Shown here piece after piece: positions 1 through 64,000 of a stretch of DNA of 64,000 nt; within the stretch, counting starts at the first letter, position 1; each line of letters begins with the position of its first letter. Origin of the DNA: Trichodelitschia bisporula. Taxonomy: Eukaryota > Ascomycota > Dothideomycetes > Phaeotrichales > Phaeotrichaceae. The stretch spans positions 329,013-393,012 of the forward strand of contig ML996702.1 of NCBI GenBank assembly GCA_010356995.1, written 5' to 3'. The notes beneath the pieces are model-generated. The model was not told the DNA's origin and searched no databases. It was given only the letters and a program-made list of their open reading frames with translations. A program made the translations under genes and the position numbers.

Positions 1-159
1 ACGCAAGGGAAGCTCACCGCGGGCGTATAGCGCGTAAGCAGCGGGGAGCACGCGGTAAAGGATGTAGATGAGGACGATGGCAGCGAAGATGGCGAAAAGG
101 CGTAGCGCGGTCCAAGCCGGAGAATTGGAGTTCTGCTCTTCGGGGGAGGGATCGTTCAT
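1..159 (-). CDS. First exon of a small membrane protein (partial)
   Basis: The reading frame begins with an ATG at 159 (protein start MNDPSPEEQNSNSPAW) and stays open to the window edge. After about 18 polar residues comes one clear hydrophobic segment (LRLFAIFAAIVLIYILYRVL), so this looks like a type II or tail-type membrane anchor. A possible 5' splice site GTGAGC lies at about 18-13, which would make this a first exon of about 47 codons. The rest of the gene lies left of the window, so the family cannot be named. The hydrophobic segment and polar N-terminus are seen directly; that it is a real gene is inferred from composition and the donor site. Confidence 0.5.
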   Translation of the reverse strand, partial: MNDPSPEEQNSNSPAWTALRLFAIFAAIVLIYILYRVLPAAYALYARGELPLR

Positions 160-1512
160 GGCTATCTGGATAGGGGGGAGGAAGCGGGGGTCCAATGCGG
201 AGAATTGATGAGCTGTGGCAAAGGTGAGGGCAAGGCCCGGAGGAGCGGCGCAAGAAGTGGGATTTCGCACAGGCGGGGTTCCTGGGGTAATGTGGAAGAA
301 TAGAGTTTTGGCGATCGAGGTGGTGCGCTGAACAATGGATGTTGGATGTACTGACACGCAAAGGCTGACGCTTCACGCTTCTCTCCACAAAGCGGCCAAG
401 CTCCCTGGCACGCCTGGCTTCTCCGCGCTCCCTTTGCCCCCCTTGCTCCTTCCGGCGGGCTGGTTGAGCCGCGACCGGCCGCCCGGCTCCGGAAAAACTT
501 CCGCACCACGTGCTTTTTATCACGTGAGGACGTGTTCATGGTGATGCCCTCAACTTTCAACTTCCCTCTGACAGCTTCTTGCCGTCAACTTGTTATCTGA
601 TCACGTTGCGGATAGTCTGACAACCCCGCGCTATATAGCTAACAGCATCTTATCACCGTATCGAACGGTTCTCCACTGCGTCGCCTAAGTCGAAGTGCAC
701 AGTGGTTCTCGTTGCAACACTACTAGTGAATCGGCTTCATCACTGACATCTTCATCTTGGCTGCCATCATTTTCGTTGCTAGATGGAGCGGTAGAATCAC
801 AAGGCTTTGGCCTGCGCTACCGTCTCTACGTAAGGTAAATGTAGCAGGCTCTTGTCTTTCATTAACCATAACTTGCGTGCCGTCCGTCCACGCCTCAATT
901 GCAGGACGCAGAACCGTCCCATGATCAGAATGCAATTATCCAAGCACAGGCAAATGCGTTGAGACTGGGCAGTCATTGTCAGCAGAATGACACTAGGTGC
1001 GTCCAACCGTTTAAGTACGGTCTGGACAACGCTCCGGAGGGAATCAAGTCCATCCGCCGACACTATCAGATCTGCCCTCTGCCAGGGGTCACCACGATTC
1101 ATATATTGCAGATCCCGCAAAGTCGTCTCCTTTCGGTCCTAGATCGATCACTCCGTTGGGCGCCGGGTCCATTTTGCTGCATCTTCATTTAGTCGATCCT
1201 TGTCCCGTTTCGTTCTCTCTCTAGCCCTCAAAGCGACAGCCTCGCGAACAAGTCGTAGAAGGGCATTAAGCGAAAACGGATGCGTTCGCCAATATATTTC
1301 CGGTTGTGCTCATTACCCAGCAGACTCGACCGGGAACGAAGCTGTCAACGGGCTTGACGGGTCTGGTCTCTCATATTGCTCATCTTAGGAATGCTTTTAT
1401 CATGCGCACCACCCGCACTCTGCGCGCCTTTCTCCAGGGCACCCTCATTTGCATATTGTCGTTCACTAGTAGCCTACGGGTCTGACTTTTCCGACTTTCG
1501 GCCGCTTCAGAC
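160..1512. other. Spacer between divergent genes, no gene supported
   Basis: This holds the shared upstream region of the left-edge membrane protein gene and the cutinase. A TATA-like stretch (CTATATAG) lies near 631-640, but I cannot tie it to a start site. Short open frames on the minus strand between 723 and 1120 show no domain and no convincing splice structure. Confidence 0.5.
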
Positions 1513-2560
1513 ATGCGGAACTCAATCATCGCCATCGGCTTGTTTGCAAGCGCTGTGTTCGCAGCCCCCAATGCAGCTCCAGTCCCGCAAGGCAAGGGCC
1601 TTGGCGGTTGCAAGAAGGTCACATTGATTTTTGCCCGCGGTACGACTGAAATGGGCACCATGGGTTCCACCGTCGGTATGTGAGCCTTGGGTTTGACTTG
1701 CGGTGTATTTCAGAGCGTCCTGGGCTCTCCATGGCGCTGTTCCACTCAAACTCATTTTGCTGACCTTTGTTACAAGGCCCGGCACTGCAAAGAGCGTTGG
1801 AGGGCAAGTTCCCAGGCCAGGTCAAGGCTGAAGGCGTGAAATATCCCGCCGACATGGGCGGCGCCGTGTCGGGTGCCATCAACCCCTCAGGCTCGGAAGG
1901 TGCAAAGCAAATGGCAAAGATGGCTAAAGAGGCCCTCGCGGCCTGCCCCGATACCAAGATCATATTGAGCGGCTACTCTCAGGGCGCGGAGCAGGTGCAT
2001 GGTGCTCTTATGAAGACGAACTTGGGAGAAGATGGCGCAAAGATTGCCGTACGTCAAGATGCTCCTTTCTTGTGTGAACTTACTAAGATGGCTTCAAGGC
2101 TGCGATCACATACGGAGATCCCATGGCTGGTCCTACGACGAAGATGATCGGTGGCACCTGGGGATGCTTGCCGGAGTCACGCTCCAGGGTTTTCTGCAAC
2201 AAGGGTGATGGCGTGTGTACCGGCCAGTTCTCCATCTCCGCAGCTCATCTGAGTTACACGGGCAACGGCGATATCAATAAGGGCGCGGCTTTTGCCGCGG
2301 AAATCGTTAGCAAAGGCCAACTAGGCGCTTCGCCCGAGGGTTGCAAGTACGGCCCTACGGGACCTGAGCTGCAGGCTCTGCTATGCGCCAACCCTCCAGC
2401 AGGAAAGGGAGGCGCCAAAGGCGCCAAAGGCAAAGGAGGCTTTGGAGCTCTCTTCCGGAGACAGTCAAAGGGCAAGGGAGGGGGCACGCCTAAGCTGAGT
2501 TGTCCTCCGAAGGATGGTGCGGCTCCTGCTGCTGCTGCCCCTGGGGCAGGTGGCGAGTGA
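1513..2560 (+). CDS. Cutinase family serine esterase, secreted
   Basis: Cutinases hydrolyse ester bonds of plant cutin or of small esters outside the cell. Three exons, 1513-1675, 1777-2048 and 2099-2560, join in frame to 298 residues, with introns GTATGT...AAG and GTACGT...AAG. The N-terminus (MRNSIIAIGLFASAVFA) is a signal peptide. The nucleophile motif GYSQG lies near residue 120. The acid-residue region YGDP (after ITYGDPMAG) and a C-terminal HLSY histidine complete the Ser-Asp-His triad, and the paired cysteines of the family are present. After the cutinase fold an unusual Gly/Lys-rich basic tail of about 55 residues follows (KGGAKGAKGKGGFGAL, then FRRQSKGKGG), which standard cutinases of about 210-230 residues lack. 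It might bind polyanions, or it could be clipped at the dibasic sites. The family is sure; the substrate is not known. Confidence 0.9.
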
Positions 2561-2817
2561 TGCAGGTGAGGATTAGACGGCATGAAAGTAGGAGAAATAG
2601 AAGTTGTGTTCTGCCATCACAGGATAAGCAAAATGAAGTCATGATCTTAAGGCACCTAGTTGAGGCTAGCGGCGCTTTGTCTCAGCCTTATGTGGGTTGC
2701 TAGGATGTTAGCGCGCCATTCCCCTCACCCTCGGCCCTGGCGATCTGTACTCACCTCATCCTCTAAACAACTATTCAGACAACTATGCATACATCTATAC
2801 ATTAGCGTCTTGTAGTC

Positions 2818-4721
2818 ATGCACTTCAACTCTCTTCAAGCCGTGCTCCTGTTGGCGCTATTACCCCATACTCTTGGTCAAGTCGAGCCTACTCGCGTATA
2901 CTTGCCACCCCCAGCCACCTCAGCAACTGCTGCCTCCGACCCCTCCAACCCTGTCAATGAACAATGGAACAACATTTTAGGCAACGCATTGTACTTCTTC
3001 GATATCCAGCGTTCCGGTCGTCTGCCGGAGAACTTCCGCGTCGACTGGCGTAATGACAGCGTGCTTGCTGACGGGAGCGACGTGGGACTGGACCTCTCTG
3101 GAGGCTTCTTCGACGCAGGAAACTATATCAAGGCACGTGCTTTTCTTCCTGGATTTGTTTATATCTCATCACTCAAGCTAATGCCTCCTCCAGGCGACTC
3201 TCCCGCTTTGCTGGGTGGTGACTCAGTTATCATGGGGTGCGGCCATGTTCGGTCGGGGCTTCGATGCCGCAGACCAAACAGCCTACCTGGACGAAACGCT
3301 TCGCACCGGCCTGGACTGGCTGCTCGAAGCCTCATCAAAAGACGGCGAACTGGTCGTCCTCATCGGCAACGAAGACTCCTACTGGGGCGGTGACCTTTCC
3401 ATCCCATCTAAACGCCCTTCATTCCGGGTTACCCGCCAGAAGCCCGGCACCGATGTCTTTGGCTCCTGCGCAAGTGCTTTTGCCAGTGCTTCCCTCTTAT
3501 ACAACGGCACTGCACTTCCTTTGAGCCGCTCGGAGAATGGAACAGTACCGTCGTTGAAGAATTCGACATACGCGAAGACTTTGCTTGACCGGGGGAAGTC
3601 GCTCTTCGAACTAGCGAAAACAGCTACTCCCCAGCAGGTCTATCAGAAGGCGACCGACGGGGTGGAATGGGCGTACGCAAGCTCGGATTTTGTTGATGAA
3701 TTGGTTTTCTCCTCTACGGTCAGTCACCCTGAGTACTTTCTGCATGCACAGTGTTCACTCTTCCTAGTTCCTCGCGCTGGCAACAGGGGACAAGACATAC
3801 GCAGACTATGCACAGCAGACATATAAGTCAAGCGGCTACCCAGTTACCGATGGTGCCGTCAACTGGGACCAGCGCGCACCCGCAACACCGTTCCTACTAG
3901 CCCAGCTCGCACTTTCCCAGCCCAACCTAGGCGTCGATTTCTCCAAGTACCAATCCGATACCGAAGGCTGGATGGACCGCATCACCGGCGGCATCATGTC
4001 CAAAACGCTCACCACCAAAGGCGGCCTCTTCTGGTTCGAAGGTGACAGCGACGCCGCCAGCCTCAATCCCGCGCTGAACGTCGCGACCATCATGCTCATG
4101 TACAGCGGCCTCGCCTCCTCGACCTCGAAATCCACGCGCTACCGCACTTTCGCCCAATCCCAGATCGACTACGTGCTGGGCAAGAACCCGATGAACGTCG
4201 TTTACCCGGCTGGCACGCACCCCAACAGCCCAAAGAACCCGCAGTCGGCTCTTGCCAGCGGCGGCTCGGACGCGGACAATATCGACAACGACCCGCCGGT
4301 CGAGGCTCATGTTCTGTATGGCGGTGTCGTCGGCGGCCCGGATAAGAACGATATGTACTACGACCAGCGCAGCGACTGGAAGCAGACCGAGGTGGCGCTT
4401 GATTACCAGCCGCCCCTGCTGATTATCGCCGCCCATCAAATCGCTACGAATGCCTCGGATCCTTACTACGTCAAGGGTATGGGGGCGGTTGTGACGCCAA
4501 CGAAGGGTGGGAGGGGCAGCGGTGGTGAAGGTGGGGGGCTTAGTACGGGCGCTAAGGTCGGGATTGCTGTCAGTATCGTTGTTGGTGTACTCCTTTTGGC
4601 GGCTATTGCCTTCTGGAAACGGAATCAGATTCTTGTACTTTGCGGACGAGGGAGATCTGACAAGAAGATTAGGCATACTCGTAGTGCTTCCGGAGAGAGG
4701 CTCAATCTTGGATCGATGTAA
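2818..4721 (+). CDS. GH9 endoglucanase-like protein with C-terminal membrane anchor
   Basis: Family 9 glycoside hydrolases cut beta-1,4-glucans by inversion. Exons 2818-3132, 3194-3718 and 3768-4721 give 597 residues. A signal peptide (MHFNSLQAVLLLALLPHTLG) leads into the (alpha/alpha)6 domain: GGFFDAGNYIK near residue 95, VVTQLSWG right after the first intron, then KNPMNVVYPAGTHPNSPK and the acid-bearing segment TEVALDYQPP. A Gly/Ser linker, one transmembrane helix (VGIAVSIVVGVLLLAAIAFW) and a short basic tail follow, so the enzyme should face outward from the plasma membrane or wall. Two oddities stand out. The expected DAGD motif reads DAGN, which changes the usual catalytic base. The first intron (3133-3193) begins with GC rather than GT. 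The membrane-anchored GH9 layout is known in ascomycetes. Activity on cellulose should not be assumed because of the Asn. Confidence 0.88.
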
Positions 4722-4966
4722 AAGCGCTGCAGCTCCGCTGCTTCGTTGCATTTCTGTGGGGGCATTGGGAAGGAGTTGGAGGCCATATTTGACCAGATCT
4801 TTTGCATATCACGGCTGTGGTTGGGTTCATTGGTGCCAGTTGAGTACAGGGCACATTTCGCCGTATCTCTTTCTTTGGGAGCGTTATCCTTTGTAAGTTT
4901 ATTAATGAAAGTATCATTCTGATTTACCTAAATCGAGAGCGACCATCCATCACCCATCTAGGCCGC

Positions 4967-6067
4967 CTACTCCTTGAGCACGCTCTCATCATCCGGCCAG
5001 AACAGCAGCGCGCGCAACTCAATGCTCTCCCGCGCCGGCCCATCCTCAAACTCCTTATCCACAAACGCAGTATGCGCGCAAGCCCGCGCCTTGCCATGGT
5101 TATCATACCCCTTAAACACAAGCACATCCTCAGGCAGCTGGCCAAACTTATAATACCAACGATGGCCCTTCCCAGGCTTCAACCCCATCGACTCACGAAT
5201 ATCCTTGAACACGCGGTTGGGGCGAATAACCAGGTCCTGGTACGGCACGGTGCTGGCATCAGCCACGCCGAAAGGGTCCTTGTACACGGGCTTGATGGGA
5301 CGCCAGGCCTGCATTTGTCAGCGTGGTCCGGTTAATGTGAGAGGGCGGGGCATACGTTGACGATCATGACACGTCCGTGCAGCAGCGCCTCGCACTCATC
5401 CGGGAAGTGGCTGTGCACGACGTTCTTCGCCTGCCAGGAGGACTGGTCGACGTGGGCGGCGTAGACGGCGGGCTGGTGCTGTGGCGGCGCGTTACGGTCG
5501 AACTTGTTGATATGGAAAGTGCTGGAGCTGATGCGGGTGCCGTGGTGGAAGACGTGGACGCGGGGGGCGCCGGTGCTGTGGGGCTGATTAGATCGAAGAT
5601 CGGCGGGAGGGGGTGGAGACAGTACACTTCCTTCAGCCAGGCTTCCATCTCCGGGTAGTACTGCTCCTTGATCTTCTTCGTGTCGCTCAGGTCCTCGGTC
5701 TTCAGCATCACTTTCGTGTACTGCTTTCCGAAGATGAAGCCATTGTCCTTTAGCGTGAATTGGTCCTCGCGGCCGCTGACGTCTTCGATTACGCCCTCGA
5801 CGGCGATCTTGGGCGGGTTGGGGTAGTAGCTGAGGATTGGGTGAGCTCATATCCGAAGAGAGGAAGAGAGTCAACATACATGTCACCGCCCTGCCACATG
5901 TCCTCCTTGCCGCCCTTCTCGGCCAACTGCTTCTGGTGCAGTTCCTCATCGGCATGCCAGATGGTGGTGTGAAGGTCGCGACGCTTAGGGGCAGCGCCAT
6001 CCGTCGGCTTCGAGTCGGAGATGACAGGGAGGGTCTGCGAGATGGTTTCCGTAATAGTAGTAGACAT
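4967..6067 (-). CDS. AsaB/CmcJ-family (GA4 desaturase-like) oxygenase
   Basis: Proteins of this fungal family (AsaB, CmcJ, gibberellin GA4 desaturase relatives) are oxidoreductases, several of them in secondary metabolism. Exons on the minus strand are 6067-5880, 5829-5628, 5583-5356 and 5308-4967, giving 319 residues; introns are 44-50 bp with GT...AG ends. Family hallmarks in order: IYYPNPPKIAVEGVIEDV near the N-terminus, the VHVFHHGTR segment, AAHVDQSSW, HSHFPDECEALLHGR followed by VNAWRPIKPV, then HRWYYKFGQLPEDVLVFKGYD and AHTAFVD with a C-terminal IELRALLFWP. The histidines and acids in these blocks are candidates for metal binding, but I do not assign them. It stands alone with no biosynthetic backbone gene nearby, so its substrate is open. 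The start at 6067 is the only ATG that fits the frame of exon 1. Confidence 0.85.
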
Positions 6068-7676
6068 GTTGGAGGTCGGTTTGCGGTTCCGGGGAAGGCT
6101 GAGATCGAAGTTGAGTGCAGCTACGGCTGGATTTATGTACGGATGGAGAGGCGCTATTTAATTGCCATGTCGGCATTTCACTTGACCGATGAATGCGGGG
6201 AACATTCCCAAATGCAGGAAGAGCTTGAGCCTGCCATGATCACCGGCCTACAAGCTAGTTCCCAGAGCGGGTGCAAATCGCAAGTGTCAAGAGATGTTGT
6301 CCCGTCGATAGCGCCCAGACCTTCACGGGATATGCTTCCTCTTATGGGTTCGCAGCGCGGGATATTGCGCTAAGGGGCAGGGGTGCAAACGTCCACGCGA
6401 AGGCTTCTGTGCGAAGCAAGCTCCCGAGATTGCTGCTAACGTACAAAATTACGGGTGAGGTTGGCGATCCTTAAATGAACCGTTTCCTCAAAACAAACTC
6501 ACTCTGATGCCGCAAGGCTGACTGGCAATGTACGAATTATCTATCGTCGCATCACAAGTTCAATTAGAGGACCCAGAGGAAGAACATGGCCAGTTTGTCC
6601 AAAATAGGGAGCTAAAGTCCAAAGTAAAGCCAATGATGGCTATTCGGATGCTATCCGAGAGAGGGGTATCATGCTCTGTGGTTTCCGCTTCCCCGCAGTG
6701 GAGTCCTCCCCGCGGCAACCCACGCGGCAAGCGCTACCTTAGCTCCTGGAGCAACGCCACATATCGGGGGTTTGCTCTCCCCGGTTCCCGGTTACCTGGG
6801 CGGAGGTGACGGGCGCAAGCGCGCGTCCGCGATGACCTACTTAATCAGAACTACATCCCCTTAGGAGCCAATCCCGGGCAAATGTTCCGCGCTGAAGGAT
6901 TCCGCGCGGCACGCTTTAGAACCCTGTGTCGATATCAACTTGGTGATAACCGATGTACCGAACCAGTTACAAGCGAGTCACCGCATGGCTGGCACTTGGA
7001 GGTCCATCTGCTGACTGCCGATAGACCCACCTGGCGGTACGGAGTGTATGCGATTACGGTGCATCACCTGGAAGGCAAAGAGACTCCGACGGAAGGGAAA
7101 GTTACCTAAACGGGGACCATCGACATGAGATGCTGGTAGGAAGTCGCAGATGGTATGATGACATACCCCGCGACGACAGTGAGATCGCTAGAGCATCCAA
7201 GTGGTATGCCACCATACGTCGAATCGTGCGGACAAGCACAGCGCAGCACTGCATCCAGCCTCCATGCTCGCAAACAGCCTCCTACTCTTTTTGGGTCATT
7301 CTCGAACTGCCATCCGGACCTGCCGAAACCCACAAATTGATGCGTTGAATGCCGTCTATCCTTGACCCCTCTACCCGGAAATTTATATGAGGCCAGTGCG
7401 CTCGGATCTACCCACCAAAGCAGTGCTTCCTGTTAGGAGCCGCTTTAATCTCGATGGCTAAGCACCGCCTCACATGGGATGCGCAGACACGAAGGGTAAG
7501 CATTAAGTCTAAGGCCGGTCAGCCCTGTCCTATCATTGTCCGTGACTTACAGCTTAGGCCATGGCTACGTCAGTTGCACGGCGCGTTCTGTGTGAACATT
7601 CATGGCAGATATTCAGCTAAGTCGGGGCAGACAGTTCGCGTTCCTCATGATTTTGGGCATAATGGCATTGTCTCCC
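6068..7676. other. Spacer upstream of the oxygenase, no gene supported
   Basis: About 1.6 kb that includes the upstream region of the AsaB-like gene. It has only short open frames of low-complexity composition and no recognisable domain, repeat or RNA until the 5S rRNA gene begins at 7677. Confidence 0.5.
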
Positions 7677-7794
7677 ACATACGGCCATAGGTCCTAGAAC
7701 ACACCAGTCCCCGTCTGCTCACTGAAGTTAACCTGGGAACCGGCTGACTAGTAGTTGCGTGGGTGACCAGCAGCGAATCCCAGCTGCTGTATGT
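7677..7794 (+). rRNA. 5S rRNA gene, divergent copy
   Basis: The 118-bp segment begins ACATACGGCCATAG and ends GCTGTATGT, which pair as helix I. It keeps the conserved 5S blocks CCGTCTGCTCA, TAGTAGTTG, GTGGGTGACCA and CAGCGAATCCC in the correct order and spacing. A T-rich tail (TTTTTGTTTT from 7794) follows, the usual RNA polymerase III terminator. Compared with the standard filamentous-fungal 5S sequence as I recall it, helices II, III, IV and I carry many changes, but both partners have changed so that pairing is kept. That argues for a functional variant rather than a pseudogene. Dispersed, type-variable 5S genes are known in Pezizomycotina such as Neurospora. Promoter elements are expected inside the gene (boxes A and C). 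Confidence 0.9.
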
Positions 7795-8134
7795 TTTTGT
7801 TTTGGCAGCCTTCATCATAGCCCAGACACGAAACATTTGCCCAGCGGTGTGACATTATATTTTTGCCGTGAGGCCTAACTTTAGAACTCAGCCTCTTCTA
7901 ACTCCGATAGCGGCCAGGCATCCAATTAAGAATTGGATTCATTAGGCCCGTCGAACGTGGTATCTTACGTGAATAAGCGCGGCTGAAATGCAGTCCATAT
8001 CCTCCGATCCATCCCAACTCCAAGACACCGATGCATACCCTATCAGGCCCATTACTAACGCGGAACGCCTACTTCATGTCTACGCAAATGCTTGCTCCAA
8101 ACCACCGCCCAGCAGAAACGACAACAGAGAGACT
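7795..8134. other. Spacer between 5S rRNA and the GPI protein gene
   Basis: About 340 bp with the 5S terminator T-run at its left end and the probable 3' untranslated region of the minus-strand GPI-protein gene at its right end. I see nothing else in it. Confidence 0.5.
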
Positions 8135-9024
8135 TCAGAGAGCGAACAAGGCGAACAAGAGTCCACTGCCAATGAGGGACATGGCGGCCGAAACGTGGGT
8201 CAACGGAGCAGCACCGGACTTCTTCGGAGGAGTCCCAGGAGTACCAGGAGTGGCTGTGAGAAGTCAGCAACTATGTTCAGTCTACAAGGGGAAGGGAAGA
8301 ACAAACCAGAAGCCTTGGGCGGCGCGGGCGGCGTATTCGTAGCCGAAGCCGTCAACTTCTCCTTGCCAGCCGTGATAACGAGCTTGTTGTAATGGATGTC
8401 CGCCTCGTGGAAGGTCATCGTCGAGACTTCGCGCGTAGCATTGCGATTACTGTTCTGCATGCCAATGGACGCCGTAACCGTCGCCGCCGTGCCGGTGGCC
8501 GTGGCCGTGGGCTTCACATTGCGCGCCTCGAGGCACACGGCCCCGCTGTTAGCGGCGTCGATGGTGCATGAGATGCTGACGGTGGTACCAGAGGTGGTGG
8601 TGTCGGCGCGCGCGAAGACGTCCGGGCCCTGCGTCACGATCACTTTGTCGGATACGCAGGCGGTTGTGTTGCCTTGCGCGACACAGTCGACAGCGTAGAC
8701 GGTCTGGGTCTTGTCGGCACGGACGACGGAGCCGAAGTACGTCACTGGCGGGGTGGGGTTGCAGGCTGAGGCTGGGCCGATGCAGGCGTTGAAGAGGGAG
8801 ACGGTTGTTTGCGTGGTGAAGGCGGTTGAGTTCCTGAGGCGGGAGGCCGAGCCGGTGCCTGCGGAAACGAGGCCTGCGGAGGCGGGATCTGAGGAGAGTA
8901 CAGTGGTTGTGAAGGTCGAGAGAACGGTTGCTGTGGATGTCGTTGTTGCCGTCACGGTGCTTCCGAAACCACCTTGAGCGAGGGAGAGAGAGGAGAAGAG
9001 CAGGGTAGAAAGAAGCAACATCAT
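8135..9024 (-). CDS. Secreted, probably GPI-anchored serine/threonine-rich protein
   Basis: Two exons, 9024-8307 and 8253-8135, join to 278 residues; the intron 8306-8254 begins GTTTGT and ends ACAG. The start at the double ATG (MMLLLSTLLFSSLSLAQ) gives a clean signal peptide. The 38 codons upstream in the same frame are probably leader. The middle is rich in Thr and Ser with four or more cysteines (NACIGPASACNPTPP, VDCVAQ, ACVSDK, SISCTID) and several N-glycosylation sequons. After splicing, the C-terminus reads SGAAPLTHVSAAMSLIGSGL and then a Leu/Phe/Ala tail, a typical GPI-attachment signal that the unspliced frame lacks. No enzymatic domain is recognised. It is likely a wall or plasma-membrane surface protein of unknown role. 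Confidence 0.75.
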
Positions 9025-10080
9025 CTTGGATATAGGCAGGAGGACGATGTGAAAAGAGCTGTGTGATCCGAGTGATAGCAGAGTGCGCTTTAAACTTACT
9101 GGACCGCTGGGTTGAAGGCGATGCTTATGTATGAGCAACTCTACTCACGCAAGTAATGGACATAGCCGAGTCAGCTCTGGATTCCCTTGAGTGAGGTGGT
9201 TGCTGCTCAGCAGAATTGCGTATGCCATTCTTCAGCACGGCTTACAGTGGGCCTAGGACACGCCGCTTCGAGGCGCAGTGGTGCTGAGCCATGAAAGCTG
9301 GCGATCCCATTTCGCTGAGCTTGTGTTAAGGACTAAGTGGGGAGCGTTGCGGTCGGTGGTTAGACGTCCGAGTACCGTACAACGTAAGGCCGTCAGACGT
9401 CGGAGGTCGGAGAAACACAAGTCCAAATATAGAGCCAATTGGAAGCATTGCACAGCCAGCCGCCTTATTCTATTCAAGCAATGAGCTCAAAAAGGTACAA
9501 AGTACATCCGTACTCTACATCAAATGAACGCTTGATTTTTCACACAATCGAGACTGCAGAAGAGTGAGCTGTCTGATTAAGCTTTGCATCCGCGAGTTTC
9601 GTACACGCTAAGAAGGCGAAGCAGCTTCTGATGTCCAAGGCGTAGATCAGGGATCTAGACCGTCCCAGGAGCCGGTGTGAGATCTTATGATTGTGATTGT
9701 GATTGTGATTGTGATTATTTTCCTTCAATCTCTAGCTTGAGCCTTGCCATTTGTTCACTAAAATGTCAGCGTCTGCAGAATAACTGTTGAAAAGACGTAG
9801 CCATGAGGCATTTTTAGGGGAGTCCCTACGCAATCAATGATCGCCTCCGCCTTGAATCCTTGTATATTTTGCTGCATTTAAACACCAGTACGCTCCAAAA
9901 GTCTTTTCTTCCCTTAAGCCAAACCTGTGCGGCGCGGATGAATCTATCGGCCATCAGTGTTCATACGTGCGGTGGAGCGAGAGAAAACAGCATCTCTCGC
10001 TAGCTCGAAGCGAGTTTCCTGCGTTGTGGCAAGCGTGTGGGGAATGCTTCTAGTTCTAACAGGGAGTCAGGAATTTTAAC
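9025..10080. other. Spacer, no gene supported; contains one 10-mer site and a microsatellite
   Basis: About 1 kb between the GPI-protein promoter and the 3' end of the SET-domain gene. It holds a copy of TACATCCGTA at 9503-9512 and a short hexanucleotide repeat at about 9688-9717. The open frames here have no protein-like composition. Confidence 0.5.
9688..9717. repeat. Hexanucleotide microsatellite (GATTGT)n
   Basis: About five tandem copies of GATTGT in non-coding DNA. It creates a spurious His-Asn repeat in a minus-strand open frame. Confidence 0.85.
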
Positions 10081-10971
10081 TTACGCGGGACTGAAGTGCT
10101 CATTGAATATCCCTTCTTCTTGCAGGACCTCAATCAGCTTCACCACAGTCTCCATCCAGCCGTGGATTTTTCTGGAAACTGGGACATTCCGTTTGCGACG
10201 GTTCTCTGAAAGGAAATCCATCAGATCACTAAACTTTCCTCGTCTTTCATCGCTTTGCTTCCAGTCGGATTCGGATGCAAAGTGGTTCGCACAACTCGGA
10301 CACAAGCATTCAAAACCGAACTTCTCTATGAGCAACTTGCGACGCTCCTCGTACTGATAACGCCAGTTTACATAGGAGAGTGTGATTTCCTGACATTTTG
10401 TAAGCATATTTCAGATCATAATATGCTGCCTTGGCTCAGCTCAAGCCGCAATGCTGGCACGTACTTCGCCTTTCTTGATAGGTCGCCCAGCTACGAACTG
10501 GAAAACTTTACTGTCGTCTCGGTAAGTCCACAAGTTCGGTTCACAGGAGTGATTGATGAAGGCCGCCAGTTGAGGCATGTCGCTTTCTCTGCCTGGAATA
10601 TACCTTGCTGCATAGATCGTTTGGCCAACAGCGATGTCGTTTCCGGCGAAGACTCCGCGACCATGGATCTTGGACGGCCCAACCTTGATGTGGAGGACGG
10701 AATTCAGTGGCGAATCACTGAAAGACGCCCTAGGAATGGGGGAGGAAGGAGGAGCTTGATCGAAGGCTCCATCAGACCCGAGGAGATCCGGGGTGTTGTG
10801 CATTGGGACGAGAGAAAGTTTCGAAAGAGGGACGGTCTCATCGACATAACCTGGCTTAATATTGTACCACTGCGTCCAATCCCACCTCCACCTCCAATGC
10901 TGAATTGGCTCATAGCAGATGAAAGAGGGGTGCGGTGCTGAAGGAGCAGAAATTGATTGAGGATTAACCAT
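10081..10971 (-). CDS. SET-domain protein, compact
   Basis: SET proteins are usually protein lysine methyltransferases. Two main exons, 10971-10465 and 10389-10081, are joined across an intron GTACGT...TCAG (10464-10390) to give about 270 residues. Motifs in order: KIHGRGVFAGNDIAVGQ (start of SET), AFINHSCEPNLWTY (cofactor pocket), KKGEEITLSYVNW (catalytic Tyr region) and the post-SET cluster GFECLCPSCA. Only about 30 residues separate the GRGVF and NHSC motifs, so the usual SET-I insert is nearly missing. Ends are uncertain. In frame, two further upstream exons can be joined (11245-11161 and 11087-11036, GT...AG introns), which would move the start to 11245. At the 3' end a GTAAGT donor overlaps the TAA stop, and splicing to 10018 would add a few residues, ending at 10000. 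The substrate cannot be told. Confidence 0.75.
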
Positions 10972-11320
10972 GTTGAGCGACCTTCAAAGGTCAGCGGCTT
11001 AGCCATGTACAGGCAGGTGAGCGCAGGGAACTTACAGTGAGAATAATATGGTGGGTGTGTATCTGTGGCAAATCGATCGAATTGATTCTGTGGATGAAGA
11101 TGAGCGCCATTTTGTTGACACGCTCAGGATGATGGCAGCCATCAAGCGGGTGCACCTTACCTCTGGAGGCAACACGCAGACATCGCACTTCCCAGAAATT
11201 ATCTCCAGCCAGGGAAGTTGTCACGGTTCCTGGAGTCAGCGACATTGGGTCACCTGGCACAAGGAAAGAGCACTGTGCACACGAGGTGGATATACATATT
11301 GGTACATTGAGAAGTCGAGA
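10972..11320. other. Leader of the SET gene or intergenic spacer
   Basis: The 349 bp between two minus-strand genes hold two candidate leader exons of the SET-domain gene (11245-11161, 11087-11036) bordered by GTAAGG...ACAG and GTAAGT...GAAG. They are open in frame with the main exon but have no recognisable sequence, so they could equally be untranslated leader. Confidence 0.4.
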
Positions 11321-14253
11321 CTAGAATCCCTTCAGCAGCCATTGAATGCTCTGCCTCAAATCATCGGCCCTCTTCCGTCGGATGGACAACATTCGAGACA
11401 AACGCGGAGGCCGCTTATATTCAGGCTCTGCGTTCTCGACATTTTCGCGTCCTTGCACGAGGCCAGACCGGTTCTTCTCCTGACTCTTGAGCAAGACCCA
11501 AGCATCATGGGAGGTCATGGCTCCGCCCCGGAGCTGCTCTTTTTTGCTCTGGGGCTTACGTTTTCCGCTTGTGGCTCTCTGTTGGGAGGATGTAGTCGTC
11601 GGGATAGACGGATCCAAACCTATGAAAGTTTTGTGTATCCGTAGAGTATCAACCTCATGCGTTCGGATGCTTGGACTTCGACGCCGACTTTGCACATTTC
11701 GGATCCTTAGACGCCAAGTTCGCACACGGCCCGGCTCGGGACGCCCTTTGGTTTCGAGTGGTCTCGACCGTAAGCGACTAGACTCTCGTTGGGCTGGTCG
11801 TGGAGTATTTGGCCCCCTTTCTGCTTTTGCTCCGTCCTTTGCCGCACCGGCGTGCAGTGTTCCGGAGACAGGTGGAGGAAAAAATATTTTCCGAACGCGG
11901 TGGGTCGGAATGCTGATGATACGAAGTTTTCGACGCCGTTGCGCGGAATTCGGCAAGGGATCAACTCTACGTTTCCGAATGACAGGCTTTCCGGAAGCAT
12001 CTCCTTGGATTACAGGCAAAGCATCAAGTCCAGGCTTCCGAATGAGATGCTTTTCGGAAGCAACTTTTCGAATAGTAGGTAAAGAATTGACTCTACGCTT
12101 CGGACTGATAGGCCTTTCCGAAGCAACTCTTCGAATAGCAGGTAAAGGATTGACTTCAGGCTTCCGATTGAGAGGCTTTCCAGAAGCATCTCCTTGGATT
12201 GCAGGCGACGGATCAACTCTAGGTTTCCGAATGAGAGACTTTCGGGAAGCATCACCTCGGATTGCAGGCAAAGGTTCCATTACGTGTTTCCGGAGAAGAG
12301 ACCTTCCGGAAGCATCTCCTTGGATAGCAGGCCAACGTTCAGCTATAAATTTCCGAATGACAGACTTTTCGAAAGGAATTCTTCGAATTGCAGTCTTTAT
12401 AGCCCTCCGAACGACAGGCCTTTTGGGAGCATGTCGAGATATGGCCTGCCTTCCATCTGAAGGTATGTGAGTCCGCACGATCGGCTTTCTGGTGGAATTT
12501 CCATTAGGTCGAGTTGTAATTACATCCTTTCCAACTGGTATACTTGCGATGGTGATCTGGTCCGCCTGCTTGGCCGCGGTGGCAGAGGCCGGGGCTTCAG
12601 CAGGCGGAAACTCCTTCCCACTCCCGATATTATGGATCAAGCTTTGCGATTGTTCCGGCCGCTCGACGCTGACAAAAGGTCTCGAATTCTTCCGGGATTT
12701 GCCGGGCACACCAGGCTTAGGGTCAATGACGGCCCCAGAGACAGTAAGCCGGGAGAGTGGGACGTCTATCTTAGTCTGAGTCTTAAACGCATTTCCGGGC
12801 TGTCCGTGGGTTTCCACTACCATCCCAACTCCCCTTTCGGAGAGTATACCAAGGTGACCAGGGTAAACCGCGGCGTTCCACCCAGTAGGCACCTCATCCA
12901 GGTCATCTCGAGGCATTGCATCAATCGTACTCGGTGATGTGCCAACATCCAGAGACCAACTGCGCTTGTCTTCCTGCCTGGCTGTATTGACCGCTTCGCG
13001 ATGATAGATGAAGAACTGAATGCAGTCCCCAATGCGAGCGGCATCTCCAAATATGCTGGCATCTCCGGGTTCAAGGGTGTCCTCCAAGTCGTAATGGCCG
13101 AATGAAGAGTCCGGATCCAAAGAAATTAAGCCTGCCTTCTTGCCCCAGCCCCCGCCACCACTGAGTACTCGGTGAAGGCGGGCGCCTCGCCTAATGAGCT
13201 GAAGAATGGTTGTTTCTGAAAGCCTAGCGCCGTTCTTCCAACTCCGCCACAGATCGTCCTTCCCCGAGGTGACGGGGACACCAGACTTAGTGTCCGTGGA
13301 TGGGGTCTGCCGGTCCTCCACGCTACGCAAGGTCTCTTCTGGCACGGTAAGTGCCCAAACACCCACCGCACAAGGCGACATATTCCTCGCCGCAAAGTAC
13401 GATGAGATTGCTTTTTCCAATTCTGAGGAGGCGGGTTGGACTGCTGAAGGGTTGTCCTCGCTGGATATCTGGGCAAGGACATTTCCTGTGCTTGCCACAA
13501 TGCGACGAGGATCCGTGAGAGGTAGCAGTGGTGCTGAGAACTCGAATTTCCCGCCGCCTCCTTCCTGATCCGCAAGCATACCCAAGGGCCAGTTTATACC
13601 AGCACTGGCCAATTCGAGGGCTTTCTCGTATACGAATACAGTTTTATCCCGTGTCTTGGTCCATTCAGCCACGAACAAAACATTTTCCTTGCCTGTATGG
13701 AAGACTGTGTTCGCGAGTGGTACCTGAAAGCTGGCGGTTGGGATATCAGGACTCGGCTGCGGTGTCTTGATACATATGGATATGAACTTGTCCCCACCAG
13801 CAGGGACATCCTCGGCGCTAGTACATTTGAGCGCAATGGTCGCTTTTGAGCCGACGACATATGCCATCCCGTCGCCACCGAGTCGAGATGATTGAGGGCC
13901 GCTATCATCGTGTTCAAGGAGTCGGGGCGGCACCGTTGCACTTTGCGGTCGACACAAACGATCCACAACAGCCACGACAGTGCGCAAACTCAGAGGCTCC
14001 TTGGTAGGTTGCGCAAACTGCCTGTATATTCGATTTACAATGTCGGAAAGAAAGACGCTGTCCGGTTGGAGACGATTGGCGTATTCGGGAGTGAACAGGA
14101 GCAAGGCCTCGTGGTCCCTTCCGTCCGACTTGAGTTTGGGGCAGGGAGTGATCCAAGATACAAAGTGTTCGCAATCCTAATCAAGGTCAGCCATGTCATG
14201 AGCGACGCACAACTTGAGGCAGAGCACACCAAAGACGGCCCGCCCCGATACAT
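11321..14253 (-). CDS. 959-residue protein of unknown function with basic 21-residue repeats
   Basis: A 24-nt first exon (14253-14230, MYRGGPSL) joins across a 53-bp intron (GTGTGC...TTAG) to one long exon, 14176-11321. The join restores a start that reads into DCEHFVSWITPCPKLK. The N-terminal half looks globular and conserved (LLLFTPEYANRL, FVAEWTKTRDKTVFVYEKAL, DLWRSWKNGARLSETTILQL). It has a striking motif RVLSGGGGWGKKAGLISLDP near residue 350. I recall relatives labelled loosely as V-type c subunit family proteins in Aspergillus, but no V-ATPase feature is visible here. Residues about 609-755 are seven tandem 21-mers (consensus ASGKPLIRKPRVDPLPAIQGD), and the rest of the C-terminus is Arg/Lys-rich, suggesting nucleic-acid, ribosome or matrix binding. 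The gene is divergent from mnn9 across about 0.9 kb. Function unknown. Confidence 0.75.
11936..12376 (-). repeat. Coding tandem repeat, seven 63-bp units
   Basis: Seven in-frame units of 63 bp, each coding for a 21-residue basic repeat such as ASRKSLIRKPRVDPSPAIQGD. Units begin (5' end on the minus strand) at 12376, 12313, 12250, 12187, 12124, 12061 and 11998. The outer units are the most degenerate. The repeated composition also leaves the opposite strand open for about 980 bp, which is an artefact. Confidence 0.9.
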
Positions 14254-15163
14254 TAGCTGATTCACCGGTGAGGCAGGCGGATTCTTGTCAGGCTTTTGGA
14301 AGAGCGGAGGTTTGGACTGCACATGGCGGATTGTCACATGGCGAATTGCACCATGGCGGGAGCGAAGGACGTGATGCGCCGATGCGAGAGTGGAAAGGCG
14401 AGAGCGGTGGGGTCGGCAAAGAAACATCACCGCCGGGACATGCTGGGACGAAGGGGAAGTGAAGAGAGGGAATCTCGGAAGCGGCGCAATGGATTGGTGA
14501 CTGAGGGTATCACAGACTTGGGGATGAAAGCTGTATGAAGGTGGTGCGCTGGTGCAACAGTACTCTGGAGTAGAACTAGGTGTGATGTGCAGTATGAAGT
14601 GTTGGTGGTCGGTAAATTATGGGCAGTCCGTCAGGTCCGTTTGCAAGGTTTTTGCGGTTCGAGAGACGCCAAAACGCAAGCTCCCGGCCCACTACCGTAC
14701 AGTACGGTAGGTACCCCCCATGCCCCAATCCCCCCCCGCTTCAAAGTCAGCCATCCGCATCGGCGCACAGACTGCGGGTGTGGATGCACAGCCAAGTGGC
14801 TTGCTCCCTTTCCAAACCACCAAAACCGATCCAAATCCATCTATCCCCGACTTCTCCTCCGATCCCACTCTTCCCCTTCCACTCCAGTTAACTTTCTCCT
14901 GTGCTTTTTGGACGCTCGCTGCCCGCTGCTGTCGTATAGCGTCCCTTCCCGGGTTGTTGACCATCCTCTCGTTGACATCGCCTCTGCTTCAATCTGAACG
15001 TCCTGGTGGACTACTTCTCACCTCCCCCGAAAGCGCCAAAGTGGCCTGACGGCAGCTTGTCTGACCGTTCAGCGCAGTGTAGTCGGCGCCCTTCGAATGG
15101 TGATTTTCACCATCCAGAGCCTCGCAGCGCCAAAGCGAGTCACTTCCGCACATTACCGTCGCC
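14254..15163. other. Shared promoter region of two divergent genes
   Basis: About 0.9 kb between the start of the 959-residue protein gene and mnn9. It includes a perfect short palindrome CTACCGTACAGTACGGTAG at 14692-14710 and pyrimidine-rich stretches before the mnn9 start, as often seen in fungal leaders. No gene is supported. Confidence 0.55.
14692..14710. repeat. Perfect 9-bp inverted repeat with 1-nt spacer
   Basis: CTACCGTAC, one A, then GTACGGTAG. It lies in the divergent promoter region about 450 bp from each start codon. It could be a dimeric protein-binding site or a member of the GTAC-containing motifs scattered through the window. Confidence 0.6.
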
Positions 15164-16312
15164 ATGCTTCACACGTCCCGGGCTCTGCGCCGTACGAACC
15201 CCATCACTCTGTTCCTTGCGGGCGTCCTAGCAATCGGCTTCTTGATCTTTCTCTTCTCTTCACCCGATGGCGCAACAACCAACAAGCCGCTCAAGAATGA
15301 AAAGACAGCCGCTGCGAATGCGCTTTCACCGCCATCAATGCCCTTCTTGAAGGCCAAAAAGGACGGTGTCCAGTTGCCACCCCCGGTGGTACACTATCAA
15401 ATGAACAACGTCACTACATCAAGCGATCCCATTGGAAACCGCGAGACTGTTTTGATCCTCACCCCCATGGTGAAGTTCTATCAGGAATACTGGGATAATC
15501 TGCTGAAACTCAACTACCCACACGAACTGATTTCCCTGGGTTTCATCCTACCGAAGAGCCAGGAGGGCAACGACGCGACAGCAGCCCTCCAGGAACAAGT
15601 GAAGAAGACGCAATCTGGTCCGAAGAAGAAGCGCTTCGCAAGCATCACCATCCTCCGCCAGGACACTGAATTGCCTCTTCGCTCTCAGGCTGAAGGGGAC
15701 CGGCACAAGCTAGAAAACCAGAAGCCGCGACGCGCAGCCATGGCCAAAGCACGCAACTCCCTGTTGTTTACCACCATTGGCCCTAAGACCTCTTGGGTTC
15801 TGTGGTTGGATGCGGACATCGTGGAGTCGCCTCCCACCCTCATCCAAGACCTTGCGTCGCACAACAAGCCCATCATCGTGCCGAACTGTTTTCAGCGCTA
15901 CTTCGATAAGGAGGAGAATAGAATGGCTGTGCGTCCGTATGATTTCAACTCATGGCAGGACAGTCTCACCGCGGAGGACCTTGCGTCCAAAATGGGCCCG
16001 GATGAGATCCTTCTGGAGGGCTACAAAGAGATTCCGACCTACCGCTCGTTGATGGCCTACATGGCAGACGACGCGAAAGGTCGCGACCCACACAAGGAGA
16101 TGCCACTGGATGGTGTTGGTGGCACTGCACTGCTTGTCAAGGCTGAGGTCCATCGCGATGGTGCAATGTTTCCGCCATTTGCGTTTTACCATTTGATCGA
16201 AACGGAGGGGTTCGCAAAAATGGCGCGTCGGTTGGGCTGGAAAAGCACTGGTTTGCCCAATTACTTTGTGAGCAACCTCGCACCCATGGATTATTCCGCT
16301 AACATGCAATAG
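15164..16312 (+). CDS. mnn9: Alpha-1,6-mannosyltransferase subunit Mnn9 (GT62)
   Basis: Mnn9 is a subunit of the cis-Golgi mannan polymerase complexes that extend the outer chain on N-glycans. A single exon encodes 382 residues. A short cytosolic N-terminus precedes a signal-anchor (ITLFLAGVLAIGFLIFLFSS) and a luminal stem. The Anp1/Mnn9/Van1 domain runs from ETVLILTPMVKFYQEYWDN through LNYPHELISLGFILPKS and FASITILRQD. It includes the metal-binding DxD in WVLWLDADIVESPPTLIQDL, then NCFQRYFD, RPYDFNSWQDS, DEILLEGYKEIPTYRSLMAY, LDGVGGTALLVKAEVHRDGA and FYHLIETEGFAKMARRLGW. The closest fit is Mnn9 rather than Van1 or Anp1, judged from the QEYWDNLLKLNYPHEL and LDGVGGT blocks from memory. It works in wall mannoprotein synthesis together with the Mnn10-type GT34 gene in this window. 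Confidence 0.88.
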   Translation: MLHTSRALRRTNPITLFLAGVLAIGFLIFLFSSPDGATTNKPLKNEKTAAANALSPPSMPFLKAKKDGVQLPPPVVHYQMNNVTTSSDPIGNRETVLILTPMVKFYQEYWDNLLKLNYPHELISLGFILPKSQEGNDATAALQEQVKKTQSGPKKKRFASITILRQDTELPLRSQAEGDRHKLENQKPRRAAMAKARNSLLFTTIGPKTSWVLWLDADIVESPPTLIQDLASHNKPIIVPNCFQRYFDKEENRMAVRPYDFNSWQDSLTAEDLASKMGPDEILLEGYKEIPTYRSLMAYMADDAKGRDPHKEMPLDGVGGTALLVKAEVHRDGAMFPPFAFYHLIETEGFAKMARRLGWKSTGLPNYFVSNLAPMDYSANMQ

Positions 16313-17193
16313 GTGTATCATTATAACGAATAGACTTGGTCATTGGCCGACCGGTGAGGATTCTGGGACTGCGGAAAGGCGTTAGGCGTCTACCAAATTA
16401 AGATGTACACTGCCACATTGGACCAATTCTACCTATAATGAGATCGGATGCTGATCTAACCGTACCATCATGTGGCCGCATCCGAAGACGTAGACTATGA
16501 GCAGCTGAGAAGGCCCAGGTTCCTTACGTGCTATGTGCCGAGCTGACTTTGGCATTAAACTGGTGTCGAAATTCGCCATCTTCACGCTTCTACGCTGCCT
16601 AGGAGACAATGGGATTCAGCCCGCTGCAGGCATTCCTGTGCAGCTGGGCCATACGCTCATTTGATCCTTGCTTTTGGACCAGGTACGACAGTTAACCCCA
16701 ATTCACGCTTGATATCGCCCCACATGTGCGAGCCAGGATCAATACTTCCTCGTATAATGCTGCTGCTTTGATAGCTACCTATTTGTTTTCCTTTCTGCTG
16801 GAATATGCACCGACATGTAAGTTTCCGCTTTTGTTCGGCATGTCAGACTCAGGCAAACTCCATTCATTGGTTATAAGCTTGACCGTTCGTCTTGAGCCGC
16901 GATCACTAAAACGTCCGAACCCCTTTGCGAGGATTCACATTGCAGCCTTGCTTGGGGCGTCGTCTGGATCTCAACAGTTTCTAAACGCTCCGATCGATTC
17001 GGCGCGTCTCAGCCTCACGAATTGTTCGCTAACGCAGGTATCCAGTTTCTGAGCGTGTCTCAGCATATCAACGAAGACATGTTTGGTACTATTGCGCCTC
17101 TTCAACAAAGAAAGCCGCAGGCAGAAAGCTCGATTGCCCATCACATATCATACAGGCCTTGACCATCCTAACATCGCCATCACAGCCCCAAGG
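16313..17193. other. Spacer downstream of mnn9, no gene supported
   Basis: About 0.9 kb. It probably holds the mnn9 3' untranslated region and the leader of the polyglutamine gene, where splice-like signals (GTAAGT near 16817, CGCAG near 17033-17037) hint at a leader intron. No protein-like open frame was found. Confidence 0.4.
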
Positions 17194-17665
17194 ATGCAGG
17201 ACTACGCTGACATGGCCAGTTTACAACTGGACCAGAAGGGCGACGTGTGCAATCCCTTCGAGATAGGAGACAGCAGGGACCAGCTTCAGTCATCGCTCCA
17301 CGACTTGGAATCCACCATGGCGCTCTCTCCCACCAGCCACGCAACCAATACCTTCAAGAGCATGGGAACCACGGACTCAACCTCCAATCTCGAAATAACA
17401 GCCCCCTCTATAGAGCAACCCAACGTCTACATATCAGACCACCTATCCACCAAGCACACCAGCGCCCCCGCCTCCGACCCCCTCCCCGCCTCCACCCTCC
17501 CAGACCTCTCCTGCTTCGACTACAACCCCACCGACGACCCCTTCCGCGGCATGAAAGACTCCTCCACAGACCCGCCCCTATTCGACGCCGACTTCTTCGA
17601 CACTCCAGTCTCTCCACCCACTCCCGCCCCCGCACCAAACCCATACCCACAGTCCGCCGCACGTC

Positions 17666-17754
<89 letters not shown>

Positions 17755-18381
17755 CGACAACAGCAACAACGGCACCCAACCTCGTCCCCCAACCAAACCC
17801 GCCCCCCCTATCCGCAGCACTCCTACACCTACCAGCACCCACCGACTCACCCACCGCATGCACCCCACCGCGCGCACCTCGCCTCCCCAGGGCCGCAGCG
17901 CAAACGCTCCCAGTCCATGCCCCCAGGTGTGTCCTTCCAGCGCCGCCTCGAAAGCGGCGAGTTCCTCGACATAGGGGATCCGCTCCCCGGCCCGCCGATC
18001 CCGGGCTTTGGTCATGGCCCCACACCCGGCGCGCATCCCGGGTTCGAGGCGTTTCGCGGCATGGCCTGGGGGGGCCAGGGCGTGCCGCAAAGGTTCGCGG
18101 GCGGACCGGACTATTATGCGTGTGGTGGAAATGGGGGGTATGTGGTGCCGCGCGGGGGCGGGGGTGTGGGACGGGCCGTGCCGGTGCCTGCGGGTGGGGG
18201 CGATCGGAGTCGGAAACGGTATATGGAGAAAGATGAGGGACGAAGGGCGGGAGCAAAGAGGGTGAAGGGGGCGCCGGATGGGGAGGAGTGTATAGGGCAG
18301 GTTTTGATCGAACTGGCGGAGCTGAGGCGGATTATTGAACGGGGGTTTGAGGAGATGAGGTATGCACGGGGAGAGCGGTAG
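17194..18381 (+). CDS. Polyglutamine, Pro/Gly-rich protein of unknown function
   Basis: The first in-frame ATG, at 17194, starts MQDYADMASLQLDQK and gives 395 residues; the frame is open upstream to 17083 but without an ATG. The N-terminal half is acidic and rich in Ser, Thr and Pro (LPDLSCFDYNPTDDPFRGM, DADFFDTPVSPPTPAPAPNP). A run of 30 Gln follows, encoded by CAA only, then a Pro/His-rich stretch, a basic patch (PQRKRSQSMPPGVSFQRRLE), Gly-rich segments, a likely nuclear signal (RSRKRYMEKDEGRRAGAKRV) and a helical C-terminus (GQVLIELAELRRIIERGF) that may dimerise. Composition suggests a nuclear transcription-related regulator, but no DNA-binding domain is visible and I do not recognise the family. 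Confidence 0.65.
17665..17754 (+). repeat. Pure (CAA)30 trinucleotide repeat inside a coding region
   Basis: Thirty uninterrupted CAA codons, followed by CGA CAA CAG CAA CAA CGG. It lies inside the polyglutamine protein gene and reads as Gln. The lack of CAG interruptions within the main tract points to recent slippage expansion. Confidence 0.95.
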
Positions 18382-18497
18382 GAGAGTCGGTGTTTGATGG
18401 GCTTGGGGAGTTCGGGGAGTTCAGTGATGGGGATGGGATTCATATGCAGGTGTTCGTGAGGCTTGAATTTAAGAGCTACCCTATTCTTCTCTACTGT

Positions 18498-18913
18498 CTA
18501 GGGCAATACGCCGTCGCTGACCCGGCCGAGCACGTTCTTCTCGTACATGGCTGACTTCTTCTGCGTGTGGTTGTTCAAGATCTAATGGAGTCAGTTCGCT
18601 CGAATAGGGAAGTTCGGCTACCAACCTCATATCTCGGATCCTCCTCGCTGGCATTCACATTCCGACCAGCGGCCCGCCCGGGCTGAGTAAGAACCTTGGT
18701 TATCGTCCCGATACTGGTGCTCGTGTGCGATGTAGGGCCTACATGTCAGCGATGGTCTCCGTCCTCAGTGTGGTACGAACCGCCGACGGGCTTGTAGGTG
18801 ACTTCATCACCAATGTCGTACATCGGAGCTGGGCTTACGTCGTAGACGCTCGGGGTGTCGACTTCAATCTCGGCCGACGCTGGGCTGTCTGACAAGGTGG
18901 ATTGGTTAACCAT
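18498..18913 (-). CDS. Small HVA1-family protein with Tudor-like domain
   Basis: Three short exons, 18913-18781, 18738-18626 and 18581-18498, give 109 residues; introns are 42 and 44 bp with GTTCGT...GTAG and GTTGGT...TTAG ends. None of the exons is long enough to stand out alone. The protein matches the hypervirulence-associated protein (HVA1, DUF2945) Tudor domain: GDEVTYKPVGG, then GTITKVLTQPGRAAGRNVNA, EEDPRYEILNNHTQKKSAMY and EKNVLGRV. The first 35 residues are acidic and disordered. Relatives are small stress- or virulence-linked proteins in fungi and bacteria whose biochemical role is not settled. It lies tail to tail with the polyglutamine gene, 116 bp apart. Confidence 0.8.
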
Positions 18914-19275
18914 TGTGTTGCGAGGTGCTGTTCTGCTGTTGCTGTCAAAAGAGTATGTGCTGCTGAGTTGAAGCCAAAAAATGCAAGGGGGAGACCTGAC
19001 TTCCGGATCTGGAAATATACTCTCGAGACAACGGACTGCGTCATCATGATGAAGAGTAAAAACAACCCTTACTTACACTGGAGAAGAGGCAGGGCTATGG
19101 GTCGGCTTCTCCCGAACGTTCCATTAAACGTCTCGCGACAGATCGAAGGCTGCAGCTGACGCAGTGGCCCCACATATGGTAATAGGGACGTCATTGACGA
19201 CGTCTCACACTTCCGTCGACTGTGTGCTGGGCATCTTGCGTTGCATTGTAAAGTCATAACTCATCACCGCATCCA
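18914..19275. other. Spacer between two minus-strand genes
   Basis: About 360 bp that serve as the upstream region of the HVA1-type gene and the 3' flank of the Pex30-type gene. I see no further feature. Confidence 0.5.
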
Positions 19276-21004
19276 TCATTTCTCTTCCGTAACCACCACT
19301 CTTTCAACGAACCTCGTCCACCGTCTTCGCCTCCACTCATCCAACCTGTGCCTCCCCTGGCCTTCCTCCCACGCGATAGCCTTCTCTTTCCCTTTTCCTT
19401 TTCCGTTGCCGTTGCTCGCCCCGCTCTGCTCGCCTTCATCTTCATACAAAATGTCGCTGACCCATCTCTCACCTTCCATCTCCACCTCAACACCGGTAAT
19501 GCATCGCTCCTCAACCCACTCCCTCGACATCATGTCCAAAGTCCATTTCTTGTCTGCCCATCTCCATCCCTCAGGTGTCTGAACGTCTTCAAAAAATCGC
19601 GTTCCTCTCGGCCGTTCGCCTGCTAGCCGCGCTGGCGACAACGGCGTATATGGCACGGGGGTGAAGACGAAGGACTCCCACTCCGCGTTAGGTGAATGCG
19701 AAGGGCGATGTTGCAGCTCGAATATCTCAACCTCGCGGATCTCTGGTGCGGGATTCAAGATGATATCGGCATCGGAAAAGGCGTTGAAGATGGACTCCGC
19801 TTCCTTCTCCTGGCTCTCCATCATAGCACGGTTTTCTGGCGCAGTAAGGTAATCTCGGACCTTGGGATGGCCAGCCCCGATAGCGACCCACCCTACAATC
19901 AGGAAAGCAAACCGCCACGGAATGAGTTGAGCGGCGACAAAGAGGACTAGCGAGGAGAGGAACAAGGCAATGAATAGCGAACTCGAGAAGGTCTCATCAG
20001 AAAAGTTGAGAAATGGTAGCACTTGCTTCACAACATGGTCGTACATGCAACTGTAATCGTCCATGATGTTTTGAAGGTCACGCATGTTCCGGAAGAAGTC
20101 TTGGGAAAGCTCGGATGCAGGCTTAAAACGAGGCGGGGGAGCAAGAGGGGGTCCATCTAGAGGATAGAAATCCGTTGCCGAAGTTGAAGGGGGAGGCGGA
20201 TGCCGGGCCAAGAAGGCTGGTACCATCACGAAGTTGCAGCATAGCGCCAACGGAACGACGGCTAGTAGCTTGGGGTCGAGGCAGATAAAGGTGTAGATGG
20301 CCAGAAAGGCGAGGGTATTGGTAGGCGCCATCCACGTGAAGAGGGCTATCATGCGGGATTCAAACTCAAAAGCCACCCCGATTCTGCGGATTCATCAGAG
20401 CTGCTATCGACTACGTGAGGTAGCCTTACCTTGCGTTGAACCGCCTAAAGTTGGTTGACATGGTGGCGAGGCTGAATGCAGGGCGATTGATGTATGCCCG
20501 CGAACGCATGTCAGTCTCAGTGTCATCGTCGTTCGTGTGATCAGAAGGGATGATTTGCTGAAGTAACCTGGAGACACGCTTCCTCAGTCCATGCGCACGA
20601 ACCATGGTGATGGGGAATATAAAAAAGGGATTCTGGAGCCAACAACTCCAGGAATGCAAGATGCCAAAGCAAGCCTTCATCAGGGACCGCATAGTTTACA
20701 TCTCGATGCAGTGAAGGAGGCGCAAACGGAAGAGGGTTGACGAAAAGACGTACATGGCCATCAACCGATCGTGCATCCCACCGGACGAACCAGACCCGTC
20801 AAGCTTCTCTTCCTTCTTTTCTAGCTTCGCGGAAAGCTTCTCGCGGATCTTGGTAGCTGCATTGGAAGGTTTCAACTTTCCCATCTTGCTGCGGATAGTA
20901 GTTCTAGAACTAGAATGTGGCGTGTCCGTCTCGCTGCTCTCCGTGACGGCAATGATGGGAACTTCATCATCGCGAGTTGCGGCAGAGGGGCCGCTATCGG
21001 CCAT
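19276..21004 (-). CDS. Pex30/Pex23-family peroxin with dysferlin domain
   Basis: Pex28-32 (Pex23/24 in filamentous fungi) are ER and peroxisome membrane proteins that control peroxisome number and ER contact. Exons 21004-20754, 20567-20430 and 20383-19276 give 498 residues; introns are 186 and 46 bp. Splicing joins HDRLMAM to LLQQIIPSDH and FRRFNAR to IGVAFEFES, both of which fit the family. Two hydrophobic regions follow (NTLAFLAIYTFICLDPKLLA, VVPLALCCNFVMVPAFL), then a second pair near SLFIALFLSSLVLFVAAQLI. The C-terminal dysferlin module has the Trp/Arg signature PEGWRWADKKWTLDM and EEGQGRHRLDEWRRRRWTRF. A Lys/Gly-rich stretch (NGNGKGKGKEKAIAW) sits between the two halves. The start (MADSGPSAATRDDEVP) is the first ATG that leaves a plausible N-terminus; the frame is open further upstream. 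Confidence 0.87.
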
Positions 21005-22972
21005 GCTGTCAGAACTCCGCAGTTGAGCGGAAGGGTGGGGGTTTGGTTGATAGTTTGCTTGTTGTTTGGAACGAGTCGTTGGGATGGGGCAGGCGGAGTG
21101 ACGCAGTTGTGGAGTAGTTCCTTTGCCCAGGCTCCCCAAAGCACATGTGAACGCCCAGGTTTGATCAGACTCGACACGTGAGGGTCCGTATACCGTACCT
21201 ACTCGCCACACCCCAAACCACCAAAGCACTTCTCTATCGTCGCCAAATTGCTTGCATTACACCGTCCTTCTTATCTAAGCGATACAAGGCATTCATTTCC
21301 CATCTGCCGGGAGCCGAGAGGATTTGCACATTCTTTATCGCCTCGCGGAACCGTCTACAACGTATTGTAGCTCAATGACTACGGATGTATAGGGCTAGTA
21401 TTCTTTGCATCTTAGCTTTGAACTTCTGGTTGATTTGCCGGATGCACTCATATGAGGGTATGAGCTCTCTCTGCGTGCCTTATCATCGCGACCGTACAGC
21501 TCGCAGTACGTACCTCAAACAGGCACCTTCAACGTCACCTTTGCCAGGAGCAAAACGGATTGGGCCAAGGAGGCAAACAACGGGGAGATTTGGCTCAATA
21601 AAGGAGCACCAGAGGTTTTATGCTTGTTTCCTTTGCGACGCGCATCTCATTTGCATCACGACGGTGGGTGCCGTACGCATTGCCCAGGTTTGAGAGATAA
21701 AGAGGAAGGCAGAGTATGCGGTTCCTGAAGCCGTTGGATGAGGTTACGCTCCAAACTCATGCGTCCTGCAGGGCGAGAGGCAGTACGAGCGTACCTACGC
21801 AGGTGGTCAGTGGCCAGAGCATAAGGCGCTCTGCGCTTTATCCCAGCTTGTACCTTCATCCCCCACTAAGGCCCCTTTTATCCCCTTGGTGAAGAGGCCA
21901 CTTGAACAACACGACGGTCGCAGTCGTGTGGGGAGATGGGATGGGATGGAGGAGAGCATGCGGCCCACGCACAAACGACCACTGGCGAGATGAATCTCTG
22001 CATAAGGATACGGGTACAGTACCATACAAGGTCGCATGGCCTCGTAGACAGGTTGAGAGTAAATGAATGGCTTCTGGTTTTAATCAAAGGGCTTCCTGCG
22101 GGCATTTGTTGCTTGTCAGCTTGTCCATACTATACTCTGCAACCACCCACCCCCCCGGGGGCAACAACAGAGTGGTTGATCAGGGAACATTGGACATCGA
22201 GACCATCCCATCTTGTCCCGAGAGTGTCAACAGGCCCCAACAGTCCAGTGAAATCATCTCCTCTTCCTATCCGACTGCATTTTGGAGATCACAGTGCCTT
22301 GTCGATTGTCCACGGTAACCTGCATTCTCCACCCCCTACCGAGCCTTTTCTTCATCCATCACAAGTCCTACCTCTCCGCAAAGTGCACATCCAATACCAC
22401 CCCCCTCCCCGGCCTAAACATTAGCCACAGCTAGACTCCCGCAAAACCACCTTTCAACCCACCCCGGCGACCCACTGATCTTCCCCATCTCCTCCAGGAA
22501 CGTCGCTACAAGCTGCGTCCTCGCAGCTCCGATCACTGCAAGTCTCGACAAAACACCACGCCTTTGCCCTCCGGCTAGTGTCTGTTTTTCGTTGACACTT
22601 GTGCGCATCCACCGAAAAAAATCCTCCGTCGCTCTTCTCTCCCTCTGCGCACCCCAATCAGTGCTCCGCGCCGCTTCCGCAGCAACCCCAAACTTCCCGG
22701 ACCACAACAATTCCTCACGAGGCTTGCCCAATGCCCTCTTAGTCTGCATCGCCCGGTCCAGACCTCTGCTCAATGCTGCATACATCGCTGCGCGCAGTTT
22801 TGAGGAGGTTCACTGTCAGGGAGAGTTAACGGGGCCGAAACCAGACCGTCGACTCTTTGTCCCTGTTGCTGCGCGAGACTGGCTCCCCGTCCGTTAAGGG
22901 CCGCCGAGTCTTCGCCCTCCCCTCCAACGTCCGATCGGGTCCCCGATGATACAGACAGCCAATTTCCCGGGT
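21005..22972. other. Divergent promoter region, no gene supported
   Basis: About 2 kb between the Pex30-type gene and the DYRK kinase gene. It has a TACATCCGTA copy in reverse orientation at 21380-21389 and a pyrimidine-rich leader before the kinase start. Short open frames on both strands show no domain. Confidence 0.5.
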
Positions 22973-25900
22973 ATGGACGCTTCTCTGCTGCCGCCGAGGC
23001 CAGAGTTTGTGGAGGACTCAGCTGGATCCGGAGGTACGCGTTTCCCCACAATCCCCCTCGTGACGCTACTGTCGTACCGCATCTCTCTTGCATCGGCCGC
23101 TGACATTTGTGCAGCCGAAGGGCGCGCCCGTAAGCGTCTCCAGCGAACGGTAGGCGAAAACGAGGATCCACTGCGCAGGGCTGGCATTTCCCTGCCGTTC
23201 AGAAAAAAGGATACCGGCGCAGACAAGACCAACATGCACAACCGACGTCGCTCAACAATCAGGGAACCCAAGGCGCCTCTGCTTGGGCCTCGTCCCCTGG
23301 ATTCCAGAAGGTAAACGGCCCCTCAGTACCATTGTTCAACTCTTGCAGGGACTCGACTAACAAATACAGGACACCTAGTGAGACCCTCGCGCAAGCCCAG
23401 GCTCGGCCCTATCCGCCCTCTGCCAGTGATGAGCATCTCGCCGGACAGAAACCAGGTACAAACAACCCCAGATTTAGCTTCTCAAAGGCGCAAGATGGGA
23501 AGGGCAGAGAAAGTGCAAGCTCCACTGATTTCCTGCCCTCTGTCAGCTTCGATGAGTTTCACGCAAGTCTCAACTCGTATGAAGCCGATCTGGACAAATT
23601 CCCAGCCCCAGGCAATACCACAACCTTCAATCCACTCCCTAGCACCGCGATGGGCCATAGCGTAAGCAAGCCCACTGAGGTTGACGGCGTTGCAGATCGC
23701 GCCGCAGACAAGATCCGGGAAGATCCCAAGGTTTCGCGCAGCGCGTCTCTCGTCCGCCGCTTCAGCAATGCCCGCCGTAATCCTGCCCAGCCCACGACCG
23801 ACTCGATGGCTATGCCTCCTCCGAGCTCTACGGCTTCCGCTCGCTCCAGGCGACAGAGCAGCATCACTTCCCTCTCTGGAACCAAGAATCCCGCCCCTCG
23901 TCCACCAAGAAAGTCAGTCGGACCCGGGCTGATTACCCAAGGCCTTGAAGGGGTAGGCACGAACCACGCAACTTCCACCGGGGGAGTCTCGCGGGCATCC
24001 TCCATCAGCAAGGGAAGCCGGCGTGGCACTCTTGCACCCAGCTTCAATGCACCCAACGAAGTCCCTCGCCTCTCCACTACTCGCAACCTCCGAACGAAGA
24101 GCCTGCAGCCGCCACCGAAAGAGCAGTCGCAGAATAACCTAAATTTGCAAACTCCCGGTACTCCGACTAGCGCTGTCTCCCCTGCTAAATCCACCGCAAA
24201 CCGCACACATACCCCCTCATCGGCAACCAATAGGCGGCAGTCAACCCTTCACTACGTAGGCGGACTCGGTGCTCGAACCATCAGTCCGACAGATGCGCGG
24301 AGGCTCAAGCGACTCTCCGCTGCTAATCAGTCCACCAATGCGTCTCAGCGTCGGACCAGCACTCCCCACCTCGATACCATGCCTAGTCTCCGACCAGCCG
24401 CGCACTCTCCAGCAACACTGGCGCCCAAGAGCTCGACTCCTACATCTGCCCGCGCGACACCCGATACTACGCGAAAAGCCTCTGGTTCTGCGTTATCCGC
24501 GAGTTCAAGCTACAACTCGCTGCGCGCGGCGAACGGGGGCAGCACTTCGCGGAACAGCCAACTGATGGCAGGCTCACGCCTTCCCACACCGAAGCCACGC
24601 AACGTCCACAGCTCTGCCGGTATGGTAGAAGAGGAGGTCCCGCCCGTTCCTGCCATTCCAAAGGCGTACGAATCTCCCAAGGATCATCAGTTCGCAGGGG
24701 AGCCGCAGTCATACTTTGCGGCCCAAAAGGCTCGCAACGACCACAATGCCAAAGGTCGTTCATCGCGAGCCAATGCCGGCTCCAAGACTGGAAATAGGCC
24801 GAGCATAGAAGGTCCGCGTCCGCAACCAGACAGCAACAAGGATCCGAAGACACGTCATCGCCGAGGTCTGACTGTAAGCACCGAAGGAGAGCGGACGCCG
24901 ACAACGAACGCACCCACCGTGAATAAGAAGAATCTCCAGCCGATCCGACTCCCTCCCCTCAATCTCCTCCCGTTGAGCACCCCGACGACCGCGCGTATTG
25001 CGTCATTTCAAGGTTCTCGAGATGGGGATCTTGCCAATGCCGCTTGCACTCCTCCCCCCAAGCGGAGTTACAATAAGACCCCTAGTACTCCCATGACGGC
25101 GTCAAAGGCAAGCTTCTTTTCGCGGAGCCAGCAAGAAGAAGATGACCATCTGCATCCTCTGGTGCTGAGAAGTGCTAGCTCTATCGCGCCGCATCCGGAT
25201 GGACTTGGGTTGGGCTTGCATCACGTGAGCATGACTACCCCAGCAACACCTATCGCGATTCCAAGCCCAGTAAACAGACAGGCTATGACGCCCTTTTCCT
25301 CAAACTCCCTCCCTAAAATGAGCGGGGATTTTGGGCATTTGTCTCGGCCACCGACCGAATTTGCCTACGAGCACAATCAGGTTGAACCGGAACCCAGCAA
25401 CATTCGGGCCCTAAGCCCTAAGCCTCCCATTGCATTGAAAAAGGACACACCATCAACGCGCACCTCCACCTCGGACGAGCCGGGTACTCCAGCTTCGACA
25501 ACATCGCTGAGACGGAAACTGAGCCTCAGCTGGAAACGTAGTTCATCCAAAGCTTCTCAGCGTGCCGCTGCCGCGGCAGCCGCGACGGCTGCCATTCACG
25601 CCGAGAGAGAAAAGGAGGATGCTCAAAAGGCTGCCAAGCAACAACAGCAACAGCTCGAGATGCCTCCGCCTCGGTTCCCAGCTTCGGCCACATGGAACGG
25701 TTCTTCTCTGTCTGCCGCAAGTAGTGACACGGGCTCTGCCCGGCCGTCGCTCGACCAGCGGTATCGCAAAGCCAGTGGTAATCTTTCACAAAGTCAATCT
25801 GATGCCGACAATAGCCCATTCACCGGGGGTGATGCCAAGACCGAGCAAGCTCCACCGCCTTATTCTGACCACCGCCGCGCAGCCTCGCGCTCCTCTTCCT

Positions 25901-27679
25901 CCTTGCTTAATCCCATGCAAAGGATGCTCGGTTCCAAAAGCTCGCTTAACACTCTCCGCGCTCGTAATCTGGATGTAAATCTCGACAAAGACGATCTTCA
26001 AGCAGACAAGATCATGGAGAAGATGGCTGCCAAACGGAGAGACTTCGAAACTGCGGCAAAAGAGGTCGACGAGCTTCGTCGCCGCGCGCGCCCGAAAGAA
26101 CGCATGACCCCTACCCAAGCAATTCAAACTGTCTCTTTGAACATCTTCGAGCGTGGCGAGATTGTCGATTACAAAGAGATATACTACTGCGGATCACGGG
26201 CTCCCAAAAAGCACGTCGGCGACCTGACCGCCCAAGCAAACAACTTCGGTTACGATGACGACCGCGGCGACTACAATATCATTCTGGGGGACCATTTGGC
26301 CTATCGGTACGAGGTTGTTGATGTGCTGGGTAAGGGCAGCTTTGGCCAGGTCGTGCGCTGTATCGATTACAAGACTGGGCTCCTCGTTGCCATCAAAATC
26401 ATTCGCAACAAGAAGCGGTTCCATCAGCAGGCTCTCGTTGAAGTCAACATTCTAACGAAACTGCGAGAATGGGTACGTTTGTCCATTAGAGAACTGGACC
26501 GTGCTGACTTCGTAGGATCCTGAAAATAAGCATAGCATGATCAACTTCACGCAAAGCTTTTACTTCCGCGGCCATCTCTGCATTTCAACGGAACTCCTAG
26601 GGATGAATCTTTACGAGTTCATCAAGGCTTACGACTTCAAGGGCTTTCCGCTGCCGCTCATCCGCCGCTTCACAAAGCAGATGTTAAGCTCGTTAGTCCT
26701 ACTCAAGAGCCGTCGTGTCATCCACTGCGACCTAAAACCCGAGAACATCTTGCTGGCACACCCCTTGCATTCCGAGATCAAGGTCATAGATTTCGGCTCC
26801 AGCTGCTTTGAGAACGAAAAGGTGTACACCTACATCCAGTCGCGCTTTTACCGGTCGCCGGAGGTCATCTTGGGAATGAGCTACGGGATCGCCATCGACA
26901 TGTGGAGCTTGGGTTGCATTCTCGCTGAGTTGCTTACCGGTTATCCCATTTTCCCGGGCGAAAACGAACAGGAGCAGCTTTCATGTATCATGGAGATCTT
27001 CGGCCCACCCGAGAAGCACCTGATTGAGAAGAGCAGCCGCAAAAAGCTCTTCTTCGACTCCATGGGCAAACCACGTGTAACAGTATCATCCAAGGGTCGC
27101 CGGCGCCGCCCGAGCTCCAAGACACTGCAGCAAGCTCTCAAGTGTGACGACGAGGCCTTCCTAGACTTCATAACGCGCTGCTTACGCTGGGACCCGGAGC
27201 GGCGACTGAAGCCGGACGAGGCTATGCAGCATGAATTCATCACGGGCATCCGGCGACCTGTGCAACAGCAGCCGCGCTTCACCCGGGCTGGGCAATCTGC
27301 CAGCTCGTCCACGCAATCACCTGCGAAACGTTTCGTCTCGGCCGGAACCCCGCGCAACAAGGATGGCACGCGTCCACTCCCTGAGCCTCCTGCGACCAGC
27401 TTGCGCCATCAAGGCGGCACAATGCCTACGAATTCGTCGCCCATCAAGGGCGGTCCCTCGCGGAGACACTCGACCATGAACTCAATACAGACGGGTACAG
27501 CAGGTGTGAAACGGTCGTCTAACGGGTCTTCTGTTGCGGCGGGTGGTGGTGGTCCGAGCAGCACGGGCGGCAGTGTGAGCTCGAGCAATCTGCCTCGGGC
27601 TGCTCAGCGGAGCATATCTGGGAAACCGGATTTAATGACGGTTGCCAGTTCGGTTAGTTTTGGTCCCGTACGTGTTTGA
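22973..27679 (+). CDS. Pom1-type DYRK protein kinase
   Basis: DYRK kinases of the Pom1 class set cell polarity and division timing in fungi. Exons 22973-23033, 23115-23310, 23370-26472 and 26516-27679 give 1507 residues. About 1,050 residues of Ser/Pro/Thr-rich, probably disordered regulatory sequence precede the kinase. The DYRK-homology stretch DYNIILGDHLAYRYEVVDVL leads into the Gly loop GKGSFGQVV, the catalytic Lys in VAIKIIRNKKRF, the catalytic loop HCDLKPEN, DFGSSCF and the self-phosphorylation YxY in KVYTYIQSRFYRSPEV that marks DYRKs. The 43-bp intron at 26473-26515 splits LREW from DPENKHSMIN inside the kinase N-lobe. A 150-residue Ser-rich tail follows. A start 27 bp upstream (22946) is also possible; 22973 has the better context. 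A Pom1 ortholog is likely from the long N-terminus, but Yak1-type relatives cannot be excluded by eye. Confidence 0.9.
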
Positions 27680-30124
27680 GATGATTCTAATAGCTTGGTA
27701 GCGACCCAGGTAATGATGACATGAGCGAGACGAGAGCGTTTGTACTGTTGCGTGCGAGCATGAACAGGCGCTTAGAAATGATTGAGTTGAGATTCGTTTC
27801 TTGTGAGGGCTTCTGGTGCCACCTCCCACCCCGCTTGTTGTACTTGGCCCCCTTCGCCGACTTCTCTGAGAAGTGTCGAAGCGATCGTGGGCTTTGGATA
27901 TATTCTCTAGCGAAGGGTGGGTGTGGAGCCTGCGCGTTGTCGTTTTAAGGGCCCAGTAGGTGGCTTGGAGGATATGAGATGGGTGCGATGGTGCTTTGAC
28001 GGCGGACCGTGCTGCATATACCCTGTTGTTGGCATGCAGCGTTTGAGGCATTACTACCGCTTCTCCTAGCATACTCTTTTAGTGTCAAATGACGGAAACC
28101 TGCCGCCCCTACGCCGGACGAAGACCGGGCGCATTCATTTCATATATGTGGGCTGCTTGTTGTGCATGCTACCTTCTCTATTCTGCTGCCCTATACCACG
28201 ATTCGACCGTATATTCCTCGGCGGCACATGACCGCATGCCATTGCCTGGGTTCTAACCGCACTAATGGAAAGATAAGGCGGAGAAATAGAAGACTTGACA
28301 CGGAAGCAGGGCGACTTCTAGGCATAAGTATCATAACAGCCTCATGCTAAATCCAACGTCGCCTTAGACTCCTCTTGCATGCATCTGCATATGCTATGTT
28401 CTGCAGCACTTCAACAGGCAGGGGGGGCAGCCCCAATCCATGCACGCAGGGCACTCCGGCGGCTGCTGCACGTCTGACGCCAGCCCCCCCACGCCCGATG
28501 CGGCCATGTTCTGTCGATGGCACTGCAAAAAAAAAGAATTGGACGCGTGCTCTTCGCCAAGATGGCGCATGGGTTGCGTTCCGCTTATGGGAGAGGATGC
28601 ATACGGTCCCTGTGTGGTGCGAGCGATTTCCCCGAGATGCACCTCGGGAGACCGACGTCCTGATATTTTGAGCAGCCGAGATGCCGGCGGTGATATGGCC
28701 ATGAGGTGAGAGGGCTGTCAAAGCTGTCAGGCTATGATGGGCTGCACTGTACATACATCGGAAGTTGATGGATGTGGCGCTAACGCTGTGCCGGATTCCC
28801 GTGACCGGGGCCGAATGTCAGCCCTGTGACCACGTCGGAGTTGCGTTGTTCGGTGAGAGGCCCCAACGGGCGGCCCCGAGGCGGAAGGCTCTGGCTTTTG
28901 GCGGTGATTACGGTGAGATTACTACGTAGCAAGCGGATTTAACGCCCAGGGCAGAGCAGAGCTACCGTTGCGAGAAAAGATAGCTCTGACGTCGTTGCTT
29001 AAAGCATGGAAGTGCATGTGCTGCTGGGGAGGGATGTAGGCATGCAGAGTTTTCTCACCGGGCTCTTATTTTTCATTTCTCATCCGGGTTGGTAATGCTA
29101 GTTGTTGGCGTAACGGTCGGGGTGTCCTCCGGGTTGGTCCGAAAGGCGAGGGGATGGGGATCGGGCTTGAAGGTGGGGGGGAGGGGAAGACAGTGGGATG
29201 GGGGGGAGAGGAAGACAGTGGGATGGGAGGGAGGGGAAGACAGTGGGATGGGAGGGAGGGGAGTCGTGTGAGGAATTACCTCTTGGACGAGAACGAGTTG
29301 CGGCGAAGTACGCTGTGAAGGGAGCAGATCGGGTGATGTGCTTCATGGGCTGCAATGCGGAAGCCAAAAGACGGCAGTAGACGAGGCTATTATGCCTATT
29401 ACTAAATGTCGTATCCAAGCTGTGACTGGTCCAGGGCAATGGTTCTGTTCCTTAGGTACTTGTGACCTTCTAGAACCAAGGCCTGTGCAAATCAGTTGAA
29501 CGGCTCCTCCCTCGTCTACTGCCTTCCTGTCCCTGGACTTTTCCTTCTTCTTTGCCTCCTCACCTTGCACCTCATCTCCTCCTTGAAGAACACTCTCCAC
29601 ATCCTGAATCTTGCGGCCCGATCAATTGAACTTTCACAGGTACCGGACCCTAGTTTATATGGTCTCCCCGCCCATCAAGTAGCAGCGGGCACATCGACTA
29701 CTTCCGATCCACCTAATCCACCCCCGCCCTAACCCCCACCTAAAGGAACGATTGCCTATAAGGACCAAGCTAGACGCGCGTCAAAAAGCAGCTGTTTGAA
29801 GGACAATTGTCAGTCCATTACCCCAACCCACCCACCTTTCTCCTCTCCCTCCCGAAAAAAAAGAAGCCACCGACATCGGCATAGTCGGTCCCTTCGAAGC
29901 ACGCGACAACCATTTTCCTTTCCCGCCCTGCACCTTCCTTCTTCCCCACTCAAAAGCCGGCAATCGAAGTCCAGAGAATCTTAACACCTTTTAACCCCAC
30001 GCGCTAACCCTCAGTCGCGGAGAAAGGTCCCTCTATCCTCCATCGCCATAAACTCTCCCTCGCCACAAACTTACACCCCACAAACTGCAATCGCCTGCTC
30101 AACAACCACGTATTGTGGGGTACG
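27680..30124. other. Spacer between kinase and IDO genes, no gene supported
   Basis: About 2.4 kb. It contains a G-rich minisatellite at 29181-29262 and, from about 29820, a pyrimidine-rich leader before the indoleamine dioxygenase start. No protein-like frame was seen. Confidence 0.5.
29181..29262. repeat. G-rich minisatellite, about three 25-26 bp units
   Basis: Three near-identical units built around GGGGAAGACAGTGGGATGGG, separated by short G/A tracts. The DNA is non-coding. G-run density could allow G-quadruplex formation, which is inference only. Confidence 0.8.
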
Positions 30125-31685
30125 ATGATACCGCAGCTCCCTCGCCTCGGCGACTACGATGTTTCGCCAGTGCATGGGTTCTTGCCAACCGAGGCGCCCC
30201 TTGAATGTTTGCCTGGCAGCTACTACGCACCATGGGAGCATGTGATATCGAACCTCCAGCCACTGATCCTCACGCATCGTCTCCGCCATGTCATTGACAA
30301 TATGTCGGTCCTTGACACGTCCTTGTTGTGTAGCAAAGCTGAGTGGCGCCGCGCCTACTCGATCCTCGGGTTCATGGTGCATGCATACATCTGGGGAGGA
30401 CCTACGCCACAGGATGTGAGTCGAGTTCGCCCATGATTAGTCCCATATACTCACTGTATTGCAGAGAGTGCCACCCTCGCTCTCTATTCCGTTCCTGGAA
30501 GCGTGCAGGTATTTTGAAATCCCTCCCGTGGCGACGTATGCAGGAGTGTGCCTGTGGAACTGGAAGCCGGTGGTCGAGGGAGCTCGAATCGACCACCTCG
30601 AAGACATCTTTACGTTGCATACCTTTACAGGCTCCATGGACGAATCCTGGTTCTACCTGGTTTCGGTTGCCATTGAAGCTCGCAGTGGGCCGCTCATTCC
30701 CCTCATGCTCGATGCAATGCGCGCCGTCCGGTCCGATGACTCCGAGTTTGTGACCGAGTGCCTGCGCACCCTTGCCGAATGCATTGATAAGCTGGGAACC
30801 ATGATGCTCAGGATGAATGAGGCTTGCAATCCCCAAGTCTTTTATCACACCATCCGGCCTTTCCTGGCAGGCAGCAAGAACATGGCGGAGGCTGGTCTCC
30901 CAAATGGCGTGATCTTCGATACTGGCTCCCCAACGGATGCTTATGTGCAGTTCTCAGGAGGCTCCAATGCACAGTCGTCGATAATCCAGTTCTTCGACTT
31001 GATCCTGAACGTCAATCACCGCGCTACTGGGGAAGGTCCTCCTGCTGTTGGATCGGAATCATATTCTGCCAACCCACCTGGGAACAACTTCCTGCAGGAC
31101 ATGCGATCGTACATGCCGGGCCAGCATCGGCGCTTCCTCGAGCATATCGCTCGGGTCACCAACATCCATTCGTATGTTGAAGCTAGCCGGGACAACTGCG
31201 CTCTCAAGTTGGCGTGGGACGCCTGCGTAGCGATGCTCCACCACTTTCGCTCGAAGCACATGCAGATCGTCTCCCGGTACATCGTAGTTCCTGCCCGCGA
31301 CATTCAGAGCGGCAGCGTCCGCGGTGAGAGCAAGAGCCCAGAGCCGCGCGGTAGACGCGTGATGAACCTGGCGACAGCCTCGAAAGCCGAATCGGTCAAG
31401 AAGCTCCGAGGTACCGGCGGTACGGCATTGATTCCTTTCCTCAAACAAGCGCGCGATGAGACTGGCGAGAAAGCGATCGGTCCTTGGGCGCGGCGCCTGA
31501 TGGGCAATGGGCCAGGCACGCAAGAGGTCGCAGAAGGTGGCCCGGTCACTGCCTCCGGATCCCAGAGGAACGGTGGAGCGAGGCTGACCAAGGTCGGTGA
31601 GCATGCGAACGGCGGCCTGGAAGTGGTGGGGTTGGCGGGAGTGTGGCGGGTTGATGATAGTGAGGGCGGGATATGCCACTGGTGA
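30125..31685 (+). CDS. Indoleamine 2,3-dioxygenase (Bna2/IDO family)
   Basis: IDO is a haem enzyme that opens the indole ring of tryptophan to N-formylkynurenine, the first step of the kynurenine route to NAD. Two exons, 30125-30415 and 30465-31685, join TPQD to RVPPSLSIPF and give 503 residues. Family motifs in order: IPPVATYAGVCLWNWKP, FTGSMDESWFYLVSVAIEA, the region of the substrate pocket FSGGSNAQSSIIQFFDLIL, PGQHRRFLEHIARVTNIHSY, the proximal haem His in SKHMQIVSRYIVVPA near residue 360, and the C-terminal RGTGGTALIPFLKQARDET. About 75 residues of low-conservation tail follow. Fungi often carry several IDO paralogs (alpha, beta, gamma); I cannot say which this is. The neighbours are unrelated. 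Confidence 0.93.
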
Positions 31686-32709
31686 GGACTAATAGTGCGG
31701 GGTTTTTCGTTGCTTTTCTCTGTACTGGTTGGTGGGTGGAGCGCTTGCTTTTGCTCTACGATGATGGGTGGCTGCTTTGCTTTTTATGCGCTGCATGACG
31801 GAGGTTTTCTGCTCTTCGCTCATCCATGATTCCCCGCTTCCTGGCTCTTCCCTCAGCGGCCGGGGAGAATTCCGTTCATGCGGCGGGACGGGCGGGTTCT
31901 TTGCATTCCATTTTTCTCTGCATTTGCAGCTTTATTCCCCTACGGGATCCTCGCGGGGTGGTTCGGCGGCATGTTCGGGGTATGCGTTACGTGGTCGGTT
32001 TTACTGACATCACTGCTTGTTATGGGATTTAGTTTAGTCTGCGCGCTACTTTGTTCTCGGGTTGAGCTCAGTTCTTTGCGAAATGCACGCCCGGGGATGA
32101 CTGCTCTATGTCGTTAGATCTCTGTTCTTTGATGCTGATAAAGGGATAATGGGATCTACGTCAATACTCTCTCCTCAGGACTGTTGAGGGGGCACTATGG
32201 ATCATGGAGGAGGTGTCCGCCGTCTCTTTGATGTCACAGCAATGTTGCAGGGAGTTCTCTGGGGGGGGAGATCCCAATCGGGCCTATTTCGAGATGTCTT
32301 CTATGAGTTTGAGCAGGTCCTAAGACTTGTAAGCATTTCTGAGGTCAATTTCAACTCAGCTTCACCTCCCGACACCGACGATCAGAGATGTGACGCCTCT
32401 CACGTGATGTTTCACCGCATTTGGGTCACGGGCCCGCTTTTGGCGTTGGTGGATTTGAGGCCGCAAGATAAGCAATCTCGTCGCACAGCATTCCTACAAG
32501 TTTCAACCTCACTTCAACCCAAATTGCAGTTTCAAGGTCTCAAGCTCTCATACCCCTTTCATTAGGATTTACATCTATAGTTTGACCCCTTCGTAGTCAT
32601 ACGTGCTGCCACCCATGGTATCATCGTATCCAAATCAAAACGCATTATGGCGCCAGTCTCGCTGAACGCACATGCAGAACAGAATAACAAAAACCCTAAC
32701 TCCAACCGG
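31686..32709. other. Spacer between two convergent genes, no gene supported
   Basis: About 1 kb containing the 3' flanks of the IDO gene (+) and the Crh-like gene (-). Open frames here are short and have no domain. Confidence 0.5.
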
Positions 32710-33946
32710 CTACATCAGACCGGCCACAAGGGCCACACCAAGCCCCAGTAGGCCCGCCATGGCTCCCGTAACCCTCAGTTCAGCCGCTGCACCCGTCGCC
32801 TTAGCGGGCGAGGAAGCACTCGTCTTGCTAGATGCCGCCGACACCACGGTCGCTATGGCGCTCGTGCTTGTAGCCGAGGAGGAGGAAGAGGTCTTGGACG
32901 CCGAACTGGTGCCCGTGATGTTACTCGGCTTTTCCGTAGCGAGCTGGATGGTAGGCACCTGCGAAGCCTTAGTCGCGCCGGCAGTGCTGGTGGTGAGCGG
33001 GGTATCATCGGAAGGCGACGATTCACCGCCAAGCTTCCCATCGACAACCTTGATGCTGTCGAAGGAGCCCGACTGGTCGGTCCACTGGTACTCCTTGCCG
33101 GGGGAGTAGTTGGTGATGGACACGCGGCGGACGACCATGGCGAAGGGCGCCTTGCTGAAGTCCGTCTTGCCACCCGCCCACTCAATGGTGCCCTGGCCGT
33201 TGGTCGGGTCGCCACCAGCCCAGGAGCCGAGGCGCAGACGCATCGGGGTCTGCGGGAAGCGCGAGCCGCCCTTTGCGTCTTTGTAGGCGAGGCTGCGCAC
33301 AACCACGTCATCGATGATCCATAGGATCTTGTCCTGTGTCCACGTCACGGTGTAGGTGTGGAAGTTAGCCTGAGGGTCGGCGATGGGGTGCCAGACGGCG
33401 CGGTCGTATGTGCTTGTGTCGCCCTTGCCAAAATAGTTGGTCTGAATGTGGGTGTTGTTGCCACCGATCAGTTCCTATTGACGTCAGTCGAGTTTCAAGC
33501 AGTGGTTTAGGGACTAGCGCACCCAGTCCACCTCGTCCAGGTTGTCCGATTCCAGGACGATAGAGCTCACAATGCCGACACCCGGCGCCGCCTTCATCTC
33601 GACGGAGAAGGATCCGAACAGCGCATATCCAGTGGTGTCGGCGGTGGGCGAATCATTCTGTTTCCCAACGATGAAGGAGCTCGCGCCGTTCTCCTTGGTG
33701 ATGCTGCCCTGGCTCTCGATCTTGATCCAGTTAGGCGGGATAGTCGCCGCACCGAAGTCCGAGTCAAGGCTTGCGGGGAGGGCGGGGTTGTTCGCACATC
33801 CGGCTGCGTTACGTTAGTTTCGCGCCAGGGTCCATTTTAGTGTGTATACTCTTCTTGGTCGGGTCGCACTTGGAGAAAGTCTGCGCGAAAGACTGTGAAG
33901 CGGTGGCGAGAACGACGACCGCCTGGGTGAATTGTGAGGTACGCAT
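32710..33946 (-). CDS. Crh-type GH16 chitin-glucan transglycosylase, GPI-anchored
   Basis: Crh enzymes cross-link chitin to beta-glucans in the cell wall. Exons 33946-33850, 33803-33523 and 33474-32710 give 380 residues with introns of 46 and 48 bp. A signal peptide (MRTSQFTQAVVVLATASQSF) leads to QTFSKCDPTKKTGCANNPAL with the conserved N-terminal cysteines. The GH16 catalytic motif is LDEVDWELIG, split exactly by the second intron between Trp and Glu, with the E-x-D-x-E residues intact (about 123, 125 and 127). Downstream are HIQTNYFGKGDTSTYDR, FHTYTVTWTQDKILWIIDD, FPQTPMRLRLGSWAGGDPTN and GTIEWAGGKTDFSKAPF. A Ser/Thr-rich stretch and a hydrophobic end (GAMAGLLGLGVALVAGLM) form the GPI signal. 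No chitin-binding domain is seen. It acts in the wall alongside the GH72 enzyme of this window. Confidence 0.92.
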
Positions 33947-36572
33947 GGTGATGGCAGGAGGGTATGCAGATCAAACGACTAGTTGATGCTTCGTGCGGAG
34001 ATGCTGCGGGAGGAAACGAAACGACTGCCCCTTGGGTATTTAAGTTGCGTGATGATGAAGAATATATTATTGCGGCGGTTTATATTGGGGCGAAGCCCAA
34101 GTATAATTGGCGACAGCGGAGTTGGTGCCTGGACCCAAGTGTCCGAGCTTCTAATATATATCCCTACAACCGTAGGATGTTGAACTTATCGGAAGGATTC
34201 GCCACAAAACGAATGTGCGTAGGTTGAGGATGAGGAGGGATTGCTGGGTGGATTCGTGAACGACTGGTGCTTGAGGTCGAAGTCAGGGATGGGGGACATT
34301 CGGGGGTTATGAAGGCCGGGACGGATTTGGCAACCACGAGGTCAAGCTGGGCTGAACACGCAAGTGCTGACGGCACTAGCTATTCTTTGCTACTTCTTAT
34401 TGAGCTAAGAAACTCAGGAGCCTCAGCTTTTCTCTGCGTTCGTCCCTAAACGACATGCAAGAGGTGCATGAGCGAAACGCGCTGGGTGCGGAAATGCGCC
34501 TCCTCGGCCTTGTCCTTTGCAGGCATTCACGCCACATTTCGCCCCGCCTTTTCGCTTTTCGGCTACGCCAGCGGACGCTTTTGGGGAACAAGAGATGGCA
34601 AGTTGGACGCCGGTCCCGGGCTAAAGCGAACGAGATGTTGGAGAAGTCAGTGCAGGTCTCGTGTTCGGTCCCTCCATACCGTACATAGGTTGCTGAAAGC
34701 TATCTTTGGAATACCAAAAGAAGGGCCGAGTTCGGTCCAAGTGATCATCGGATTTTCATAGGGCGAACTAGGTAGGCTAACCCATTGGAAACCTTCGTCG
34801 CTGGAGAATACGATGTTGCATTCGGACCAAGCGACTCACACGCGCACGTCATGAAGTCGTCGCTGACATGATGGAAGGAGTTGAAGTGAAAAAGTTTATG
34901 GCTCAAGGACGTGGCTGAGCACCACCTCCGCGATCTTCAACCATGCCTTCACAGCGAGGCTGCAGATTGCTTGCCGTCGCCTACCCTATCAAAGTGGCGC
35001 ACAGCTAGCCACACCTCTCACGTCGCACTCTCGCCATCGCCACTGGCTGTGGTGACATCTCGACATGCAAAGATGTGGAGTTCAGCTTTGGTGACACGGT
35101 ACATCCGTACCTGCCGCAGGATCTGGCGACTGTCCATTCGCCGCCGAAGTGGCCCACGTGCGTGCATCTCAGGTGCTCGGCAGAGCTGATCGGAGACGGT
35201 TGACTCGGCCGGCTTCGTCGGTTCAAGGCCTCCAGCTGTCGTCGCACCATCTCTGCATTCTCCCCATTCTGCGTGAACGATAGGCGCATTCTCAATTCTC
35301 CAAGCTGCAATTTGTCCACCAGGAATGCATTCACCTCTGGGCATAATCTTCCAACTGCGCAGAGCACCCTTACGGTATACGGGGTCGCTTGGCTCCTGAG
35401 CCAAGTGCGGCTACTCGCGCCTATCTCTTTGCCGCAGCCTCTAGCAGCGTGCCTGATGCAGGAACAGAAACTGAACTCACTAACCAAGACGCTAGAAGCA
35501 GATATCCGTCTTGCTATCGATTCAGGGTCCAGGATGTGGGAATAAGGATATTCAGACTGCAGCCGCGCCGCCGTCGTCTCACCGTTGCACCGCCAGTTGT
35601 GCCGTTTCCCTACACCATCTCCATCTCCGCATTCCGTCATTTCGTATTGAGAAAGATCAACCCTTGTACGCAGAAGTACATATTTCCAGGTGCCAGAAGA
35701 AGCGTTTCTCCAGCGGGCCATCCCCGCCGTCGACAAGCACTGCCCCGCCCCAAGATATTGCACTAGATTAACTCTCATTTTAGATCAAGGAACTCCTCCG
35801 GGCTCATACGGTCGAAGCCTTGAGCTAAGAACGGGGTATCGGATCCTCTAAATAAAAAATATATGGCCCGAAGCGTCGCATCCCCGCTTCCCGCTGGCCC
35901 TATGTCCTTTGCGGTAATGGCGTTTCCCGGCTCCGCACCGGTGAAGGGATTGCTGATTGGAAACTGGCCGGGGATGGATGCTTTGGATGGTACCTGAACT
36001 TTGACTTTTCTGCAATGACCCGTCCGATGTCGCAGCACTGAACTTCTAAATACCCGCTCATTTCGGCTTGACGTCTGAAGCAGACTCACCGTCGGCAGCG
36101 CAAGTCATGCTGCATTCGAGCCGGTCCGCAACAGTGCGATATGGGTGTCGCTCATTTCCGAGCGTCTGGCCGTGTCCGTGAGGCTCCTAAGCTTGGGTGC
36201 CGATATTTCCAGTGTGAACGGAGTGGGGCCATTATATTTTCTGCGCAGCTCGTTGAAGCCATGCGGGTTCACTGCAATCCGAAGATGTGCTGGTCGTATC
36301 CGTTTGATTTTTTCCTTAGTTATCATTAGGTAGCACTCACCGGTTCTTCTCAAGTTCTTCGGCATGGCCATTGTGGCAATCCAGCGAGCCATCTTCTCCC
36401 AACTCAAAGCATCAAACGAACGTCCAGGTACTCCATCCACATTAGGCCGCCCAAAGCCCGGGACCAAAACTCGGCCAAACTCCAGTAACCAACCCGCAGC
36501 CGCCCACGCCAGACGCCTTTTTCTATTACCAAAAGATTGGAGCTTCTTCCCAGCCAAACGCTGTCCACGACT
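33947..36572. other. Spacer with one unresolved coding candidate
   Basis: About 2.6 kb upstream of the Crh-like gene. A TACATCCGTA copy lies at 35100-35109. A 257-codon open frame on the minus strand (35778-35005) has no recognisable domain. Between 36557 and 35775 there is a minus-strand stretch with protein-like composition, listed separately. Otherwise nothing is recognised. Confidence 0.45.
35775..36557 (-). CDS. Unresolved coding candidate downstream of the GT34 gene
   Basis: Several minus-strand segments look protein-like: SWEKMARWIATMAMPKNLRR, then NPHGFNELRRKYNGPTPFTL, then KVKVQVPSKASIPGQFPISN followed by PFTGAEPGNAITAKDIGPAG and FLAQGFDRMSPEEFLDLK. Splice signals exist that could join them: GTGAGT near 36341 to TGCAG near 36272, and GTGAGT near 36090 to TGCAG near 36010. 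I could not find one model that keeps all pieces in frame with a clear start. It begins only 16 bp past the GT34 stop, so part of it may be 3' untranslated sequence. No family is recognised. Confidence 0.25.
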
Positions 36573-37762
36573 TCAGGGGTCATCGTCCCCTACCACATCG
36601 TCAATATACTGGCGCATCAGTAGCCCAGTTGCATCATCTTCACCCTCGAGATGCGCCCAAGCACCGGCAAAGTGTATGGCAAACATGCCCTTGCGCCACG
36701 GCCGCTTTTCCTGGTCCCAGCACTTGATCTCCTTGGGGAAGGCGTTGATGGTGGCCTGTGATACGAACTTGACGTGATTCGCGAACACGCCGCCTCGAAT
36801 GACGTCGCGTATGCAATCCTGCTCGCTGAGCTGTTGTTCGTACGTCGCGTTCGCTTCGTGGTATGCGATTGTCGCATTGATGAAGGGCTTAGCGCGTGGC
36901 GAGGCACGCGTAATAAAGGAGCCGGCATTAAGTTCCCAGCTAGTAGCGGGTTAGAAAAGTGCTCATGCGGCGAGGAAGAACACGGGACGGCTCACCAGTC
37001 CGGCGTGAAGATCCAGTCGATGGCATCAGGGTCGGGAGTTTCCTTAATGGCGTCGGCAATTACATCAGTTAACTTCATAGTCATGTTGGTAATGAGCGTG
37101 TCAAAGTCCATCCACCAGATCCAGTCGTGCTGTCCGCCGTCGATGAGACGCTCGACCATCTCGAACTAAATTGCGGCGATCAGCAAGTGAACCACAACGC
37201 TCAGACCAACACTTTCCGCCCGGTAGGACAGCCTTGAACTGGCGGGGTACTACGCACTTTATGCCACATCAATCCCCGCTCGGCGTGCTGGTCGAAGTCG
37301 ACGATGAAGTCGTAGCCGTGCTTGTTGGCGTACCCTGCACCGGTCAATGCCTCTTCCATCCCATGCGGAGAGAAACCACCCACGCTGATGATTTCGCAAC
37401 GACATGTGTAAATATGACTTTTGCTCCGTTGTAAAGGTAATAATAGCCACGCGGCTCTCATTCACCGGCCGAAATCCATTGAGGTATCCTTTCGTCTTCG
37501 GGCCTTTGGCCGTCACCGCTGCTGGAATGCCCACCTGGCCTGGTAAAGAAGGAACAACCACAACCTCGACTTCTCTGTCATCTGACAAGTGGCGTCCGAA
37601 TCCACTCGCTCGAAGCTGCAGGAAGACGATGAGTGCCAGGAGCACTAAGACTGCCAGACGCATCGGATGCGGGACATGCCTCTGAAGCACACGCGGCGTT
37701 GGTGAGTGCATCGCCTTTGCTGCCCAGGGCATGTTCATGAAGGCGGAGAGTGCTCCGAACAT
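36573..37762 (-). CDS. GT34 alpha-1,6-mannosyltransferase, Mnn10/Mnn11 type
   Basis: Mnn10 and Mnn11 are Golgi mannosyltransferases that elongate the alpha-1,6 backbone of N-glycan outer chains. Exons 37762-37384, 37334-37258, 37165-36996 and 36939-36573 give 330 residues; introns are 49, 92 and 56 bp. The signal-anchor is MRLAVLVLLALIVFLQLRAS. The GT34 domain starts SRVAIITFTTEQKSYLHMSL and continues YANKHGYDFIVDFDQHAERG, then LMWHK joined by splicing to FEMVERLIDGGQHDWIWWMD. It goes on with the DxD region DFDTLITNM, DWIFTPDCWELNAGSF (across an intron), EQQLSEQDCIRDVI, and RPWRKGMFAIHFAGAWAHLE with the family's C-terminal His. Alternative starts at inner Met codons cannot be ruled out. It fits functionally with mnn9 in this window. 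Confidence 0.9.
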
Positions 37763-39140
37763 GCGAGAAAGATCGTCCTCGAACCCGATGCTCGTAGCAC
37801 CAAAACGATAGAAAGCGGCAAGGAAAAATTAAATAGAAGATGTGTCACCGGGAGGTTGAGATCGTACTGCCACGTCAGGGACCTCAGAGAGCGGGGGAGG
37901 AGGTGAGGGAGAGAAGAGAGAGTTAAATAACCCGCGCGTGCACACGCGTCACTCGTCCAACCACGGCGAAATATAAGTACCCGACGCTCCTCACTCGTAC
38001 CGGACCCCCTTCCCCTCGATGACAGCCTGGCTCCCGGCGCCATCTAGCCCATCCCGACGGCAGGGCTGTCGTGGGACGCTCAAGGCGTGGCCAGCTGGAT
38101 CGCTTGCATCCAGTGGACGCCATTGCGGGGGAATCCCGCAACACAGAGAACACAACAGCGGAGCCGTAGCCCCGGGTTACCTTTGCACGGAGACTGTGTC
38201 CATACGATCCTTGTCCGATTTGCAATGGGCGAAACCGCGAGAGCTTAAGACGAGAGTTTGACTTTCTTAGTTCTTGTCAGAACATCAGGACCGGGGACTG
38301 CAACTTCAGAGTGGGATCGTGCTCATCAGACTACCGAACACGATCCTAGTCAGCCAGACACGCATCGTCTTGCTGACAAAAATGCAGTCTGGACCAGCCT
38401 GCTCGCGCTTTACTCCTTTTCGACAGTCGAGGCGCGGCCGAGGAGTGCAGGAATGGCCAAGTTGCACGGGGAACAGGAGAGGACGAGAACGCAGACCTAG
38501 CAAAGATGCCGCACAAGTGTCACGGCATGCAGAGAGGTGGAGAGCCGGTGGGAGGACGCTTTCTGGTTCCCTAAATGCAGACACGTATGCCGAAGTGCTA
38601 CAGAGATCAATTGCCATGAGAATTGGGTTTTGAGGCAAAATGCCTACGCGTCAGACCCGATTTTGTCACTTGTTTGTTGTTGCGGGGGTGGAGTGGCCGG
38701 CCCAACTTTCCTCTCCAGCTGAGGGGCTAGCCCAATCAGCTGATACCCCGGCCCCGCATCCCCTTTTTCACCCCTGAGATCGACGCTAGGGCGAGCTTAT
38801 TTTTCGGCACAGGATCACGTAGCCGAACCAATCACACACACAGATTGCCCGCTTGCTCAATCGGATCGCGATTGGAAGCGGGAAGTCGACGATCAACCTT
38901 CAATGCATGCCACGAGGCTGTCTCTGAGTCCTTCTAGAAAGATGTCCCTCGGAAAGAATGTGCTTCTAGAAACCGATGACAGCATGCTAGCTACCGCCTC
39001 TCCTCCTTTGTTCACAGCTAACGTCTCTACATCTACCACGGGACTCTGAGCGTACGGTACAGGCAATGTCTGAGGTATCTCGTGCATATTTGAAAGTGCA
39101 TTCCGTTCCCTACGGCGGGCCCACAATCAGCTAGATCTCC
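37763..39140. other. Spacer upstream of the GT34 gene, no gene supported
   Basis: About 1.4 kb between two minus-strand genes. Open frames are short and none has a recognisable domain. I see no repeat or RNA. Confidence 0.5.
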
Positions 39141-40878
39141 TCAAGCACGCCCAACCTTGAATGCCAGAATCTGCTAAAGGTTAGTACAAAACCTTAAACA
39201 GGCTACTATCGACATGGTATACGCACATCGTTCTTGCCGACCGCTACCACGTCGTCTTCCGACACCCTCACTCCACCAACCGTTTCAACAAAAGCCAGAG
39301 GAGCGTCACCCATGACCTTCCGGTACACGTCACCAACAGTGGAGTTCCTAGAGATTTGTTAGCCCATCCACCGATGCTTTGGAGAACCAACGGCACATAC
39401 TTTGGGACCAAAACGCAGTCTCTAAACACTTTACCGTCTCCAGCTCCGTATGTGTGTATATTTCTTACAGGAAAGACCGGCACCAGCCCGAGGAGTTGAC
39501 TCGCCCTTGTAAGCACCTGCACGACGCCGGTACTTCCAAACCGATATAGGACCAGGTCTTTGAGGTTCTCCAGTCGAGTCCGCAGCTTGTCGTCCATCTC
39601 TTTCAACCCACCTCCATCAGGATCGCCATTAGCTATGAGGTCTTCACGCGTGTCCACGAATTCGGAGCCTTCAGTGTACCGGACGTAGCCCTGCTTGGCG
39701 AGTCGACGGAGGAAGATTTCGCTGATGGCGGAGGTGAGCACGAGAGATTCGGGAGGGTAGGCTTTGGCGATTTTCGCTATATTCTAAAGGACTGTGAGCT
39801 GTCCGTGTGGTCTTATTGGCATTTACACGCACCTTATCCGCATCCGGATGGTCGATCTTATTTAATGCGATGACCGTAGGAAACTTCTCGTCGATAAAGG
39901 CATTGACGACCTTTTCCACCGTCTCGTCCGACCACTTATCCAGGGGCTCCTTGATGGCTAACCGATCCATGAACCGGGCTACGATCTTGGTTGTGCTCCC
40001 ATAGCCAGAGAATTGGTTCTGTAGTGTGTCAACGGGCGAAGCTTCTGCAACAAAAGTCAGAAGAGTTGGTCAAGCGGCCAGGCCAGACCTACTTATCGCA
40101 ACATGACGCCGCTTTATCGACCCCCTAAATGGATGAGCGAGTTCTCGCCACCTCTGGTTATAGCTCAACATACCACTTTTCCATCAAGTTTCCCAGAACC
40201 CATCTTACAATTTCGGCCCTTAACCATACAATATCTTGACTGGGATCATAGCCTCTCGTCGCCTTTCCTGCTCCTAGTCAGCCAACCCCTCAAGGGGGAC
40301 CGATACTCACCCTCAGCATCCGTCGTCCCGCTCACATCCACCACATGCACAAGCGCATCGGCATGCCTCAGATCGTCCAGAAACTTATTCCCCAGGCCCC
40401 GTCCCATGTGTGCTCCTGGCACCAGCCCAGCCACATCGAGCAACTCAATGGGCACGCTCCGCCGTCCTTCCACACAACCGCCATAGTTTGGCTTGCACTT
40501 ATTGGTAACGCCGAACCGCGCACATGCGCACTCAATCTGTAGGTACCCTATCGCACGCTGAGGATCGATCGTCGTGAAGCTGTACGAGCAGAGAAGTGAG
40601 CACCGGGCCGGGAGGCATTGACGCATGGAGTCCACTCACGGAAAGTTGCCTGGGAACCGATACATTAGCACTTGGGGGAACGGAAGCGGGAGCGCGGCCG
40701 GCGCGCATTCGAAGCTCCCTTACCCACTTTTGAGCTCGCGTCTGTCAAGCTGTCAAGCATCACCTTAGAATCTGCTCATCTTCCAACGCACATAGAGGAA
40801 CGAGGCGCACCTATTCAGTGTCGATGATTTGCCCGACGACGGTTTGCCGACGAGGCCGATGAGCGGGTCGCGCGGCAT
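39141..40878 (-). CDS. YchF/Obg-type GTPase with TGS domain, ten exons
   Basis: Obg/YchF GTPases bind ribosomes or regulate translation and stress responses. The gene is cut into ten exons: 40878-40811, 40749-40724, 40649-40640, 40579-40311, 40267-40174, 40124-40093, 40044-39833, 39783-39401, 39347-39227 and 39170-39141, giving 414 residues. Every join keeps frame and restores conserved sequence. The P-loop is [14 protein letters not shown], followed by [20 protein letters not shown] (switch I), then [19 protein letters not shown] (G3), [32 protein letters not shown] and [12 protein letters not shown] (G4). The C-terminal TGS-like part is [20 protein letters not shown] to AFKVGRA. Exon 3 is only 10 nt. 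The domain layout resembles the archaeal/fungal relative of Ola1 rather than Ola1 itself. An open frame of 111 codons precedes the start but lacks conserved sequence. Confidence 0.9.
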
Positions 40879-41339
40879 CGTATGTTCTCGAGGTCGTGCG
40901 ATACAGCTTATGCAGCGATAAGTTGGTGCGGTAGTAGGAAACGATACTTGCTGAACTGCGGGGGTTAGTGTACAAGGTGAGGGGCCGTTCTGGGCAATTG
41001 GCAGGACTAGTTTGCGGTGGGGGAGAACAGACATCCCGGTCACGATGATGCGTGGCTGATTATGTGGCTGAGAGCCACTCACATAGCAGATCCAACGGGG
41101 CACTACGCAGTACACTTTCGGACATCGTCCAGTCTTATGAACACGACCAAGCAATCCATGTATAAAGGCGGCTACAAAAGATACACCCGCTAGCTGGAAT
41201 CCAGAACACAAACAAGATGCAGGTATCCCTCCATCTAATCATCCCACACAAGTCGACTGCTATGCACATGTGATGTGCGCATTATCGGTCCCAGAAATGC
41301 ATAGGCACATGTCCCCCTCAGACCTTTTTATGTCCTTAT
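40879..41339. other. Spacer between GTPase and GH72 genes
   Basis: About 460 bp. The GTPase reading frame stays open upstream to 41211 by chance or as leader. The left part of the GH72 3' flank is also here. Nothing else is recognised. Confidence 0.5.
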
Positions 41340-42781
41340 TTACAAAAGAATCGCCGAAACAGCCATCAAACCAGCCGCAAAGGTCAAACCAGAGAGCTTC
41401 ACCGAGACCGCCGCACTCTTCTTGGTAGAGCCGCTGCCGGTGCTGTTCGAGCTGCCGCCGGATGAGAAGCCGGTAGAGGGAGTGCCAGCATTCTGCGAAC
41501 CAGTGGTACCCTTGTTACCGGGACCCGCGCCAGCACCCTCCTTGAGGTACTGCTCGGCCTTGGAGGGCATCGTGGGAAGATCCGTGGTCGTGACAGCCCA
41601 CTTGTCGCTTGCGGCAGGGCACTGGCTAGCGGAGCCGCTCGACTTGTAGCCACCATCGCCGGAAGGCGGCGAAGTGTTCGAGAGAGCCGACTTGAGGGCC
41701 GTGAAGTCATCACGCTCGGTGACCGTGTCCCCGGAGATTTCAACCAGGCCGTAGTTGGAGTCCTCCTGCGAGTACTCATAGACCAGGCCGCCGGAGTAGA
41801 CGGGTGTCATTTGGCTGCCGTACAGAGCAGCAACTTCCGCGAACTTGCGGGTGTTGGTGTTGCAACCATACTCCGAAAGGCTGGCAGCGTTAGAGGTGGA
41901 GATGAGAAATATATGGAAGCTTACAAAAGGGGAAGGCCGTAGTCCTTGTACTGTACCACCTTCTTGTCCCAGCCAGAGATGGTGTAGGATGAAGGATCGC
42001 ACCAAGAGTAGTCGTTGAAAGCGTAAAAGTCGCTGCGGACATCGTCGCTTCCGCAGTTCATGTACTGTGCCATCTCGTACCGGTTCTCCTCGACATCGGC
42101 GGCGGAGTAGCCGACAGGGATCGAACGATACCCCCGGGCCTTGATGTAGGCGCGGATGTCGCGAGTGACAGCCTTCACGTAGGGAGCGGCGAAGGTGGTG
42201 TTGTGGTTGTTGATGACCTCATTCGCGGAGTAGAAGAGGAGGGTGTTGTCGTACTTTGCGAACGCGTCAACGGTAGCAAAGACGCTCTGCAGGTACACCT
42301 CATTGTACGACCGTTGGATCGACGGCTCGTCCAACCGGTTGAGGGAGTAGTAAGGGGTGTTGACATCCAAAGCCAGGTAGATGCCAGCATCGGCCAGGGT
42401 CTTCATGCAAGCATCGTGATCGGCCGAGTTATCAACGGTGTACACACGGATGGTGTTGATGCCCAGTTCCTTGAACTTCGCCACATCACGTTCGCAGCCC
42501 GAGGTGTCGGCAATAGGATCCGCAGCCGCAGAGGCACCGCCTTTTGTACGTTAGTCTATACATACGATGCTTTGAGGGCACGATATGATATTACCGGGCT
42601 GGTAGTCCACACCGCGGATGTAGAAGCGGCCCTTGGAGGTGAAGAATGCATTCCCCTTGACACTGACAGGAGGCGTCTTAGCATTGCTGATGGTCGTCGC
42701 GCGACGATTCAGGTCGGTCGGGCCAGCAATGACGGTAGAGAAGAGGGCAGAAGCCGCGAGGAAAGCGTTTGACCCCTTCAT
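41340..42781 (-). CDS. GH72 beta-1,3-glucanosyltransferase, Gel/Gas type without CBM43
   Basis: Gel/Gas enzymes cut and rejoin beta-1,3-glucan chains in the wall. Exons 42781-42595, 42540-41925 and 41880-41340 give 447 residues; introns are 54 and 44 bp. The signal peptide is MKGSNAFLAASALFSTVIAG. The GH72 domain includes FTSKGRFYIRGVDYQPGGAS, DVAKFKELGINTIRVYTVDN, the acid/base Glu in LLFYSANEVINNHNTT (about residue 170) and the nucleophile Glu in LFLSEYGCNTNTR (about 271), with LFL restored only by splicing. After the catalytic domain there is no cysteine-rich CBM43 module; instead a Gly/Ser-rich linker and a GPI signal (KKSAAVSVKLSGLTFAAGLM) end the protein. It belongs with Crh, Mnn9 and GT34 as wall-building genes here. 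Confidence 0.93.
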
Positions 42782-45700
42782 GTTGGAAGAGGGAGAAGAG
42801 TCGAGATACAAAAGCGAATCGGGGTGTTGGGGTTAAGCTCCGAGCTCTGTTCTAGGGAGGTTGAATGAACCAAAGCTAAATCGGGGGGCGAAGAAGAAAG
42901 GTCGTTAGAGTGTCAAGGAAAATTGACGTTTGATGTCCCGAAAGAGTGAGAGACTATCAGAGAAGCAATCGATTAGAATGTGTTAAAGTTGCGGAAGAAG
43001 CAGCGAGAGTCACATCCAAACGAGGTGGATGGGAGGGGAGGAGTTGATGAAGGAGGTTCGAAGGAAATGGGGGCAAAGATTCTTGGGGTAGGAACATTTA
43101 GCACGGAGCATGGGATCCGCACTGGGGGGCGCCGCCTTCCATCCTTTGGCTGAAATGGCACTTGGCCGAAGGTTTTGCTACAGTGTTACAGCGTGTCCAT
43201 CCAATACTATCAAGCCTCTTTCTCTCTCTACTGCGTAGGTCATTTCTCCCCCCACCCTCCACTCTCGGCCATTCCTTGGGAGGTTCAAGAGGCTTTCCAG
43301 TTCGTCAAATCTCAATTGCTCAGCCTAAAAGCCAAGACGGCAAGACCCCATTCTTTAAGCCAAGATACCGGGTGGTCCCCTCCATCCCCTCACGATATTC
43401 CCCTGAAGGGGATCCACAGCGGCGCCACCAAAACCCTTCCATCATCCGCCATGCCGCCGGCCTCCGCTTCACCATCGGTACGGTACGGTAAGCAAGGACG
43501 GGCCAGCCACCTTCTCTCATTATCCAATCAAATCCAATTTCCGGATATCTCCACCGAAATTGCAGCTTCACTCTAGCCGTATCAAGTCCATCCCTTCCGC
43601 ATGCGGGCGCTTGCCGCTCCACTTCCACACGCCACTCTCAGCCTCCCGCTATGCTGCACGCCATTACGGGCGCCACATCTCATGGCATATCGCCATTCCG
43701 TGTCTCTTCTCTTTTTGCTGCTCTGAGACGACGCGGCTTTGAAACGTTCTTCTCAGGCATGAGGCGCGCGGATCCTTCGTCATGACCCATCGGCCCGGCC
43801 GCTGGGGCTGACGACATCGCATCTCTCATCATGAATAGACGCCAGGCGAGAGTACCACCATGTGCCCCGCTCGCCTCCTCCACATCAAGTTCCACTGAGC
43901 ACAAATCGTGGATCAAATGCTCGTCGCGGCGCCAGGGAACTGATGCACTCGGCGCCCGCCGCGCGGCCTTGTCGAATTACGGAGTACTAGCTCGCTGTCC
44001 GCGGAATGTCGCAGTATTCCGGATGAGGTTCGCCAGTGAAGCGAACCCCATAAGCTCTCATCACCCATGCCGCATAGATGTCAAAGTTGCATGCCACTAT
44101 TTTGCACAGCCTCCACCGCTTGGGCAGGCTCTGCAGAGTGCATTGCCGAGAGCTCACATCGCGACTCATGCGTCCATATCGGCATTGGAGGTGGCCGCAC
44201 CGGACATCTCCATTGTATTATTATAATCCATACGTAGTAGGTGGAGTGCTGCGTGCGCGTCATGACTTCATCCGTTGTACGTGGACAGAGACGGCTGGTA
44301 CGCTACGGAAAGTTTCCCAACATGGTTTTGCCTGCCGGGAGCTATCAATGTGAGCCGCATGAAGGTGTTAAAAACCCGGCATATCATGCCTTGTCGTCTA
44401 TCGTTTTGGAAACAAGTTGGCATCCAAGTGGGAACTAAAATAAAGCGGTTGCAGATCCCCACGATTTGCATGGAACATGCCAACATACCGGTACTGGCTC
44501 CTTGGAAAGCACTTCCATGTTTAAAGTCCAAAATGATACCCATGGGATAGTCTCAAACGGAAGGTGGGCATGGTTCCTCCAGTTTAACTACATATGTGAC
44601 GTCACTGACTATAGAGCATCTTCTTTACGGCGGACGCCATGGCCTCAAGAAAGCAACGCTCTGGGTGAGGATTGGGATAATGCAAGTTTCGTAGTGTCGT
44701 TCATCGCCGCACCGCTCAATAATCTTTGCTGTGCCCGACCGTTCAAGTTGAGCCTGGCTATTTACGGACAAGTACTGCTTCGACGGAGACCAATGGGAGA
44801 AGATGGATTCTGATACCGTAAAGCATTTTCGACTTATGCGAAGACTTTCTTGATCGGATTGGGGCCATCTTTCAAGTCGGTCCAGTCGTCCATCTAGACA
44901 AAGGCAGAAGACCTTCCAAGGAGTCAGGTGAGTCCCAGTCGCTCCCGTTGAGCTACTCTTAAGGTCAAGGAAATGCTATTGTACTTGATAGAGCAGACAG
45001 GAGTCTAGGTCCCCGTCTACTTGCTATAAAGGCCGTCGGATACGCATGAGGTCACCGGCTTCAAACCCCAGGAGAGATGGGCATATCGACATCATATGGA
45101 TTTCAGTGCTTCTCCTAGGTAACTGAATTCAACAATATCCCCGTCACTCGCTTAGCATCAAGGAAGGTCATGAAGGGCTTGGTGCAAGCCACCATCATCC
45201 ACCAGCCTGGAGCGGTGGAGGATGGCAGTGCGTGATGATTGCTTGTTGGAGAGCTGTCGTGGTCTAGACTATGCCATCCTCCTAAGTCTCAGGGCTCCGT
45301 CACTCGGAAATAACATGCATCCAAAGAAGGAAATAGCAGCGCTCTGACAAGCTTCCATCAACCACCATCAGCATATATTGTAATGCTGGACAGCCAGCAG
45401 ACCTGGAGCTTTCATCACCAAATCAAGATGGTTCAAGCTAGTACATGATATAGTATCAGATGCGGAAAACGAGAGCGACAGATAGCAGTCGAGTTTTATG
45501 TGAGAAGGCCAAAAAAATCAAGCACGCGAAATGACCGTCGCCATATGCCCGGGATCCTCCCACACCTGATGCCACCCGTTTGAAAGCATCCAGAAACACC
45601 GTGAATAAAGCCCGTGAACCAATCCGCACCCGTGTGCGGGCGTCTTCGTACATTAAGGAAAGTCGCCAGAGATCAAAGCCGTCGTACCGCCATTGTCGAT

Positions 45701-45845
45701 CAAAGTCATGAAAGTGATGACCTTCGAATCAAGCATCTACAAGTGCAGAGGTCAGATTCGGAAGTTTTCGTAGAATGCAAGAGGTAAAAAGTGACAATGT
45801 ATCGTAGGCCATTGCATGCCGTAAGAGGAAACCGAGGATCCCATC
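42782..45845. other. Long gene-poor spacer
   Basis: About 3 kb upstream of the GH72 gene. It contains pyrimidine-rich leader sequence near 43200-43300 and a small tandem GGTACGGTACGGTA near 43480. No domain, tRNA or repeat element is recognised; open frames are short and arise on both strands equally. Confidence 0.5.
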
Positions 45846-48572
45846 TCAGTTGCTGTCGGTTTCGGAAGGCTTTTTCCAAAAGTGGATCAGCTTGCTTAGC
45901 CTGTTAACCTTCTTGGTCTTGGCCGTGACTGCAACGTCAATGTGTTGCGACTGAGGTCGACTCTCGATGGAAAGTTTGCTGCGCTCCCCAAACGAGCCGC
46001 CGACGAGCCTCGAGAGGCTCGCGATGCTCGACCGTTTCCGCCGACGTTCCGGAAGACTCGTGATCGAGTAGACCGAGCCAGATCGCTCGTCGCGGCCTAT
46101 GGATCCTATGGGGCAAAAGGGGTTGTGCGGGGTCGTCATGGTTGACCTGCTGCTCGACAGAGAGGGCACATCATCTACCGATATACGAACTGCCGGTCCC
46201 GGTTCGCCAAACGAAAAGGAGCGGCTTCCCGTACCGGAGGAGGTTGCTGTGCCGAGACGAGGCGTGCTCAAAGAGAGCTGACTGTGATTGAAATCAGGGC
46301 TAGACAGGGACGAGCCACTCAGTGTGTCGGGCGTCATGACTGAACGCTGTTGGATTGGGAGCGAAAGGTTCATAACAGGCCTGGGAGCCTTCGAGTCGTC
46401 ACCGGTGAGGGGAGGAGTTATTGTAGAATCGGAGTCACGAGTTAGGGATGAAGCCCGAGGTTCCTCAAAGTCTTCAACGACTTCGATGGAGCTGGCGTAC
46501 GCTGAACGTTGCGCCAACATTCGTTGACCAGGAACCAGGGAGTCCGTCTTCGGCACAGGAAGCGCCTCACTTGGGCGTCGACTGGCGTCTGGTGTTGATC
46601 CAACGCTCCAGTTCATCTCTGACGGTGTCTCCGTCCCGTCCATGTCCACAACGTGAATTCCAATACTGTGCTCATCCTCGTTTTCGGATGACGACGATAC
46701 TGAGTTTCGCGGTAGCGGAGACGGGATATCGCTCTCCTCTTCATCCTCTTCCTCGAACACATCCGGCATTGTCGAAGCCGGAACAGCCTTCGCACTGCGA
46801 TAATCGAAAGGGGCCAATTCTGGTGCACTTTCCGTACGGCGGTGGCTGTCCGAGTTGAATGTAAGGCTGTGCATCGAACGCCGGGGTCGAGGTGGAAGCC
46901 GGACGGCTGAATCGCGAGCATTTGAGACAAGCGGGGGGGTATTGAAGGGGCCAAGGGCGGCGTCCAGGTCGATCATTGGGCTCCTTGCGTCCGAGTCCCC
47001 GGGAGCATATCGCCTCACGGCGGAACCGACATCGGCCCTGGGCATGGGTTTTGCGACAGGTTCCGAGATGATAGTTACGGTATTATCAATGTCGAAATTA
47101 GCATCAAAGTTGACATCGTCCGGAATCCCCGTGTCATCGGTCTCTTCTGGATCAAATGCTGGTGACTTGGCCTTCGGGTGGGAACCCTTGAGCTTCAGTG
47201 TCACCGACTGAGCCCATGCCTTGACATTGCGCGGCTTACGGGGCTTTGTTGTGTCGTGCAAAATATCCTCGGACTCTGCAACCTCCATTGAGACACGGGA
47301 GGGTGTATCAATCGGAGAGTCTGGTGGAGAATTTGAGAAGGCAGCAGAGAGTTCCGAGTCCGTCACCGTAGATTTGCGATGGTCCCAACGGGGGAAACCC
47401 TTCCATTTCGGAGATTTCAAGGATGCTGAGGATTCGCTGTCCGACACACTGGTGGTGGTGCAAATGGCAGATCTCGGGCGCGCGGTTCCGGCATCACCGT
47501 GGTACGAATCTTTGGAGGGCGATTGCACGCCGAACACTCCACCAGACGTATGCGGCCGGGTCTTTGCGTCCTCGTCTTCAAATGTTGTGTGCAAGGAAGG
47601 TCGCACCATCCTCGCTGACGAAGGGCTTGCTGCACCATTACTCACCACCGACGACATGCTCCCGGAAACCGAGTGTCCTCGCACGGTCGACATGGAACTT
47701 TCGGTTTCGGAAGAGATGGTTGAGAGCGGGCGGATGTACTCAACCCTATCCGAGAACCCAACTCTCATCCGGGGTTGAGGGCGGGACTGTGGTGACGTAT
47801 CCGGGCCTTGAGGAATAGACAGCTCAACGCCTGAGCGCAACGACGACAGGCTGCGCTTGTCTTGTCCGAGACCAAAAAAGGGCTTTGGCTCATTCTCCAA
47901 AGGCGTCGTTGGTGCGCTACCACACCGCGGTTGCGATGTATCCTTGGGCTGCAGGATGGATTGCATGTCGTGACAGGAAATGGCGCCAGACCTCCGATGC
48001 CGATGGCCCCTGCCGCCAGGTGGTCCAAGGCGTGCAGGAGCCGCAGGCAGAGAATTGTCAGTCTTTGTCGGGCTTGAACTCATCAGACCAACACCGCCAC
48101 GTCCATCACCTCCAATAAACTCGCTCCCTCCTCTTCTATGTCCAATGGGCCTTGAAGGCGTCGTGGGAGAGATCTCGCTCGGGGAGAGCGGTGGGGTTGC
48201 TAGGAGTGCTGATCCGGAAGAGTCGGCCGAGGGATCGAACGAAAAATTAGGCAGTGTACTGGTCGATCCTCGCTGGCGAATGTGACCATTTGCAGTGGTA
48301 CTCGACACCGAAAGGTGCTGTGAAGACCGTGGCCGCCGAGCATAGGGTGGCCAATTGTCCACAGCATTTGAGGGAGTGTCGGACGGGAGCGCGGGAAAGA
48401 CGAAGTTGGGGTTCGGCATTATGTCGATGCTACTTTCGCGCGCACCACGTCGCTGGTAGAGCGGTGAGTTCATGGTTGCTGTCTGCTGTGCGAGTGCAAC
48501 CGTCCCCTGTTCGAGGGCGACCTCGGCCATAGTGGAGCGGACAAAACCAACGCGATCAAGGAGCGACGGCAC
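45846..48572 (-). CDS. Large Ser/Pro-rich, probably disordered protein
   Basis: One exon of 908 codons, extremely rich in Ser, Pro and Thr, with no catalytic domain. Visible features are short basic clusters such as GRGHRHRRSGAISCHDMQS near residue 190, a conserved-looking VGFSDRVEYIRPLSTISSET, acidic blocks (FEEEDEEESDIPSPLP) and a basic C-terminus (AKTKKVNRLSKLIHFWKKPS). Similar Aspergillus proteins carry the name cell wall proline-rich protein, but this one lacks a signal peptide, so I would expect a cytosolic, phosphorylated scaffold, perhaps linked to polarity. The H/R-rich RSGAIS motif recurs in fungal phospho-regulated proteins as I recall. Starts at 48572, 48530 (MAEVALEQG) or further in are all possible; the first is reported. 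A low-complexity GT-rich leader lies upstream. Confidence 0.7.
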   Translation of the reverse strand: MPSLLDRVGFVRSTMAEVALEQGTVALAQQTATMNSPLYQRRGARESSIDIMPNPNFVFPALPSDTPSNAVDNWPPYARRPRSSQHLSVSSTTANGHIRQRGSTSTLPNFSFDPSADSSGSALLATPPLSPSEISPTTPSRPIGHRRGGSEFIGGDGRGGVGLMSSSPTKTDNSLPAAPARLGPPGGRGHRHRRSGAISCHDMQSILQPKDTSQPRCGSAPTTPLENEPKPFFGLGQDKRSLSSLRSGVELSIPQGPDTSPQSRPQPRMRVGFSDRVEYIRPLSTISSETESSMSTVRGHSVSGSMSSVVSNGAASPSSARMVRPSLHTTFEDEDAKTRPHTSGGVFGVQSPSKDSYHGDAGTARPRSAICTTTSVSDSESSASLKSPKWKGFPRWDHRKSTVTDSELSAAFSNSPPDSPIDTPSRVSMEVAESEDILHDTTKPRKPRNVKAWAQSVTLKLKGSHPKAKSPAFDPEETDDTGIPDDVNFDANFDIDNTVTIISEPVAKPMPRADVGSAVRRYAPGDSDARSPMIDLDAALGPFNTPPLVSNARDSAVRLPPRPRRSMHSLTFNSDSHRRTESAPELAPFDYRSAKAVPASTMPDVFEEEDEEESDIPSPLPRNSVSSSSENEDEHSIGIHVVDMDGTETPSEMNWSVGSTPDASRRPSEALPVPKTDSLVPGQRMLAQRSAYASSIEVVEDFEEPRASSLTRDSDSTITPPLTGDDSKAPRPVMNLSLPIQQRSVMTPDTLSGSSLSSPDFNHSQLSLSTPRLGTATSSGTGSRSFSFGEPGPAVRISVDDVPSLSSSRSTMTTPHNPFCPIGSIGRDERSGSVYSITSLPERRRKRSSIASLSRLVGGSFGERSKLSIESRPQSQHIDVAVTAKTKKVNRLSKLIHFWKKPSETDSN

Positions 48573-51500
48573 TAAAGGGCGAAAATCGGCGCGACATGCA
48601 ATTGCCAGCGATTATGTAGTGTTCGAGCGGATGCGCAAGGCTTGCGACTAGTGAAGCTTCGGAGCGGTCGGTTGAAGCATGCAGTGGATGTGGTTTCGCG
48701 ACGGGCGACGGTGCGGAACAGCGACCAAGACGAGGCGAGACGCTTTTATCAGTTGAAAGAAAGCAATTACTGCAGAGAAGAGGACGAGAAGTTAGCTAAA
48801 GGCAAGTCTTGAAAGTGTTGGCTTTCGAGTACAGCATCAGGCTTGCTGTTTTGGGGCGGACGCACAAACTACGGGATGTGTAGCGCAGCCAAAGTGGCCT
48901 CGGTGCGGCGTTGAAAGGAACGACGGAAAGGCGAGAGTTTTTGAAGGAGTGGACGGCCGAAATGAAGCGAACATAGACAGACGGAGATATCGTCGACCTA
49001 GTTCAACTCCATGTGCCTTATGGTGGGGGAGAAGACGCCTTTTTGGAGGTGGGTGGTTGGAGGAGGGAGGAGAGGGAAGGAATTGGGAGGGGGGAGAAAA
49101 GAGGGTTTGGGGTTGGGGTGCGAAGGAAGGATCACGGACAAAGTGTGGAGGTTAGGTAAGTTTACTAGCAGGGGAGACGGGGTCCGCTTTGGTGTGTGTG
49201 TGTGTTGCGTGTGTGTGCGTGGAGGGTTGCCGTGGGTGCCTGGGGTGGGAGGGGGGGGCTTGTGAGTGTGTGTGTGTGTGGACAAGACGGAAGAGAGAGC
49301 GCAAGGCGTGCAGGCAGGGCCAGAACGAAGCCAAAGGCAACAAGCCCGACAAGCCAGGCAAAAGGGCAGATTGGAAGGGTGTCGGAGAAAGGATCGAGCC
49401 AAGCCTCAAGTGGACAAGGTAAAGAGCCCGAGGGGGTCAGTGCGTGCGCAAAGCTCATCAGCCATCAACAGGACCCCAGGGGCTTGGCTTGAGGCAGTTG
49501 AGGAACCATCTCTCCCTCTTCCACAGTGTGAACTTCTCACTGCGTGGCCTTGAGGGGTTGCGTCTGCCTAACTTCCGCTTGCTGCTGCGGATGTACACAG
49601 TATTCACTGATACCTTTTCATCATCTTTGGTTCTTGATTGTTCTTTTCTCTCATCGATGTACGAGTACATCCGTAGAAGAGGCAGTCGAGTTTCGCAGTC
49701 TTCGCCCTTTTGTGGCGCTTTTACCTGCATTGGATAGCGCAGTTGCAAAATGCCTGGATTTGCTGCACAAGCCGCATAAACCCGCACAACCCCGTCTATC
49801 CCGACTCTTCTCGCCTGTGCCCCTCCCCTCCAGCCCGCGCCCTATCTCCACTCGCATCTCTATCTAGCCAGTTGCCGCTCGTCCTGCAAGCCTACTGGGC
49901 TTATGGCGCAGGTCACAGCACCGAAACCGTTGAACAATTTCACAAATTCGGTTATGTATGCCCTTACTTTTTCTCCACTTTTTCCTCTCCGCCCAGCCAC
50001 GGAGTGCCACTCCGACAAATGTTTACTTCATCACAGTTCACGATGCTTGGGAACTTCAGCCATCATGTCACACTCTCCCACAGAATCGTGAAAGCCCTAC
50101 CATGAACTGGGCATTTCTTTTTTAACCTTATGCCTCTCGATCGGCTCTAATGATGACTTCCACTACCTGAAATTTGCCATTTTGCTTTCCTCAAATCCCC
50201 TCCCCCCCACACCTCAAATTTGTTCAGATCCTGGCTCAAGTTGATTGCTGCTTGGATCTGGTCGGCCGGACTGATGAACGCCCCGGTCGGAGCCTGCGGG
50301 TAAATGACATGACTGCGTGACGGGCTCTTGGTCGCCAAAGCAACTCTTGATTAACGGGACGCTCGAGCATATCAGCAATCATCTTGGTGCACAGCCGGTT
50401 GCCAATCAGGACCATGCAATCAATTTCGAGTCTGCGGTTTCAGATCTGGTGCAGGCACGCTGTGGTATATAGGATGGGTTAAGCAACGGTAATAATCCTG
50501 CACAATGTACCTGGCCGCCTCTCCCGCTCCGCCCTGCACAGCTGCTGTCGTGGAGAGTGTACACTCAAGGGCCCAACCATCGCCAGAGGAACGGATTTGC
50601 TTCCGTCTTACCTCTTGTCGATCCTCCCAACGTCTTCCCGATCACTGATCGAGCCTGCAGATTGCCGTTCTGCGTCTCCGCCATGTCCTTCTTCTTTGGC
50701 GTCAGCGATGCGCGCCCCGTGTTGCTTGAATCAAGCAGCAAGAAATGCAATTAACTCACCACGTGCAACTGCTCTGGTCACCATCAGTGCGCTGCCATCC
50801 ATGTCTTTGATATGGTGATCTCCCTCGCCCAGGAACCTGTCATTCGCGATGACCGGGAGCCTCATTCAACGCAGCGAGCATCCAAATGTCCCAGCTTAAT
50901 TGCATATTTCGACCACCGCCGAGACCAATCTCGCAAGGATGAGATCGATACCCGTTAAGGCCACGCATACCACGAGCTAATTTGCCGGCATTCTTTGATG
51001 TGGGTCTACACAGTACATAATACGGTTATGAGTCCTACGTTGTCCTTCGGCCTCTTTCTTAACCTCTGGTCTGGCTGCTTCCGGCAGCTGTGCTACGGAT
51101 CTTTTTCGTATCCCGGCCATCACTGCTGTTCGCCGGCGGGGATGTACATAGGCACTGCGGATTTGTCGCGCTGCTGTCGCACGGCCTTGGTCTGCTATTT
51201 TTGACCTGCCATTTTGCCGCATGTGGAATTGAAGCTCCTCAAAGTCCGTGTTCAAGTGTTCCCGGCGCCGATCGGCTACCCGTACATCGGCTGGCGGGGT
51301 GACGGCTCGTCGGCCAGTTCGCGTCGGAGCCCCGCGCGTGTCCTCGTGCAATTTCAAATAGGGCCTAGTTCGTGGGCCTACTAACGTGTCTTGCCCTACC
51401 TATTCTTACGGATTTGCGCTGCGAACAGCGAAAGATAATGAGTTCGCTTATAAGCAATCAGAAACTCGGAATCGATCGTCTGCCCACCGACTCGTGCACT

Positions 51501-53436
51501 TTTCGACGAGCTCCATTCGGCAGGTCCGTCTCGGATGCCCGCCCAGCAACCGCCGATGCGTGATGCTCGGCAGCGTCATGCCGCAAACCCCGCCTCTGCC
51601 CCCCCTCTCAGCGCGCACAAGCGTAATTGTCCGGCGTCGCACGCGGCACGCACTGGACACTGCTGTGTCCCGTTAGACGGCGTTGTGAAAAACTCCCCCA
51701 CATGCGAGCACAGCATGACCCACATCAGGGATGCATGATCGGGAATTCCCCACATGGCTGAGTGGCAGCGGTCAGCCCAGGGCCAGGCTCTCCACCAAAA
51801 GTGGAGAAAGAGGCGTGGATGGTGGAGGAGGTGACAGAAGGCGTGCAGCCAAATGTGACCAATCATGGGACAATCGCGAACTACCTCAATGGGCTTGGTG
51901 TTCGTGTGTTGAGGACCAAGGACCCAAGGCAGTTCCGCCGTGAGAGTTGCGCGGCTTGTTTACTTCGTACGCTAGTTTGACCCTTCTGCAGCAGCGTGCG
52001 TTCCTCAAATTCTCCCGTTAAATCCACCGATTCGAGGAAGGCTGGTTCAATCATGAAGATCTGCATAAGGGCAGAGATCTCCGACTGTTATCTACTACCC
52101 GTACCAATCCGCCCTTGCTAGGAGGGTTCGCGACACGAGTGGTTCACGTCGGTCGGGAGCGGCCCTCACATCCTACGGTAAAACTAATGAACTACGCAGC
52201 TCTTCATCCCACGCCCGTTTTCCAGCAGACCAGAACCCGGATGTGCGCCCACAGCCGCATACGACTCGCGCCGTGTTTATCCCATTTTCTCTGTCGACAA
52301 GGACTGGATGCTGCTCAGCACCAGCAGCCCTGAAGCGCCCCTCCCCCAATCCACGCACTCCCATGATCCCACAGACTGCCCTCGCCATCCCACGACCAAC
52401 ACCCACCCACCAGATTCCAGTCTAGCCTGCACGGCGTGTCCGCTCACAGGCGTCCGCCAGCTGCACTCTGCATTCGCCACGCGCATGTCGTCCCCTGCGC
52501 CGTAAATCGAACCAATCCGCGCCCGCCTTCAGCCCTTTCACTGCGCGCATACGCGGCAAAAACTCCCAAAAGCCAAACCTACTGCCCCCCCTCCATCAAC
52601 CCGCGGGGAAGAGAGGCGTGAGATCGTGCCCGAGTTTGCGTGTTTGCCACCTCCTCGTTCGCATACCATGCTTCATGCCGCTGGAGGGGGCAAGAGGTAG
52701 GAGGTTGGCCGACCGACAACCAGCAGCTCACGACCAATACCCGGCAGTCTTGCTCTGCACTCTACCATACCCAGCATCCAGCTGCAGTCCCTAGATGCGG
52801 GAAATGGCCCCTGAGCTTGGCCTCGTATTCCCCTGTTCGTACAAATTAGTCCAGAATGTCTTGAGGAGTGTAATTTGATGGCAATTAAGAAACCCGGGTA
52901 TGAAGTCAAGTTGTTTCGCTCGAGTAGGACCAGATTTCGCAGTTCATGCATTCTCAAGCTCACCGCGAAGTTTGATAGATTAAAGTTCCGCATTCCTTAG
53001 GGCACTCCCGGAACCGGCTCGATGGAGCGGCGTCGGCGAACGCGGCGTTGGGAAGCGTTCATCGTAGATCCGCGTTTGAACAAGGCCATGGGAGGCAAGA
53101 ATTTGGGTCGGGGGAGATTGGATGAATGAATTCTGTTTGCTCGTGCGACACTGACAGACCATAACTCGGATTTGGATGCCCGATGAGAATAGACGTACAT
53201 GTGCATGCTTGGTGCTGTGAACCGTATCCAGAATATCGCTATGCTGTGAGATTCTCTACTAATCGATAGGTGCGCCTTAACTGCCACATCTATGTGGTAT
53301 CCTGATATTCTCAACCCATTGTCCAGAAGCCCAAACCGCCGTAAACGCCGTGAATGAATGCGCCGGAGACCCAAAAACAATATACTACACAGAGCGCCTT
53401 TGATGCAGTTTCCCCATCTAACTTTAGGCCTCCGCC
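48573..53436. other. Longest gene-poor spacer in the window
   Basis: About 4.9 kb with no supported gene. The left end is the leader of the Ser/Pro-rich gene and holds GT-repeat tracts at about 49190-49280. A TACATCCGTA site is at 49666-49675. Open frames up to 130 codons occur on both strands but show no domain or splice continuity. Confidence 0.5.
49190..49280. repeat. GT-rich microsatellite tracts
   Basis: Interrupted (GT)n runs at about 49191-49220 and 49262-49280, separated by a G-rich stretch. They lie in the putative leader or promoter of the minus-strand Ser/Pro-rich gene. Confidence 0.85.
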
Positions 53437-54945
53437 CTAAAGCTCAAACTCACTCAACCAGTGCCTTACCACCACTTTCCCTTCATTGAAGCGCTTCTCG
53501 TTCATGCGCACAATGACGGCCGCATGGGAGTGCCTGGCTTTGTGGATCCAGACGTGATACTTCTTCCAGCCAACCTTGTCGAGCGCATCGATCATCGCAA
53601 ACTGCTCGTCCGTGAGAGCGAGGGTGGGGACCTCGACTTGCGGATCTTCGGTATCAACAGTACTCTTCCCCGATGACTGTGACATGGCTTTCGAAGGTTC
53701 GGGCAAGAGCAGCGAACTACCATGGGAGACGGCCGCATCTTCGTACTCCACCGGCAGGTATTCCTGATCCTGTGCGCTATTGACGTTTTCGTAGAGAGTT
53801 TCCGCCGTCTCCCGCATGTTCTGGAGAAGGGGAATCCTGTACTTGCTCACATCTACACCAGTCTTTCCAGTTTGATGGAGCCGGATGCGTTGTTGGCTGG
53901 CCACCGACTGGATGACGGAGTTGGAGAGGAAGATGACCACGCCGATTGGGACTATAAACACGAGGAAAGCGTACATGGGCAACTTAGCGATCCATGCGTC
54001 CAGGCGTTTCCTCAGTCTACTGAATGTGCCAGATGACTCGGCATTCTTCATAGAGAAAGGATTTTTGCCGTCAATCACGACGGGTTCGTACCCTGGTACG
54101 TAGTTGACATCCAGATTGTCGATGTTGACGTAGGGGTCAGTCCTGGAAATGGCTGTCGTGTAGAATACAGCGGAACGGTCGTTGATGACGTTGGCGTACA
54201 AGCTCCGATTCTTGAAAGTGGTCAGCGCACGAATAAAGATGCCTTCAGGATCCGCCAGAACAGAGAGCAGAGGTCTCCCAGTGTCGCGGAACTTGTCGAT
54301 CCCAAAAAGCTGGCGACCAGAGATGGAAAGAGTACGGGCGCCGAGGACATTCCATAGCGTGCTCGGGAAGCCCAATAGTGGTGTCCGCACTCCTAGGTGT
54401 GGAGTCGCAAACGTCGTAAAGTTCTAACTCCTTATCAGTCAAATTCCCGACAGTCTGGAATAGAGACATACCACCGGTTCCAGTCGCTCGTCAAACCATT
54501 TGTTGTGATACAAAAGCCCAACGGCGTACCGCGCAACCAAACCGCCGAGGGAATAGCCGATCACGCTAAGCTTCTTGATGGGTGTCCCTTTCTTTGCCAA
54601 CTTCTCCAACTCCTGTTCTATCTCATGCGCAACGCGCTCGCCTCCGGTCTCAATGCCGTCATAGGTGTGGTTTCCAGCATTCCCTTTTGCACTGAGTATG
54701 TGGAGGCGGTCTTCCGGGTACTCTTCGCATAGCGACTTTTCGAGATACCACATATGTCCAGGATTGCCCCATAGCTACTCAAAGTGTAAGTATAAGGCCA
54801 GTAGCGATGCAGGCACCCACGGAGAGCGGCGCGTTGGCTGAGCCAATGCGGCGGTGGGCCGCGGAGAGGGAGTGACGTAGCCTCAACTTACCCCGTGGAC
54901 GAGAACACAAAGATGCTCCGGTTTTGAAACTTCGCAGTCTTCCAT
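53437..54945 (-). CDS. ROG1-type (DUF676) lipase/serine esterase with membrane segment
   Basis: Rog1-like proteins are alpha/beta hydrolases acting on glycerolipids. Exons 54945-54892, 54774-54472 and 54423-53437 give 447 residues; introns are 117 and 48 bp. The first splice creates LCVLVHGLWGNPGHMWYLEK, the family's N-terminal block. The Ser motif is LSVIGYSLGGLVARYAVGLL. The second splice restores NFTTFATPHLGVRTPLLGFP. Then come SGRQLFGIDKFRDTGRPLLS and LANVINDRSAVFYTTAI-like sequence (YANVINDRSAVFYTTAISRT). A hydrophobic segment LPMYAFLVFIVPIGVVIFLS near residue 275 should anchor it to a membrane. The C-terminal KKYHVWIHKARHSHAAVIVR contains the expected late histidine. The position of the catalytic Asp is not assigned. 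Confidence 0.9.
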
Positions 54946-56421
54946 TATAACAATGAAGGGGTTATCTTTGGCGACTGCGGTGTTGGAGTCTGAGAGGTCG
55001 AGAGATGAGAAGCGGTTGCGACAATAGAAGCGGCGGATCGGATTTATGATACGCGCGGGCTGCGGAGCGACAAAGAAACTGTGGCTTAGAGGTGGCGGGT
55101 GTGGAATAGTCGACAGTTGTTTGGTTGCTACACGTTCGCTATTGATCGGTCAAATCACCAACTGATCAGATGCAGTGTGTAATGGGTGTTTGATTCTTAA
55201 CAACAGCTTCCTTCCATCAAGGAGATATATATCCATGAAGGCTTCCGGTCTGCGGATGATGCTCGTGGCTAAAATCCGAAGGCCGTCTAGCGCCCAGATT
55301 TCTTGTCCAGCTGTGCCACGGCCTAGCCCGTCGGCTGCCGTCGTTTTGGTTCGCTGCCCGAGAGAGGGCTCGGCCTACCGTATGTACTACTGCACAATTC
55401 AGCTCCGTACGGATCCTCCGGATATATGGACACCGTCTTTGATATGTACTCCGTTCGGGTTACTCGTCGGTTGCTCAGCTGATGTCGGACATATCCGTCC
55501 GAGGTACATCCGTACTCGATCCCAAGAGACTACTCAGTGACATGAACCTACAGACATGCGCTTTTAATTAGTAAAAGAGCATCTGACATTTGCCCTTCCT
55601 TTGCTTCCGTCTATAGGGAAGTTGGATCCGCTTGAACGGCGAAAGAATAGTACTTGAACCGGAACTTCCTTTCCATATGGTCTCCCATACGGGTATGTCC
55701 TCCAGTTCTTCAAAACGTCTCCAAAACTTGGAGCAGATATAACCTCGTACTGCAGCACTGGACAAGTCGTGAAGTGAAGCAGTTGAACTAACCTGCAAAG
55801 CCTGCAAGGATCCCTAAGCTGGAATGCCTAAAGCCTACCCGACAAGGTCGTGATCGCACCGACGTAGTACCCACAGAAGCGTCCAGGCAGTGGCGGCAAT
55901 GACTTTCTTTTGCGTGGCCTTTGGCCGCTGATCGCGCTGACCTGCTTGTGGGTTCCTTGGCAACGCCACATGCTAGACCTCGCGCGTCGTCACTGCTGCA
56001 GTCAACCTCCAGGCGTAGAAGTTGCAACCACCCGAGACACAGCAGGTGAATGGGAATGAATATCTGGTGTGCACTCGAGGATATTTGCCCTTTGCGTAAA
56101 TAGCTCGACCTGCCCTCGAAACTTGCCGAAACCCCGCGACACCTCTTCACGATCCCGAGCTTCAAACCATCGCCTTCTAAAGAACCCACATGACATTACA
56201 GCATCTCAAGAAGCTCATGATCTCATGTAGGCTTGCTGCTTCCAAGTCTGTAGTTGCGCTCGCTAATTCTGTAGGGTATCTGATTTTCTTGATTGCTTTC
56301 TTTTGACGCCATCTCATACACTTTCGAAACTTCAGACCTCATCCTTAGTCGACTTCGGCTCACTATCTCCGCTCCTCTCCTCTTAGCTCTCCCGAATCAC
56401 GTCCTAGATTCCCTTTTCATC
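54946..56421. other. Divergent promoter region, no gene supported
   Basis: About 1.5 kb between the lipase gene (-) and the RNA exonuclease gene (+). It has a TACATCCGTA copy at 55505-55514. The exonuclease frame is open 43 codons upstream of its chosen start, which I take as leader. Confidence 0.5.
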
Positions 56422-58524
56422 ATGTTCTCAAGCAAAAGTTATTTCAGGACTCTTCCCTGTCCGGCCGGCCCTAGAGACTGTTGCCTTATCAATTGCATCT
56501 TCACCCACGACAAGAAGAAGCGCAGCGCTTCACCTCTAGCAAAAGAGAGCAAAGCCTCAAACGAGGGCGACGAAGTCCGAGTTGTAAAGCGGAGGAAGAT
56601 CGAGGCCGCCTATATCGAACTGTCGGATACGGATGACCTTCCCGCTCCAACACGGAAGCCGTTCGTGGGCGGATTGACGTCAGAGAGCAGCCAAAGCTGC
56701 CCTTTACCATTTACTGGATCTCCATCCATGTCGGAACCACAGAATGCCGGCATTGCTGCCACTCCCCACGACAGAGTTGTGGTTAAAAGGCAGCCTCGCG
56801 CAGCGTCACTCGCCTCCTTGACGAGACCCGTTTCCCCTCCGCAGCCGCCTTCGAAGAGTGGGAAGAAGCAAGCTCTCACTACCAACTCAGAACGTTCGCC
56901 CGCCAATACTGCCGCACGACGGGAGCAGTTGGCTCCACGGATTATTTCCAAAGGCTCGCCTGCCCCTTACGCGACGCGTCTCGCCCTACTCAAAAAACTT
57001 CACGAAGACATGGCTACCCTCAACCGTAGTGTTGTGAAGGAGTTTCGATCCGATCCCAGGCTTAGATCGCTTTGTCTGACTGTCGACCAACTTGTAAAAA
57101 CGGCGGTTGACATTGAGGAAGAAATCGCTCGTGGCCAGCCTATGGTTTATCCAAACATTATGAGACAGCGCATTAGGACCTACCAGAAGATGTCTCTGGA
57201 TGACTGGAAAAAGGAACGAACGGAGAGCACCAGCAAGTCGACTCCGGCAGATGCGCCCAAACGCTCTGAAGCACCAGTCAAGACTGGCCTCTCGCTTGAA
57301 GAAGAGCTCTCTATGCTTGAAAGATTTATTGCGGTGCAGGAGGGTTTAAGCCAACATGGATATGTTACCACCCCACCTACGCGCAGTGAAATCGAGGAAG
57401 CAAAATACGGGGTTGCGACATCAGCAAACTGGGAGCACTGTGACCGCTGCGGCACACGCTTCCAAGTCTTCCCGGACCGTCGTGAGGACGGTGCCCTTAC
57501 AAGTGGTGGGTCCTGCACATACCACTGGGGAAGAGTCTTTACACCGAGGCGGGAAAAGACCGACGCTATCACTGGCGTAAAGGAACCACTGTACTCGTGT
57601 TGCAGCAATCCTAAAGGAACCCCCGGCTGCATGTCAGCGCCGACGCATGTCTTCAAGATATCGGAACCGAAGCGTCTCGCTGCCGTTTTGCCTTTTGTCA
57701 AAACGCCTCCGAACGAATCGGGGAAACAGGTCAGGGCAGTCAGCTTCGATTGCGAGATGGGCTATACATGCTATGGCCTTGAACTCATCCGTCTTTCTGC
57801 GACTTCCTGGCCGGGGGGGGAGGCCCTCATCGATGTCCTCGTCCGTCCGATAGGTCACATACTTGATCTCAACACGCGCTTTTCCGGTGTCTCGAACGAC
57901 CATTTCCTCAACGCCATCACTTACGACCCTGCAACTGGAGAGCCCCCCATATCGTGTACTACACCTGAAGGTTCAGGGAACCAAAAACTCTACATGGTGT
58001 CCTCGCCCATCGCAGCTCGCGCCTTACTCCTCTCGATAATATCACCCGCCACACCCCTCATTGGTCATGCCATTGAAAATGATCTCAACACCATCAGACT
58101 GGTTCACCCTTCTATAGTGGATACAGCAATACTTTTCAAACATCCGCGGGGCTTTCCGTTCCGATTCGGCCTCAAGAAGCTGGTCAAAGAGCATTTGAAA
58201 CTTGACATTCAAATGGCAGGTTCTGCTGGACACGACAGTCTGGAGGATGCGCGGTCTACGGGCTACTTGGTCCTTTGGAAGATTGCGGAAGAGTGGAAGA
58301 TTCTCAGCCTCAGGGGTTGGAAATCGAAGAACGGTGCTTTCTACCCGCCTGGGAAGTCTGAGCCGGGAAGACTTCCGTTGTATGAAGGCTTCTTAGGGAG
58401 TACGGCTGCACAGGGGCTAGCGACGGAAAAGAATAACGCAGTGGAGGAGCTTACATTCAGCGACAGCAAACAGAACCCTGTAGACGGTCTAACAACTGCG
58501 GTATCCGACCTTCCTTGTGCGTAG
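56422..58524 (+). CDS. RNA exonuclease of the Rex3 type (DEDDh)
   Basis: Rex3-class 3'-5' exonucleases trim RNase MRP, U5 and other small RNAs. A single exon gives 700 residues from the ATG at 56422 (MFSSKSYFRTLPCPAG). A CCCH-like N-terminal zinc motif CPAGPRDCCLINCIFTH follows at once, which supports this start over the in-frame ATG at 56293. A Ser/Pro-rich linker with basic patches precedes a helical region (RLALLKKLHEDMATLNRSVV) and a second cysteine cluster (WEHCDRCGTRFQVF, then SCTYHWG and YSCCSNPKGTPGC). The exonuclease domain shows the DEDDh residues: SFDCEMGYT (D, E) near residue 443, IGHAIENDLN (D) near 548 and GHDSLEDARST (H, D) near 604. The spacing fits Rex3 rather than Rex4. It probably acts in nucleus and cytoplasm on small RNAs. 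Confidence 0.9.
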   Translation: MFSSKSYFRTLPCPAGPRDCCLINCIFTHDKKKRSASPLAKESKASNEGDEVRVVKRRKIEAAYIELSDTDDLPAPTRKPFVGGLTSESSQSCPLPFTGSPSMSEPQNAGIAATPHDRVVVKRQPRAASLASLTRPVSPPQPPSKSGKKQALTTNSERSPANTAARREQLAPRIISKGSPAPYATRLALLKKLHEDMATLNRSVVKEFRSDPRLRSLCLTVDQLVKTAVDIEEEIARGQPMVYPNIMRQRIRTYQKMSLDDWKKERTESTSKSTPADAPKRSEAPVKTGLSLEEELSMLERFIAVQEGLSQHGYVTTPPTRSEIEEAKYGVATSANWEHCDRCGTRFQVFPDRREDGALTSGGSCTYHWGRVFTPRREKTDAITGVKEPLYSCCSNPKGTPGCMSAPTHVFKISEPKRLAAVLPFVKTPPNESGKQVRAVSFDCEMGYTCYGLELIRLSATSWPGGEALIDVLVRPIGHILDLNTRFSGVSNDHFLNAITYDPATGEPPISCTTPEGSGNQKLYMVSSPIAARALLLSIISPATPLIGHAIENDLNTIRLVHPSIVDTAILFKHPRGFPFRFGLKKLVKEHLKLDIQMAGSAGHDSLEDARSTGYLVLWKIAEEWKILSLRGWKSKNGAFYPPGKSEPGRLPLYEGFLGSTAAQGLATEKNNAVEELTFSDSKQNPVDGLTTAVSDLPCA

Positions 58525-58872
58525 TTGTCTCGCGGCGCTTTTGGTCTCGATGGCAACTTAGGTTTGGCGTCGGTACCGTAGCACTAGAGGACAGCCGAAT
58601 GGAAAACCGACCTCATTGATACTTTGCCTTGTCTGATGCCCTCGTGCACATGTTTAAGTTCATATTCGGTGTTCTATTTCCGTCACAACATTCTAACCAC
58701 GTGACGATATTGCTCATGATCCGGCTGATCAAGTTCTCGGGTGCCAAGCCGCGGTTTGCCGCTTTGGCCACAAGGTGACCGACAGGCAGGCAAAGTCATT
58801 GCAAGCTCAGCACGGCAGCCTCGACAATAAGGACTCGCCGTCCACGCACGCGGATTCCTCTCCATAGAGATC
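58525..58872. other. Short spacer before the mS38 gene
   Basis: About 350 bp with the exonuclease 3' flank and the mS38 promoter. I see no distinct feature. Confidence 0.5.
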
Positions 58873-60018
58873 ATGTTCTCGATCTCGCTTGGGCGCGCGG
58901 TACGCACCGTCTGCTCAGCGCCATCGCCGTGTTCAGCTGTGACTCGCAGCCCCGCAGTTACCTTCATCACACTTGCGAAACCGCCCCAGGGACATCAGCG
59001 GCAGCGCCGCAACTCCAGCTCAAAGGCTTCGTCGGCTCCCCCGGATGGTTCGAAGCGCTCTACGCCGTCCCAGCAGGCGACAAGCGGCTCCGGCCGGTTA
59101 GGGAGACGGAAGACGAAGGAGGCGGTGGTTCCTCTCGACTCCATGAACCTTCCCTTCTCTAAACAGTACCCCAATTTGCCGAGTGTGCCGTCTACGCAGC
59201 ATGTTCACCCCTCAGGTATGCGCTAGTTTCGATATGGTGGGCGTTGCTAACATGCACAAGATATTAACGTCTCGTCCTTCTTCTCCCTCCACCGCCCTAT
59301 CTCTGTCACTCTCCCTGTCCCTGTCACTTCTTCGGAACAGGCATTCAGCAGCATCTTTGAGTCACGCCAACCGAGCCGTAAAAAGTTCGACGACGTGATA
59401 TACACGCTCAGCTCCGTGGTTGAGGACCTAGAGCCTATAGTCGAGGGCGAGGAACACGGTGTACAATGGCAGGTTCTTCACGGCACTACCGATGGCGAGG
59501 TGAAGCACCTGGACGGGCCGCCGCGTAATCTCTCGGTCGACAAGATACTTTCTCAGTTTCGTCCTTTTAGGCCGCCGCCTGTCCCTCAACCGTTCAACGA
59601 GTCTGAATCCACGACTTCTGTGCGCAAGCAGAAGAAGGCTCGGGCAAAAACCTCTCGGTCGAAGCGCAAGAGCTGGAGCACGACCATCATCGTGACCGAG
59701 TACACAACCCCCGATGGCCAGAAAACGTATGCCGCCGCCAGCACGCCAATTGTGCGGGTTCCGGTCCCTGGCGCATCCCCGATGATCGACCCCGAGGTGA
59801 CTCCACGGCCGTCCATCCGGCAGCCGTTCCTGAAGAGGATGCAGATCCGGCAGCAAAGGTTGGAGGATTACCGGCATGTGCGGTATGAGCGGAGTCAGCA
59901 GCCTGTGATGCGGCTCATCAGCGTCAAGCGGCAAAGAAAGATGAAGATGAAGAAGCACAAGTACAAGAAGCTGATGAAGCGGACGCGGAACTTGAGGAGA
60001 CGCTTGGGGAAGTTGTAA
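58873..60018 (+). CDS. Mitochondrial ribosomal protein mS38 (Cox24/AURKAIP1 family)
   Basis: mS38 (yeast Cox24/Mrp38) is a small-subunit mitoribosomal protein needed for translation of some mitochondrial messages. Exons 58873-59215 and 59261-60018 join HVHPS to DINVSSFFSLHRPISVTLPV and give 366 residues. The N-terminus (MFSISLGRAVRTVCSAPSPC) is Arg/Ser-rich without acids, as in a mitochondrial presequence. The diagnostic C-terminus is the extremely basic RLISVKRQRKMKMKKHKYKK followed by LMKRTRNLRRRLGKL, the AURKAIP1/COX24 domain that wraps rRNA. The middle part is variable, as usual for the family. The protein is longer than the yeast form, which is common in filamentous fungi. Confidence 0.92.
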
Positions 60019-61289
60019 TTGTCGGTACAGAAGGACGCGTTCTCCGCTATCGTTCCTTTCATCGGTTCTTCTTCGCTACCTCTCTTCGGTTTGCGCTGCA
60101 GTATCTGGATTACTGGGGCACTGTGCGTATGCATAAGATATTCTCGATAGACCGCATCAACTCGTAAGCCGAGTTTCCAGAAGCCGAAAGTGCATCACTG
60201 TATATGAGTGACTATCCCCTTGAGCGACTATCACCTTGTTATGATGACATCCATTAAAAGGGCGTTTACCCTCTGCGTATCATGGACATCATTTCAAGTG
60301 AACCGAGTTCAGGAATGGAGGGTTGCCTTCGAGCGCCTCTCAGCACGTATGTGCGCCTTCAAGTACTTTTGATGATTAGTATTCACTTCTGACATGGTCA
60401 TGACGCTCTCCAACGAAGGGGCTGTACGATATAAAAAGAAGCGCGAATTTTGGTGTGTGTTTTCATAGGGCTTGATACGGGCTTCTGGCCATCGGCGCTA
60501 CAGCGTTATCCCATGGCATGCGTCTGAGCTTACCACGATTGGCAGGTGAGCTGCAAGGGGCTCTCGGAATGCTTGGATTGCTTGGACCTGACATATGATC
60601 TCTGCTTTTGCTGCTTTTGTGCTCCCATCCAATGTCAACAAAGCCGTATCCGTAAGTCGTAAATGCGTCAGCTTCGCCCACCTCTTTCAACAGCTTTTTC
60701 TAATCTACACCCGTATGCCCATCTAGTCACCTCTCGCCTCGCTAGCCGTATCGCCACGCGTTCTTACGAGCTTCGGTCTCGATGCCAGCCTTGCAACTTC
60801 CAGCCGAATCGACCGCCGCGCCCAACCCCTCAACGGGCGGGTGACTGAGACAGGAAGCTGCTCTGCCGACGCCCCGTCAATGAGGAGCAGCGCAACCCCA
60901 GCATGCAGCATCGCAATTCGCAGCCGCAACCCGGTGGCGTCGAATGTCAAGGTTGCGCTGAACGACGAGTCTGGCCTCTGCCTGCTGTCCACGAACCAAT
61001 TTGCGAAGATGCATGCTTTATCCAATCATAACCAAGGATGTCGGTCGTCAAACTGCTCGTGTCGCGCTCCCTCGATCAACTCTGAAGTCTGTCTGCTGCG
61101 GTCTGACCATGTTTCTTTGGCTCCTCCCGGGAGGGCTGGCCGTGGCGGGCGTTTGTGGTTGTTCTTAATCCAGACCTCGTCCACCTTCTCTGCGCCGCTT
61201 GGGATTGAGCCGCGACATCACGAACTTATCATGCAACCATTTTTTTCCATCTAATTCTAACTCAGTTTATCGACACTAATTCTACCGCC
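60019..61289. other. Spacer before the CFEM gene, no gene supported
   Basis: About 1.3 kb. Two overlapping open frames on opposite strands near 60723-61254 have no domain. The right end is the promoter of the CFEM gene. Confidence 0.5.
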
Positions 61290-62369
61290 ATGATTTTCTG
61301 GCGATCCTCTTTGATGCTTGGGCTTTTGCTCGGGGCTGTTGCGCAGGATGTGTCGTCTCTACCAGCTTGTGGTGTAAGTCAGGCTTCGTTTCATACACTA
61401 GAACTACCCTCTTCAGATGGAAAGCGCACAGCAAGCATCGAGAATCCAGATTATTGGAACTACGGATGTAGAGACAACATATTCATGCTCGGCTTTCCGT
61501 TCAGTCTTTCCAATTCTATATTCACTTTCCTCCAAGGCCTTCTCTCTACATCCGTAGAACTAGATATCACCTCACCCCTTTTGGCCCCCAAATTTCTCTA
61601 ACATAACCCGCCAGCAATTTTGTGTAACCAACGTCGGCGCCCAAGCGGTCGCCAATGCAAACTGCAACGTCAACCACGCAAACTGCTACTGCTCCCGCTA
61701 CGACTTCGCCAACAAAGTTAAAACCTGTGCCTCCACACAGTGCACTTCAGCCACCGATATCGCCGCTGTCAACTCCTACGCCGACGGTTACTGCGCTGGT
61801 ACCCACTGCCCACCCTGCTCCGCTCAGCCGGTAGACTAACTCATTATGTCTCAGATGCAGGCTCCGGTGGCGGCGGCGGTGGAGGTGGCGGCGGTGGGAG
61901 CACCTCGTCGACCTCGAAATCTTCCTCCCCCTCAACCTCCGCAGCCACCTCATCTTCTAAAGACCCGACCGCTGCGCCTGTCTCCTCAGTCTCCAGCCGT
62001 TCAAGCCCGACCCCGACACCCGTCCCCTCCGGCCAAAGCACCGGCGCCAAAGCCGGAATTGGTATTGGTGTTGCACTCGGCGTTCTCGCGGTTGCGGGCA
62101 TACTCGGCGCGCTCTGGTGGCTACGCCGGCGTCGGCAGCCGGCGCCGCACTCTGAAATGCCGGCTGCCGAGCCGACAGTGTATCATGAGGTGGACGGATA
62201 CCAACGCCCATCTGAGATGGAGGTCAAGCAGCCGTATCCGGTTCCACCGCTTGTGCACGAGCTACCCCACGAAGCTCCGGATACAAGTCCCACGGGGAGG
62301 GAGGCCGAGGGGTTACCGGCTCTGTTGCCAGTTAATGGGGTTCCTCCCAGAGAGAGTCCTGGGACGTGA
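61290..62369 (+). CDS. CFEM-domain membrane protein
   Basis: CFEM proteins are surface proteins that take part in haem uptake, adhesion or signalling. Exons 61290-61373, 61615-61798 and 61855-62369 give 260 residues. Signal peptide: MIFWRSSLMLGLLLGAVAQ. The CFEM domain has its eight cysteines in order: LPACGQFC (created by splicing), ANANCNVNHANCYCSRYDF, KTCASTQC and YADGYC. The position that is often the haem-binding Asp in this motif reads His here. A run of ten Gly (coded by GGC/GGT), a Ser/Thr/Pro stalk, one transmembrane helix (AGIGIGVALGVLAVAGILGA) with a basic stop-transfer LWWLRRRRQP, and a cytosolic Pro-rich tail follow. It is thus a type I membrane protein rather than GPI-anchored. 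The first intron (241 bp) is long for this genome and holds an inverted repeat. Confidence 0.88.
61460..61557. repeat. 15-bp perfect inverted repeat inside the first CFEM intron
   Basis: CTACGGATGTAGAGA at 61460-61474 is the exact reverse complement of TCTCTACATCCGTAG at 61543-61557, with 68 bp between them. Each arm contains the 10-mer TACATCCGTA that recurs in this window. A hairpin in the pre-mRNA could bring the splice sites closer, or the pair could be the ends of a small inserted element. Confidence 0.8.
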
Positions 62370-62757
62370 AAATCGGGTGGGAATGATGGAATAGGGGCTG
62401 AATAGGCTGTGTGAATCCACAGTTTGTAAATATGATGCCAAACAGCTGTCTAATGGACTCTAATATACCCGTTTCTATGCAAAGATGACCCGTTGCACGT
62501 TATGCCCAACATCGAGTGACGGCTAACTCGCCCAATGCACAGCTGGAGGGTATCCCAAGACGACCCGTGAGACACCTCATACTCCTGAACTCCAAAGGTA
62601 AAGTGATGAACGTATACAATAACATGTGTCCACGTAGTGCTGGCAGTTATCGCCCCAAGCACCAACAATGCTGACCGCAGGTGAGCGCGCCGTCCTAGAA
62701 CCTTGGTGAAGGCGTAAGATCCAGAATTGCAATTTCAAGAAAGCTTGTTTATGCAAC
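62370..62757. other. Spacer between convergent genes
   Basis: About 390 bp containing the 3' flanks of the CFEM gene (+) and the transporter gene (-). Nothing else is recognised. Confidence 0.5.
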
Positions 62758-64000
62758 TCAATCATCCATGTCACTTTCGGCCACATCGTCTTCCTCAAGT
62801 TTCTTCCGCTGCTCTTCGCTCATCTCCTTGTACGTGGCCCAGCTCAGCAACATGAAAGCGGCAGTGATCAATAAACCGCCAGCAATGGCGGTGCCAGAAA
62901 GCGGCGAGTTCATAGGCGGCGGGAGGAGTTGATCCACGATTGCCACAATGAATATAGTCAGCAGAGCCGCAACAGACGAGAGAACCGGCGACGTGAGGCT
63001 GATGAGAATTAGGAAAGATCCTGAGAAGCCTAACATATGTCAGTACGAGATATTGCATGAAGAAAGGGACAGCTTACAAGCATTAGCTAAGACACTGATC
63101 GCGAGCATCCATGCCTGCTCCCCTGTTGGCAGCTCAAAAGTCTCCAGTCCGGTCCAGTGCAGAATTGGTAGTGGAATCCATAAAACGCAGAGGGTAAAGG
63201 CGCCGATCATGCTGCCAAAGGTGTTTGCGAATATCATCCCGCGTCCTGGGCTCGTGTCATCTGGTGGGCACGCTACTTTCTTGTACAAAACTTCGTAGAA
63301 GCCATACAGTACGCTCCCAACCCCGATGATGATGTTGCCCAGGAATCTCGCCCTGCCCCCATCATCCCTTCCACCTTGACTTTCCGCACCTGGACCGTAT
63401 GCCACGACCAATACGCCAGCAATAGCAACTCCAACGGCAACAACTTTGCTCATCCGGACTTTCTCGTGGAGCAACGGTATGCTGAAGGCATAGGCCCAGA
63501 AAGCAGAACAGTTGTATATGGCTGTCAGGTCGCTCGCCGTAGTCAAGTTCACAGCGACGTACCAGCTGCCGCCCGCAACAGTCAGCGCACAGGTCACGAA
63601 AGCAGTGGTGCGGAACATATGTGGCCATGGGGATTCGGTAGCTTGACGGCCAGTCGGGTGAAGCGTCCGGAAGCGGACCATTTGAGCCGTCTGCCGCAGG
63701 TGCTCCATGTGGCGTTGCCAGAAGGTTTTAAACGGCAGATGGCGTTTTTGGATGCGAAGAAAGAGTAATTGCGTAGGCCATAGTACTACCCATGACGAGT
63801 GGGTGAAGTATCTGCCGCGTTTAGGGTATGCCGTACGGAATAAGCAGAGGACTTACAGCATGCAGTATGGCTTCTCCCAGTGCAGTTGCGCCTGAATGTA
63901 CACCGCCGTCTCCGTCTGGATACAAAAGCTGATCAGACTCAAGACGAGAAAGACGGAGGCATAGGCGTATCGTAGACGGGTGGATGTTGCCGCCGCGACT
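62758..64000 (-). CDS. DMT-superfamily (EamA/SLC35-like) membrane transporter, 5' end missing
   Basis: Proteins of this superfamily carry small metabolites across Golgi, vacuole or mitochondrial membranes. The exons in view are 64000-63857, 63811-63078 and 63029-62758, about 382 residues; introns are 45 and 48 bp. The start lies right of the window. Segments in order: TM-like YAYASVFLVLSLISFCIQ, LHWEKPYCMLYFTHSSWVVL (across an intron), FVTCALTVAGGSWYVAVNLT, the conserved SDLTAIYNCSAFWAYAFSIP, KVVAVGVAIAGVLVVAYGPG, GVGSVLYGFYEVLYKKVACP, a further pair of helices and the end LLITAAFMLLSWATYKEMSE with an acidic tail. About eight to nine membrane helices are visible, as expected of a ten-helix DMT protein missing its N-terminus. 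The SDLTAIYN region resembles the fungal Thi74/YML018C group; substrate unknown. Confidence 0.82.

Follow-up and report, generated by a model that had tools for sequence, protein, structure and literature searches.

5S rRNA gene in the analyzed stretch

The window, that is, the whole 64-kb stretch of T. bisporula DNA that was analyzed, contained one 5S rRNA gene on the forward strand. It was the only match above a gathering score in this stretch (RF00001, 88.9 bits against a cut-off of 38) and was of full length (Table 1). In the organism's own genome (25.65 Mb, 30 contigs), this gene, hereafter the window copy, corresponds to G000:C16:336689-336807. An earlier note, made from the letters alone, had described it as a 5S copy rewritten by paired changes in its stems; the letters it quoted were correct, and the fit to RF00001 that it proposed indeed returned a complete gene. 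When the window copy was placed on a eukaryotic 5S structure of 37 pairs, which we drew by hand (in the Rfam register, some evident pairs stay open), 0/37 pairs were broken, and thus the five-helix fold is intact. The two strands of helix II paired fully, with one U.G. The folding energy was -38.0, compared with a mean of -36.2 (sd 2.7) for the intact copies of the genome.

Each 5S gene of this genome may form a small RNA polymerase III unit with a TATA-like box near -27, an internal promoter and a T-run terminator. A TATA-like box has a role in 5S transcription in Neurospora. TTTT was found no more than 30 nt from the gene end in 39/39 intact copies.

Searches for other features gave little. 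No match was found to 5.8S rRNA in the own genome, no tRNA was found in the 64-kb window by ARAGORN (bacterial code), and a literature search for the core sequence of the window copy gave no match. Among ten window ORFs, Pfam reported Anp1 in one, kinase pieces in two and TFIIA (below the cut-off) in one, with no match in the other six; these results have no bearing on the 5S gene.

Table 1. Features of the window copy (window positions) and of 5S-splitting elements elsewhere in the genome (G000 contig positions)
Feature	Position	Strand	Remarks
5S rRNA gene, 119 nt	7677..7795	+	RF00001 88.9 bits, model 1-120
Helix I 5' strand	7677..7685	+	Partner 7786-7794; G8-C111 is the species norm (G8 45/47, C111 46/47)
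Helix II 5' strand GGTCCTAG	7690..7697	+	Private to the window copy, 1/47
Helix II 3' strand CTGGGAACC	7733..7741	+	Partner 7690-7697; private to the window copy; A62 unpaired
Helix III CAGT	7705..7708	+	Partner ACTG 7721-7724; species norm (46/47, 47/47)
Helix V 5' strand GGCTG	7742..7746	+	Partner CAGCT 7781-7785
Helix IV hairpin	7754..7774	+	Species norm C82-G94; 3 distinct copies have A-U instead
TATA-like stretch ATGATTTT	7647..7654	+	-30..-23, A+T-rich region in intact copies (column composition)
T5 and T4 runs	7794..7803	+	Probable RNA polymerase III terminator, by sequence
Composite right end	G000:C4:500901-501474		Truncated 5S, about 335 bp spacer, complete 5S
5S-splitting element	G000:C3:239611-256277		Right border 5S from nt 6
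5S-splitting element	G000:C11:722710-730582		Right border 5S from nt 6
5S-splitting element	G000:C4:493294-501474		Composite right end
5S-splitting element	G000:C5:123775-132082		Composite right end
DUF3435 recombinase piece	G000:C21:513125-514997		Match holds stops
DUF3435 recombinase piece	G000:C3:513567-514698		Match holds stops
DUF3435 recombinase piece	G000:C9:1051923-1052801		Match short, below cut-off

Stem letters of the species and of the window copy

A search of the own genome scored 47 5S copies out of 1770 candidates, a number that is a lower bound and comes from a covariance model that favours paired copies. These copies comprised 41 distinct sequences, and 8 of them scored 79.2 bits or lower. 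The genome thus contains a dispersed 5S family, with many scattered, divergent copies, broken ones included.

Three of the four stems that were described as rewritten carry the letters of the species. Helix III reads CAGT in 46 and ACTG in all 47 copies; G8 and C111 of helix I occur in 45 and 46 copies, and C82 and G94 of helix IV in 44 each. The idea that the window copy alone was rewritten was therefore rejected. The letters of helix II, on the other hand, are its own: GGTCCTAG and CCTGGGAACC were each found in 1/47 copies, as were C24 and G60. CCTAG at nt 17-21 occurred in the window copy and in C13:185794 only, and the 3' strand of the latter differs. The helix II change is private; however, private helix II types are a trait of the family, in which 14 helix II haplotypes occur among 39 intact copies. 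The earlier note had also named the sharing of the sequence by other copies of the genome as evidence against a separate 5S type, and such sharing was found for three of the four stems, helix II being the exception. Nor is the contrast between one special type and a standard 5S supported, as three stems are common to nearly all 47 copies, the fourth varies with compensation through the family, and the window copy falls within a clade of five. Conservation of the loops was only partly right, since intact copies differ, outside their stems, at nt 12, 23, 24, 56 and 72 and at a few singletons.

A search with a 17-base pattern and up to two mismatches pointed to 76 places, including further full-length and decayed 5S copies. 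Among them were C6:44657 (82.1 bits, one pair broken), C12:116632 (78.2 bits, none broken), C5:356249 (67.2 bits, with a short tandem duplication within its first 25 nt), C16:629773 (46.7 bits, with indels) and C16:644720 (below the cut-off). The otherwise dispersed family has local clusters at C16:655647-656779 (four starts, one of them cut by an N run) and at C19:626995-627880 (three copies).

Covariation across the family

Covariation was counted in the 40 copies (34 distinct sequences) that scored 79 bits or more; the 7 lower-scoring copies were omitted. Although kinship of the copies inflates cell counts, 99.5% of 1258 stem cells were paired versus 94.3% in shuffles, and cells with two-sided changes numbered 63 versus 14.2; neither value was reached in any of 500 shuffles. 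When partners were slid by 1-3 columns, at most 51.9% of the cells were paired. Two weaker measures pointed in the same direction, namely pairs changing on both sides (9 versus 6.2 in shuffles, reached in 9/500) and further pair types (21 versus 17.8, reached in 17/500). The two-sided pairs were located in helix II (15-64, 17-61, 18-60, 19-59 and 20-58), helix V (67-108, 68-107 and 69-106) and helix IV (82-94).

When each helix II haplotype was entered as a single row, a count that removes the weight of identical types but not all relatedness, 108 of 112 cells paired across the 14 rows, whereas random swaps of 3' strands between haplotypes (10,000 trials) gave a mean of 91.4 and a maximum of 102. 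On a tree of the 39 intact copies, the states of the five helix II pairs required at least 1, 1, 5, 8 and 4 changes; this tree is poorly supported, with 9/38 inner branches well supported. Four gametes were found in 40/105 biallelic column pairs, which shows that the copies have recombined or changed repeatedly. Diversity per site, in 33 distinct sequences of the 39 intact copies, was 0.271 in helix II and 0.17 in helix V, compared with 0.066 at unpaired sites, 0.036 in helix III, 0.021 in helix IV and 0.003 in helix I. One broken pair each was observed in 4/39 intact copies, at the adjacent positions 18, 19 or 20.

The window copy and its relatives

The window copy grouped in its clade of five with support of 95/90. 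Its nearest copy was C16:655647, with 7 differences, the largest gap to a nearest neighbour among the 39 intact copies; the window copy is thus the most isolated of them. Between these two genes, pairs 18/60 and 67/108 were changed on both sides, and the remaining differences were at 19 (C-G to U.G), 25 (G.U to A-U) and, in a loop, 24, so that all 6 stem-site differences keep pairing. Seven random substitutions on the nearest copy left no broken pair together with at least two two-sided changes at a probability of 6e-5, and at 0.0055 when restricted to columns and letters seen in the family. The earlier view that the gene is not decaying at random is borne out by these paired differences and by the covariation of the family, and simple decay was rejected on the same grounds.

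We also scored the flanks with a matrix of the 40 bases that precede the gene and the 14 that follow it; 33 intact copies served as the training set, and the scored copy was left out each time. The window copy ranked 38th of 39 intact copies (second weakest) and 41st of 47 overall. Its upstream score was -1.9, while control stretches further upstream had a mean of -17.8 (sd 7.1) and a best value of -1.0; its TATA-like part scored 2.1 and was 24th among the 39. In a flank comparison with 35/47 copies as queries (1500 bases on either side for 26 of them and 500 for 9; 8 low-scoring copies were omitted, and four others sit in clusters covered by a neighbour's flank), the flanks of the window copy matched those of none of the 34 other copies.

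Mobile elements that split 5S genes

Five low-scoring copies shared a foreign 5' flank that joins the 5S sequence at nt 6. Left halves, in which foreign DNA takes over after 5S nt 1 to about 22, were detected at 21 places and, with mismatches, at 4 more, and these 25 fell into classes L1 (12), L2 (12) and other (1). Their 250-bp upstream flanks differed from each other, bar one weak 49-bp match, and the left halves are therefore mostly separate loci; only C3:513567 had the upstream flank of the composite units described below. Near the window copy on C16, an element border was sought and no other 5S 5' half was found.

Only position and strand were used to match the borders on C3, C11, C4 and C5 with one another; between assigned borders, units range from about 1.8 (C1) to 16.7 kb (C3), and several contain N runs. 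Matches to PF11917 (DUF3435) lay 0.7-0.8 kb inside 3/12 L2 borders (C21, C3:513567 and C9), and none was found within 1 kb of the 12 L1 borders. The L1 units on C4 and C5, each of about 8 kb, matched at 94% over 4.7 kb. An open PNP-NACHT (NLR-like) frame was present in the C4 unit and in the C3 element, and no long open frame was found at the corresponding place of the C5 unit. A DUF3435 remnant interrupted by two stops is also present in the C3 element, well away from the left border. At left borders, nt 19 was C in 11/12 L1 and G in 12/12 L2 sites; irrespective of class, nt 18 was either G or A, and there was variation at nt 12 within L2 and at nt 15 within L1. From these border letters, and from the break of pair 18-60 in 6/7 right-border copies examined, we infer a crossover near nt 18/19, inside the helix II 5' strand. 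Its place is not strict, as the L1 border C13:158900 with A19 shows.

Some right ends are composite. Seven scored copies had an upstream flank of about 400-450 bp in common, at roughly 89-95%, and C12:116632 had the same flank as judged by eye. At 7/8 of these loci the gene was preceded, at a distance of 453-456 bp, by a further 5S-like copy, which was intact on C19 and either truncated or decayed on C4, C5 (two), C1, C17 and C12; at the C13 locus a 5S-like motif was found 726 bp upstream. The truncated upstream 5S on C4 is a right border like the five copies with foreign flank at nt 6. Right ends similar to that of C4 occur on C5, C1, C17 and C12, with mostly different downstream flanks, and the shared homology reaches up to or into the complete 5S downstream but not past it; only the two C5 units share the following DNA as well. 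We read C19:627307-627880 as an uninterrupted tandem and the other loci as putative elements that use a second 5S as their right end. It is as if the composite element brought its own 5S promoter and 5' half.

Comparison with known systems

Neurospora 5S types are said to have been described by Selker et al. in 1981. Birth-and-death evolution of 5S genes in filamentous fungi, with 18-83% pseudogenes, is mentioned in an excerpt of PMC5555474 that cites Rooney and Ward 2005, and the multi-type 5S of filamentous fungi as it appears in this excerpt resembles the T. bisporula family in having dispersed, heterogeneous and also broken copies in one genome. Beyond this likeness, it is helices II and V that carry most of the differences in the T. 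bisporula family, with changes on both sides of a pair. An excerpt of PMC3433437 describes compensatory AU<->GC and GC<->CG switches in 5S stems across species, fungi included; in eukaryotes, helices I, III and IV account for most of the changes. The paired stem switches are similar here; however, compared with that excerpt, within this one genome helices I, III and IV are near-fixed, and II and V vary. Dispersed 5S genes under birth-and-death are thus a known kind of evolution in filamentous fungi, and the window copy is a divergent, sound member of a family that probably evolves in this way.

The elements have partial counterparts as well. Starships are large cargo elements, of tens of kb or more, with a DUF3435 tyrosine recombinase encoded by the first gene at the left border, and Voyager of Macrophomina is a Starship that inserts in 5S rDNA. 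The Starship Osiris of Aspergillus fumigatus is likewise placed in 5S rDNA in an excerpt of PMC12153272. The T. bisporula elements resemble Starships in their insertion into 5S genes, in the DUF3435 matches inside three left borders (two with stops, one short and below the cut-off), and in target direct repeats at both ends (5S nt 1 to about 22 on the left, from nt 6 on the right). They differ in unit size, which falls short of the large cargo of Starships, in that one border class lacks DUF3435 within 1 kb and two of its units carry a PNP-NACHT gene, and in the second, complete 5S at some right ends. Because of the small units, we classify them as Starship-like only.

Alternative readings

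One alternative is that the window copy represents an expressed 5S type with a function of its own, used under some condition. Its private compensated pair C18-G60, fully paired helix II and folding energy are consistent with this, but it is a single copy whose flanks match none of the others compared, its flank context is the second weakest of the intact copies, and similar variation is found throughout the family. The weak context argues mildly against an important expressed type, and we regard this reading as improbable. The same weak context, together with the largest gap to a nearest relative, would fit a young, silent pseudogene that still appears sound. However, the 6/6 stem-site differences that keep pairing, the T-runs and a TATA-like part of middle rank speak against silence, and a pseudogene seems rather unlikely.

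A different kind of explanation is that mobile elements landing in nt 6-22 of 5S genes drive helix II diversity, as variants would escape the recombinase and element-supplied nt 6-18 would produce mispaired helices that are compensated later. In favour of this are the 25 split left halves, 24 of which have upstream flanks unlike the composite flank and, bar the one weak match, each other. In addition, pair 18-60 was broken in 6/7 right-border copies examined versus 1/39 intact copies, and CATAGG at nt 10-15 was found in 22/25 split sites versus 11/32 intact copies away from composite borders (Fisher p = 4.7e-5; T12 alone 1.9e-4, G15 alone 0.03). Such an excess would be expected if targets escaped through changes at nt 12 and 15; however, the pattern search was biased toward CATAGG, the comparison was chosen after the data were seen, and nt 12 and 15 at left borders could be element-derived. 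Moreover, the right-border copies are kin to one another; sites 19 and 20, which vary most, are on the far side of the inferred crossover; and helix V, distant from the insertion site, also varies with compensation. C18 occurred in 0/25 split sites but in only 2/32 intact copies, and the letter of the window copy is therefore uninformative. Thus, we consider this explanation very doubtful. We give equally little credence to its fuller form, in which homing recombinase elements in the helix II 5' strand would diversify 5S genes: variants at nt 12, 15, 17 and 18 would escape, borders that swap the first 18 nt would create mispaired helices surviving only if compensated, and composites equipped with the full 5S promoter and the 5' half would restore the target gene and spread helix II types, the window copy being one product.

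Interpretation

The reading that we favor, and consider very probable, is that the window copy is one member of a dispersed, non-homogenised 5S rRNA gene family of a filamentous-ascomycete-like genome, under pairing selection and birth-and-death. Purifying selection on pairing, combined with the birth and death of dispersed genes, would account for the pattern. Copies would be born and lost separately, with some exchange between them leading to a patchwork. In helices II and V, selection may hold pairing rather than sequence, so that these stems would drift through compensated changes among G-C, A-U, C-G and U-A; helices I, III and IV, being near-fixed, would hardly tolerate change. Intact members of the family may be transcribed and may enter ribosomes. 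Within this family, the window copy is probably a divergent, structurally sound minor variant that is weakly transcribed or was recently silenced.

The family offers a within-genome record of compensatory rRNA evolution, in which many paired and a few once-mispaired states occur in one nucleus. If minor types enter ribosomes, one cell would have ribosomes with many 5S stems. Finally, 5S genes that serve as repeated landing sites of mobile elements make target-driven rRNA diversification testable.
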